64,000 bases of DNA, from assembly GCA_011037195.1 (NCBI GenBank), contig JAAEAF010001543.1:162735-226734 (forward strand), in the 5' to 3' direction. A program made the translations under genes and the position numbers. Below, one piece after another: positions 1 to 64,000 of the stretch; position 1 is the stretch's first letter, and the number at the start of each line of letters is the position of its first letter. The notes under the pieces were generated by a model. It did not search any database. It was not told the DNA's origin and saw only the letters and a program-made list of their open reading frames with translations. The DNA comes from Triatoma infestans (lineage: Eukaryota; Arthropoda; Insecta; Hemiptera; Reduviidae).

Positions 1-2660
1 TTATTTTATGGTTTATTTGATGCATTAGTTACAGTTCATTTCATTATACTTTAAACGCACAGTGGACTGAACATATGGCCAGAAAGAAAGCCGTAAAAAT
101 TGAAAGATGTTGATTGAAAGGATTGTAGATCGGAACAGAATCTAAGGTAGACAGATTTAGTCAGAAATGATAAAAACTTGAAAAAAAATGGAAAGCGATG
201 GCCAACATCGATGGCGATTGTTAGAATTATAAGTAGAACTTCTAGGAAGAGTAATGGCATAATGGTTGGAAGCGCGGAATTCCGTGCGTGAGTTAGAAAT
301 GTGGGTTCAATAAATTGGAAGATGGGAAGCGGAAGTGTTTACAAAGCTAAATATATCCCGCCCAGAAAGTTGAGTTGGTTTTCTAGTGCGTCTGTTCTTT
401 TCATAAAGTTGTAGTAACTATAAAAATGTGGGTACTTGCAGAAGGATGTATGAGGGCGAGCTTAGTGATTGCCTGAATGGCACGGCACGGTAAACCCAAC
501 ATCACCTAATTGTAGGGTGGCCAGGACTTTGTTTCCGGGTTGACAGGCCAGGGAATATTCGCAGAGGCGACTAAATCTCTGAAAAAAAATGGCTCATCAT
601 CCACTTCCTATACTGGGATAACTAACTGGACTCAAATCTCGTGTCAAAGGCTGGCAAACATTTTTTACTGGAGAGCCAAAGCACACAAGAAGCTGAAGTC
701 TAGCCAGGATTATGAAAATAATACAATATGTGCCAATTATTCTATAGAAGTAATAATGAGAATTTCTGTTAGCTGTCAGTTTTCCTTTGCTATTTCTATT
801 AAATGGACATAATAAAAGGAGTGAATGAATTTTATGAGTAATGTTTTGGCAACAGGGAGGGGGGTACTGTTTGTAACTGTTTTATATATATATATATATA
901 TAGTTTGTGTCTGTGAGAGAGATATGGCCAGCAGCGATAACGTTTGGGGGGGCAAATAGGTGGGAAGTATAACAACCAGTCGGGGGTTATGGTTTGTGCT
1001 GTTCCTGGGAAGTTGTGGAAGGACAGCGGAGAAGATACGTGTGCTGTGTGTTCGTATTATTTTACCGTTTGTGGTGTTGCCCATAGTTCTCTTTCTAACC
1101 GCTGTAGGGTGTTAGTGGTGTTGAAGAAGCAAGGCTGAAAGTAATGAGCTCCGTTAGCCTGCTATTTCTTCCTCCTTCTCGCCCGGCAATCTCTCGCTGT
1201 AAATACTTCTTCCCTTGACTGTTCTCTGCCTGCCTGTCTTGTCTGCCCGTCCTATGTCTGTCTGTATTTCTCATTTTCTCAACGTATTTTCTGTTCAACT
1301 TTCTCTCAACTGGGTGTGAGTCAATAGCTATGTGTTTTTCGCCTTTTTCTATTTTAGAATCTTCTCCTTCCAAACTTCCCACATTCTTAGCTAATCCACC
1401 GAGACATTTCTTATTTTCAAACCTTTTTTTTTTTTTCCTGTATTCTCATTCTTAGATCTAACACCTAACGTACACAATACGTACACACAAATACACAAAA
1501 GCTTACACACCTTGAAAATACTTACAGCCTTCTACTTTACTCATTTACTTTGAACTATTTCTGTTTCTCTTGTACACCGACACATACACACACACACACA
1601 AACTCCTCTCATATAACTTTACAGCCATACCACTAACTGGTGCACTTCACACCTAAACCCTGTTCGTTATATTTACACTAAGAATACTTACATTCTTTCA
1701 CTTTTTCTCTATCTAACTTTCTCCCCAATTCTAATAAACCCACTTTATTTTCTTCAGTAAATTTTCTAATACTTATATTAATAACTCTTAAAATATATTT
1801 ATTATAAAAAAAAAAATAAATATAATTTTAATTGAATTTAAATAATTTTGTTTAATATTTTCACTTTTTTTATCCGTAAAATTTTGTATAACTACAGTTT
1901 ATCTCACAGGAAGTAGATTCGAAATTTAGTTTTCAGTGGAAATTATGTAAACATTTAGGCTTCCGGATAGAAAAAAAAAAAATGGTGTACCATGGTTGTT
2001 TATAAACAGAAATTCTCAAAAATGGAAAATACCGGAAGACCAAAATGGATATTCCAGTTTGGATATCTCAAGATGATTCACCTATACATGTTTCGAAATG
2101 ATTGACAGGAATGATATATTTTTACAAAAAAAAAAAAAAATTCTTCAATGTTTCAAAGATTTTCTTCAAAAAAACAACTGCAACAATTTTGTTCAAAGGT
2201 TTCATACCAGTGTTTTAAGTTTGGTTTATATTTGGTAAATGCTTTTGCTTCGTAAAAATTGATTTTATGGGGAGCTTTTATGCTTTTACACAAGATAATC
2301 TTTTAATGGTCAAAATGGTAGGGTTTCATTACCTACATACAGTGATGGTAAGACTATAGCACGCGTGCCTAAGGTGGCACGTACGAAAATTATCCTGGCA
2401 CGTGAACAATTTAACCAATGAACCAATGAAACCACCTACACACACACACACACACACATAAACGTACAACTTACATCATGTTAGCTTTACCAAAGAGATT
2501 CTTTACACACATTATCGCCACAATTACCACTGTAGCATAAAATGGAGCACAATATGTTTAATTGCGAGTTGAAGAGTCAGAGTTGAGGGAATCAGAAAAT
2601 TATTTAGAGACCACTTTATTTAATATTATAGTTAACAATTTAAAAATAATAATACAATTA
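1..2660. other. AT-rich stretch with no gene seen
   Basis: No open frame here has recognisable protein features. The stretch holds a (TA)n run at 882-902, short CA/AC runs near 1,580-1,600 and 2,439-2,458, and several A or T runs. A segment near 1,903-2,160 (aggaagtagattcgaaattt, then a CTTCCGG motif) faintly resembles the start of the family D repeat described at 2,686-3,692 and may be a decayed copy. Nothing else is assigned. Confidence 0.5.
882..902. repeat. (TA)n microsatellite
   Basis: About ten uninterrupted TA dinucleotides, read directly. Confidence 0.9.
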
Positions 2661-2685
2661 TTTTATGTGGTCTATTAATTTTTTT

Positions 2686-3692
2686 TTACCTCTCTTACTC
2701 CTAATAAGAGGAAGTATTGAATCGTGTCATATTTTCGATATCGAGTTTTCACAGGAAATATCCATTTTGAGGTCCCCTGAGTCCAAAAAAGTGGTTTTTA
2801 GCAAATGGTGTGTGTGTGTGTGTGTATGTGTATGTGTGTGTATGTGAACAGCATAGCTCAAAAACGAAAAATCGTAGAACGTTCGAACTTGATATTCCGT
2901 TTAGGTATCACATGGGAATCTAACAGTACGTTATCTGTCAAAATCCAGTCTTTCTGGCAAAATTCCATAACCGGAAGTAACAAATCACTAGTTTGTTTTT
3001 TTTACTTTTTTCCGATTTTCTCAAAAATGGCTCCGAAGATTTTCTTCAAACTTGTAAGAGCTACATTTTTTTATTTGAAACATTTCTCTGGAAAAATTCA
3101 TGTAAGGGCACTTTTGGGGGAGGAGTGGGGTTAGGTTTTCATCTAAAGTGTTTTCAGTTTATTGGACAATTCGTCATCTAAATAATGTTAATTAGAATTA
3201 AATATATTCTTGAACTTCCAAGTATGAAATAAATCGTATAACCGGAAGTGCGTTAACTTTATCACTTTACTAAATGATTTTTTTTCACTTTTCGCGACTT
3301 TCTCAAAAATGGCTCCGATGATTTTCTTGAAACTTCTTATATAAACTACGCATAAAAAAGATCTACAACTTTTACTTTAAAAAATTTCTCTAGGAACATT
3401 CATTTATGGGCGCTTTTAGGGAAGGGGAGAGGTTATGTTTTTCTTTAAAATGCTATCATAGTTGAATATACAATTCTATCATCCAAGCAAAATTAATTAG
3501 AAATAAATAGATGGCCAAAATTCCAAGTTTCAAGAAAATTAGTAAACCGGAAGAGCTCTTTTACTAAACAGTTTTTTCAGTTTTCGACGAATTTCATTAA
3601 ATTTGGTACACTAACTATAAAATTTGTGAATTATAATTTTTATGATCTGGAGTAAGAGAAAGTTGTGTGAGTGTTTCACACCAGATTTTTTT
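2686..3692 (+). repeat. Family D repeat, near-complete copy
   Basis: Member of the dominant repeat family of the window. It begins with a TTACTCCTAATAAGAGGAAG-type segment, a GTGTCATATTTTCGATAT segment and a stretch around ttttgaggtcccctgagt. It then carries repeated modules containing ACCGGAAGT, TCAAAAATGGCTCCGA, a G-rich GGGGAGAGG/GGGGTTAGG tract, and rc forms of GATGATAGAATTGT near 3,470 and 3,168, which gives a module period of about 304 bp. The right end (about 3,645-3,692) reads GGAGTAAGAGAAAGTTGTGT then GTGTTTCACACCAGA, the reverse complement of the end seen at 17,028 and 43,898. A (TG)n run at 2,808-2,846 lies inside. No protein is evident. It is probably a non-autonomous DNA element or an ancient satellite-like unit; the superfamily is unknown. 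Confidence 0.75.
2808..2846. repeat. (TG)n/(TATG) microsatellite
   Basis: A TG run with two TATG interruptions inside the family D copy. The equivalent site in the 44 kb copy (44,701-44,719, opposite orientation) is an AC run, so the microsatellite seems to be an inherited part of the repeat. Confidence 0.85.
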
Positions 3693-5134
3693 TTTGCAGT
3701 GTTTAACATAAAAATTGACGCTTTATTACGAAATTTTCGTTACTTTTAATTATCATTTTTCATCTACAAATAATGCTTTTCCGAAATGAATTTTGTAAAA
3801 AACAATTCAAGAAATAGAATGACTGATCTCTAGGCGAATTATTAAGTGGCAAAATATGAATCAGATGTAAAGTATTTAGGTATTGATGATACAGCAAAGT
3901 ATCGCATTAATAAATGTGAATTTCTGTATGATTGTATGATAAATTAGGAGTTAATTACCAATTTTATTTATTACCTCATTTACATATATGAAATTTCAAA
4001 TTAATAATTTTCAAAATAATATCAGTAAAATTGGCAAAAGATAAATTTTTTATTAACTTTTTTTCAATAAAACTTTTATGATAATGTTTAATTATCAAAA
4101 ATGTTTAATTAATGTTGAACAGGTAACAATTCAACATCATTAATACCCCACTTAATTGACATAGAAAATGTATATTTTTCATTTTAATTAAGCTCTTACA
4201 AGAGAAATATTTTCAGTTATTTTTTTTATTTTAGCGATAAAAAATTTTGCCACCCCCTGCATATTAGGGGGCGACCAAATTTATCAATGACTCTGGGAAT
4301 GAGTGCCCTAGATCGGTGTACAGTCAAATACAAAAAAGTACTACAATAGTATATAATGAATATTTCAAGTTTGACGAATAAATGCTCTTTTGCTTTTTTA
4401 AGTTTGTAATTAAGCTCCTTCAAGAGAAAATTTTACGAGAAATTATTGAACAATATTAGAAATTGTCAATACGTATTGAATTTTTGGCTATTGTTAGCAA
4501 CTGTTTACAAGTCACCACAGATCTTACATTGTGGGCCTTACTTATCCTCAAACAACAGAGAAAAATTGTAAACAACAGGTGAATTATAATTGATGTAATA
4601 AACACTAATTTATAAAATATTGTCCAGAATTCAAATTAAAAATTTGATAAACAAGAACGCTCATTTTTTTGTGATTGCTTTATTTAAAGATCTGTTATAA
4701 TTGTATTTCAAATCTATAATGGAACATATGCTTTTTTTTTTTTTTCTTCGCCAATTACAATTTCCATGAATTAATATTATCTTTCTACCGACATATTGTT
4801 TCTCCATGAAACCTTGATGGAGATATTTGTTACAGTTCCCATTCCCTGCTTCAATCGGGAGCTCAGTAACGTGTCTTCGTAACAGATAACCACAGAACAG
4901 TATATCCATAACCTAGCAACCGACTTACGTCAACATGACTCACATCTTTACATAGGTCTTCTTGGAATGCAGGTTTTCCTTTGAGTGACGATAGCTTCGT
5001 AATTGTAAGCTTTGTTTGTATTTAGTTACCATCTTGCAAATCGTCTAACCTGAAACATGTTTCATCAGATAGATAAAACTTTAGAAGTTAATTATAATGC
5101 TGAAATATGATACAATTTATATTGAAGTCATATT
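3693..5134. other. AT-rich spacer, no gene seen
   Basis: No coding signal. The only structure noticed is a short GC hairpin near 4,249-4,274 (CCCCCT / AGGGGG) and a poly(T) run at about 4,731-4,745. Confidence 0.5.
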
Positions 5135-5560
5135 TTCTACTTTCTCATTCCTGGTAAGACGGAAGTATTGGGATTGTGTCAAATATTCGAAATTGAATTT
5201 TCATCGGAAATACATTTTTTTGAGGTCCTTTGAATATGAAAAAAGTGTTTTTTTAGCGAATGGTCTATAAACGTGAATCTCAACAACGAAATGTTGCAGG
5301 GAGCTTAAATTTAGTATTCCATTTAGGTACTACCATCGCATTTTACTTGAAGGTTTCAGTAAAATACTACTTACTGTTTTTTTTTTCAATTTTTTGCGAT
5401 TTTCTCTATAACAGTCCCAACGATTTTTTTTAATCTTTGTATATTATCTATCCAAGTAAATGCCTATCACTTTTATTTGAAATATTTTTCTATAAAAATT
5501 GCTTTTGAATGATTTTCTGCGGAAACTGTATAGACTTTACATTTCAAATGATAAATTTGT
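5135..5560 (+). repeat. Family D fragment (5' part only)
   Basis: It aligns by eye with the first part of the copy at 2,686: a GACGGAAGTATTGGGATTGT segment, an AAATTGAATTTTCATCGGAA segment, a stretch around ttttttgaggtcctttgaat, then the AGCGAATGG segment. It breaks off before the later G-rich tract and terminal inverted repeat, so it is a truncated or decayed copy. Confidence 0.6.
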
Positions 5561-5605
5561 CTGTGTAACCATGCATACAACTTCTACCTGCCAGCCAGTA
5601 TATTA

Positions 5606-5657
5606 TATACCAGTATGCTAGTAACTATGTGTATACCATTATGCTAGTTACTATACA
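5606..5657. repeat. 26-bp tandem duplication
   Basis: Two adjacent units beginning TATACCAGTATGCTAGT and TATACCATTATGCTAGT, exactly 26 bp apart with a few mismatches. Confidence 0.7.
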
Positions 5658-8600
5658 GGGTATCCCAAGGTAAATGGATAACGACTTTTTCTCGGAAACT
5701 AAGATAGCTAGAAAAAAAGACTAAAAAATACGTGTCCCCGTAGTTTTTTGTTAGAAAACCAAATTTAATTTGCAAATTTGTTTTGGTGCTTCCAGAAGCG
5801 ATATATAGGCACCAACTTCATTTTTTCAAATGGGGCGGTGTGGTTTTTATTTAAGAAATAGATTCCTCTATTTTTTGTAAGAAAAATTTATTTGTACGGT
5901 TTTTTTCTGTGAGCGATATTTTACAAGTTATGAATGAAAACATGATTCCTATAAGAAATTTCAAAATGATATAACGGTTTTTTGATTGAATAAGAAGAAA
6001 AGTACTATTTTATTATAAATTTCACTCCTCATTAATTACAGGTCTTGCTCGAACTGGCCCCCACCATTAGAGATGTATTTCTTTGGTCGTAAGGTACAAT
6101 TGGCAGGAAAAAGCATTTGTATGCATCTCTAATGGTGGGTGCCAGTTTTATTAACTTTTAAATTAATTGCTGTACTAATTTTTTTAATTTTTTTTTTTTC
6201 AGGTAATCTAAATTTTATCGTATTTTTTTAAGAGATTATTGGCGAAGAATCATTCATTCTTAAGGTAAGAAACCTTTTTATTTATTGATTAAATCAAATT
6301 TCCTGCTAAATTTTTTATTCAGTTGGTTGTAATACCTTACTCACAGCAAAAATGAAGAGATCCATGCTTATAGTGATGTCGATAACTTGTTAATCCTCAT
6401 TTGGAAACCATACTTCTGATCTTTCAATCTGTAAAGACTTTTTTAATTTTCTACGTTTACAAAGTCTAGTGAAATCAAAAAAAGTTTAAAAATATTTAAC
6501 CAATGATGAATTAGAGGAATGAGGATTCTTTGCTTTTCTATAAAGGGTGGATAATCAGCATGCTTTATTTTCGTAATTGTCCATAGACATAGAAGCATCA
6601 GACATGACTTCCTATATCAGAAATGATTACAGTTTCTAGTCCAGAATTTTGATTTGTTTATTTTGTTTGAATAAGGAGTAAATAAATATAATCGCTTATT
6701 CCTTCCATTTCATCAAAATGTTGAAGTAAAATCCATATAGGAATCATAATAGGATACCTTTGTAGTATCTATAAAGCAAATATTTTCAAGTATTTTCATT
6801 TATGATGTCACATAGCATTCCAAGTCCGCAGGGTGAAAATAAAAGTTAAAAAAATCGATTAAATAACCAACGTTCAGACAAAAATCAGCAATTTCACTTT
6901 TGTATAGAAACCCTCCCACAACAACAAGGTCAACCTTTATTGGATATTTGTTAAGCCCCACCACATTCTATAGAAGCTTGAGACTCAATTACTTTCTCGC
7001 CTTTGTAGCCATTCACAAGAAGGGCTTTTTTTGGCTTATAAAGTATAATACAGGACCTTGGGGAATTTTTTTTTTATTTAACCAATAGCCTAGGGAAGTT
7101 TTCGTGAAGGCCTGACGTCCTTGCCGATTTTTCTAACTAAAACTACCTCTGTGAACTGGAAGGCCGGGATAAAGTACTTAAATCTGCCTCATTTTTAGTT
7201 TGCTGTTCTACTTCATGATTTTTTTTATTCATAGTGTTCAGTATTTAATATAAATTTAAATTTGCCTCCAACAGCGTACAATAATTTTATTTTTGGGAGG
7301 GTATTGTACTGCCTTGATAAAAATTTACTAATCTATTAGGCTGTGTCATAAATGTAGAGAAGGGGTAACCTATGCATTCTTCCTCTCAGTCGCTCGCCAT
7401 TTTAAGCTCGACGGAGTAAGTCATTATGCAACACTCTCTTGAATAGGTCGCAGTGTAATACCTATATAATTCATGCCAGTTCGATTGCCCTTAATGGTGA
7501 AAACCCAAGTTTGTTATTTACTTCTGGTTTTCCTGGGTAGTGTTAATAAACTGGTCCTTTTGTCGGCTTAGCGGCTCGGTTCTCTCGGGCCTGAAATCAT
7601 GAGCTCATTGTGGTGGTTTCTTCCGGTTGGTTTCCTGCCGTGTAGCTTCTGGGAGCCCATTTAATTATTGTCTACAATCATCAGCCATGTAGCAGGGTAT
7701 TGGTCAAGACTCAAGAGTTGGGATGCACATACGAATTATTTCCTTATTCCTATTTTTTTCTCTCCCCTATTCCCCGGTATAGGCTAAGGACATATGGGTC
7801 TTCCAACACTGGCAACAAGGATTCTGCGTTTCAAGGTAAGCGCCATTCCTGTGTGAAAGTGATAATAAATCATATTTGCTACCCACTTTTCTACGTTCAT
7901 ACAATGGATGTATTAGGTGGAGAGAATTTAGGTCTGGTTGATGATATAAGAAGAAGACTTGGTTAACACTGGTTAACTAATATATTAATTTAGAGACACA
8001 GACTGCCTAGACTTTACAATAGAGAAATGTTTTAAGGTAGAGTGATATGAAAATGACACTCTATATATATGTCTGAAAATTTCACAGCATTTACTCTGAT
8101 TGTCAAAAACTTTGATTTGGTCCATAAGTAGCCCCAGATACATATTCCCTGACCAACAAATTCGCATATATGATAGTTTTTCGTACATAATGTAATGTTG
8201 TTTCATTTTGCGAGAACCAATAGCAGAATTTATGGAGCGCCTCTATCTTGGTTCTCTAATTGCATGGTACTCCATTGTTTAACGAAACAAGAATATGCTC
8301 TGAATAAATGTTTCTCCACTTTCTTACATTGACAAAAGACATCAAAACGACATTGCATGTTAAATAAATTTTAACGTTAAAAAAAATACAAACTTCACCT
8401 CTGTTTTTCAAGATACAAATAGCTGATCAACCAACACCCTCGCAATCTTGTCTAAAGTTTTGTTATGGCAGCTGGTTGTTACAGTAATTTCACCAATCGT
8501 TTTTTTAATCAGACTTCAACGGTTATATTGGAAAGAGGAGGAGTTTTCTGCATTATGCGATGGTTTTTCCTTTTCCCATTAGTTGAAGAATCACAACATC

Positions 8601-9240
8601 ACACATTGCCGTTCACACTGCCACCAGAAGGTGCAGGGGTTGGAAATCCGTAGACCCAGAGTCCAGACCGGTAGCTTCATACGTTCTATTGTTTGTTGTA
8701 TAGATAGATAATGTGTCATTGTTTAAAGAAACTAAATTTCTGTAACCTGTTGACATCGCCCAAATCATCGACCGTTTAGGGAGTTTAGCGGTTTATATGT
8801 GATTGTAATTAAAACAAAACCACCAGTTTGAAAAATAATTATTACATAAAATAGAAACATATAAATATGCACTAGCAGTATACATGACTAAAATATTATT
8901 TTAATAAATCAACATTGTAATAAAGAAACAAAATATCAACTGTAATTCAATTATTTAATTAATGTAACCTGTAGCAACATTAGATTTACAAAAATTGGCT
9001 AGTTTTTACCAGTTCTGACCATTTAAGTATTCAACACCTTTATCCCCTGATAAAAAAGACCTTATTTCAGTATTTAAGTTTTAATTCTGTAAAATTGAAT
9101 AAACATCAATGTAATGGTATGTATCATCATTTTCTTTGCTGTTATTATAGTGAACAGACCAGGCCGACTACTTAACGTCCAACTACTGTGGGGTGGAAGC
9201 ACTTACTTTAATTGGCATTGTTTAAACGAGTATAAAATTT
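5653..9240. other. Unassigned stretch, no gene seen
   Basis: No recognisable coding sequence. ACAGGGTATCCCAAG at 5,654-5,668 resembles the CAGGGTGTCCC ends of several insect DNA transposons, but no partner end was found. A small inverted repeat lies at 6,053-6,146. The less AT-rich patch 7,320-7,720 (around aagctcgacggagtaagtca) may be a decayed mobile element but I cannot assign it. The rest is AT-rich and featureless. Confidence 0.45.
6053..6146. repeat. Short inverted repeat (hairpin)
   Basis: ACTGGCCCCCACCATTAGAG at 6,053 and onward is mirrored by CTCTAATGGTGGGTGCCAGT ending at 6,146. The arms are about 22-23 bp with one or two mismatches, separated by about 49 bp. It could be a miniature foldback element or chance hairpin; no target duplication is evident. 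Confidence 0.7.
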
Positions 9241-9242
9241 AG

Positions 9243-9320
9243 AAGTTATACGCGAGATTCGAACTAGGGTCCTTCCAGTTACAAGTCCAAGCTCATAACC
9301 ACTACATCAGCACTTCTTCA
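9243..9320 (-). repeat. tRNA-like SINE head or tRNA pseudogene
   Basis: Read on the minus strand, GATGTAGTGGTTATGAGC matches a pol III A box and TAGTTCGAATCTCGC matches a B box, at tRNA-like spacing. The possible anticodon loop (CTTGTAA) is not closed by a good stem and the acceptor stem is poor, so this is not a working tRNA. It differs from the SINE family at 12,386 and may be a second SINE type. The downstream body is not recognisable. Confidence 0.5.
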
Positions 9321-12300
9321 TTCAGTGGAATTAATGTCGACTAGCTGTATCTTCGATATGCTTAGTTTCATACAAAACATGTGACCGATGTTTTGAACCA
9401 TTTAATATGTACCATTATGAAATTTCATTTTAGTTATAAATAAAATTATTGAATGTGATTTGTTTTCATAAAAAAGAAAGTGATAATATTTCTTCCATTG
9501 TGCAAGTTAAATTCAAAATTCCATCTTTAATAATACGTAGTTGATTATGATTAAAACACGTATAAAGTCTTTTAAAAAATATTGAGATAAAATTCTCATA
9601 TTCTGGTATAACATACCACATATGTGGTTTTGAAAAAACGTGCTTAGGTAGAAATTCCAGTTCATTTAAAAAGAAATCTGCCATTTTGAATTTACAACAT
9701 TATTTGAAATATAGCTTGGTAATGGCATAGATGTAGTGGGGAAAAAAAAGTAATATAAATACGTGACTCTGTGTGTGTATGGTGTGATGTATGTGCGTAT
9801 GTATGGCTTATAGTGCGATGTTGATGAGTGGAGTAAAATGAGGGAGGTATTGTTAGGAGCAAAAACTGTGGCACTCTCATTCGTGATATATGTATCCGTG
9901 GAAGCTGTCTAATGAGCGGGGAATGTAGGGCGAACGAACAGTGGCCGCACACTGAGAGCATCATTCCCCTCGGGGGTTGTTTTATCGCTGCCAACGCCAA
10001 CAGGCGGATAGACAGAGATAGTGAGAACATTGTTTAGAGGGGAGGAATGGTAAAAGAGAGAGAGATAGAGAGAAAATGGTTTTGAGTTGGTTTGGTGTAC
10101 AGAGCGGCGGTGCAATAGTTGGCAGTTTCTCTTAACACGCAGCACTGTTCTCTAGGTGGTCGACAACCGGTTTAATTAAAACTTGTGTGAATGGCGGCTT
10201 CGCTCTTCAACGTGCCCGCTTTCCTTTCACACGCATACCCACCTACCTCACTTTTCCTTTCTGAGTTAAGCTAGGGCACCCTTCTTGTGTTGGTCGGTTG
10301 TATCATAGTGAGGGTTTGGGATCCCAACTGCAATTCCCTTGTTAACTTGCCACCTCCAGATGCTGAAGGTTTTTATTTCCAATAGTCCAATTGGTAGATA
10401 GTGTTAGTATCAAACCTTTAAGGATCCTTACTGGCAAGGGAAGGAACAAGAATATTTGCCATTGTTTGGGGAGGGGGATGGCCAGCGAATGTTAGGAAAT
10501 TCATTTAAATTCTTTTAGTAAACAACTACTGGTTAGACGTTAATTCTAAATAGAAAGCTAAATAAAGTACTGATGATGGAAAGAGAGAGAATGTGCGAGA
10601 GTGATAAACTGATAAACCTAACAGAATTGACTGGCTGGGAGGCTCCAATGGACGTCTAATAGGCCTTGGAAAGCCCATCACTACTATGCTAACCCACAAA
10701 ATTCATTAATCAATCTCCCCTTCCATTTCTCTTCAACTGTTTGAAATAGTTAGTGGGAAAAAACAATTGTATTAATTGACAAGTTGAATTAAACACCTAA
10801 AGAGTGTAGAGTAGGCTTTGAGAATGAAGTTTACTACTAACACACTGGGGGCTGATAGACTAGTGCGGCCAATTACATTAAAGCATAGAGAGAACTTGGT
10901 AGTGAAATAATCCAGAAGAGATAAGGCGCCGTTTCAAGCACCCCCCAATTGATGGACTCTTCCATTTGTTTGCTAAAAGCAGCCAGTGTTTTTTTTAGAT
11001 TTGAATAACTTTTTTTCTAATTTTTTTTATTTGTACATTTTACCACTTCTGAATACCACCACGTAGTCTTTTTGCTTGTATTTTCAACACCTGGAATACT
11101 TTAGTGGTTTTCCCTTTTCAACCTTTTCTCCCATTCATCCATTTTCTTCGTAAGATACATTTCCAGAGAATATAATCACATAATGCTTTTTCATTTTGTC
11201 ACCATAATATATTTTATTTTATTATAAGCTATTTTTTCACTAAAATTCTGTTTTTATCATTTTTCATTACTTTATCCCTTCACTATTATTAATTTTCTTA
11301 ACATAATCAACTTCAAAGTCATTTCCGATACCGTGATATTCTTTTATACCTTTAAATTTGAAATGATTGGATCTAGAGATGCTTGTAATTATGTGTGAAC
11401 AGCCCTGCATCATTTTGTAGTCATCTACAGGATTTCAGATGTTCGCTTATTTCTCAGGATGTTTTGTGAACCTTTCACAATGTCACGAAAACTGCAAAAA
11501 TAATTTATTCAGTAATCAGAGAAAACGTTTTGTTTGTTGAAGTTTGCCCGATTGTTTTGAGAGCTTTTTGCGATTTTTCGTTTATCGTATTTCTCTGCAG
11601 TTAGATTTTGCCTAGTGATTGTGAGATAACGGAACACAATCAAGATTATGCGGAAGATAGATGATCACGAAATCATCACAAAATGAAGCACCATCAAGAA
11701 ATAAAATAAACACTGAAACCTTATATTTAAATCAGATTAACTCAGATTTAACTATTTTTTTTCTTTTCGTAATCTCTTATGTAAGACGAAGTCTTACGTT
11801 CATATAACTTCCCGAGTTTAAAAAAAACAAAACATGTTTTTTCAACATTTCTGTTAATGCAATATGGCTATACTCACAAAACTAATTACATAGCTTCAAA
11901 CATGAATTTTTTTTATTAAATTTTTAGTTTCCTTCACTTTATGTAGATTGCGGGAGCTCTAATTCATCGAAATGACCGTTTCACAGAATTAATTCTCTCA
12001 TATAAACATTTCCCTGAAAACGAATCAAATAAATGTGATGTGTATAGAACTAATACTCCAAATTTAATGAAAATTCATTATTGCGGGACACTTTAAATTG
12101 AAAATGATGAAATGAAAGTAGAAAGTGGCAGTTTTCTAATTGGCCAAACACCGATTATGAAAGTAACACTTTCGGTTGATGAATATTGCCTGGAACCTTT
12201 GACATATTAGTCGGGGATAAAAAATATCCGACATTTTATTCCATAGTAGCGTGATTACGATTGTTAGCAATTTATAAATTGTTGTAGATCCCTAAAAATA

Positions 12301-12373
12301 TATTTGTCCTAACACAATCACGCTAATAAATACCCGCACACTAAGAAGATCATTCACGCTGTATTTTAAAATC
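9321..12373. other. Unassigned stretch, no gene seen
   Basis: 9,760-10,140 contains TG/GA-rich simple sequence (GTGTGTGTATGG region; AGAGAGAGATAGAGAG near 10,054-10,074). 10,140-10,480 is less AT-rich but no reading frame looks real. 10,500-12,370 is AT-rich with many T runs and no recognised element. Confidence 0.45.
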
Positions 12374-12385
12374 GTAAACTAATTT

Positions 12386-12629
12386 TTTTTTTTTTAATTT
12401 AAGGTGCGCCAACATTTAGAGTCATTGGGCGCCCGGAGTCTTCTCAGTGCACTGCCGGCCTCCTGACAGTGTTCTCTCGTTACAAACAACACTGTCCATC
12501 ACCGGACAGTGAGCTGTAGAGGCTCCTAGGAAGAAAAACTTTATGGGTAGCACAGCTGAACTCGAACCCGGGTCCTCCGCGAGGGAGTCCAGTACGCTAA
12601 TCACTTATAGCTAGCTATTCCATTTCCCT
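12386..12629 (-). mobile_element. tRNA-derived SINE (SINE-1), complete copy
   Basis: The minus strand starts with a tRNA-like head: TAGCTATAAGTGATTAGCG (A-box region) and GGGTTCGAGTTC (B box). A body follows with CTTCCTAGGAGCCTC, AGCTCACTGTCC and an inverted GACAGTG/CACTGTC pair, and it ends in an A-rich tail (T run on the plus strand). It is flanked by a perfect 12-bp target duplication, GTAAACTAATTT, at 12,374-12,385 and 12,630-12,641. The length is 244 bp. The preserved duplication suggests a fairly recent LINE-mobilised insertion. It encodes no protein. Confidence 0.9.
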
Positions 12630-12641
12630 GTAAACTAATTT

Positions 12642-15600
12642 ATCCATTCATCACATACTCACCAATAAATACCATCATCCTAATAAGTACATGCACACTA
12701 ACAGTCATTTACTCTGAATTCTTAAACTAATTGGTGGGGTGGAGTACTCGATATTCCTCGCACCAAAATTAAAATCAATTTCTCTCAAAATGAAGAAACG
12801 TTGTTTCTTGTGAGATTATTTCTTCTCTGTTTTTTAAGTGTGAGTACCTTTGTAAACTCAAATACAGTTTCCACAATCACTTATGTGGTAGCATTGAAAT
12901 ACTTATATAATAAAAAGTGTTATCCAATTGAGGCTTTCAGACATTTGACATTGTTCTATTCGGGGAGCTCTCTAATTAATTTTATCTAAATATTCCTTAT
13001 GTGAGCCGTTACTTGCGAAAACGACTCATGTTGCGAGATATATTCTTTTGATATCCCAGTTTTCCATACCAGAGCTTTTTTTCCAATTTTAAGAATACTT
13101 AATTTGTAAAAATTAGTCCTGTTTTCTCTGAGGTATATTCATTTTGCCATTCCTTAAGTAAGGAGCATTAATTCTCTATATACAATCAATGAAAGGAACT
13201 TTTGTATTTTAACTATTTCGCCTTCAATAAATAAATTCTTTAGTTTTAGAATATTACACTAAAATAAAAATGGAAAATCTTAAAAAAATGAAATTTATGA
13301 CCGGAAGTACTTAAAATATTGTATAGTTTTTATTTTCTTCTAGAAACTGCAGAAAAGTATTTAACGGTCTTTTCCTTGGATTTGCTATTCTTACTTTCAT
13401 ATTTAGGTTCATCACTTTTAATTCAGTTTTGTTTCCCCGAGGAAATTGATTTTATGTGATTCTAAAAATGGTTTTACCATTGAATTGTCATTTTACCCAT
13501 TTATTATTAATACAAAATATTAGATATGAACGAATTTTGGACGATGTTTCTGTCAATATAGCATTTATAGACTCGTTAAATACAAAAATTGGTAACTGAA
13601 GTAATATATAGGTTATTTTACTGAAAGAGTATTACAAAGAGAAAAATCATTTGATTTCGTTTCTTTTTAGTTTCTCTCAATCATTGTTTATTCACTGACA
13701 TGTTAATATTAAAATTTCCAAATTTATTTATCCATCAGGACAATCCATAATTTTCATACAGTTAGATATGATAGTTGGCTTTTTTTACAACTATCTGAAG
13801 AAAAACGACTTTTTTTTTTCTCTTTCCAGCTTTAAGAAGTCTGCAAAGTTTTATTCTCCTGAAGTTTTAGTTTAGCGGGGCAAACTGGTTAAAGCTAACT
13901 CTCGTTTTTCCAGATAGAATAAACTAACACATTAAACTACGTAAAGTTGGAAAAATCTTTCTATTTCTCTTAAAAAACTCTTAAGCATTCATTGTTTTCT
14001 TGTTTTTCCTAGACTATTAATTATCATTTAATTTTAAACATTACTGTATTTTTTTTTTCTATTTTTTTTTATAATTTACAACATATTCGAATTCGAATCT
14101 TCATATAAAACTGTTACATTTTTTTTTTTTAAGGGGAACGAAAGGTTTCTGCTTTTTATTTTTGCTTTGTTCAGCAGTAACCATATACAAAGCCTCTTGA
14201 GTTGATTATTTCCAGCATTTGCTGATATCACGCTAATGGCCATAATGTTTTGCAATCGTTTGCATATTGATCTATTGTTTAGAATTTCTGTGGGAATGGA
14301 TAGTTAAAGGTAAACCCTTTTTATAAATAAAAAATTATAATGTAACAAAAATGATGTCACTCATTAAAATGACGTATTCTTTTAAATTATATCGTAACTG
14401 TTGAAAGAAAAAGTAAAGTGTCTGATTTTTCAATATTCAATGTTTCATTTCTAAAATGTGCATCACACTTTGGAAAATGCACATTTTTTGTTTCGTTATT
14501 ATTATTGTTTTTGCCATTGAAGAGTACATTTATTTTAAAATTCCGCTCTTTAAATTTTCCGCTTAAAACGGCGCTGTTCCTATCCAAATTTTTTGCAGTA
14601 TTTCAGATAATGTACTCTATAAATATTCCTTTACTCCATAATAACTAAAAACTATATACGTACATATGATGGAGGTACTTTTACATAATATTTTTATACT
14701 TCTATCAAAATAATATATTTTCTAAGGTACATTTATACTGTTTCTAGCCTAATTCTCAATCATATTTCAGGATAATGTACACTCATAGGGCTGTTGTTAT
14801 AGAGAACTACCGTTCCTTTTAGTTCACACAGACATAATTAGTAGCCTTACTATCGCAGGCAGACAACTGTTAGCTGCTTTTAGAGTAGTAAAAATTAAAT
14901 TTTGATCTTTAAATATAATTTAGCATTATTTATAGCTTGTGTTAGTGTTACGAAATACGTTTAAATCGTCAGTTGGCTGAAAAATAAAAACCAATGCCAT
15001 TTACAAAAAATTAAAAGTACTTTTATAAACTGCCTTTCTCGGGTGAAATTCTAACCAAAATCTTGATATTAGCTTCATTGATGTTAATTAAAGCATTCAC
15101 TCCAATAAATACATTCTCACATCATTCATATTTTGGGTAAGTAAGTCTTAGAGTTTATACTTTGGGTATTCATGCCTCCCAGTCATTTACCTTTTTATTT
15201 CATCTCAGTCACTCGAACTAAGGATGGCACTTGTTGAATGTATTTGACATTCTTTCCAAATACGTTGCACAGTAGGCATGGTCCCTTAGGATTTCAACTA
15301 TACACATGTCAGTCTTGTCATTCGAAGAGGGATCTGGGGAATTGTTTTGTCCCTTACCTGCTTCAGATCTTTATTTTTAAAAAACATGTAAGTTTTTACT
15401 TTTACTATGTATATGCATATCCAAATATATATATATAATATATCTAATATGATTGAAATGAATTACTGATTCCAATTAAGTATATAATGTTACAGAGGAA
15501 CTACATACTCTACAAATAATTTCGCATGTAATACATTCAGCCAAATAAATACCTTCACACTAGACATTCGATTACATATTCACTTAGCATAATGAATAAA

Positions 15601-17027
15601 GTAGTCCATATTTGTCTTCCTCTTAACAAAACTAAAATAATTTCCTGATGTGAAGTAGATACTCGATATTTCTTTAACCTAACGCAACAGTTAGCTTAAA
15701 TATTTACTACATACATAAATATATTTTATATAAGTAAATAACCTGTTTAAAAGTGAATATAGGCAATAAAGACAAATCTAATGCGATCTACTAATCGATT
15801 GTTGCCGTCTTGAATGTCAGTGTTTTTTTACGTAATGTAGTTGCCTCTAAAGTATGTCTCTAAAGTCTGTAAGAATAAATGTATGAGTTGTGTGGAAATA
15901 TCAATTTGGCAAATTAAATTGTTCGGCATATTGCTAAATAAAATTAATTTCTTATAATACAAATCGGCAACGACGTATAAAATTTATTGGTTGTATAAAT
16001 AGTTGGTTAAAACATCTTGGTCATTTTTTTTATTCGTTATTTATTTATTTATTTATTTATGAGTTTAACTTGCTTTTTATGTAGATATAAATATATATTG
16101 TATGTATAATATACTCGTATAATAAAATTAATTTAAATGAATGTACAACTTTTTTCTTCTTTTTTTTTTTTTTTTGTGAGAGACCGACAGATATTTTGAT
16201 TAGTTAATTTGTAACTTTATCTTGTTTGAAAACATTTCATGTCATTAGTTATATAATATTTTTGAATATTAAAAACAAAAATTCAATAGGTTTTTATTTT
16301 TAATATAGCGATATATAGATTGGAGGATGTGGAAGGGCCTCACACAAGGATAAATGTATCGAATTGCCCGCGGGGCCTGTAAGTGTAACTGGCCAGTTTA
16401 CTACTTCCCTCACACTCTATCACTCCCTCTCTTTCTGTATGTGTGTGGCTGTGACTGTAATTTATTGTGAAACTGTTCCTGTTGTTCTACTGTTGTAATA
16501 GTATACTTTAGTAGTTAGTGGTTTTTGGGTTGTTTAGTTTGCGGTTTTATAGCAATACTAGACCAAACATCAATTTTGATATAAATACTTAATTTAATAA
16601 TAAATAAATGAACTAAATAGAAATTTGAGTGAAAGGGATTTAATTAATGATGCTTTTATTTAATTTTTGAACAGTTTGATATTTAATATTAGTGATTAGT
16701 TTGCCTTACCGCCTAATCTATCTACGGCTCTACTTTGAAATACAAAACTATTAATAAAGGATTGATATTTTATAAATGGGCAGTTATTGAGTCCACAGTC
16801 CAGTGACGGATTATAGGAGAGACAATAATTGTCTTGGCCCGTAATAATCAAGGGCTCGCAATTAACTGATATACGTTATACTTAAATATTTTAGTTTTCT
16901 GTATTTAATATTGTCATAATCTGAAGAGGCCGGAGTCTTTTATTTTCCCTTAAACCCTGAGCGACATCATTAAATTTTGTTAAATATAATGAACTTCTTC
17001 TTAAGGTAAACAGTAAATCAAATTGGT
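12642..17027. other. AT-rich stretch, no gene seen
   Basis: No credible coding sequence. A GACCGGAAGTACTT motif at 13,300 may be a family D scrap. Simple sequence includes several long T runs (13,808, 14,049, 14,118, 16,152) and a TTTA/TTAT run at 16,036-16,062. Nothing else is assigned. Confidence 0.5.
16036..16062. repeat. (TTTA)n microsatellite
   Basis: About six TTTA/TTAT units in a row, read directly. Confidence 0.85.
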
Positions 17028-18003
17028 TAAAAAATCTGGTGTGAAACACTCACACAACATTCTCTCACTCCAGTTCTCAAAATTATAATTCACAAATTTT
17101 ATAGTTTGTGTACCAAATTTAATGAAATTCGTCGAAAATTGAAAAAACTGTCCAGTAAAAGCGCACTTCCGGTTTACTAATTTTCTTGAAAACTCGGAAT
17201 TTTGGCCATCTATTTTTTTTTTTCTTCTAAAGTTAAGGCGTCTTAACATCTGTGGTCATTTGCGTCCGGAGCCTTCTCAGAGCACTGCCGGCCTCCGGAC
17301 AGTGTTCTCCCGTTGAAGACAACAGACAGTGAGCTGTACGGGCTCCTAGGAAGAGAAAATCTAAGGGCAGCACGGCTGCATTCGAATCCGTGATCTCCGC
17401 GTTGCTACCACTGAGCTAATCGCTTCCGTATCTATTTATTTCTAATTAATTTTGTTTGGATGATAGAATTGTATAATCAACTATGATAGCGCTTTAGAGA
17501 AAAACATAATCCCACCCCTCCTCCAAAAGGGCCCTTAAGTGAATTTTTCCAGAGAACTGTTTTAAATAAAAGTCGTAGATCTTTGTATGTTTAGTTTATA
17601 TTGGAAGTTTCAAGAAAATCGTCGGAGACATTTTTGGGAAAATTGCGAAAAAGTGAAAAAATCATTTAGTAAAGTGTTAAAACAAATGCACTTCCGGTTA
17701 TCCGATTTTTTTGAAACTCGGAATTTCAACAACATATTCAATTCTAATTAACATTAATTTAGATGATAGAATTGTTTAATAAACTGAAATAGCACTTTAA
17801 ATGAAAACCTAACCCCACCCCTCCCCCATAACTGCCCTTAAATGAATTTTCCCAGAGAAACGATTTTAGCTCTAACGATTTTCTTTAAACTTCGTATACT
17901 ACGTCAACTACATAAAAAATATAAGGACGGAACTAGTTAGTTGTAATTGTGCAAATTGCATACTCAGAGAGAAAGTCATGTGCGTGTGTTTCACACCAAA
18001 GTT
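17028..18003 (-). repeat. Family D repeat with both inverted ends
   Basis: The best copy for defining family D ends. The left end reads TCTGGTGTGAAACACTCACA followed by a CTCTCACTCCAG segment. The right end, read on the minus strand, is CTTTGGTGTGAAACACACGC followed by ACTTTCTCTC, so the two ends are inverted repeats of about 40 bp. Internal modules start with GATGATAGAATTGT at 17,460 and 17,762, a period of 302 bp. Each contains ATAGC(A/G)CTTTA, AACCCCACCCCTCC or CCCACCCCTCC, TTCAAGAAAATCGTCGG and GCACTTCCGGTT. The copy is interrupted by SINE-1 at 17,216-17,429. No protein is visible; it is most likely a non-autonomous terminal-inverted-repeat element of unknown superfamily. Confidence 0.8.
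17216..17429 (-). mobile_element. SINE-1 nested in family D
   Basis: Minus-strand tRNA-like head (TTAGCTCAGTGGTAGCAACG, B box GGATTCGAATGC), body with CTTCCTAGGAGCCC and AGCTCACTGTC, and an A-rich tail. The flanking 8-bp duplication ATCTATTT lies at 17,208-17,215 and 17,430-17,437. Removing the SINE restores a sequence that matches the uninterrupted sister copies near 3,512 and 44,055, which confirms the insertion point. Confidence 0.88.
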
Positions 18004-18278
18004 TTTTGTTTATTTTATAGTGCGATAGTATTATTTATTTAATACATTTTTTTTTTTTATTATTATTTGTTTAAATTGTTTATTTTCTAATTTCATATAC
18101 ATAAGGATGGGCAACAAATGTCTTGGTCCCGGTTTATTGCCACGTATTTTGCCCGGTTTATTGCCTGGTAGAGTCCAGAGATTTTTTCTGTGAAATTAGG
18201 CTTTGTATTATGATTAACATGAAAAACATTCAGGCAGCATGCTTAACTAGTCATTTTTATCAAACTATTTATCAGTAG

Positions 18279-18447
18279 GAGAGATTAGCTAAGTGGGTAG
18301 CGTGCTTGGTGTAACACGCAGAGGTGACGAGTTCGAGTCCAGCAGTGCGGGCTCTTAGATTTTCTCTTCCTAAATGGGTACCACTTCAAACTCACTGCTC
18401 AGGTATGGGTTGTGTTGTCTGTTACGAGAGAAAAACTCTTGCGAAAC
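18279..18447 (+). mobile_element. SINE-1, truncated plus-strand copy
   Basis: A tRNA-like head, GATTAGCTAAGTGGGTAGCG, is followed by the B box GAGTTCGAGTCC. The body retains TTTTCTCTTCCTAAATGG and GTGTTGTCTGTTACGAGAGA, which align with the body of the 12,386 copy. The family tail is missing. Confidence 0.7.
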
Positions 18448-19129
18448 TTATACGAATTTAGTTATTGTCTGAAATTTGAAAACTTTAACCAATCTTGCTT
18501 AATATTTTTAATGTTTCTTTTAATTAAAAGCTTCGCTTTTAATTTCTTTTTCTTTTTTTTTTGTTTTTGTTTTATAGAAGCTATTTTTGTATTTTTCTTT
18601 TCATGTGCAATTTAGTATTGTTTATAAAGTGCTCGTCCTTTGTGCGCTAAGTAAGTACATTGTTAAGTGTCGTCAAGGTTTTTTTTTTTTTTACAAACCT
18701 AAAAAGGAAGAAAAGACAAAGAAGAAATTGCTGGCATGGGGTGGTATTAAGTTGAATGTTTGTATGTGTGTTAAGTTCCGCCGAGACCGTTCCACTTTAG
18801 GCTCTTCATACTCTGCCAAGATAAATGTACTTACTGACTCATTTCTTTCTTTTTTTTTAGTCGTCTTGTGTACAATGTCCGTTTATCTGTCGGTTTGCGC
18901 CTAATACGGATAATATTCCATTTTATTTAAGCCAGTGTTTACTAGTTTATTTTTTTATATTTACTCATTATTATTTATTCTATACTTTTTTCCATGCTAA
19001 AAAACAAAAACCAAAAAAATTATCATCTCTAAGCATAGGATAATAACTATTAACGCACAATTCTGCAAACTGAAAGAAATTTATAATACCGCTCCTTTTT
19101 ATTCACCTTCTTTTACTAACATCGATCAA
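18448..19129. other. T-rich spacer, no gene seen
   Basis: T-rich sequence with runs at about 18,551 and 18,680. No coding or repeat assignment. Confidence 0.4.
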
Positions 19130-19450
19130 TTTTTGGTCATTGTATTTATATGAACAAAATATCTCAAATCGAAAAATCCCAGGATCCCTCAATTTTGATA
19201 TTTGTTTAGGTAACCTAATGGAATCCCGTCACCAAGGATTCAGTCAACATCCAGTCAGTGTAAAGTGCTACTTAAATGTCCCCCCACCCCTCAAGAATTT
19301 TGATATTTTCTCAAAAAACTGCTCCAACGGCTTGCTTTAACCTTTACATCATACTAGATAGATAACTTTCTTATCCAATTTTGACACTTCACAGTTGATA
19401 TTTTATTTGGAATCATTCTTGAAAATTCGATTCAAAATCCAACTTCACCT
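19130..19450 (+). repeat. Family D fragment, decayed
   Basis: It shares with the copy at 2,686 the order of segments around ATCTCAAATCGAAAAATC, a GATATTTGTTTAGGTA segment and AATGGAATCCCGTC. It is heavily mutated and lacks both ends. Confidence 0.45.
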
Positions 19451-19747
19451 AAGTACTTATCGCTGATTTCTATTTTCATTTTCCCAATATACAACATTTT
19501 CGTTTTACAGAATGAGCTAAAATCTTATGCGCTTTTAACAAATCATTTCCTTTGTTAAGCAAGGTCCCATAAATGTAAATAAAAGATTAAATCGACATGA
19601 AACAATAAAAATAATTAGCACTCAATTGAGATACCTATAAAATGGCTGTTTAACTAATTAAAAGTTTATAAAACCAGGTAAGCTGCTAAAAAACATATAA
19701 TTGAGTTGTCTGAGGTTTTATAAAAATGGTGGGCAGTGGAAAATGCG

Positions 19748-19782
19748 GTGTGTGTGTGTGTGAGCGCGTGCGAGAGAGAGAG
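19748..19782. repeat. TG / GC / GA simple sequence
   Basis: (TG)8 followed by GCGCGTGC and (GA)n, read directly. Confidence 0.8.
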
Positions 19783-21724
19783 TTGGAAGGTTTGGTAAAC
19801 AGTGGGAATTGTTTTGTAGAATGGTGGTGGAATCGTTTCTGTAGACCAGGCGGGACACATATATAACCACAGCAGAAACATCTGCGTCACACAACATACA
19901 CCACCACATACTAGGGACCCCAAACTAGCCCCTGGTGGAGACGCCAAGAGAGTGGTTGGGTTGTGATGTGTTATATAACTAGTTAAAGAGAGGGGTCATG
20001 TGTGTATGAGGGCGATATAGTGTGGTCTCATTGGACTGTTAGTTATCCGCAAAATTGTCCATCCTTGCGGCAGAGCTTATTTACAAGGACTGTAGAAAAG
20101 GTAAAAACCGCCATTACACATACCACCGCATGTAGTACTTGTACAGATGTTTGTATTATACATCTACACACATACACACACAACACCCATACGTATAAGC
20201 ATCCTATAGTAATGTTGAGGCCAGAGAACTGTGTTTATTGCATGGTCATTAGGAAATCGTGGAAAACAGAGGCGGACTTTTATCCCGGTTTTATAACAAG
20301 TGTCATCATTTGGTTGCCACGCCTCTGAACAACTTAACATTCGCACGATTTTAACGGAAAAAAAAGTGTGTACATTACCATCGTTCTGACCATGTTGCAA
20401 ACATCAAGTACGATATTTACCAAAGCCTTTAAAAGGGTATATTCCGAATTTCGTCACCCTGGACGGAACAACTGCCATGATAGAGGGCTCCTCTATATAA
20501 TGAGAGGGTAATGGACATACTTTAACAGGTTTTAGGAGAGAAATTAGTGAGGAAGGTTTTTTGAGAAATAAGCTAGAATGAATGCTGAACACTGTATAAT
20601 AAAATAGAGACAGGAATCTGCTGGAACTTTCAACATAAATAGAAATTAGAGATTTGGACCGAGTAAAGAGAAAGGTAGTAGTTGGTTGCTGACGCGGTGT
20701 AACTGCTGTATCAACTGTTCTAAAGACGGTCCCATATAGGGCTAGCGCAGCTGTATTTATGCAGAGTCTCCCACTCTGCGTAAGTCGGCCTAAGTAACGA
20801 GTGAGATTCTCAAGTTTGTGTCTCTCTCTGTCTCTGCTTTAGATCCCTCTTTAGCACATACCTATATTTATGGGCTGCGACCATAGGTCCAGGACCTTAG
20901 TCAGCCCGGGAACTTTGTTTACCTGGAAGAGATCGCGCTGTAACATTTCTGCTGAGAAGATATTAATACAGGGAACGCTCAATATGTCTTAAATGCAAAT
21001 TGTTATTCTCTGTGATAGGCAAACTGAAAGCGACTGGCTTAGTGGGATGGTAGAACTTGAAACCAACTATAGGGCGCCAAGGATTTCGAGAAAACAAGAT
21101 GGAGGATGAATTGGCGTTTCAAGGCGCCGCTTTGCTCTTTGTTAGCTCCGAACTTTTCTGAGACATTTGTAGATGCCTAATTGGGTTATTTAATAACACT
21201 CAGACCCTGTGGAACAGAGCAGGCAAAGCATTATATGGGAGCGATTCGCCTGCCTTTGTGGGGGTTATTTTAAGAACAGAACGCCAACTTATTCCCTGGA
21301 CTTCAGTAACAATTTCAATGTGAAGAGTGTTTGTCCTGATAGTGGAAAATTGCTAGTAATAACTGGTGTTTCTTTCCTGTTAAATGCAGAAACAGCATTT
21401 GGTGATGAACGTTCAGGTGATAGAAAGTTGAACCTGTTGAAATTCATCGTCGATTCAATTTCAGTAACATTAACAAATATGGTGGATGAACAAAGTTCAA
21501 GTTCAAGCACTTAGACAACCCAATGGATTAGGGATCAGCGAACAAAATCCTATACTGGCTAGAATATGTATCTTATATCCTGCGATGGGAAAAGTGACAT
21601 GGCGGGGAGAAATTACTTCGATAAAAAGTACCATTAATTAAATTTGTCAGGATATTTTCTAGGCGCTCCTCTTATTATTAATTTTTTTGGCTGAGCAAAA
21701 ATTCCAATGGTCATGACCAGTTTC

Positions 21725-21835
21725 TTCGGGGCTTTGTCCCATATTCAGGATGTCTTGGCATAACACACTGCGACTTGAAAGTTCTTTTTTTTTTAGCATT
21801 CTCATTGCTCTGCCGGGCTCTCCTTCCGTTTCTTC
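21725..21835 (-). mobile_element. SINE-1 3'-part fragment (possible)
   Basis: The segments around CACTGCGACTTGAAAGTTCT and CATTGCTCTGCCGGGCTC align with CTGCGACCTGAAGGTTCT and neighbouring sequence in the copy at 39,900-40,221. The head is absent. Confidence 0.4.
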
Positions 21836-24800
21836 GTTGGTAGTCCAGAATAAATGATATTAACTAATCAAAGCCAAATCTTTAAATAAATAAAATTCTA
21901 TACAACATAATTTGAGTTTAAATCAACAAATCTACCGATTGCATTCTACTAGCTAGTAACAATTATAATGTTGAACAATGAGTGCATAAGGAAGCAGGGG
22001 CCGTTGCATAAATAAGATACGCTTTATTGCAAATTAGATTCCAGCGCCCAGTATTATGTTGCAGTTAATACAGTTTGGTTAATTGACCAATATTCTATAA
22101 ACCTGAGGTTTTTATTCAAATTATAATTAGTTGCCCCGACATAAATATAGTAAAGTAGTGGTACATATTAGTTAATATAATATGGGTAGGTGCAGTGCTT
22201 GACTATTATAAAATCCAATCCAGAAAAGAGTGCTTTTGCAATTTTATAACGTCATAAAATTCCCAGAACCGTTTATCAATTTTTATGGAAAGATATTGCA
22301 ATTAAAAGTTATAGGTTCCTATTAATATATCCCAATATATTAATTTGTGACAGAACCGTACATAGTACTGAATGAGGGGAAATTTAACATTGCAGTTCCC
22401 CTAGAACTCTCCTAAAAAGCATTTTTCTCCGAAAAATGTCTTAAATAAAACATTCAGGGAGAGACTTTATAGTATACGATGTTTAAATACCCTCACGCTT
22501 CGGTCTAGTAGCTAGCCAGCGCTCTCGCCCTCTTTGGGGCAAGTGGGATTAAAATCAGTGTTATCCAGCATCTTGAGAAAAAAATGGGAAGCTACAGTTG
22601 GTAGCTCATCTATTAGCGAAGACCAGTACTAAACGGCGAGGCAACCGCGCATGCTTACCTCACACCTACTTATAAAAATCGCCGTCAGGCAGCCCTTCAT
22701 GTTTTTTTTTTTGTTCTACTATGTTTAAATAATATCATTCGCGTTTTTTTATGTGTAAATCGTAAAAAAAAAAAAAAGAAAACTTTTTTTTTTAAATCGC
22801 AATTCTGGTTAAAGGATTTTTGACCGAATCTTTCCTGATTAATGTTTTATAATTATTGTTTATTTTATTAACTTCCAAGAGTTCTTGTATATAATATGTT
22901 TTTCAAATAAAAATAAAATAAACTACCCTTTCATGTAGATTTAAGTATTGTCATTAGCATGTGACTTTCATTAAAAAAATATTTCTGGGATAATCTTTAG
23001 ATTACATTAAATATAAATGTAATTAACTCTCATGTAAATTCAAAAGAGGAGAATTTCATTTCTATGTAGATGACCAAAATGTAAACTCCATCCACTACGC
23101 TACAAGGCCTCCATCCTATATAATTTGAAGTTGAATTAATTTTGTTTTTTTTTGTTTTTTTTTATTATTAGATTTTACACTACATTTTTTAAATTCTATT
23201 CTTTATTTTTTTATATTCTTAACAAGATTTTTTTTTTTCTTCCATAGAAGAATTTAGCAACATTATAATATGAAAATTAACATAATCTGAGCTTTCTATC
23301 AAACAGCCATTTTCGTTTCCCTACTGCAACTGTTGTTTATATCCTAAATAGTAAATTTTCTTCACACAGTTAATAAATATTTAGATACCAACAATATCAT
23401 ATTGTTGAGGAGAACCAACTAAAATAAAAATGGGACTTCAGTGTTGTGACGTCCCAGCACTTAAGAGTCTATGAACTCATTAAAAAATAATTTTCCCTGA
23501 ATGTATACAACGTTTTAAGAAAATCCGCAGGTGTTATAATCGAGAAAATTCAGGGAAAACAAAACAAAAACAAAAAAAAAAAGGGGGTCAAGAAATTTGA
23601 ATTCAGACAACCGATTTTAGCAATATGTTTTGTTATTAATACTGAAGAGATGTAAAACCGTACATACAATACACTTTAGAGGAAAGTATAATAGAATCAA
23701 TCCTCAAATCAAAATGAAGAAATTTACCCAGTGATGATTTAAGTGCTGGAGTCGCCGCGACGCTCCTACGTTCAAGAATCTTATCCCGCTCCATGCTATG
23801 TGGACGAATGAACTCTACAACCTTGAGAGAGTTAAGCATCCCCCTAGAAGTTCTCTCTCTAGCTCCAATCAAGAGCTAGAAGAAATCTGACAAAAGCTGG
23901 CATATGCTGGGCTTCAGTCAATTAAAAATCAACATTTGAAGTGTTCAAAATTAAAAAAAAAAAAAAGCAGTTCTAAGAAGGGGTACAATGCTATCAAGAA
24001 GCAAACAGCCAGTCTGATACCCAAGTGCAAGTCTCCTCGAATACAAAAAAAAAGTTTTTGGTTTATTTTTTTGTCAATTATATCTTTTTTATGGTTTCAG
24101 ATTCATTTCCCCTTCCTCCTTTTTGCAGAGACTCCTCTTGAAAAGAATTTCTCAGAAAAATTAAGAGAAAAAAGAAAAAAAAAAGCCGTTGGAATCGTAT
24201 TTGAGAAAATACTAAAAATTATACACGAATTCTTCTTCCACTTGTCAACTTGGCTTGTATTGTAAGTACAAGGAATGTATCGAAGACTGTTTGTGGATTC
24301 CCTTTAGAACAATGTTCTACAAAGTTATGTGCGAATTTGTACCATAGACGGGAATGTGTGCCAACCCCAGCTCGAGCTACCAAGATTTGAGAAAGTACAG
24401 TCCTCCTTAGGTGCAGAGCATAATGATCACACGACAGTCGATAGGCCTGAAAAAAAATAAATTATAAACTGGGTATTATGATGTTGCAAAATCAAACAAT
24501 CGATCATCTAATATAAATTGGTTGTTTCTTTAGAAACAGATCTACAAGTTTGATATATATATAATATAATATCTAATTAAATTTCTTTGTGTATATTTTA
24601 TGATAAATGATTCACTATCTATCTATATTACTATAACTGTATTTTCTATTGATGACAAATAAAATTGATTTGAAAATTTTTTGGGTTTGTTACAATGTTA
24701 TTCTATTATTCCATTTCAGTTGATTGATTCTGTTTTACATTCCGCTATATTATAAATTGTTCGCTTAAATGTTTTTTTTTTTTTTTTCTTTTCTTTTGTC

Positions 24801-26127
24801 ATTTTCTTTCTATTCACTTCAAAAATTACTTTTCATTGTTTTCATTAGACAAAAATTACTTTATTGCTTACTTGAGCAGAAAATTTATTGAGAAAACTGG
24901 TTTACTTTTTAAAAGAGCTCATTTTTATTTTAATAATAAACTGAAAATTTATAATGAATTTGTTAAAGAACAGTTTATAGGAAATTTTCTGTTTCATTAA
25001 GAGTTTTTAATTTGAATTAAAAAAAAAAAAATCTCTCACGTGTTTATGATTAATTAATAAACATAATATTAAGGAATGTTTTAAAAATTAGAAATAACCT
25101 TGAATCTTTTATTTATTCCTCATATTATTTAAAATAGGGTTAAGGTCGAATAAGTGATTATTTCTACTCGGCTGTGTGTTATATTTAACTACTTTACTAC
25201 AATTTGTCATATTACTGGGCTTGTTTTTTTTGTTTTTTTTTTATCTTGAAAATAATAAGAGTAATTCATTCAAATTAATGACCTTTTTATTTACCTATTT
25301 ACAATTGAATACATAAAATATTACTGTAGTAAAAAAAATAAATAAATAAATAAATATCATTTGTTAAAAATAATAATTGTTTTATTTTCTCCTTCTAAGT
25401 GAAATTTATAAAAGGACATGTTGCGGTCGTATCATATTTTGGGTTTACGCCATATAATAAGGTAATAAAATTTTTTTTGGGGTATGTAGTGGAATCAATT
25501 GTCGTGATTCCTGAGTTATGAAGTTAGATGTCTTGAAGAGGGATTTATTAGGCGAAAGTTAGTTTAGAAATTTCAGAGAGTTATTGCTTGAATTACTAAC
25601 ACTGAATTTATAAAAATAGACTATATTTTTACAATAATTTAAATGTGAGAAATGGTAACTATTAACATGAAATAATTAGAAATAAATAGTCTATATCAAC
25701 AACAAATAATTTAAAATGATTAAAATAAATAAACTAATATGCACAACTATGAAAATAATTATAAGTTTAACCTTGTATATAGGGTCGCGCTCTCGTACTG
25801 TAATGATATATACTGATAGACTGAAGCTATAGTGATATAATGATAATACTCGTGATATTGATGATACTGTCGCTACTGATATAATGATCCCCTCCTCCAG
25901 TGGGGCGAAGTTTATATTAGTATTACTCACAACAAGACATCTCTCGTAGTGTGCGACCAATGTCATTTAGGTCAGTGGCCAGCTTTATCGGTGTTTGTCT
26001 TTGATGTAATGTATTGACCCTTGTATTGAAAAGGGTTTTTGTTTGGCCGCGGCCCTTGTCTTGAAGACAGCGGCCGGCTGGGCCACTAGTTATAAATTAT
26101 CCTTTCTTCCTGCCTTGCTTTGTGAAG

Positions 26128-26183
26128 ATGGCGGCTGGCTGGAGCCACTTTGACATTGCTATGACCCTGATATGTCATTACAG
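26128..26183 (+). CDS. Possible short first coding exon (very tentative)
   Basis: In a GC-rich island (25,960-26,200) within AT-rich DNA, an ATG in reasonable context (gaagATGGCGG) opens a frame of 18 complete codons starting MAAGWSH. It ends at CATTACAG, immediately before GTAACT, a good splice-donor form. Nothing downstream can be joined to it by eye. The flanking direct repeat (cagcggccggctgggccac near 26,076 and ggcggctggctggagccac near 26,130) offers another explanation, a duplicated repeat unit. Treat it as a lead only. Confidence 0.15.
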
Positions 26184-27490
26184 GTAACTTTACTAAATAT
26201 ATTATTCAGTTATTCCAAATGTTCTCTAAAACTTCACCAAAAGGTTTCCTTTAAAACTTCCGTGTTACAAATATCAATATCTATTTAATCATTAAATTGG
26301 CTGTAAAATAATCTATATTCATTTGGCCTACCTATTTACCGATTAAACGACAATAGGCGCCAGCCTTTTTATTGCTAGCATTTTTGCGAGCCAATTTATT
26401 TTTAGATGTTTCAGCGGGATTCTGCTAAGTCCTACCACTGAAATATATTCGTTTCCAAAAATTTGTAATTTCTAATAAAAACGGAAGTAAAGTTAAACGG
26501 CTACTTCAGCGCAGCCTCCATTTTAAGCCTTATATTAATATATTTCATATTAATTCATATGAAAGCCCAGTGGACAAACTGAATTCCTAGTTTTGACCAA
26601 TAACTTTGTATTAGAACTGAGAATATTATTCGTCTTCAGAAGTTGCAGTAAAAAAAAAAAAAAAGAAAGTTTCTTACAGGTCATTCGTTGACCTGATTGG
26701 CGTGCTTACCTGTTAAAAACTGATGCATCTTTATATTTAGGAACATCAAATTTAATGGCAGGAAGAATGTTGGTGAATGATGAAAATGAACCCATAAACT
26801 AACACTTTTCTCATGACCTATTTTAACGATAGGAGAAAAGAGTATAATTAGGACTGAGCAAAAAATGTTGATGTTGGGAATAGTACTAGTGTTGGCTGAT
26901 TTAAGTCACTTGAAGAACGATGTTGCTAGTTAGAATTTCTTGCTTGTTCTAATTTCGATAGTGTGACGAAATCCTTCGGGCCTTCAAAAGGATTTCTGGC
27001 AGAAAGCAAAGACAGATCTTTTGTTTCACAACCAATCACTTGAATAATGAATAACTCTTTGAAGATTTTCTTGCCGATTAACAAATGAGCTCTTGAATGC
27101 TTGGATTGGCTGTTTTTTGTTCTTTTTTTACAGCTTGTTTACATATTTTCAAGTTTGATCTCGCGACTTGCTAAAGCCCTCAGATTGCCGGCTAATTATC
27201 CAGTTTCTTTTAAATCATGGGGGAAGCTTGACTGTCACAGTTGTAGTCAGCCAGTACAGTGCAGTGGACTCGATGGAATTTGTAATGCATAATTCAAGTA
27301 AGCCTGGAGAAAAACATTAGCGCTTGCTGCGGCTAATGTTGGCAGTAAGAAATCTAGCGTTTATATGGCGTATTTCCTCAACAGGGCGCTTGATTCCATT
27401 ACTTCTTGATTAAATTTCCTTTTATGAATTGATTAATGCGTGTTCAAATAATTTTTAGCTGTACTATGGAAGATTCTTCTCGATCGTTCT

Positions 27491-27596
27491 TTAAATGATG
27501 GATGAGGATAGTGAGATTCGGTTTTTAAAAATATAAGTTCTTTTATTTTTAAAGACCGAATCTCACTATCCTCATCCATCATTTAAGCTGAACTGT
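27491..27596. repeat. Near-perfect hairpin (foldback)
   Basis: The left arm TTAAATGATGGATGAGGATA and onward (27,491-27,536) is mirrored by the right arm ending at 27,596 (TATCCTCATCCATCATTTAA). The outer 32 bp are perfect, then the pairing continues with few mismatches through an A/T-rich centre with almost no loop. No target duplication is obvious. The low divergence between arms suggests recent origin or selection on the fold. Confidence 0.85.
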
Positions 27597-28667
27597 TAAA
27601 ATCTTTAGATTTTTGAACTTTTGTTATTACGATTGTATTAATTTCATCATTAAAATAAATTTAGAGTAAAGTGTGGCTCAGAACTAATTAGGAATATACC
27701 AAGTGGTTTATTTATTTGTTATACATAACATATGTTCAATTTTAGTTATTGTCCAAGAGGGAACTTTTGCCTGTTAAAGTTGGTGCCAGACTAAGTGGGG
27801 AGATACGCTGACAACTAGTATAGAAGGGTGTTCGTAATATGATTACATTTCTGCCACTTTCTTCTATCAGGTTTTTTTCTTTTTTTGTCCTTTTCCGACA
27901 CTTCTCATTCTCTTGTTTCCATCCGTACAATTCTCTTTCAGAACAAAAAAAAAAAAGAAAATAATAATGTTTGGATACAAAAGAACTTTAACTTCCTATT
28001 TCTTTGTTCACTAGTTGTCATTGTCTCGCAAACACCCTTTGTTAGGTCTCTTTTAGGGACCACATTGACAAACTAAAGCTCTATAAGATTCGAATGAACA
28101 CTATATATATTTATAATTTATACTCCTTTTTTTAAAAAAACATAGGATATAATATAAATCTAATTTATAGTCGTGACTATTTCATCAGATACTTATTAAA
28201 TTGTTTAGTGATTGCCATATATCCTTGGAACGGTAAAAAGAAAAGAGAGAATGAAGGATGATAAATGTTATAATTCTTAGAATGAATTTCGAATATTCTT
28301 AGAATCATTTTGACTATATTCGAGGGTGAAGAGATAAAATTTCAGTAAGTAAAGAGACAGATAACTGTAAATATTATAACAGTAACTATACTTTCAATAA
28401 CATACACAATTATTGATAAGAACAGTTAAAAGCAGCTAGGTAAAAAACACTGTTTCAATAAACATAACTCCATTATTCATTCAGCGATAGTAAGAAATCT
28501 GCACTTTAGAAGAACAGTGTAATGTGGTAACAGTTTTCAGATTTTCAGGAAGTGTAACCGTCTAAAATTTACTTGAGCAGTGCCGGGGAAATATTGATAA
28601 TAAAATGGTACGAACTTCTGCAAAAGTATCAGAGACATTTTCCGCGATAGCCTGCTTCTTTTTGTGT

Positions 28668-28709
28668 CATCGACCCGGACCGTTTCGGGCGTTCGCCCAT
28701 CATCAGATG
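28668..28709 (-). ncRNA. Hammerhead ribozyme-like motif, left arm of copy 1
   Basis: On the minus strand: CTGATGA, an unpaired T, stem II GGGC-GAAC-GCCC, then GAAA, so both invariant blocks are intact. Stem III is disturbed by 4 extra bases (CGGTCCGGGTC instead of CCGGTC), and one base of stem I just before CTGATGA is missing. It may be weak or inactive. Confidence 0.5.
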
Positions 28710-28823
28710 TTTTGTCAAAACCGTGTGATAATACAGACTTGCACAGAGCAAATACAGTTGATACAATTAAGTGCTACTTACGTGTTCAGTGCAAGTCTAT
28801 GTTATTACACTGTTTTGATAAAA

Positions 28824-28861
28824 CATCCTGATGGCGGGCGGACGCCCGGAAGCGGTCGATG
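28824..28861 (+). ncRNA. Decayed hammerhead-like motif, right arm of copy 1
   Basis: Same layout, CATC-CTGATGG-CGGGC...GCCC-GGAA-GCGGTC-GATG. The change A9 to G and the change of GAAA to GGAA hit residues that are normally invariant, so cleavage is unlikely. Confidence 0.4.
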
Positions 28862-28951
28862 ACCACAAAAAAGAAGTAGGCTATCGCGGAAAATGTCTCT
28901 GATGCTTTGCAGCTCTGCGGAACCAACCACCACAACAAATTCTGCAAAAGT

Positions 28952-31900
28952 GTTTTGATCAATTCAAGAATAGTCGTTCTTCTTGAGTGTCTGATTTGCA
29001 AGGAACGACCACTCAGCGTTATAACTAAATCACTTGAATCTCTCATTGATGCTCAATATTCAAGAAGACAGACGAGTTACAGTAGAGAAAAAATTGGGTA
29101 AAAAATGAAATGTAACTGTTAGCTTACGTCTTCTAGTGGAACCATTTAGGCTTGGTTTTTTTGTGGCAAATTTGCTGACTTGATACCATTTCAATTGCCA
29201 AACCTCGGCTAAAAGTTTATCTATAATTAAGGCTTACTAGTTTGCATCACAAAGCCGTATTAACTTGGGAGCTTAACTGAATGAATGAAACTTAGAAAAG
29301 TGAATTAAACACGGTATAATTAAATAATACGTTAATAAAAACAAAAATACTCATTCAACATCTGTTGTATGTAAGATAAATGATTGATGGTTAGTAGCTA
29401 AGCTAATGTAAAGTAAATCAAAACCATACATCCTAAAAAAAAAAAACCACAAAACCCACATCTGCTGGGATTATGTCGGTAAACATTTTAGAAGTTTACA
29501 TTAAACAAATCCTGGTCTTCCATTCGCCCACAGATACAACCCACTTATTAATTAAAGATAAAATAAAAATACCGGCAAGATTATTAACTAGAGAGAAAAA
29601 TGAAACACAATTAGTGACTGAAAAGTTTAACTGATAAGTAAGTTTTATTCATGTAATATTGCTAAAAAAAAGAGATTTAAAGCTAAGATGAGTCGCTTCC
29701 TTTTTTTATTCAAAAAGAAAGTTATACAGTAGTTTAAATACTTAATACATAAAAGCTGTCCTTTGTCTGTCTCATTCACTTTGAAACTGGTAGTAGTTAG
29801 TGGACATAACAAACTGAAGTTATTACAACTTTATTAGACACGTGGCACACTCCCATCCGCCACGTGGACATATTATTTATTCTCCCCCTATTCAACTTAC
29901 ACACACGACACACATTATATACATGTTTCGGACCATCCGTGTTGTAGATATATCTCCCCTCTGGTCACACTGTTTATCTTTAGTGTAGTGCACTCCATGT
30001 CATAGAGCACTTAAGAAGTTCCTTTTGCTATATTATTATATTTATTTATATAAACCACTTTTAACAGATAAATACTTACTGTAGGCAATAAATCTATATC
30101 TACTTCACATGTTATTATTAGAAGTAACACAATGCAGTACTACTTAACTTAATGTTAAAGGAGATTTTTCTCTAGTTAATGTTCATTTTATTTTTGGATA
30201 AATTTAATTAATATTGTATTAATTATATTTTCTTTTTATAAAAGGACAGAAATGCATTCTTGCAAGATTTTTGGGATTTCAGAATTTTCACCGGGGATAT
30301 ACGTAGTTTTGAAGTTAGACGCCGCGTTATCCGAGTGTCTAAATACGCGGTCCGTAGAAATGAGATGGTATCTTGTGGTTCGATTCGTGGTTTTGGCCCT
30401 TGTTTTTATTTTATGTATTAAAACGGATTGAGTAAAGTAATACCTATTTCTTACTCGGTATACCACTACCTTTGTCAGTGTCCCCGTTTCGCTGGAACTA
30501 GGTTTCGTGTCTTTGGGAGGGCATCACTCTCGCAGGATTGTCTGCGCGAGCTGGAGTTTAGGGATATCTTGAGATACTTAGATTAACCGGTAAGCTATCA
30601 GGGGAGATCTATTCAGGGGATAGGGGGGGAGGCCACATAGGCTTAGTCCCGCGCCGTTAGGCACCCGAACTACAATAATTACCAATAATTAATTCAGGTA
30701 TGAATTGTTCCCATCCGGCACATGTATAGCTCTCGGCAACTTAGTAGAACTTAGTGGCTCTCGGTTGTGAAACCTGTGGGAGGAATTAAATGACGTCACA
30801 ATTCTAGAAAGCTTTGGCAATTCTGCCGGAGCTGATCTGTTTGGATGTTAGTCCTCGAACAAGATTTTAATATGAGTACTTTATACAGTAAAGTATATTT
30901 TCTATCCGCTTCCGTCCTCAACATCTGATCGGTAGTTGGACTTAAAGCTCCCCTACATAATTAGACACTACTTTACTTTTAGTTTTGAAAGTCTCCTGTT
31001 TTAAGAAAAAGAACATTTCCAGAACGTATAAAGACAATTTTCAACAAGATGATCAGATAGATTCGGTCAAAATCTGTCAGCCAAAAATGCTGACATCCTT
31101 CATCATCGAATGTATTGTAATTTATAGTTTACAATAAAGTTTGGTTGTTATTATATTCTCAAGAAAAACCTCTATTGCGTTCTACTACATACTTTATTTA
31201 CATACTATTTTCATCAACTTTCCTACCTACCATTTTATATTTAAAACCATTTGGCCCAGAGAAATTGACTTTAGGACGTTTCTGTGGATTTCATTATTTG
31301 GAAAGTCTACAATAGATGTTTACCAATTTATTTTCCATGTTCGTAATTTCCAGTATCAAACCTACCCTTAAAACCAACAAATGACACACTCAGAGGCAAA
31401 TTTTAAATTATTTACAGACAAACCATTTGTTTTATGTATATTCTCAAATAATTAAAACAACAGAAACATGTTTTTAACGTAATATTTTATTGCCCCCCGC
31501 CCCCGTTCATTCTGTCAGTGAACAGAATAAAGAAAATTGGTTTTTATTCTCTTCAAAAATGGAATTTTTCTCTTAAATATTAAAACTGAAATTTTGCGGT
31601 TTTACATTAATAATGGATTTTTAAAGATTGATCTTTATTTTTTCATTTTATTTTACATTTATTAAAGCAAATTTCAATATTGTAAAATTTATTATTCAGT
31701 CAATGTTGTTTAGTTGCTCTAAATATGTGGGGATAGTTATTTTATGTGACATGTTTACAATTATCTTAACTCTTGAATCTTATAAAATAGCGCCTACGTC
31801 TTCCTTTAAGAACTTGTTTCCCTTTTTGACTTTGATGGTGAAAAAATTGTTTGTCTTATCATGATGTCACAAGAGAGACTTTTATTTCTTCCAGGATATC

Positions 31901-33818
31901 ATCTTACACTTTTAAAATTTATTACATTTTATAAAGTCTGTTTATATTTTGTTGATATGATTTATTATAATATAATGGTGGAATAAAAACTGCAATAAAG
32001 GTTATAAATATTTACATTTTTTTTTTTTTTGTAGCTTTTATATCCTATTTACCTCTTTTATGCTATTTATCCCAAACACACTCACCCTGGGCGCTTTGAG
32101 GGCTTGCTGTTGTTGGAAACTCTTGGGAATCGGCTCAGCGGTTTCAACAGCAACACGAGTATCATAAAACGTGACATGTAATCGTCTCAGATTTTATCTT
32201 TTTTTTTTATATCTTTGAGTAGATATTCATATATATTCATACTATATTATGTGTGAAAATATACATACTTAGATAGTTACACAGACCGAAACACAGATAT
32301 ACCTCAAATATTCCAGGTCCTGTTTTGTAAAGCTACTAAAAAAAAAAGTAACTAGTAAATAATTATTCCCTTTATTGAAAAAAAATCTATTCGTTACTCA
32401 AATATGCCCATCAACTGGGTTTGCTGGTAGAGTGTGCTGCTGTCATGACACGCTGAATCCATGTCGTTGGGGACACATCAACTAACTTACGGGACTTAGG
32501 TTTGGATGTGAGCCGTTAGGTGATATCTCTGCAACTTTTGTTTTTGTTTGTACGCTAAGTATGCCTGCAAGAAACGCTAAGATTCCTGATGAAGTGGCTA
32601 GCCCATTTTAGCCCCCCTCTACGGTTACGAAAAGGAAAAATTGTGAAAAGATTAAAACCAAATGTATCCCTAATGTTTCTTTAAGATACTCGTAGATATT
32701 TGGAAATGTATAATAAATATTTTCGTAAATTATTAACAAGGGAACAATCAACCAAATTCTGTATATATATACAAGGTTTGGGAAAGCACCTAAAGATATC
32801 AGCCATCATTGGTCTTCCGGTACCCAAAACTTAGGTACCAAAACTTTGAGAGGTTTAATCATTCAGCAACATTCATACAAAATCTCTTAATATTTCATGC
32901 AATGCATCATGCAACAAAATCTCTTAATATTTCATGCAATGCATCATGCTGCATATCATTTTTCACAAGACCATACTTTGTTTGCCTATTTGGGTTGCCA
33001 AAGACTTCTTATGGGGTGTAGCATACAAACAAATTGTTTGTCGAAATCGTTAATGTTGACGAATTTTATAGCCTGATGTGTAATTTGTTATAATTTACTG
33101 TTTCTCATAAGTACTACATTCCCCTAGGGGGGTCACCCAACACTTGTCTTGATAAAGTGCGAAGTTTGCACTAGACATGTTGAATGCCCCCTGCTTTTAT
33201 TTTATTACACCATAAGATTGCTGTTTTTAATAATTCAATATATATATCAGAGTAGGAACTGTATATGTGTAACACTTTTTTGTGATGCTCATAATTAATC
33301 TAAATATTGATTAAAAATTTTTTATTTTTTATTTTAAGTAATTATAACAAACAATTTATTTAATGGTCACTTTTGTAGTTAACTTATTCTAAGAGGAAAT
33401 ATTAAGATATTGTAAAATTTATAAAATGAATTTTCACTGAACTCGAATTTTATGAAGTTATTTTTCTATGTCGAAAAAAATGTTATTAGCGAACGATATA
33501 ATATGGTCTCCTTTTGACATCGAAATGTTCTTCAAAAATAAATTATACTGCGTCCATCTTTTTTGTAATTTTTATGTAGCACCATCCACGATTTTCTTTA
33601 AACTTCGCATACCAACTGCACATGTAAGGATAATCATTTTTCTCGGTAAATTTATTTCTTAGGATTCTGGCGGATTAAAGATCTCAGTTTTCCTACCAAA
33701 TGCCACTGAATGGTATTTCAATATAAATGTCCAGCCATACCGTCCAACCAGTTACATATTTTATATTTCAGTAGGTTTTAGAAAATCGGAGAATTCTGAA
33801 ACAACAAGCGCTGCTAAG
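28952..33818. other. Unassigned stretch, no gene seen
   Basis: Mostly AT-rich. 30,470-30,860 is GC-richer (around cgcgagctggagtttaggg and tagtcccgcgccgttaggca) and may be a decayed element, but I see no frame or ends. A segment near 32,562-32,620 resembles 35,480-35,540 (see findings). A 37-bp tandem duplication is listed separately. 33,420-33,660 has weak family D character. Confidence 0.4.
32877..32949. repeat. 37-bp tandem duplication
   Basis: Two adjacent copies of a unit beginning ACAAAATCTCTTAATATTTC, at 32,877 and 32,914, identical over almost their whole length. This is a recent local duplication. Confidence 0.9.
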
Positions 33819-33831
33819 AAGATTACAACAT

Positions 33832-34813
33832 CCTGAAACCTTCCTACAGACAATATGACTAAGAAATATAGTTTCGTTAGAAATTTCGAAAGTGTAGTGG
33901 AGCGAACGATCCGCCCTGGCTAGTATTAGCAAGCATATCACTAAGTGGCATACAGATGGGGCCTAGAACCAATCCCTCGGAACCCATGGGCAGGTTTCCT
34001 AGCATCTTTCAGGCGGAAATTCACGGTATTGGAAGGTGCGTTCAATTGAACCTTGACAGATGATCTCGGAATCAGAAGATAGTTATCCTATCCAATAGTC
34101 AGGCTGCCATTAAAGTACTGAGTTCTTATGTTATCAGTTCTAAAATGGTATGAGAATGCCTAGGTAAGCTCATCGACCTAGGCAGAAAAAATAAAGTTAC
34201 CCCTATACTGGGTGCCGGGACATGTCTGGATGCAGAAGGCAATGAGGTAGCCGACACCCTGGCAAAAGAAGGCGCTGCATCTCCTCTCATTGGGCCAGAG
34301 CCCTTTTGCGGAGTCAGCGACCAAGGATTCTTAGAAGAAATCAAGGAGGAGGAGGTGGCGAAAAGAGCTCGTCTCTGGAACACCATCCCGGGGACTGAGG
34401 CAGGCCAAGGTCTGCCCTGATATAACCAGGAAGGTCGAAAGCCTGCATCAGTCTGAGTAAGAACAGGATCCATATTCTTACGGGATTGCTTACGGGGCAA
34501 TGCACACTCAGGGGACATCTGAGGAAGCTTAGCCTAGAAGATGATGGCACATGCAGATTCTGTGGGGAGATGGAGGAAATTCCAATACATCTCCTCACAG
34601 ACTTTGATGCCGTCATTCAAAGAAGATTTAATAGTCTGGACCGTTACCAGCTAGGGGAGGAGGAAATACCCACCCTAGAACCTTCCAGGTTTTTGGGATT
34701 CCTTAGGGAGTTCAACCTGGAGAGGGTGCTGTAGATGAGCTAGCTCATCCTCGGCACCAGAGGGGGGACAGTAGATCGTAAAATGGTCGCAGCACAGAAC
34801 CCTCGGAAAAAAA
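33832..34813 (+). mobile_element. 5'-truncated LINE 3' end with RNase H domain (copy 1)
   Basis: A non-LTR retrotransposon end of about 982 bp bounded by the 13-bp duplication AAGATTACAACAT at 33,819-33,831 and 34,814-34,826. It runs from an RNase H region through a 3' UTR to a short poly(A) at 34,807-34,815. The 3' UTR (a GGGGGGACAGTAGATCG segment, then TGGTCGCAGCACAG) also occurs, diverged, at the end of the copy at 61,821-62,537, so both belong to one LINE family. The 5' truncation is typical of target-primed reverse transcription. RNase H-bearing LINEs include the I, R1 and related clades; I cannot say which this is. Confidence 0.85.
33920..34735 (+). pseudogene. LINE RNase H domain plus C-terminal region, broken
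   Basis: Read across shifted frames, RNase H landmarks appear in order: KWHTDG (about 33,943-33,960), FQAEIHGI (34,007 onward, the conserved Glu), ILSNSQAAIKVL (34,085 onward, where the usual Asp of S-D-S-Q is Asn), and GNEVADTLAKEG (Asp at 34,253-34,255). The open frame at 34,486-34,734 then gives LTGQCTLRGHLRKL and CRFCGEMEEIPIHLL, the C-terminal motif that follows RNase H in such LINEs. Several stops and frameshifts, and the Asp to Asn change, show that it is dead. It would have removed RNA from RNA-DNA hybrids during retrotransposition. Confidence 0.8.
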
Positions 34814-34826
34814 AAGATTACAACAT

Positions 34827-36782
34827 TACAAAGAACAAAAAAAAAAGTTTATATTTTAAGATGTTCAGTTATGTGTTGTTAAAAGGATTAGTCTTTTATG
34901 CAGAGTATAAATTCTAGGATAATTAATATTGAATTTTTCATCCAGTTATATTAATAATATAAAAACAAAGTTTGAATTGTCAGAAACAGGATATTGAGAT
35001 CCTGGTACAGATAACAATGTTTCTCTAAATGAATTTATGTAAACATGTTCTTTAGAAAGTTATTAAACAAAAAATTGAAAAATAAAAAATATATGCCTAA
35101 ACCAAAGTACAAAAAAACTTAATATACATATCAAAATAAATTTAACAAAATAGAAAGTTATATGAAAATAAATTCACTTTTCTCCATTGATTGAGGAAAA
35201 CTTTCCCTTTTCGCATTCATTCTCTCTCTCTCTCACTCTCCGTGTACTAGAAGGTGAAACACTTTTTTTTCAAATAAAGAGACAAGTGGGGTTATATTTT
35301 TTCGAAGTGCAAAGAGTTTTTTTTTAATTTATGTTTTTATGATTCAAACTTCATTCACCCATTTTTTAATTTTATTTTTTCCTACGATTTCTAGGAATTC
35401 ATCTGTTCCCAAAAAAAAGGAGCTATTTTAGTAGAACTTTCCATAATTTTTGCTTGTTCCTTGAACATGTTAGTTGGCTGAAGATCTGCAGAAACGCCAA
35501 GATCCTCAAAGAAGTAGCCACTCCAGTACCCCCAATTGTGAGTATTGTAGATCTCAGGCCTCCGAAAGGAAGTAGATTTACATACACCTATTGTACTCCT
35601 CAAATACACTTTTAAAACAGCTCTGTCCCATTAATGAGTAAAGTCCCATAGCCCAAATCGGTCATTGCTCCTTCAGATGAAACAACAAAGATAGGAAAAA
35701 GACAAAAAAGGTAGGAAATTATAATTAACACCTACAATCCACAGTCGAAGACAAAAAAACGCAGGGATATACATGGTGTGGAAATTTGATGGGTTTGCAC
35801 ATTCTTTCGGGAAATGGTTGTGATGATGTTCCCAAGGAATTCTAGCAAAGAATCCCCCCCCTCACCGGTGTATAGTTTGGATCCATCAGAGGAAACTTGA
35901 AATATCGTAAAAATTTCCACAAAGAGAATCTGCTCGGAGTCCATTTTATTTTTAATATTTACTTAAGGAGGCTGACCCGTTCCACCAGATCTTCTTAGCT
36001 GCTTTTTCTCTCCCTCCCAACCAAACAAGGTTCAGTATAATGCTAGCATAATTAGTTACCTCCAAGAATAACCTGGAGTGCATCATTCCCATCATTTCGC
36101 CCCTGGAGAAGAGGCTTTATCTTAGGCGCCATTTTTCAATGGGATTAAAAGCAGTGGTATTCTCCCCTGACTTCTTAATTCCAGAGCCATCTTCCTATGG
36201 GAATATTGGGTTGTGCCCACACGTCGGCTACACGGAAGGCCGGGTTTTGGGCGCCACTTCGTTTAAATGGGCAAACGAAGAAATCCCAAAAATAGAACTT
36301 TTAGAATGGAAGAAGGAAGGGAAAAATGCAGGAAACAAAATTCGATAGTCACAGGGAGGACAGAGAGGAAAAGGTAAGGTAAAGGTGAATTAACGGAAAG
36401 GCGGTTTAACTGTCTTACCCCGTTATATCGCTGTTACAATGCATAGAGAAAATATGCTGGTACACCAATACCTAATAAGTGTATCAACCATAATATTACA
36501 TCTAGAAATAACGTAAAATAAAATAAAAAATTAGGTGAGAAGATAAACCAATCTTTAGGAAGACAGCAAAACCAAGTAATATTTATAAACATCGTCCTAA
36601 TAAACCTAAATATCTTAATTAATAATTTTCAGATCAATTTTAAAGAAAAAGAAATTCAAACCACTTCAACAAAAACTAAACTTTCTCTTATTTCGTAGCC
36701 CACTAAAAATAAAAATAAAAACACAAATATAAAAAAAAAAAAATAATTAAAGTTAATAACTATGCACAATGCCTCTTATATG
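34827..36782. other. Mixed stretch with possible minus-strand element remnant
   Basis: 34,830-35,390 is AT-rich. 35,390-36,350 is less AT-rich. On the minus strand, 35,732-35,944 reads VSSDGSKLYTGEGG, which recalls the TDGSK opening of a retrotransposon RNase H domain, and 35,391-35,609 gives GYWSGYFFEDLGVSADLQPT, which I do not recognise. No continuous domain can be followed, so this is only a possible decayed element. Confidence 0.3.
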
Positions 36783-36835
36783 TCAATTTATAATTATCAG
36801 AGACATTTTCCTGGTAGCCTGCTTCATTTTGTGGT

Positions 36836-36873
36836 CATCGACCGGTTTCGGGCGTTTGCCCATCTTCAGAATG
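36836..36873 (-). ncRNA. Hammerhead ribozyme-like motif, left arm of copy 2
   Basis: Minus strand: CATT-CTGAAGA-T-GGGC-AAAC-GCCC-GAAA-CCGGTC-GATG. Position 7 of CUGANGA tolerates any base in known hammerheads, so the core is intact. Stem I is GATG/CATT (one G-U pair). Stem III is the minimal palindrome ACCGGT, so a dimer would be needed to pair it. Confidence 0.6.
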
Positions 36874-36995
36874 CGTTTGTAAATTTGCACAGAGCAAATT
36901 CAGTTATACACTTACTTTGTTGTATACACTCACACTGAGTGTATAAACTGAATTTGCTCTGTGCAAATCTGTGTTATCACACTATCTGACAAACG

Positions 36996-37033
36996 CATCC
37001 AGAAGATGGGCGAACGCCCGAAACCGGTCGATG
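36996..37033 (+). ncRNA. Decayed hammerhead-like motif, right arm of copy 2
   Basis: Same layout, but the core reads CAGAAGA rather than CTGANGA (U4 to A). GAAA, CCGGTC and GATG are kept. Probably inactive. Confidence 0.45.
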
Positions 37034-37122
37034 ACCACAAAATGAAGCAAGCTACCACAGAAAACGTCTCTGATACTTTCCAGCTCTGCGGAACCGACCA
37101 CCACAACAATCAATTCATAATT

Positions 37123-38789
37123 CTTTCATCTATTTCAAAATTTGCTTCTTCATTTAATAGTCAGTTTAACAATTTATCTAAGAGTTTAACATGCTTTATC
37201 ATACTAACTTTTTTGCTCTTCGTATAACTATTTCCTTTTTGGAACACGATTTTGATATGGATAAATAACTTTCTGACATTGTAGAGAATCCGAATTCGAA
37301 CTGGATGACCATATTTCCTATTTTAAGAAAACTTACAGAAACTGCCGCACCGTTTTTTGCGTTCCGAAAGGCTTAACGTCAGTCTATAACTTCCCACGTC
37401 GTTCTTAGGTCCCTATCAAATTTTAAAGCCGTTCAAAAAACAACAGGTTTTCCTGCCTGAATGCTACAGTATTCCAAGTAAATTTTAATAACCTGTGCCT
37501 ATTCGATTTCAATCTCAACGTTCTCTCCTCTCCTACCCTAAAGAGCTCTGAAGAAAGGCACCAATGGTACCCGGAAACGTAGAGCAAGAATCCTTCTTTT
37601 TTTTAAAAACACCTCTGGCTGTTGGCGTAGAATTTCATTTTAAAGAAAATCATTTGCGTTGTTTTCCAGAAAATCACGTAAAAATGAAAAACAATAAAAA
37701 TCGACATTTTTTTATTCCTTGTTACGAATTTTGACTAAAATTTTGAGGTCATATACCACACCGTGATGCCTGTTTGTGAAAATCATGTTTGAACTACTTG
37801 GGATGTTTCAGGTTTGATAAATTTTGTCCCATATAGATCATATAAAACAATAAGTGAATCTAAAAATAAAATATATCCATTGTTTTCAGTAAACAATAAA
37901 TGAAAACCCTGGGAAAACTGAAAATTAAATTTTCAGTCAGTGAATTTTCTACCTAATAAATATTTATGTTGAACAAATAATGAACTAAACAGTAGAAATG
38001 AGTTTGTTTTGGACAAACAATCTCCATTTTCCTACAGAGTGTTCATTTAATCACAGATACAGTAAATTAGTGATTATTATTTGAGTTAATAAACATAAAA
38101 TGAAGACTATTATCCAAAGTTCGTCAATATTTAGTATAATCCATATCTAATGACTTCGATTTGAAACTGGGCTCACTTTTAGTTGAAAATGATGGTTTGG
38201 TTTGCTATGCTGAAAAGAAATCGATGACATTTAGACGTTTCATTGTATGTTAGAACAAAGTTCTTATTTGTCGTAACTAGATCGGGTCAGCTGTAAAACT
38301 GGTAATACAAATAACCATGATACAAATTCTTCTAAAAGGAAATGCGATATAAAGTATCTAAATACAAACACTACTTCCGTGATAAATTTGTTAATACTTA
38401 ACCCTACTTATGAGAGAAATAATAGTTCAAACTGATTCATTTATTTCCCTGGATAATTTACGTCATTCCACCCCATTTTATAAGCTGATTATCTCTGTTA
38501 TCTGCCTTTTTGACTTATCTGCCTTCTCAAACTTTAATTTCTAACTATTGACATTTTATCTATTTATTTATTTTCGTTTTTGTATCCATTTTTTATGTGT
38601 TTTTACATTTAGATTATGAAAATTACAAATCATAGCAGAATTTTTATCAGACAGCCAAAACTCGAATCAAATTGGTACAGTGTACAGTGTAAACTGCAAA
38701 GAAATGCTAAACTGTGGCTCGTTACTTCTTACTTTTCTTGTTTAGTGGAGTTTTTGTGTTTGGATTGGATAGAGAAATGGTAGAGAATA
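37123..38789. other. AT-rich spacer, no gene seen
   Basis: It contains a separate hammerhead-like core at 37,548-37,581. Otherwise there is no coding or repeat assignment. Confidence 0.45.
37548..37581 (+). ncRNA. Separate hammerhead-like core (candidate)
   Basis: CTGAAGA, then GGCACC-AAT-GGTACC as a possible stem II, then GGAAACGTA, which supplies GAAA plus a minimal stem III and a GUA cleavage triplet. The two base pairs nearest the core are mismatched and stem I is poor, so this is a relic or a chance match. Its sequence differs from the foldback family. Confidence 0.3.
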
Positions 38790-39036
38790 GTAGTTGTGGT
38801 GGTTGGTTCTGCAGAGCTGGAAAGCATCAGAGACATTTTCCGTGGTAGCCTGCTTCATTTTGTGGTCATCGACCGATGGGAGTGTGTAAAAACTGAATTT
38901 GCTCTGTGCAAGTCTGTGTTATCACACTGTCTGACAAACGCATCCTGAAGATATCGATGACCACAAAATGAAGCAGGCTACCACGGAAAATGTCTCTGAT
39001 GCTTTCCGGCTCTGCGGAACCAAGCACCACCACACT
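38790..39036. mobile_element. Hammerhead foldback element, copy 3 (ribozymes deleted)
   Basis: A symmetric version of the family. Both ends carry the tail (left GTTGTGGTGGTTGGTTCTGC, right GCTTTCCGGCTCTGCGG) outside the ATCAGAGAC / GTCTCTGAT boundary. Both arms have lost the segment between the GTCATCGACC and ATC/GAT elements, which removes stem II and GAAA of the hammerheads (right arm: CATCCTGAAGATATCGATGA). The length is about 247 bp. No target duplication was found. Confidence 0.75.
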
Positions 39037-39893
39037 AATGTACTTAGATTTTAATATATCTTGAATTTGTGGATCGTATTTCAAGAAGTAGTAATTCTAG
39101 AATAGTTTTGTTATAGAAATTTCACTTTTATAAATAATAAGTAAAATAAATTTTTAGTTTAAACTTAAACGCACATTATAAGAATAGTTCTGAGAAGTTT
39201 AATGAATGATTTAAATAATTTGGTATATAAAGTGTTTCCTAGAAATGACCTCCTAATAGAGATGCCAATTCTAGTTTAAAGTGTGCCAACTCTAATAATT
39301 ACTAATTTATTATTGTATCTTGTGTTTTTTATTTGAGCGTATACTCGCAAACAGTGAGACTGTTTGGCCCAACGAACTAATTTTTGTTATTATTTTTATA
39401 GTTTAGTACATTTTTTTGTTCAAGGCTTAAAAAAAAATTAGAAAATTTAATTTCCTTATAATAAAATTCATATTTAAAATGAATTAAAAAAAAAGAAAAA
39501 AGAATTCTATTAAATGAGGTCACTTAAGGTCATCAACACAGAATAACTACGCAAAACGGACAGTGCTGTATTAAACAACATAAATTCGTGCCAATATACT
39601 AGACTCATTAACACATCCTAGATCATAAATCATACGAACAATTTCATAAGATAAAAGTAAATTAAATAATAACGTCAAGTATTTTAAATCGTTTTTATTC
39701 TTGTAAGACAATTGAGTTGTAAATACAGAGAGATACATGATTATTTCGTCGCATATATCTTTAAAGTGTTATTTATTATTATTTATGTGTGTAGGTGCAA
39801 GACAAGTCACAGATTGCAATTTTTCATTAATATTCTTAAAACAAACCGGTTTCAACTGTTGATCCATCATTAGCGATGAAGGTTCTTTGAAGG
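39037..39893. other. AT-rich spacer, no gene seen
   Basis: No gene. At 39,845-39,880 the segment ACCGGTTTCAACTGTTGATC, followed by CATCATTAGCG, looks like a very decayed relative of a Penelope-type repeat, but a hammerhead fold cannot be built from it. Confidence 0.4.
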
Positions 39894-39899
39894 CTATTC

Positions 39900-40221
39900 A
39901 AAAAAAAAATAATAATAATAACCTACAGCCTGTGAAGGGTCCAGGACCTTTGAAACTGACATGACCAACCCCCAGTATGTCCAACCCCATTCAGTTTGGG
40001 AATCACGATGTCTTATTCTGTGTTCAGCAGTTGTTGAGATAATTCTCTGCGACCTGAAGGTTCTACTGTGCCCACTAGAGCCTTCTCTATTGTAGACAAC
40101 ACTGCCCACCACCGGAGCAATGAGCTGTAGAGACTCTGTGGAAGAGAAATTCTGAGAGAGATTCTGGACTCGAACCCAGGATTTCCGCCGTGTAGTCCAC
40201 CATTCTACCATTGAGCCTAAT
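39900..40221 (-). mobile_element. SINE-1, long form with LINE-like tail
   Basis: Minus-strand head TAGGCTCAATGGTAGAATGG with B box GGGTTCGAGTCC, then the SINE-1 body (AGCTCATTGCTCCGG, GTGTTGTCTAC). Unlike the other copies it continues about 140 bp further, through TTCAAAGGTCCTGGACC, and ends in (TTA)n rather than poly(A). The extra 3' part resembles a LINE 3' end, which a partner LINE would recognise. The flanking hexamer CTATTC (39,894-39,899 and 40,222-40,227) may be a short target duplication. Confidence 0.8.
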
Positions 40222-40644
40222 CTATTCCCTACCCTCATTCCTTACTTAACCCCTTTGCCAATTTCTAGGATATTACCTGAATACTCTCCTTATATGCAGG
40301 AACTCTATGTGCTCTGAGCTTCATTATTTATACTTGTTCCTTACCGTTTACATCCTAAACAATACTAAATTTTGATGTAAATCTTCTGTATAGTTGAATG
40401 GATAGTAAGGTACGAAATGCTTAATAATAACTGAAATTTTATCCATCTTAGTGTGCTTTTACCCTTCTTAATGCTGACGGATTTTCGATTTTCCTCTATT
40501 GTCAGTTTTGTTATTTCCACTATACGTTTGTATAGTGATGTTAACGACGTCCCCTTTCAAAGTTTCTGCTTGATATACGTACACTTACTGGAATGTGTAA
40601 GGAATTTGGCTGATATAAACGCTGTGTCTGCATGAAAGAGATAG

Positions 40645-40896
40645 TTTTTTTTTTTTTAGATTGTTATAGGGGATTATTGCACTGCAACCTGAAAGATCTA
40701 TTGAGTCCCCCGGAGCCGCTTCAACGCACCGCCGGTCGCCAAGCTGTTCTCTCCAGCCACAGGCAACACTGCACATCACCGTACAGTGAGCTGCAAAGGC
40801 TCCTAGGAAGAGAAAATCTAAGGGCATCATACTGGATTCGAATCCAGGATCTCCGCGCCCAGCTAGTCCAGCGCGTGACCACTGAGCTGATCCGTT
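40645..40896 (-). mobile_element. SINE-1 copy
   Basis: Minus-strand head GATCAGCTCAGTGGTCACGC with B box GGATTCGAATCC, body with CTTCCTAGGAGCC and AGCTCACTGTACGG, and an A-rich tail (T run at 40,645-40,657 on the plus strand). No target duplication was seen. The open frames on both strands here are by-products of the SINE and not genes. Confidence 0.82.
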
Positions 40897-41846
40897 CCTT
40901 TACCCTTGGCTTACGCAAATTAACTAGGGACGGAGACCCTGGTACTGTGTTTGTCCTTGTCTGTAGAGGGTAGAGTCCATGTAGTTTAAGTGTATTATGT
41001 AAGGTACTGTCGAAGTGCATGGACTACTGAGCTATGGTTACCCGTGGGGTCGGTACTCACCAAGTAACTGCATGCATTTGAACTAATCAGCATTACGGGA
41101 AAAGAAGAAGCATGGATATGATGTATAAAATCTCAGATAAAATTTGTAGTTTCAACAGCTTTTTTTTCCAGAATTTTAGCATCAAGAAAAAGGTGAAGTT
41201 CTGAAGAGACGGCTTATAATAGATTTTTAGAAGCTTTTTAGAAGTGGTAAAAAAACAAAAAACAAAAAACGACTTAAACTATAATTACAATATAATTGAA
41301 AACTAGGCATATTTTTTTTAAATAAGCGTATTTCAAACTAATATTTCAAAGCTTTGTTTCGCTATAAAATAAGTTTTCAAGGTTTCCTGTTTAAAAAAAT
41401 ATAAAAAGAAATAACGTTTGTTTTTTTATGGGTATTCAGTTTTAAAGCACACATAAAAATAATGGCAATAAACATTGATTGTAAGAAAGGAAAAAAGTAG
41501 CCACATAAATGTCAAAAGATAATGTTTACTGTGTGGTTGGATGGTAGAATAAAAATTAGGATAATCTGTTTACTGAGGGGTGGGTGGGAAACCGGAGAGA
41601 AAGACACTCACCGCGTCAATTTGATATTCATAAAAACAAAATAAAAGACGATGTTCGGTCATTCTGCCACAGCCTTGTGATATGTGCGCCGAATAGCTGA
41701 TGTGTGACAGTTTAAGTATACGAGTGGGCGTACAAACATGAAAACTGAAATTGGAGGAACTCCGTTTTAAAATACTTTTTTTTTTATAAATTTGATATTT
41801 CAATAAGAGCAATGAATAATTCAACATGTTTAGGGAAGATAATCGT
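40897..41846. other. AT-rich spacer, no gene seen
   Basis: No coding or repeat assignment. Confidence 0.45.
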
Positions 41847-42720
41847 AACTCGTTTATAACTTGATGGATATTATCGTAAATAATAATGAGATTATAAATT
41901 AACTTTTATTACTTTTTTTTTTTTTCTTAATTGCATGTTTAGACAAGTCACAACCAAAAAATTTGATTAGTTCATTTTTTTTTCAAGAATAATGACCGCA
42001 ATGAACTTCCATGAATCTGGCATATATTTAGTATGTGTGGTAAGATGAAATAATAGCATCAGAATGTGTTGAAATAATTTGAGCAACAATGTGACACTTT
42101 GCTAGTTTTACCCCCCCCCCACACAATATAATGAATTATGTAAAAACCGTGGTGACGTAACAGGATATTATTTTTTTGTGGGCGGTGCTAGTCGGCTTTA
42201 ATTTAATTGACCGATTTTGGGAAAAAAATTCAAAAAAAAAAAAATGATAGGTATTTATTTGTATCTGTAAATAGTATACGAAGAATTAAAAAAGTCGCGA
42301 AAATCGCAAAAATAAACATTTCGTAATGTCGTGTACTTCCGGTTGATAGATTTTTGTCGGAAACATTCATTAGATGAAGTGGTTAGTGTCTAAACGGGGA
42401 TGATAACACCAAAATATAATCTTGGAATACCAAGTTAAAGGCTCCTTTTTTGAAATATTTTCTTACTCTATCTCTCATTCTCTAACTATTCGTTAAAAAC
42501 TTTTCTTTCATATTCAGGAGCATCTCAACACATGTATTTCCGGTGAAAATTTAGTTTCGAAAATTTTGACACAATCCGCAATACTTCCTCTTCTCACCTG
42601 GAGTAAGAGAAATTAAAAATGCTAAGTTTGAAGAAAAATTGGACACCTATAACTTAGGTAAAATGCTGTAAGAAAAACTTGTTGAAATTTTACGTTAGAC
42701 TTTATTTTTATACCTACTTT
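41847..42720 (+). repeat. Left arm of a ~3.9-kb inverted repeat
   Basis: The sequence from AACTCGTTTATAACTTGATG (41,847) to TATACCTACTTT (42,720) is the reverse complement, with scattered substitutions and small indels, of 44,833-45,710. Shared landmarks include CTTCCATGAATCTGGCATAT, TGTTGAAATAATTTGA and AAAGGCTCCTTTTTTGAAAT. The inner part contains the family D start segment (around AATACTTCCTCTTCTCACCT), so part of each arm is itself a family D copy. Confidence 0.88.
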
Positions 42721-43888
42721 ATTTGTGAAGGTTAATGCATGAAAAATCAATTTTCATTATGTATTCCTCCCTAAAAATAAAAATAAAAACTCCCTTCACT
42801 CCTTAGAGTGGGATAAAAAATGTACCACCCAAATCCCTTAGGCATCAAAAAAGCACAACACCCCGTCAGAAGCCCCAAGGCTATGCTGGTCAATATGCAA
42901 CAGCGTAATTTAAAAAGCCTCGTTAATATTTTACTTATGGAGAGAATTTATTTGGATTAAAATTCACATAAATGAACCTGTTTCATGGCCGAAAATATGT
43001 ATGTACTTATATATAAAAACCACTTTAAAAAACACGTAGCCCAAGATAATTGATATGGACATCAGCAACTTGGGATTGCCTCCTTTCCTCCCGCCCCCCA
43101 TAGTTAAAAATCCAAATCTTCCGGTAAGTTAAGGAACAGAGAGAGAGAGATCACGTGGTATGTTTTGACGATATCAACAAGGATAAACAGAATAAGAGAG
43201 AGTGGAAGAGATTATTAGAGTTTGGGCATAATTTTAACAAAGGATTAGTCGACCATGATTAAGATTTTAATTGAAAAAGTTGGTCCATGACTAATTAGTC
43301 ATTAATCGCAAACCATTGTTAGAATTTAATGTGGTTATCAGTAGTTTAAAAGGCCTAACTTTACTAAAATACTCGTACATTAGACATGATTACATTTTAA
43401 TTATCAGTCATTAATATTTTACAATCATTAGTTATGATGATTAATTTTCTTTTTTTAATCGTAAACCATTAGTCGTTGATTTCTTTTGTCTTTAGGATAG
43501 TTATAAGTAAAAACAGCCTTTGCGTCAGTACTGAAGGGAAATTTGCAATTGGGCGCGTGAAGCGAGCAGGAGGTCCGTTGAGGTTCAAGGCAAGTGGTGG
43601 GGAGGATTGTAAATAAAGTAATACTAGTTAAAATAGGAGTTTTTATTTTATAGCTAAATCGCTCCCCTTGGGTTAATAAATTACAATTTTATCTAAACGT
43701 TTGACCAGAATCCTTTTTATCCTTTTTACTTTTTTATTGTTTTTCGGAAAAGTTGGAACACAAAAGTGTTAAGCCTATCAAGTGCCACCAATTAGAAACA
43801 AACCTATTGCTGTCTATTTTCGGTGAAACTGAAAATCGGTTTTGGGAGTAATATATAATGAAAATTGATTTTTCATGTTGTATCCTTT
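42721..43888. other. Spacer within the large inverted repeat, unassigned
   Basis: No gene. It contains a GAGAGAGAGA run at 43,140-43,149 and several ATTAGT-rich phrases around 43,240-43,480 (TAATTAGTCATTAATCG, TTAATTATCAGTCATTAAT, AACCATTAGTCG), which look like a degenerate local repeat. Confidence 0.45.
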
Positions 43889-44836
43889 AGAAAAAAATCT
43901 GGTGTGAAACACTCACACAACTTTCTCTTACTCCAGTTCTCAAAATTATAATTGACAAATTTAATAAAATTCGTCGAAAACTCAAAAAAAACTATCCAAT
44001 AAAAGCGCACTTTCGGTTTACTAATTTTCTTGAAACTCGAAATTTCGGCCGTCTATTTATTTCTAATTAATCTTGCTTGGATGATAGAATTGTATGATAG
44101 CACTTTAGAGAAAAACATAACCTCTCCCCTCCACCAAAAAGTGCCCTTAAATGAATTTTTCCAGAAAAATATTTCAAATAAAAGTGGTAGATCATTGTAT
44201 GTGTAGTGTAAATACGTAGTTTCAAGAAAATCGTCTCAGCCATTTTTGAGAATATCGTGAAAAAGTGAAAAAAAAATCATTTAGTAAAGTAGTAAAGTAA
44301 ACGCACTTCCGGTCATCCGATTTTTTTCAAACTCGGAATTTCAACAACATATTCAAATCTAATTAACATTATTTAGATGACAGAATTCTTCTAATAAACT
44401 GAAATAGCACTTTAGATGAAAACCTAACCCCACCCCTAGCCGAGAAGTGCCCTTAAATGAATTTTCCCGGTTTCAAATCAAAGTTGTAGCTGTAGTATGT
44501 GTAGTTGATGTAGGAAGTTTGAAGAAAATCGTTGGTGCCATTTTTGAGCAAATTGCAAAAACGTAAAAAACCCAGCTAGTAAAGTGGTACTTCCGGTTAA
44601 GAAATTTTGGCAGATGACCCACTGTCGGATCCCATGGTGATAACTAAACGTATTATCAAGTTTGAACTTTCTACGATTTTTCATTTTTTAGCTATGCTGT
44701 TCACACACACACACACACTCACAATTTGCTAAAAACCACTTTTTTGAACTCAGGAGACCTCAAAACGGATATTTCCGGTGAAAACTTAATATCGAAAATT
44801 TGACACGATTACAATACTTCCTCTTACTAGAGAAAG
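43889..44836 (-). repeat. Family D repeat, near-complete copy
   Basis: It opens with TCTGGTGTGAAACACTCACA followed by ACTTTCTCTTACTCCAG. Modules begin with GATGATAGAATTGT at 44,091 and GATGACAGAATTCT at 44,375, a period of 284 bp. It ends with GACACGATTACAATACTTCC followed by TCTTACTAGAG. It is collinear with the reverse complement of 2,686-3,692, including an AC microsatellite at 44,701-44,719. It abuts the right arm of the large inverted repeat. Confidence 0.8.
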
Positions 44837-45710
44837 TAATAAAGTAGATATAAAAATAAAGTCTAATATAAAAAAATTTCAACAAGTTTCTCTTACAGCA
44901 TTTTACCTAAGTTATAGGCGTCCAGTTTTCTTCAAACTTAGCATTTTTACTTTCTCTTACTCCAGGTGAGAAGAGGAAGTACTGCGATTGTGTCAAAAGT
45001 TTCGAAACTGTATTTTCACCGGAAATACATGTGTTGAGATGCTCCTGAATATGAAAGAAAAGTATTTAAGGAATAATTAGAGAATGAGAGATAGAGTAAG
45101 AAAATATTTCAAAAAAGGAGCCTTTAACTTGGTATTCCAAGATTATATGGTGTTAGCATCCCCGTTTAGACGCTAACCATTTCATCTAACGAAGGTTTCA
45201 GACAAAAATCTATCAACCGGAAGTACACGACATTACCAAATGTTTATTTTTGCGATTTCCCCGATTTTTTTTAATTCTTCGTATACTATTTACAGATACA
45301 AATAAATACTTTTTTTTTTTTTTTTAATTTCTTCCCAAAATCGGTCATTCACCAGAAATTAAAGCAGACGAGCACTGCCCACAAAAAATAATATCCTGTT
45401 CCGTCAGCACGGTTTTGACATAATCCATGGGGGCGGGACAACTAGGCAAACTGTCACATTGTTGTTCAAATTATTTCAACACATTCTGATGCTATTATTT
45501 CATTTGACTACATATACTAAATATATGCCAGATTCATGGAAGTTTATTCTGTCATTATTCTTGGAAAAAATGAATCTAATTTAACTTTCAGACACTTTTT
45601 CTGTCAATTTTTTTGTTTTTTGACTTGTCTAAACATGCAATTAACAAACAAAAAGTTATTTTATAATCTCATTATTATTTATAACAATATCCATCAAGTT
45701 ATAACGAGTT
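44833..45710 (-). repeat. Right arm of the ~3.9-kb inverted repeat
   Basis: Mirror of 41,847-42,720 from AAAGTAGATATAAAAATAAA to CATCAAGTTATAACGAGTT. The arms differ mainly in the lengths of homopolymer runs and in scattered point changes, so the duplication is not brand new but has not decayed much. Confidence 0.88.
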
Positions 45711-46689
45711 TTGATTTATCTTTCGATGAAAATCAGTGAAACTGAAAAAAAATGAAAAATTAATTAAGTTCACACATCTAGTCAACCGATTTTCTGCAAT
45801 ACTTCTCCCACTAACGTCTTCCCTCCTCCAAGAACTCCAATTTAATTTAATACCAAATTTTTTTTTTTTTTTTTTGCCCGTGTCATTTGTTTCCGATTAT
45901 GAGTAAACAAATTTGGATTCTATTCCTGTATTTTAACTCGTATTTAGTGATCAGAGAGAAAGCATATTATCCCTAGGTAAACCTACTAATTAAATTTAAA
46001 CCAGATTTAAAAAAAAAATAGAAAGGTCTTTGTACTGAGATAATAAATATATATAATATTACGAGTATATATATGTAACATTCTATTTTGGCATGTTTTC
46101 TAAACTGAAAAACTGATTATATATTTAGTTGTATATATGTTTGTGTTTATATTTGTGTTTGCGTGTATATTATAGTGCATATAATGTTTAGAGTGTGAAT
46201 TTGTGTGTTGAGGTCATTGATCCATTCGGATTGCATGTATGTAAAGTTGCAGCTAAACATCTCTTGTTCTCTTGATCTCTCTCTCTCTCTCTGGGTGAGA
46301 GACACTGCTAGAGAAAGACTTCTCTCTCTTTCAATTATCTTCTAACGTTACATTTAAATGTCAAACGAAAATATAAATACTAGTTTGCATTTAGAAAGGC
46401 TGTTTGGTGACTCGTCCTGTTGCCCCCCCCTTCCCCAATATAGCGTTTAAAATCCTAGAGCGTAGAGATTTCGTCTCACTCACACAGTCATTCTTTCTTT
46501 CCTTCCCACCGTATGTAACTTCATATTTCATGATCGTATGCATCCATAATCTTATGTTGTGGTAATCTTGTTCACTTTGAGAATTAGTATTTCTAAACAC
46601 TCTCTTTCTATTTCTTTTTATTCTCCTACTTCAGGTGTCACAGATTCTTTTAAAGTTTTCTAACTTTGATTATCACTTTTTCTCTCGTT
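45711..46689. other. Spacer with simple repeats
   Basis: A T run at about 45,859-45,876, TGTGTTTATATTTGTGTTTG-like simple sequence near 46,140, and a (CT)n run at 46,275-46,292. No gene seen. Confidence 0.45.
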
Positions 46690-47090
46690 CTATTTTTATT
46701 ATTCTCTTACTGCAGTTCGAGAAGGAAGAAATAAATAAGGACACTTCACTACAGTGAATAAAATATCTCAAAAATAAAAAAAAAACTTGCAGGGAGCAGA
46801 AATTTCCGGTTGAGTACAATCATAAAGCATCGACCCGAGAATTTTTCATCAAAAATATACATCAATCGAAAGTGCGAAATTTTTCTGAATTTTTTTTTTA
46901 ATCGTTTTTCGTGATTTGCTCGAAAATAGCTTTAAAAAAAAAAAAAAATGCCTTTTTCTTTTATTTCCGGGAAAATTGATTTTTGGCGGGTTTTCTTGAA
47001 ATATTTTTAAAATGTCAGTGTTATTGGCATTTGATCTAAGCGCGCTCTCTTGTGGACTACAATGTAATCACATTCAAGTAGTAGCTTGAA
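46690..47090 (+). repeat. Family D-related fragment
   Basis: It starts TTCTCTTACTGCAGTTCGAG, then AAAATATCTCAAAAATAAA, TTGCAGGGAGCAG, ATCGAAAGTGCG and TTGCTCGAAAATAGC. The right part (CTCTTGTGGACTACAATGTA then ATCACATTCAA) matches the segment after the LINE at 52,360-52,400, which indicates a subfamily different from the 2,686 copy. Confidence 0.55.
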
Positions 47091-48629
47091 CGGCTACCTC
47101 AAATTAAACAAACCATTTAAACTTAATTTTAAAAACGCTGCAACAAACTTATGAAAAAAAAAATAAATCATCGTCATTCTGTTTTTATTATTTCTACGAT
47201 TTATTAATGAAATATGCAAATAAATAAAAGTGTATCACTGGTATTTTATTAATGTATAAACATCACAAATATTTAACGAATTTTATTTTTATGAATTTTG
47301 ATGAATAAAAATATCTAAATGTTATCTTTACTGATTGCATAATTTTCACATTTAAGATATGTTTGGTAGTAAAATATACGTTTTATGTTTCACTATATAA
47401 TATACTCTATCTATCGTATATCGAAGTAGTTTTATTAGCCTTTGCTGCTATAAAAGTAAAATTATTGCAACAATAAATTCGTAGCTGTCTTCACCGCACA
47501 AAGGACCTTGGACTTCTCTGCGGATCTTTTTCAGTTATCTCAGTGTCAGTGTTTTCTAGTTTTGACGAGCCCAACTACTTCTATTGATACATTGATTTCT
47601 TTGCTTCTTTGAGACCTATATATCATTTAGGTCCCGCCTTGGTGCCTCATTTGGCTATTGTTTCCTGTATTCTTCCTTGTAACTTAAACTTTCCTTCATA
47701 ATAGTTGCAGTTTGGAATGATTACATAATAATTAAGTTTATGTTAAATAGATCATTAATCAAATTCTAAATTAACCCTATATATAACAGCCCAACGTTTG
47801 CCTGGAAGCGATATTTTGTTGAAGAAGGCGAGTTGAGCAAATGAGCGATAAGTATTACTTCTCCCTCAGAGAACTACTAATTCTTGTGCTCCCAATTTTA
47901 CCTAATACCATGGAGCCCTTCTAGATAATGTTTTACTCGTAAAAAAAAGTCATTGTTTTGTTGAAATTGCCTTTTATTTTTGAAATATTTCTACTTAAAA
48001 AGTTAATTTAGAAAACTGTTATCTTCCTTTAAGGAAAATTCTATATTACCCATATTTAAAAGAGAATTTTTTTTAAATTTCCCTCTTTAAACCTCGTATC
48101 TGTCTACATCATCACAACTTTTCGTCGTTGCTGTGTTCTGTGTAATATATTAAACTGAGTATCTTTCCTTTTCACAGTCGAAGTTGAAAAATCTCATAGA
48201 GGAGACTCGAATACACTCCTAAAGGATTCGTATCATCCAGAGAACTTTTGGAAGCGTGGGTAATTACCAGGTGTTGGAGTAAGGTATACCTCCTTAGAAC
48301 CTCCCCAGACTTTGAGATCTTAATTTGGAAGGAATGTCGCGTGCTGTTGGTGTAGGGTGGGCTCACCCTCGCAGGTGGTGGCACAAATAGATCTCTTTTG
48401 GTCACTGTCCCACTATACCCAATATAATTAAAATTAAAACTTAAATAAAGAACAAGCAGAAGTAAGAAACCTTTCTTTCATAATCTTTAATTTACGAGCA
48501 TAATCAGTGTACTTGAAATTAGAAACAAAACTCGGATCTAAAGTATAGAATACACAAAGAAACTTTGTGTAAAGCTTTAAATGGCCCTGGTTTGTTTTTC
48601 CCCATGCAAGATACAGATTAAAAAAAGAA
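47091..48629. other. AT-rich spacer, no gene seen
   Basis: No coding or repeat assignment. 48,170-48,410 is less AT-rich but has no recognisable domain. Confidence 0.4.
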
Positions 48630-49078
48630 AAACCGTGAAAAACACTCAAACACACGACTTTCTCTTACTGCAATTAAAACAATTACTTCAAATTCGGAAT
48701 CCTTACTACAAATATAAGTTGTCCTTAACATTAAGTACATGTTGGTAATCAGCTTGTTCGGCTTCAGAAAAACTACAAGCTGAATGTGAGGACGTAATCT
48801 GAAGAAATAACTTCCATGAGACTGTAAATAACGCTTGAAATTTATCGCGGATTTACCAGAATCTCCCTAAAATTAATTTTTCCAGGAAAATGCTTCAAAA
48901 AAATTCAGAGATTTAAGAAAATCGTCGGGACTCGTTTTCGTGATAATATAAAAAAAAAAAAATCAAGAAGATTATTCTGTAAAGTAACATACTTTCCACT
49001 TAGTTGTTGTGGTGGTTGTTCCACAGAGCTAGAATACATCAGAGACATTTTCTGTGATAGCCTGCTTCTTTTTGTGGT

Positions 49079-49116
49079 CATCGACCGGTTTCGGGCCTTC
49101 GCCCATCATCAGGATG
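49079..49116 (-). ncRNA. Hammerhead ribozyme-like motif, left arm of copy 4
   Basis: The cleanest instance in the window. Minus strand: CATC (stem I), CTGATGA, unpaired T, GGGC-GAAG-GCCC (stem II), GAAA, CCGG (minimal stem III with the flanking A and U), cleavage triplet GUC, GATG (pairs with CATC). Known family features: short-stem-III hammerheads occur in Penelope-like retroelements and can work as dimers. The unpaired T beside the core is unusual compared with textbook hammerheads. Activity is inferred, not shown. Confidence 0.65.
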
Positions 49117-49260
49117 TTTTTGTTAAACAGAATAACATAGGCTTGCACAGAGCACATACAGTTGATACACTCTATATTTGCGTATCAATCATCTGCGTAG
49201 CTTATGTATCAATTGTATTTGTTCTGTGCAAGTCAGTGTTATTACACTGCTTAATAAAAA

Positions 49261-49298
49261 CATCCTGATGATGGGCGAAGGCCCGAAATCGGTTGATG
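49261..49298 (+). ncRNA. Hammerhead ribozyme-like motif, right arm of copy 4
   Basis: Plus strand: CATC-CTGATGA-T-GGGC-GAAG-GCCC-GAAA-TCGGTT-GATG. Two substitutions relative to the left arm turn stem III into one with a G-U pair and the cleavage triplet into GUU, both tolerated in principle. The core blocks are intact. Confidence 0.55.
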
Positions 49299-49999
49299 AC
49301 CACAAAAAGAAGCAGGCAATCACGAAAAATGTCTCTGATACTTTCCATTTAACCGTTTTTTTTTCAATAAATGTGCAACGTTTAAGGAGTTACTTTTCGA
49401 AAAAATTGCTTATATATTCGCACTTGTAGTAGACGGATTTTGAACGAAAATTTTGAGCGAAGGGGGTACCTAAACGGAATATTAAGATTCGTATTTCTAC
49501 AATTTTTATTTTTGAGATATATTATTTTTTTTTTAAATTGTGTTCTTTCGACCAACTTAGACCTTATAATTAATTATCTCTAGTTATATTTTATTTTCAG
49601 GACTGATCAAGATCACCTTTTGAAAGAAACTGCAAAAGTTTTTTATTTTTTGCAGATGTTTCAATAAAATATAATCATCATTAGTGCTGCAAAAAACACT
49701 GTATATTTGTTTTAAAACACGAACATATTATTGACTAGATTGTGCTTATTGAATGTTAGTATGTTCGAAACATTATCTTTTTCAGCGTAATTATTTTTGA
49801 AACAATGAAATTATTCTTGAGATATTTTTGTTAACAAACACACGTCTTTTTCTAAGAACATTTTTTTCTTTCATGCTCAAGGTACCTCCAAAACATATAC
49901 TTCTGCTGATAAATTTTCAATAAGAAAACTATCAATTTATCAATTTCGAAACTTTGACACGATTATAATATCTCCTCTTGCAGAAGAAAGAGGAAGTAA

Positions 50000-50683
50000 T
50001 AGGCAATTAAAGGAGAATAAATACGATAAAAAATGATTATGATTATAAAAATAATAATGAGGAAAATTGGAAAAAAAAAAATCCATTTAAACCAACAAAT
50101 TAATGTAGATCCATAAATAACAATGTGAACCCAAGGGACATTGTTAATAAAATAATACTAAGAAGCTAGAAAATTTCTTCACCTCCTCCACTCTTGTTAA
50201 ACTCTATTTCCGTTCTGTACTAATTATTCGAAGGTAAACGCTGAATAACTAGAAATTTTGCTTCAGGCAGTTCACTAAGGTCACTCACTCACTTGACAGA
50301 ATTATTGAACTGTTGCTCTTGACATTCGACACTCACACTACACCAGTGTCAGCAAATTGTTTCTATATAGCCTTATACAGTATAAAACCACATATATTGA
50401 TTTGGTGTTTAATTTTCAATAAGATTCTACAAGTTTAACGACCGTAAAAACCTAATAAACGGCGAATCTATTTAAATTAGACTGAACTAAATAATTCTAT
50501 ATAATAGAATTTTGTTTAAACAAAACAGATTATGTTTTTTTACATAATTTTCTACAGTTTTAATTTGACAGCGCCTCTTTAAAATTGAAAGGCCCAACAA
50601 AAAAAAATATTTGCATATTTTAAAAACTAGCAACACCTTCCATTGTTTTACGTTGTCCTATTTTCTATCCTCTTTTTTAAACG
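50000..50683. other. AT-rich spacer, no gene seen
   Basis: No coding or repeat assignment. Confidence 0.4.
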
Positions 50684-51128
50684 TTTACTGCTGGTAACAG
50701 GAAGTAGTGACGCGATCGCATTCAAATTTTCGTAATCAAAATTTCACCGGAAATAATATTTTGAGGCTTCTTAAGTGCGATAAAAAGATGTTTTTACCAA
50801 TTAGGCTATGTGCGTTTGCTTGTATGTATGTAAATCGTTTAAGACCATCACCGCATGTAACCAAGAGTAAGGTTTCCGTCTATAACCGGAAGTGTGATAT
50901 TACTGAATTTTTTGTTCTAGTTTTTCGCGATTTTCCTTTAATTTTATATTTTCACTTTACACATTTGAAGCATTTTCCAAAAAAAAAAAAAAGAATTCCT
51001 AGTTTGAAGAAAATTGGTTTGAAAAGGTAGTGCGATTTTATTGAAGACATTTTCTAACTATTTAGAATTATCTCTAAAAACTGCTCCAATGATTTTCTTT
51101 AAATTTTGAATGTTATTTGCGCAAATAT

Positions 51129-52202
51129 GCCTATGACAGTGGCCTTCGCCAGAAACTATTTGAAGCAATGGAGGAGATGAATATCCCCTCAAAATTGGTC
51201 AGGCTGATTAAGCTAACAATGTCCGAAATAACATGTGCAGTGCGTCTTCAAACTGAGCTATCAGCTGGATTCAAAACAAATAAAGGACTGAGGCAGGGAG
51301 ATGCTCTGGCCTGCCTCCTGTTTAACCTCGTGCTGGAAACAGTGGTCAGAAAGTCGGGTATACAAACCTTAGGCACTATTGGTAATAAATCCGTCCAACT
51401 GCTGGCATATGCGGATGACGTGGATATCATAGCAAGATCCCTCCCTGCATTGAAGAACGCCTTCCGTGCACTTCAAGAGGCGGCGCTATCTGTTGGCCTC
51501 ACGATCAATGAAGATAAAACAAAATATATGTATGTCGGAGGTGGTAGCGGGCCCCCTGGAGACAGACTTCAAATAGATTCCTTCTCCTTTGCGAGAGTTC
51601 AGGAATTCACATACCTGGGCTCCCAAGTTAATGCCTCCAATATCATTTCGCAGGAGATCGGCAAAAGAATAATGGCTGCCAATAGGTGCTACTTCGGTCT
51701 GGTCCGATACATGAAGAGCAGCCTGATCTCCAGAAAGACGAAGGCCAGGCTATATAAAACATTGATCCGCCCAGTTTTGACCTACGCCTCTCAGACATGG
51801 ACCATCCCAAGGGTTGATGAGAATAGACTCCTAATCTTTGAGAGAAAAATTCTTCGAAGGATCTTTGGTCCTGTGAAGGAGGGAAACATCTGGAGAAGGA
51901 GGCACAATGGAGAGCTTTATCAACTCTTCGGTGAGGCGGACGTAGGGCGCGTAATAAGACTAGGAAGGCTGAGTTGGGCGGGGCACGTGGCGAGGATGGA
52001 TGTTGGACAGATCCCTAGAAGACTGCTTGAGGCAGCGATTGGTGAAGAAAGAAAAGTGGGCAGACCAAGGCTGAGATAGGAGGATGGTGTCGCCGGTGAT
52101 GCAAGAAGTTTGCTGAAAGTAAGTAATTGGAAAGCGGCTGCAAACAACCGAGATCAATGGAACGGACTCATTAGGGAGGCTAGGACCCACTTAGGGTTGT
52201 AA
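51129..52202 (+). pseudogene. LINE reverse transcriptase, C-terminal two-thirds, truncated
   Basis: The open frame enters from the target duplication (no true start) with AYDSGLRQKLFEAMEE, just downstream of the first catalytic Asp of reverse transcriptase motif A, which is lost. GLRQGDALACLLFNLVLE and the catalytic AYADDVDII follow (about 51,408-51,434), then VQEFTYLGSQV, RPVLTYASQTWT, FERKILRRIFGPV, LSWAGHVARM and GRPRLR. A TAG at 52,077-52,079 stands where relatives have Trp (RW-D-GV). The same frame then runs on through EDGVAGDARSLL to TAA at 52,200-52,202. The order of motifs without an RNase H domain fits RTE-like LINEs of arthropods. No endonuclease is present, so the copy cannot act alone. 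Confidence 0.9.
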
Positions 52203-52228
52203 TGCCAAACAGATAGATAGATAGATAG
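51129..52228 (+). mobile_element. 5'-truncated RTE-like LINE insertion
   Basis: An insertion of about 1.1 kb bounded by a perfect 14-bp target duplication, ATTTGCGCAAATAT, at 51,115-51,128 and 52,229-52,242. It contains only the 3' part of a reverse transcriptase gene and a very short 3' UTR that ends in (AGAT)n at 52,210-52,230, a short-tandem-repeat tail rather than poly(A), which is common for RTE-type elements. The duplication interrupts a family D copy, and the sequence joins cleanly when the insert is removed. The clade call rests on protein motifs and tail type and is an inference. Confidence 0.9.
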
Positions 52229-52230
52229 AT
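52210..52230. repeat. (AGAT)n tail of the LINE
   Basis: Five AGAT/GATA units directly before the right target duplication, interpreted as the element's own tail. Confidence 0.9.
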
Positions 52231-52480
52231 TTGCGCAAATATAAATGTATCACTTTTATTTGGAAACTTTTTCCGAAAACGAAAAAGTTTTAGATACTTC
52301 TGAAAATTTCTATGGCGTTAAATTTTCATTTTTATATAGATTTGATCGATGTTTATTTGGCGCGTTCTTTTGGACTTCAGTGTAATCACATCAACTATTA
52401 TCTGCCTTGCGTAGATTCATGTATTCACCGCCACCTTGTATTTATGTTAGGGTCAATAAAAATATATAAATTTTGAAAAA

Positions 52481-53265
52481 ATTCTTCTATCAGTTTACTT
52501 TTAACAGTATCAGAAAATCGTTTAACAGATTTTTTTTTCACGTTGTATTTTTTAAAACAAGAAACAACCTTCCTTTTTTGTTAAATAAAAAAAGAAAAAA
52601 AAAAGAAATATTTATTTTTATGTATTCTAATCAAAAATATATTGGGAAATAGTAATTTTACTAAAAGCAGCCATATTTCAAAATGATGAAGTAGATAGAT
52701 CATAATAAATAATATATCCGTGAATTAATATTTTTTAATCCCACCCCTCTCCCACCGTCTATCTTCTTCATCACAAAATTTCATAGTTTCTTGTCACGAA
52801 GGCCGAACGTTACTTGTTATTCAGAAAAAAAAAAAATTTCTTGTGTGAAACACCAGACTTCCCTTGCTACAAATATCACAACTCTAATTTATAATTTTAT
52901 TTTTTTAATGTGCCACTTTTAATAAATGTAGATTTGCCTTTAACTGAATAGGTGGTGAAAAGCAATACATTACACACTTTAGTTTTAGGACCTGGTAGTG
53001 AATGTGACTATATAGCAGACCGCGCATGACAGCGCTACCTACCAAACCAGAAATACTGGCTATTAAACTATGCAATTAAAAGTAATACTTATTATTAATA
53101 AGTATTGCAATATTATAATTAAAAGTATTATTATTATTATTTACTGTATCACGCTATTGTGGAAACGCTGAGCAAATGGGCGGAAACAGCTACGACCACT
53201 GCACAGTTCTCGTCACCATTCCCTCTCACTTCTTAACTTCAGGTAGGATACAGCTCTCCACCTCA
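52481..53265. other. AT-rich spacer, no gene seen
   Basis: It contains A/T runs and a possible family D end scrap at 52,837-52,852. No gene. Confidence 0.4.
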
Positions 53266-53269
53266 TCAG

Positions 53270-54420
53270 TCTCTTACACCGCAACCAACCATAATGTGTG
53301 CTGAAAATTCATGCGGCAATTCATAAAATGGCGCACTATCCTGGTGGTATCCAGGAGTAATATTCGGCCTTGCTGGGCCTCGCCGACAAGAGCAACGGAA
53401 GTTCCAGTCGGCCGGTGCCTCAATTATTGCTTTAGGAATGAGGCCGTTAGAGGAAACTATTACTGGCATAACCCTACCCCCTACAGTCTATAGATGTCTT
53501 TAAGTTCGGCCATAAGGTCCTGATATTTGCTAATTTTTATGACCATAAGTGGAGTTTGTATTCCCAATATTCGGGACCGCTATCTCCATTATATCCACCA
53601 CTTTCTTTTCCCTACCAATCATTAATTTAGCAGGCCTTTTGTGCATGATAGCGCGATCTACAGCATGGTCCCAGTATATCTTGACATGCTCTGGTGAGAG
53701 ATGACGGATTGGGAGAAGGCGGAACTATTCCCGCAGGCAAACCAACAAACTCCCGCTCACACAACAGATCACTTGGACACCACCATCGTCCCTGCTAACC
53801 TCGACCACCACGAAACCTTTCCTCAGCTCATGAGTGCAGAGCAAGCTCTGCCGGGCTGGCTCACGTTCCCGTAGTACCATTAGGCAGAGAGAACAAGTTT
53901 CCTACTTAAAGGCTAGAATGGTCACTGGCCCCGGTTAGACAGGCAAGCCTGTCTGTCCATAGAGCCTACGGTTTTGCAACATCCTTCTGGCAAGGCCGGG
54001 ACTTGCCATGCCATTCAGATGAAGCGGGTATTCCATATCCAAAGTATATCTTGACCGGCCCAACCTGCAACAGCTCACTAGGCTCCTACTGTGCGCTGTA
54101 CCCTTGTATGGCACTATATCCCTTAGGCACCATGCTTGACCGCCAAGACCTGGTGATACAGCTTGGCTATATTGTTGTGCTCTCTTAAATACTCGGACCC
54201 TGCAAGTGCACATCATTCTCTCATAATATGCTGAATGGATTCAATTGCCGCAAAGCACAATTGGTGATATTGATCCCCCTGGCTTAGCCCACTATCATGC
54301 TGAATTCTTCAGAGAAGGAATTTTGGATTCCAATAGTACATTTGATGCTCTACAACCTCATCTGTATTAGCTTTTCAGGCATACTCAATATCCCTCAGCG
54401 AGGATCATCTCTTTTCTGCT
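53270..54420 (-). pseudogene. Decayed LINE 3' domain (minus strand)
   Basis: A GC-richer block. In changing minus-strand frames it reads, in order: AAIESIQHIM (about 54,250), LAGSEYLREHNNIAK (about 54,195), then LYHQVLAVKHGA, SPEHVKIYWDHAVDRA (about 53,690), KRPAKLMIGREKKVVDI (about 53,630), EIAVPNIGNTN, and finally MPVIVSSNGLIPKAI (53,469 downward). This order matches the C-terminal region that follows the reverse transcriptase in a widespread group of arthropod LINEs (H-x-x-x-A-K/R...HQ...LA; YWD...DR...RPD; IDIAIPN; PVVIS-x-x-G-x-IPK). Frameshifts, stops, and Ala in place of the usual Asp of RPD show long decay. No ends or target duplication were found. Confidence 0.7.
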
Positions 54421-57400
54421 TGAAATCGATAAACAAGTGGTACAGGCCCACATTTGTACTTAATAAGTTTTCTTAAACTTTTGCCTTAGCGAGAAAAAAT
54501 GATCAGTTATCAGGTGAGCCTTAGCTATTGGGCGGGATTACGCAGGTGCTGAAGAGAAACGGCCTGCAGATGTGCAGGTTAGCTGCGAATAAAAGTGGAT
54601 TCCAAATAAGCAGTCCGAACGAAGAAAAAGTAAAAAGTTTAATTTTACTGAAAAAAGCTCATTTTAATGAAAAGAAAATAAATAAATAAATTCACAAGTC
54701 TTAAAAGGTTTATTTGCCTACAAATTGTTAACGTAATTGATAGTGTAATTTGTTCAGATAAACTTTATGTTATTAGGAATAATGTTTATTTTACTATAAA
54801 AGTTTAATTTGTTAGTTAAAAGTAAAAACAAACTTTTTATATATTACGTCATTGAATATCTTATATACAAGAAGCATTCCATGTTTAAACCTTTTTTTTT
54901 TAATTATAGATTTGTTATTTAATTGTATACATTTACATTTAATGTAAGACGTTACTATGAAATCAAAGAATCCTGGCATTTATTATATTACATGCCTTAT
55001 GTATTCTGGATGCTGGATTTTGAAAAATTAAAGAAAACAGAAAGGTCTTAAAGATGCATTTAACGAGAGGGGGAAACTGTATTTGAAAAACAGTGCTGGA
55101 ACTGGAGGGCATATTTATAAAATGCCGGCCTCCATTCGACAAGAAGCTTTAAAATTATTCGCAACATTCTTTTAAACTTTTTAGTACCACCTCAAGTCAA
55201 GGTATTTCCCTAACCGAGATTCCTTGTCGCTTATTTCCCCATCTAGAACAACGTTTTCACATAGGCCTAGTTTTATCATAGTTTCAGACTCCTCTAGGAG
55301 CCAACTGACTCTTGATCTTTTTTTTTTCTTTTATCACATACCAAACTCAGTCTGTCATCTTTCATTAATGTTATATGAAATTGTTAAGCATTTCTTTAAA
55401 ATCCCATTGCGATGTGATTTAGGCCATTTCGTTGCCAAGCATCCATTTCTCTCAGATTAGTAAAACTTCTTACTAAGGAGGTCTATAAAAAGGTGCTTTA
55501 TGAGAACACTCTTTACTCTCAGAAGAATTAATCTTGCACCACTATATTATAATCATATTCTAATTCCTTCAGTCGACAAAGACGGACTTATTCAAAAATT
55601 GATTTCAACATCCTATTTTGGGTATTTTTCCATCACGTGCTTGTTAATTAAATAACAGGCATGTTCTTTATCTTACAAAGAATGTTTTAGCCATGTAGAT
55701 AATTTAGAGATTATCAGAAGATTAAGGAATATTTAGGAGGTTTTTTTTCTTTGGTCAGACCAAACAGTATTATTAATTCAGAGAAATGTTCTGACAACAA
55801 TTAGCAACAATTAGTTTAATTTAAAGGATTTAGTTTGATTTAAAGATATAGTGTTCTATTTGAAAAATTTTATGAATAAAAGAAAAACTATTTGGCTTCA
55901 TTCCTATAAAAATAATATCTTGTCCTGCAGTAGACGGTGAAGTGATGGTGGAAAAAATAAAAATACTCGAGCTTCTAGTAAAAGATAGAGACACGCTCGA
56001 GAACAAAGTGTGCCCTAGTTTTTTACTATTTTTTATCTCTATAGTATTTGACTGACTCATTCTCACAAAACTAAGAAGTGAAAGTAAGAGTGAACAGAGA
56101 AATACACGTATAGACTATTATAGTGAACACTGTAAAAGAGGTAAAAGACCAGGTAAAAGAGAGAGGAAAGAAGATCCTTGGTGTTTACTATTTGAGTCTA
56201 TAGTTTGTTTGTAAGGGCAAAAAGAACTATATATTATAACACTTTAGAAAGGTTTTTTTTGTTTTTGTGACGAAAAGAAGATAGGTGTCTGACTTGAGTG
56301 TACGTATACTTTATAAAGTTCTTATATCTCTCCTTGATCCATATATTTATATATGAAATATATAAAATACACCTTTAGAGATATATATTTCATGAGCACT
56401 TCTCCACAACACTTGTGATGATACCTGAGCCAAGGGCATTACAACTAATCTTTTTCTCTGTTCAAAACACTTCCTGATAATATTCTGTTTCACAATTTAA
56501 CGTCTCCAGGGTCTTACTCTAGTAGAGCGTACAGTAGGTGTTCCTGAGAGGTGCGATGGGTAGACATACAGTGGATATGTGTACACAAGAAATTTGTTTT
56601 TAACTGTCTTTTACGTCCACAGCCTAGAATACAATAAGTACTCTACCATTTTTTTTTCATAGACAAATTTATAGCCATACAGCATTATTATTTTTCAGCA
56701 ACATTATATTATAATAATCACTTATAAACAACTGCTTATAATAAGCATCTATCTAAAGTTGAATTTTTGAATTAAAAGTAATTTACTTTGACTTATATAT
56801 TTGATAGAAATATTCATTAGAATATTGTTAAGATAGAGTATAGAATGTACTAATCATCTGTTGAAGATATCAGCCGCATCAGCTTTGAGTCCCTCAGTTA
56901 CGCATTTTTCTTTTGTCACGCCAACTATGCAACAGTCTCATTGTTAGCAAAAAAAAGTTTAAATGCCGGGCAAATTCATAAGAATCTACAATCAATTCTT
57001 GAAGAGTCTAAAAACAACGTCTGAGGACCCTAACACATAAGCAAACAAGAAGTCTGCATAAAGCTTACCTATCTATTAGCCATCTTATTATTGTGGTGTC
57101 CACCAACAACTCTTGAGACAATTACTTCAAGCAAGTGTTTATAGTAAGCAATGAACAAGTCTGCGATCAGCTAACTATCAAAAGCCATTTACATACCAGA
57201 AAGTTCTTATCAAGGTAGCCAACACTAGCTAATCGAAAATCGTTCTAACTGGCCATACCGGTCTTCAAATCACACCATTCCTGCCAACTACAATAATCTT
57301 CACTCCCCGCTCGGTTAATCTATCTTCCTCTCACCCACCCACAATTTCTCTCCTAACGTTCTGTTAGAAGAAGTGCTGAAACTGTGTTTGTTTTAATCTT

Positions 57401-58960
57401 TTCACCAACATCAAATATCAATTCTGCTATTATTACAATAGTTTCAAAAATGAATTTGGCAAAGTTGTGAAACTAATTATACCGTAAAAAAAAGGATTGC
57501 GCAAAGATATGAAGAGAGCGATATTGAATATAATGCCTCATCCATCAAAAACTAGAACATCTACTGTTCTTCTACTCATCTATGTATTGCAACACCCTGT
57601 GTTGCCTTAAGGTGTGCCTTAAATATACTGTGAATATTGTCTTCAACAAAGCAGGGGAAATTGAGTGGTGTTGTATATAGGGCAGGGGTTTGCAAAACCC
57701 AAAATGGAAGGGACCGGTAGAACTGCAAGAGGCTGTACATACTAATTACTATTGCAAGGCATAGGTGCAATGTAGTGAATTTGTAATATAAATACTGCAT
57801 GCCTTCGTTCGTATTGTTGGAATTTCCATTCTCAGAAGGTCAGGCAAAATCTCTGAAGAAGTGAACAAGTCCGCTCACTTACTCACTCTACTGAGCATTT
57901 CCCAAAACACTATTTATTTTTATAAAATTCTGTACAAATTATATTTGTTACTTTGTTTTTTCTTGATTGTATTACAATGACAATTGACAAAGGGTTCTAT
58001 ATTTTCTCAACTAAACTATTCACATTTCATTGCTCGCTACTTACTGGCTAGATATTTCTAGATCTATGTAGTCAGACATTACTTTTCTCTTTATCTATGT
58101 CTTTATTTGTTTATATATATTACAAAGGAACATAAGAGAAAAGTACATCTGCAATACCCCTCGACCCCGCAGCGCATTCACTGGAACCAACATATAAAAT
58201 AACAAAAGCTGCTGTTATTCTTTTGTGCATAAAAATAGTATTGAAATAAAAATGAAAAAAACAGAAGACAAAAACCAAGTTAGTAGTGGTGGTGCGACTA
58301 TTTTATGTATCATCTCAAGGGAGAGTAACTCACTCCCTCGTACTCATACACCACTAGCTACATATCGGCCTATGTGTATTGCTGGTCTAGCAGCTATCTC
58401 TGCACTAAAATACATGCAGACAAATCTGTTTACATTGGCATAGGACGTGTATATATATATATATATATAAAATCCCCGTATCAAATATGTGTATACATCG
58501 TACTATTACAGATTATATAATAATATCGAATACTATTTGTTATAAATTCCACTACAATGATGTTTCTAAATAAAAGGTTAACCTTTAGTAGTTTTACTAC
58601 ATAAATCCTGCCCATGCTTTACATAATTGAACACAAATTTCATTGTCATTTAATATGTTTAAATTTTGTTTAGTTTTAGTGACATGTCAAATTATTTTTA
58701 TCTAATTTTTAACAAATTCTAAACATACTTATTCCAGATGTATTTAGATAATTTGGATCGTAGGCTTTACATTATTTAAATGTACTTCCAAGAAAGAAGC
58801 AATAAACAGTACTTGCTGAGATATGTACTCATGGTAATAATTAATAGATCATTAGACTTGTAAGTTTATGTAACGGAGTAATGTAAAGTTCAGTATGCTC
58901 TGTACCAGGTGTTGAATTGAAAATTTTCTTTACTGTCAACGTTTCGACAAATATTTGATG
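54421..58960. other. Unassigned stretch, no gene seen
   Basis: 54,420-54,600 may still belong to the LINE remnant. The rest is AT-rich; 57,260-57,400 and 58,130-58,440 are slightly less so, without a recognisable domain. A (TA)n run lies at 58,450-58,469. No host gene is supported. Confidence 0.4.
58450..58469. repeat. (TA)n microsatellite
   Basis: About ten TA units, read directly. Confidence 0.9.
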
Positions 58961-60599
58961 TTTTATCTAATCAAATAGATTAAGTTACACAAAGACCCTG
59001 ACGGAGTAAATACTTAGTAATCTAATGTTATTTCATCCATTGGTGGTTTCGGTTTTTTTAGGATCTGTTTTTGTTTAATATTATTATTGTGATACAGGGT
59101 GATGAATCAGCCAAACATACGTAGTCTCAATTTAGTTTTCTACTTTTATTTCATTATTTATGTAACATTTCGGCCACAGACTTGGCCATCTTCAGATTTA
59201 AATTAGAGCCGATACTTTACAAGATTCATTGTCCAGATCCTGTGATATAACAATTTAAAAAGATTCGAACAAGAAAGAAAATAATACTGTTTTACTTCAA
59301 GGAATGTTCTTTATTCCAGATGTTTAACTAGCGAACTGGCACAGATAGTACAAAATTCACTTAACCTCCAATATGAGTTGATACTTCCTAACTCAGTTTC
59401 AGTATGTACATTTAATCTCCGAGGCGTTCTAAAATATAAGTAATGTATAAATAAATTTTTATAAGTTGTATTTAAATTTAATTTACGAGTATTATATTTT
59501 GTTCAATTATATTAATTATATTATCCTTATTTCTTCATTATTAATGATTAAATAATATAAAACCAATATTTACTTCCTCACTATATCATCTGTTATATTG
59601 TCTTTACTCTTATCGTTTATTGCCCTTTATAACGTTATAACTTTCTAAGCTAATTGCCACAAATTATGAATATTAAGAAATTATTTTTGTCCATGGAAAT
59701 TGTTTAATATGTTTAAATATGTTAAATTAACATATTTAAGACCTGGAAACAGTTTCAAAGAACAATTTATTGACAACAAACGTCTATTCATGTGTGGTTG
59801 ATACACTAAGTTTTATCAGTTGATATTAAGTAAATTGCGGAAAACTAAATACCACAAATATGTAGTGCAGGATTACATATATATTGGTAGAGGTTTTATT
59901 ATGAGAAAGTAGCAAAAAACTGGAACAATCTGTCCAGTTACTTGTATAATAGTACTTTTATTGATGCGACAAGACAAGTAGCTGCTCTTGACCTCTTCAA
60001 CAATTAATGTCTGCCACTCTCTTGAGGTACTCATATTTTTTCGCACGCTGCACTAATCTATTTTGTTTCACAGTCTTCCAGTTCTCCATTTTTAAGAGAT
60101 ACCCGATAGCCCGTACTCTGTTTTATATGAGGATATATATTAATATCCTTATATGCATCATACGATTCCCCATAATTCCTTCGTCAACCCATGCTATTCT
60201 CGCTAATTTCCCTTAATGCATACCTTAGATCTTACGTCAAATAGGCCTTGCTGATTTGCTCACGATTTCTGACCTATAAGCGGTCAGAGACTGGTCTTAA
60301 CTAGGGTTTAGTAAACTCTGAATTTGGTGCAGCGGCTTACGATACAGATGCTCTATTCCCTGTCAGAATTCTCTTGGTAACCATCTCTCTTCGTCCACAT
60401 TTTCATTTATAACGGGATCGACATAAGGGGAAGCTATTCGCCGCTTTGAAACTAATTCACCAATTATAGAGGAGTGATGCTCGTGGTGGTTTTTAATAGT
60501 TTTTAATGTTTCTTTGTGTAATAGTACTATTTTGTAAAAAATAGAACTAGTATTCCAGTTAGGTACCAAAAGCTTCTTTTTTAAATCTTCTAGGTATAT
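58961..60599. other. AT-rich stretch, no gene seen
   Basis: It holds a hammerhead-like relic at 59,164-59,195 and a possible Penelope-type scrap just upstream (CAACGTTTCGACAAATATTT at 58,939-58,958). No gene. Confidence 0.4.
59164..59195 (-). ncRNA. Hammerhead-like core, divergent type (candidate)
   Basis: Minus strand: CTGAAGA, T, GGCC-AAGTCTGT-GGCC as stem II, GAAA, then TGTT. The core blocks and a four-pair stem II are intact, and again one unpaired T follows the first block, as in the foldback family. Stem III is minimal with a G-U pair, and stem I is weak. Its sequence is unrelated to the foldback elements outside the core, so it would be an independent Penelope-type repeat. Confidence 0.35.
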
Positions 60600-60789
60600 C
60601 AAAACGAAATATCAGGCAGTAAAAAAATACTTCCTGTACTCATTGTCCTTCACAATTTGTATTTCCGGAAAATAGTCAATTGTGAAACATTGGTCACTAT
60701 GGCAACAAACATGAGAGAATATAAAAAGTTATGTGAATTTCTTTATACACTCTATTCCAATATTTCATTGTCAGACCTCCGTAGAGTTA
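60600..60789 (-). repeat. Family D fragment beside a SINE
   Basis: Around 60,605-60,675 the order CAGTAAAAAAATACTTCCTG, then CACAATTTGTATTTCCGGAA recalls the family D start segment. Short and decayed. Confidence 0.35.
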
Positions 60790-60978
60790 TAGTGGATATT
60801 CACTGCGATCTGAAAGTACTATATTGTGCCCCTCCCCGGAGCCTTCTTAGTGCACTGCCGGAGGTGGGTGAGCTGTAGAGGCTCCTAGAAAGAGAAAATC
60901 TAAGGGCAACACTTTTGACTCGTTCTCCAAGACCTCTTCGTCGCAAGTGCAGCGCGCTACCACTGAGTTAATTCCTTC
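60790..60978 (-). mobile_element. SINE-1, diverged copy
   Basis: Plus-strand view: CACTGCGATCTGAAAGTACT, GGAGCCTTCTTAGTGCACTG, GAGCTGTAGAGGCTCCTAG, AGAGAAAATCTAAGGGCA and CGCGCTACCACTGAGTTAA, collinear with the body and head of the other minus-strand SINE-1 copies. An internal deletion removed the central CACTGTC region. The B box is degraded. Confidence 0.75.
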
Positions 60979-61808
60979 CCTTTCAGATTTCCATAAGTAA
61001 CCATAAATTGCCAAATTTCTTCTTAATGGAAGATTTCTTCTTCAAAAGGAACCTTTTAATGTAATCGGTATTTTTTCCCAATCTTTCCTATTTCACTGCC
61101 AGAATTGTAAGAAAAGTTTTTCTCCTTAAGTAGATATGATTAATTTATATGAACTCAGAAAATAAGTTAGAAATATATCAAATAACAGGGGACAAATTTA
61201 ATTATTTAGAATGGCTGTGTGTTGTGACAAACAAACATTTGTTAAATAGATGAACTTATAAGGGGAACTGTTGCTGAAGTAAATAGTACATGAAGAGAGA
61301 AGTTGTGACGTCATACACCGGCAGGCTCTATCTCTCTCTCTTCACCAACCGTCACTCTATCAGCCTCATTCACTATACCATTTTAATTAATGTAAACATT
61401 TACACATACCTATTACATATTGCTCTTTATTAATTTTACATAATATACCAGGTTAACATAAATATAGTCTATATAAATAATCAATTAAATATTATTTTTG
61501 CTGACTCAATAGTGGCTCAATATATTTTTCAAAAACCAAATTATTATTTCTAGAAAGATGAAAAATTATTAACATAAAATAACGGTAATTTTATTAAAAA
61601 CAATTTGTTATTCCATTTCATCAGTTTATTTAATATTTTAAAGTTTTTTCTTTTACTCTTCATAACACTATTAATAAAATTAGAATGCCTTTACTAATCA
61701 TTTCAGCTTAAAATATTTTGTATTAAATAGAACTATGCCATCGGTTTGGATTGCGTCAGTCCCTTATCACAATTCAATGAGCATATCGAGTTGTAAACGC
61801 CATCCCTA
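60979..61808. other. AT-rich spacer, no gene seen
   Basis: No coding or repeat assignment apart from a (CT)n-like stretch at about 61,329-61,342. Confidence 0.4.
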
Positions 61809-61820
61809 TCGCCCTTGAAT

Positions 61821-62537
61821 AGTCAAGCATCCATTAGTGCATTAGAGCATTGAGTGCATCGGCTATAAGCTCTCAAATGGTCTGGGAATGCCTAGGTAAG
61901 TTAATAAACTAGGCAGGAGGAACAAAGTTACCCTGTGGTGGGTTTGAAGGGAATGAGATGGCCGACGGCCTAGCCAAATTAGGCGCTAGGACCCCGCTCC
62001 TAGGGCCGGAACTTTTTGTGGGTCAGCGACCAGGGTTCTTGTGGAGGAGCTCGGAAGGAGGAGGAGACGAGGGAGATCTCAAACTCTGGTACTCCCACCC
62101 TGTTTGCAGCAGGCAAGATTTGCTCGAGAAATTATAACCACGGAGATTCGAGGCAGGCATTCAGATTGAGCAAGAAACAAGCTCCCGTATTCTGGGTTTT
62201 CCTCTCGGGGGCATTGGCCGACTTAGAGGGACACTGGTGAGCTGGGTTTGGAAAGCGAAGATTCTGTGGGGCGCTGGAGAAAACTCCAATACATATCTCC
62301 TAACGACTGCAAGGCTGCCACTCAGAGAAGATTCAAGAACCTGGGCAGTTACCAGGTGGACGTCAGGGTATTGGGATTCCTCAGGGATCTCAACTTGATG
62401 GAGGTTTTCTAGAACGGATATTCAGAGAAGGACATCTGTTCGGGTACTGTAGGCAATAAACTGCGGCACCCAGGGGGCATAGCACAATAGATCGAAACGG
62501 GTCGCGGTGTATTGCCCCCTTCAAAAAGAAAAAAAAG
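61821..62537 (+). mobile_element. 5'-truncated LINE 3' end with RNase H remnant (copy 2)
   Basis: A second member of the LINE family seen at 33,832. It is bounded by a perfect 12-bp duplication, TCGCCCTTGAAT, at 61,809-61,820 and 62,538-62,549. The 3' end has an A-rich tail at about 62,523-62,536. It shares with copy 1 the AATGGTNTGNGAATGCCTAG segment, the RNase H end, the C-terminal motif region and the 3' UTR (CAATAGATCGAAACGGGTCG). Confidence 0.85.
61870..62412 (+). pseudogene. LINE RNase H end and C-terminal region, decayed
   Basis: GFEGNEMADGLAKLGAR at about 61,941-61,991 is the last RNase H motif with its Asp kept. A region corresponding to CRFCG and the final FLRDLNLMEV (about 62,370-62,410) follows across several frames. 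Deletions have removed the WVPGH segment and part of the middle, so it is more decayed than copy 1. Confidence 0.7.
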
Positions 62538-62549
62538 TCGCCCTTGAAT

Positions 62550-64000
62550 CAAAGCAATGTTGTGAGGGTGTTCCTGAAGCATTGGACAGAATCTGGCACA
62601 TTCTAGAAACCATATCTATAATCTATTAAGATTTTAATTCTATTTAGAATATTTTAATAATATTTCGAGAGACGTTTCCAGGTATGCCTGTCCTCAATTT
62701 ATCCCAGTCCTTGCTGATGTTCCGCAAGGTAGAATACTAGCTCCTTTTCTTAACTTTATTTCCGGTAAAAACTCAATTTCAAAAATTTGGCATGATTAAC
62801 ATATTTACTCTTCCTAGGAGTAAGAAGAAGTAAAATTATGTTTAGAAATCAGATGGTGGTCTCATTACTGTCAAAGTAAAGAGCTTTCGGAAGGCGTAAA
62901 TTCTGGAAAAAGAGAGCATTTCTATCTGTCCTTCAAAATTCAAAACAGTAAGTGGAATTACTTTCTGGTATTGTAATCCTATCGATCAGGAGAAGTTAAA
63001 AGTCGCGTTCTTAAAGTTGAGATATATATATATATATATTTTTTACTATATTCCAACTATCAATCATCTTACATCTATCAATCAATCAATTGCAGACATC
63101 AGTTTGAAATCCTTCTTCAGTAATGATCTGACATGCGACCAAAACTTGCCATGGTGTGACTCATACAGCAAACAAGTCTTGTTGTTGCTCTGCATGTTGT
63201 AGATCGAACTATCCATTCGGCTCCATCTTACTAATGCCTCACATGCTATAAATAAAGAATACTCACTAAAAAATGCAGTGCGTTCTGAATATATAAATAC
63301 TGTGGTAAAACACTTGCTATAACTTCGTAATTTTCTATATAAATGTATAATGTTGAAGGTATAATGTTGATATGTTGAATAAAAATAAACAAAACAAATG
63401 TCTTCCCAAAATAGCCACTATGATCTGACCCTTCATTAAAGTGAAATAAATGAATGAATGAGATTAAAATTGGGTTGCGAGTTTATTTGTTTTCTGCATT
63501 AATATTAGTCTAGTTTTATTCAGAAATATTTCACAGCTTCATTTATAAAATTGCATCTTATATGAAATTGGAAAAGTTATTGGATTTCGAAATAATATGA
63601 CTAAATAAAGTATATTTGTAAAAAGTATAAATAAACTGTAGAAAACATTCTGATTGCTTAGTTAAATATTTTAGATGATAAACGGAGAATTAATTTATAT
63701 TTTGAAGTGTCGGTTGGATAATTGAATTCCCAATATTAAATAAAAATGGTTGCCTGAACTGATCCTACTTGGCTTCTCTGCAGAAATATCGCACTTTTAC
63801 GCACTAAAAATTGTGTTGACTCCCTGCAACATTAATCCACTATAAAGTTGGTTCTTCAAGGATGGCTGATATTTGCAATATTAGGATCTAGCTCAATCAT
63901 TGTCCTTAATCACTTATTTCTGCCCTATTATTCATTTCTACACTATTGCAGTAGACAAGTACAAACACTGTCTTATGAAGAAGAAAAAATGGTCCCACTA
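62550..64000. other. AT-rich stretch with a family D scrap
   Basis: 62,755-62,835 (TTTATTTCCGGTAAAAACTC, then GGCATGATTAACATATTTAC and CTAGGAGTAAGAAGAAGT) is a short minus-strand family D fragment. A (TA)n run lies at 63,021-63,040. No gene seen. Confidence 0.45.
63021..63040. repeat. (TA)n microsatellite
   Basis: Uninterrupted TA run, read directly. Confidence 0.85.

Follow-up and report, generated by a model that had tools for sequence, protein, structure and literature searches.

Organization of the foldback elements

The 64-kb window (the whole stretch of DNA that was analysed) contains a 336-bp foldback element, E49, which was recognised by its inverted arms, by ends that it has in common with two further copies (E28 and E36) and by a flanking duplication. 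The features of E49 and its relatives are listed here, with PLE standing for Penelope-like retroelement.

49004..49339, minus strand (the sense of the putative ORF): foldback element E49, 336 bp, 5' end ATCAGAGAC, 3' end CCACCACAACAA
49079..49116, minus strand: hammerhead-like motif of the tail-bearing arm (E49R), composed of CATC, CTGATGA, an extra T, GGGC-GAAG-GCCC, GAA, ACCGGT, C and GATG; 12 of 12 core positions; putative cut after GTC
49261..49298, plus strand: hammerhead-like motif of the other arm (E49L); 12 of 12 core positions provided that position 17 may be any base except G (here T)
49004..49106, minus strand: putative relic of a PLE ORF start in the tail-bearing arm, with its ATG at 49106-49104 and with a stop and a one-base deletion
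49004..49037, minus strand: AC-rich 'tail', 34 nt (consensus 35), on this arm only, the other end having no counterpart
49338..49351: first copy of the flanking duplication, TAAATGGAAAGTAT on the minus strand, overlapping the first two bases of the element
48989..49002: second copy of the flanking duplication, TAAGTGGAAAGTAT on the minus strand
28628..28938, plus strand: E28, second copy, 311 bp, both ends as in E49; flanked by TTCTGCAAAAGT at 28616-28627 and 28940-28951
36796..37109, plus strand: E36, third copy, 314 bp, both ends as in E49; flanked by TCAATTTATAATT at 36783-36795 and TCAATTCATAATT at 37110-37122; ORF-start ATG at 37006
38791..39034, plus strand: E38, fourth copy, with an internal deletion, tail sequence at both ends and both ribozyme cores deleted
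11404..11469, minus strand: decayed single-arm fragment (nhmmer E 7.5e-6)
21708..21765, minus strand: possible decayed single-arm fragment (nhmmer E 1.7e-4)

The two arms of E49 (49038-49135 and 49242-49339) are each 98 nt long, 91% complementary and 106 nt apart, and nested inside them is another, shorter inverted pair (39 nt, 85%). Each arm carries CTGATGATGGGCGAAGGCCCGAAA, followed by a short GC-rich run and GATG. These data bear out the preliminary description of the locus, which had reported a hairpin of about 337 bp at 49003..49339 with a hammerhead-like core on each strand (minus 49116-49079 and plus 49261-49298), together with related copies at 28,628 and 36,796, the positions at which E28 and E36 do start. 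The fourth copy and the two faint fragments are additional to that description; in the nhmmer control for the fragments, the reversed window gave a best E of 0.076. All arm matches in the 64-kb window are inverted pairs or lone fragments, with no direct tandem arrangement among them.

When read in the sense of the ATG, E28, E36 and E49 share both their start (ATCAGAGACATTTT) and their finish (CCACCACAACAA). The tail is present on one arm only in three of the four copies and on both arms in E38, and the consensus arms differ in length by 35 nt. In all three uninterrupted copies the tail-bearing arm finishes within CCACCACAACAA, 103-105 nt from the ATG (consensus +104; the corresponding codon of E28 is GCG), and the tail-less end stops at the position matching +69.

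Direct repeats of 12-14 bp, which we read as target-site duplications, flank E28, E36 and E49 (three of the four copies). When 20,000 pairs of 20-nt segments were drawn at random from the window, 0.05%, 0.085% and 0.05% of them, respectively, reached the observed match scores of 12, 11 and 12. These percentages are somewhat generous, the element boundaries having been set with the repeats already in view. Inspection of the E38 flanks by eye revealed no duplication. We also note that the target sequences of E28 (28616-28627) and E49 (49338-49351) have AAAGT in common, and that GGAAAGTAT of E49 matches the family's own sequence just beyond the tail-less end (GGAAAGYATCAG), which may reflect microhomology at the 5' junction.

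A hammerhead-like motif at a putative ORF start

We scored the hammerhead core at 12 positions, using a position list based on the general hammerhead consensus. On this basis all 12 positions are present in four of the eight arms (E49R, E49L, E28L and E36L), one of which, E28L, has lost a stem I base and gained bases in stem III. The core of E36R carries a change of U4 to A, and that of E28R changes of both A9 and A13 to G. Stem III of the plus-strand E49 motif (49261..49298) is formed by ATC/GGT and includes one G-T wobble. Between A9 and stem II, each of the six motif-bearing arms has one additional base, which the preliminary description does not mention; it is a C in E28R and, in the other five, a U that is also the U of an ATG. 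One viroid hammerhead is said to tolerate an extra residue after A9.

The motif is commoner in the window than in shuffled sequence. The pattern CTGATGATG..CGAAA occurs three times in the 64 kb, whereas 100 dinucleotide shuffles averaged 0.00, and the looser CTGANGA..GAAA..KATG occurs four times against a shuffle mean of 0.37, a count of at least four being reached in 0 of 100 shuffles.

The motif region is retained in six of the eight arms, as CTGAWG-ATG-GGC in four of them, as CAGAAG-ATG-GGC in E36R and with GCG instead of ATG in E28R, so that five of the six have an ATG at the base of stem II. Counted from this ATG, the putative cut after GTC falls at +24. The frame that follows is open to the end of the tail in E36R, where it translates as MGERPKPVDDHKMKQATTENVSDTFQLCGTDHHNN. 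A frame that stays open for about 34 codons could well be a chance occurrence, and word-based protein searches with the 35-residue ORF start, for which three shared 5-residue words were required, returned no homologue.

Conservation of the motif and its flanks

Differences from the majority were tallied over the six motif arms. With gaps set apart, these amounted to 4/72 in the core, 11/155 in the rest of the motif, 13/244 in the ORF start that follows and 29/189 in the upstream part of the pseudo-LTR (pLTR, the repeat unit that each arm represents under the interpretation below); with gaps counted as differences, the corresponding figures were 4/72, 12/156, 15/246 and 44/204. One of the four core differences is the T at position 17 of E49L, which is still permitted. 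Variation in the core is thus on a par with that in the downstream ORF start. Conservation spans the whole ORF-start segment, which falls within the first 172 nt of ORF required by the enzyme of the Anolis PLE (PMC11167929), and does not single out the ribozyme. The preliminary description had named a core mutated as often as its flanking sequence as an outcome that would speak against a ribozyme, and the answer depends on the flank: the core is changed about as often as the downstream ORF start, but less often than the upstream pLTR.

A covariance-model search, which had been proposed along with the ribozyme, did not lend it support. Rfam gave nothing at the gathering score across the 64-kb window, and the nine matches returned for 48900-49450 at E<=10 included no hammerhead. 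Given the extra base, the lack of an Rfam match, a core that is no better conserved than the ORF start and an intact core in four of the eight arms, the case for a hammerhead, as judged from sequence, is weak, and any ribozyme is probably of little consequence in these copies.

Predicted folds and the proposed ribozyme switch

In ViennaRNA predictions for the 345-nt minus-strand RNA (49347-49003), the hairpin has an energy of -201.1 kcal/mol, compared with -137.4 kcal/mol once the fold is constrained to include stems I and II of the 3' ribozyme. The predicted hairpin takes up the motifs of both arms in E28, E36 and E49 alike. When the isolated motifs were folded as two strands, an intermolecular ACCGGU stem III was favoured in three of the six arms (E49R, E36L and E36R), with the two-strand form of E49R at -26.5 kcal/mol against 2 x -11.5 kcal/mol for the separate strands, and a different duplex was the best two-strand form in the remaining three. 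In single-strand folding, several isolated motifs adopted structures other than the hammerhead. The motifs recall the minimal type I hammerheads of PLEs, which reportedly cleave as dimers with an intermolecular stem III: the setting is PLE-like, stems I and II are short, and stem III is very short (a loopless ACC/GGU palindrome in E49R, E36L and E36R). They differ from these hammerheads in the base inserted after A9, ahead of stem II, at the ATG and in the absence of an Rfam match.

The preliminary description had gone further, proposing that the foldback is a functional unit whose RNA alternates between a hairpin in which the ribozyme is hidden and a self-cleaving form, with cleavage serving the element. 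The full core in both arms of E49 and the intermolecular stem III predicted for half of the motif arms are in line with such a model. Several other observations argue against it, however. The ribozyme fold lies about 64 kcal/mol above the hairpin in the full RNA, making a switch unlikely; the other three motif arms form different duplexes; and whichever direction is transcribed, the antisense arm is made ahead of the sense ribozyme. In addition, the core is damaged or deleted in four of the eight arms, contains an extra base, matches no Rfam hammerhead and varies about as much as the ORF start. Finally, in the PLE of Anolis, core mutants that had lost RNA cleavage nevertheless inserted normally in vitro, and cleavage itself required protein (PMC11167929); that report also states that RNA-seq ends at the cut site were not observed. 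Taking energy, conservation and the published mutants together, we rejected the regulatory switch, which we consider highly improbable.

Resemblance to Penelope-like elements

The elements are very probably ORF-less miniature PLE insertions, in which two pLTRs lie head to head, each of which would extend from the leader into the first part of the PLE ORF. The resemblance is one of anatomy, and as such is well supported by the apparent pLTR, the tail, the flanking duplications and the position of the ORF start within the ribozyme motif. That the arms include the start of a putative PLE ORF is part of this reading, in which, taken as a whole, we have high confidence. A PLE reverse transcriptase or GIY-YIG endonuclease was found in none of the 10 window frames, from a total of 16 of at least 110 codons, that were scanned against Pfam. 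The tails at both ends of E38, with no evident duplication, count against the PLE reading.

As described in PMC3846280, Penelope insertions in Adineta can have inverted pLTRs with an optional 31-bp tail on one of them, the inverted pLTR being 37 bp shorter. These pLTRs include the first ORF codons, duplications of 8-10 bp accompany some copies and not others, and palindromes at the head-to-head junction are attributed to self-priming (PMC3846280). The elements described here are accordingly like Pen2a_Av, an endonuclease-bearing Penelope of Adineta vaga, in their head-to-head pLTRs, one-sided tail, ORF start within the pLTR, junction palindromes and short duplications. They are unlike it in having no ORF between the pLTRs and in the length of the duplications (12-14 bp versus 8-10 bp), and the pLTR plus tail would span about 34 ORF codons here versus 22 in Pen2a_Av (PMC3846280).

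The second parallel, drawn by description, is with Poseidon of Anolis carolinensis (PAc; PMC11167929), which likewise has a hammerhead motif across its ORF start, with the cut 26 bp after the ATG in PAc and the putative cut 24 bp after it here. Insertions end within an AC-rich segment in both cases, at about 104 nt into the putative ORF here versus 111-118 nt in PAc, and in both two alternative ends delimit the tail. The Anolis enzyme is reported to start at a stem-loop that is AC-rich and lies 111-118 bp into the ORF, with an optional tail of 30-40 bp between its two start sites, to cleave and extend both strands, and to need the first 172 nt of the ORF (PMC11167929). The clean ends of the present family, at +69 and about +104 from the ATG, thus resemble the tail limits obtained with the lizard PLE in vitro. 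Unlike the E49 family, PAc is protein-coding and is arranged in tandem repeats (PMC11167929).

The ends and arms also bear on whether these copies could instead belong to a transposase-mobilized DNA transposon of the foldback or MITE type, in which the resemblance to hammerheads would be incidental. Long inverted arms around a short centre would suit such an element, as would the tail at both ends of E38. Against this, the ends are asymmetric in three of the four copies, the duplications vary between 12 and 14 bp, the arms appear to hold an ORF start, and both ends fall near the expected start sites of PLE reverse transcription. We rejected a DNA transposon on the grounds of the asymmetric ends and variable duplications, and regard it as very unlikely.

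A non-autonomous element of the metazoan retrozyme kind, spreading via circular RNA, was also considered. Metazoan retrozymes are small hammerhead-containing retroelements without coding sequence, whose mobilization is attributed to LINEs or PLEs, and their circles measure about 170-400 nt (PMC7229834), a range that accommodates the non-coding copies of about 310-340 bp found here with their type I-like hammerhead motif. According to the same source, however, retrozymes are arranged as direct tandem repeats and their type I motifs are canonical, whereas the present copies are single inverted pairs whose ends do not lie at the cut sites and whose stem III is minimal. The inverted single copies and the lack of direct tandems in the window led us to reject this explanation, which appears extremely improbable.

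Under the PLE reading, the motif is built into the junction between the leader and the ORF start of each pLTR, and an inverted pair therefore necessarily has one motif on each strand. The mirrored layout, which the preliminary description took to be undescribed, is largely ordinary, since it follows from head-to-head inverted pLTRs of the kind already described (PMC3846280), and minimal hammerheads in PLE terminal repeats are themselves known (PMC7761336 and PMC6431247, citing Cervera & de la Pena 2014). In the open literature searched, we found no explicit statement that inverted pLTRs place a hammerhead on each strand; the primary papers on PLE hammerheads may say so. Of the preliminary interpretation as a whole, then, the link to Penelope holds on anatomical grounds, while the novelty of the layout and the hairpin/ribozyme switch lack support: a striking layout is explained by known Penelope biology, with no evidence for a new ribozyme switch.

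Proposed mechanism and origin of the arm pairs

From what the copies directly show, namely their anatomy, the ends that they share, the duplications and the pairing of the arms, we infer the following series of events. A PLE protein, presumably encoded by an autonomous PLE, would bind the RNA at the ORF start and nick AT-rich DNA. Reverse transcription primed about 104 nt past the ATG, within the AC-rich segment, would then give rise to the tail-bearing end. The inverted end could be made by self-priming or turn-around at the palindromic centre; alternatively, the second nicked strand could prime synthesis at the upstream start site (about +69). Repair would leave duplications of 12-14 bp. Any ribozyme cleavage is likewise putative.

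To compare the arms, an unrooted tree was built from the shared part of the pLTR in seven of the eight arms, leaving out the short E38L. The arms of one element group together in all three elements tested, with bootstrap values of 79 for E28, 73 for the split of the E49 arms, and 57 for E36 inside a group of E36 and E38 at 100%. The two arms of an element are not in every case each other's best match by raw identity, E36R and E38R being 91.2% identical compared with 86.6% for E36's own arms. The grouping suggests that each pair plausibly came from one type of RNA, or that its arms have been kept alike since; the pair itself would plausibly have originated through self-priming at the palindromic centre, or else with both nicked strands serving as primers. 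E38 could stem from priming on both strands or from later rearrangement.

It is also conceivable, although we hold this only tentatively and think it rather improbable, that the foldback is a miniature unit in its own right, a MITE-like parasite of a PLE. In that case a PLE enzyme would copy the ORF-less, self-complementary pLTR pair whole from its hairpin RNA, and copying across the hairpin would keep the arms alike. The presence of four copies in 64 kb, of which the three uninterrupted ones are similar in size (311, 314 and 336 bp), and the same two ends in three of the four fit such copying. The same data fit equally well with each foldback being made anew at insertion from ordinary pLTR RNA. 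Whichever applies, a family of short inverted pLTR pairs would offer a compact test system for the head-to-head copying of PLEs, which PMC3846280 explains by proposal only.

The arms fall into two subfamilies, one comprising E36 and E38 (AAAATGAAGC, ACC; bootstrap 100%) and the other E28 and E49 (AAAAAGAAG, with ATC replacing ACC).

Other motif matches and neighbouring sequence

Pattern scans for the motif in viral contigs gave 0 matches. Two matches in contigs of bacterial metagenome-assembled genomes (L001 and L002) showed no pLTR flanks in the stretches inspected (1-600 of L001 and 3560-3900 of L002) and were taken as chance.

A 328-codon open frame with an RVT_1 domain (E 3.1e-18) lies 2 kb from E49, at 51093-52076 on the plus strand. 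We considered this reverse transcriptase frame as a possible PLE and set it aside as probably LINE-type from its relatives among the best 120 of 843 matches. The few of these that carry organism names are mostly from insects and a spider, with one labelled as a fungus, which makes an arthropod the probable host, and on this sequence comparison we read the frame as a truncated LINE-type element.
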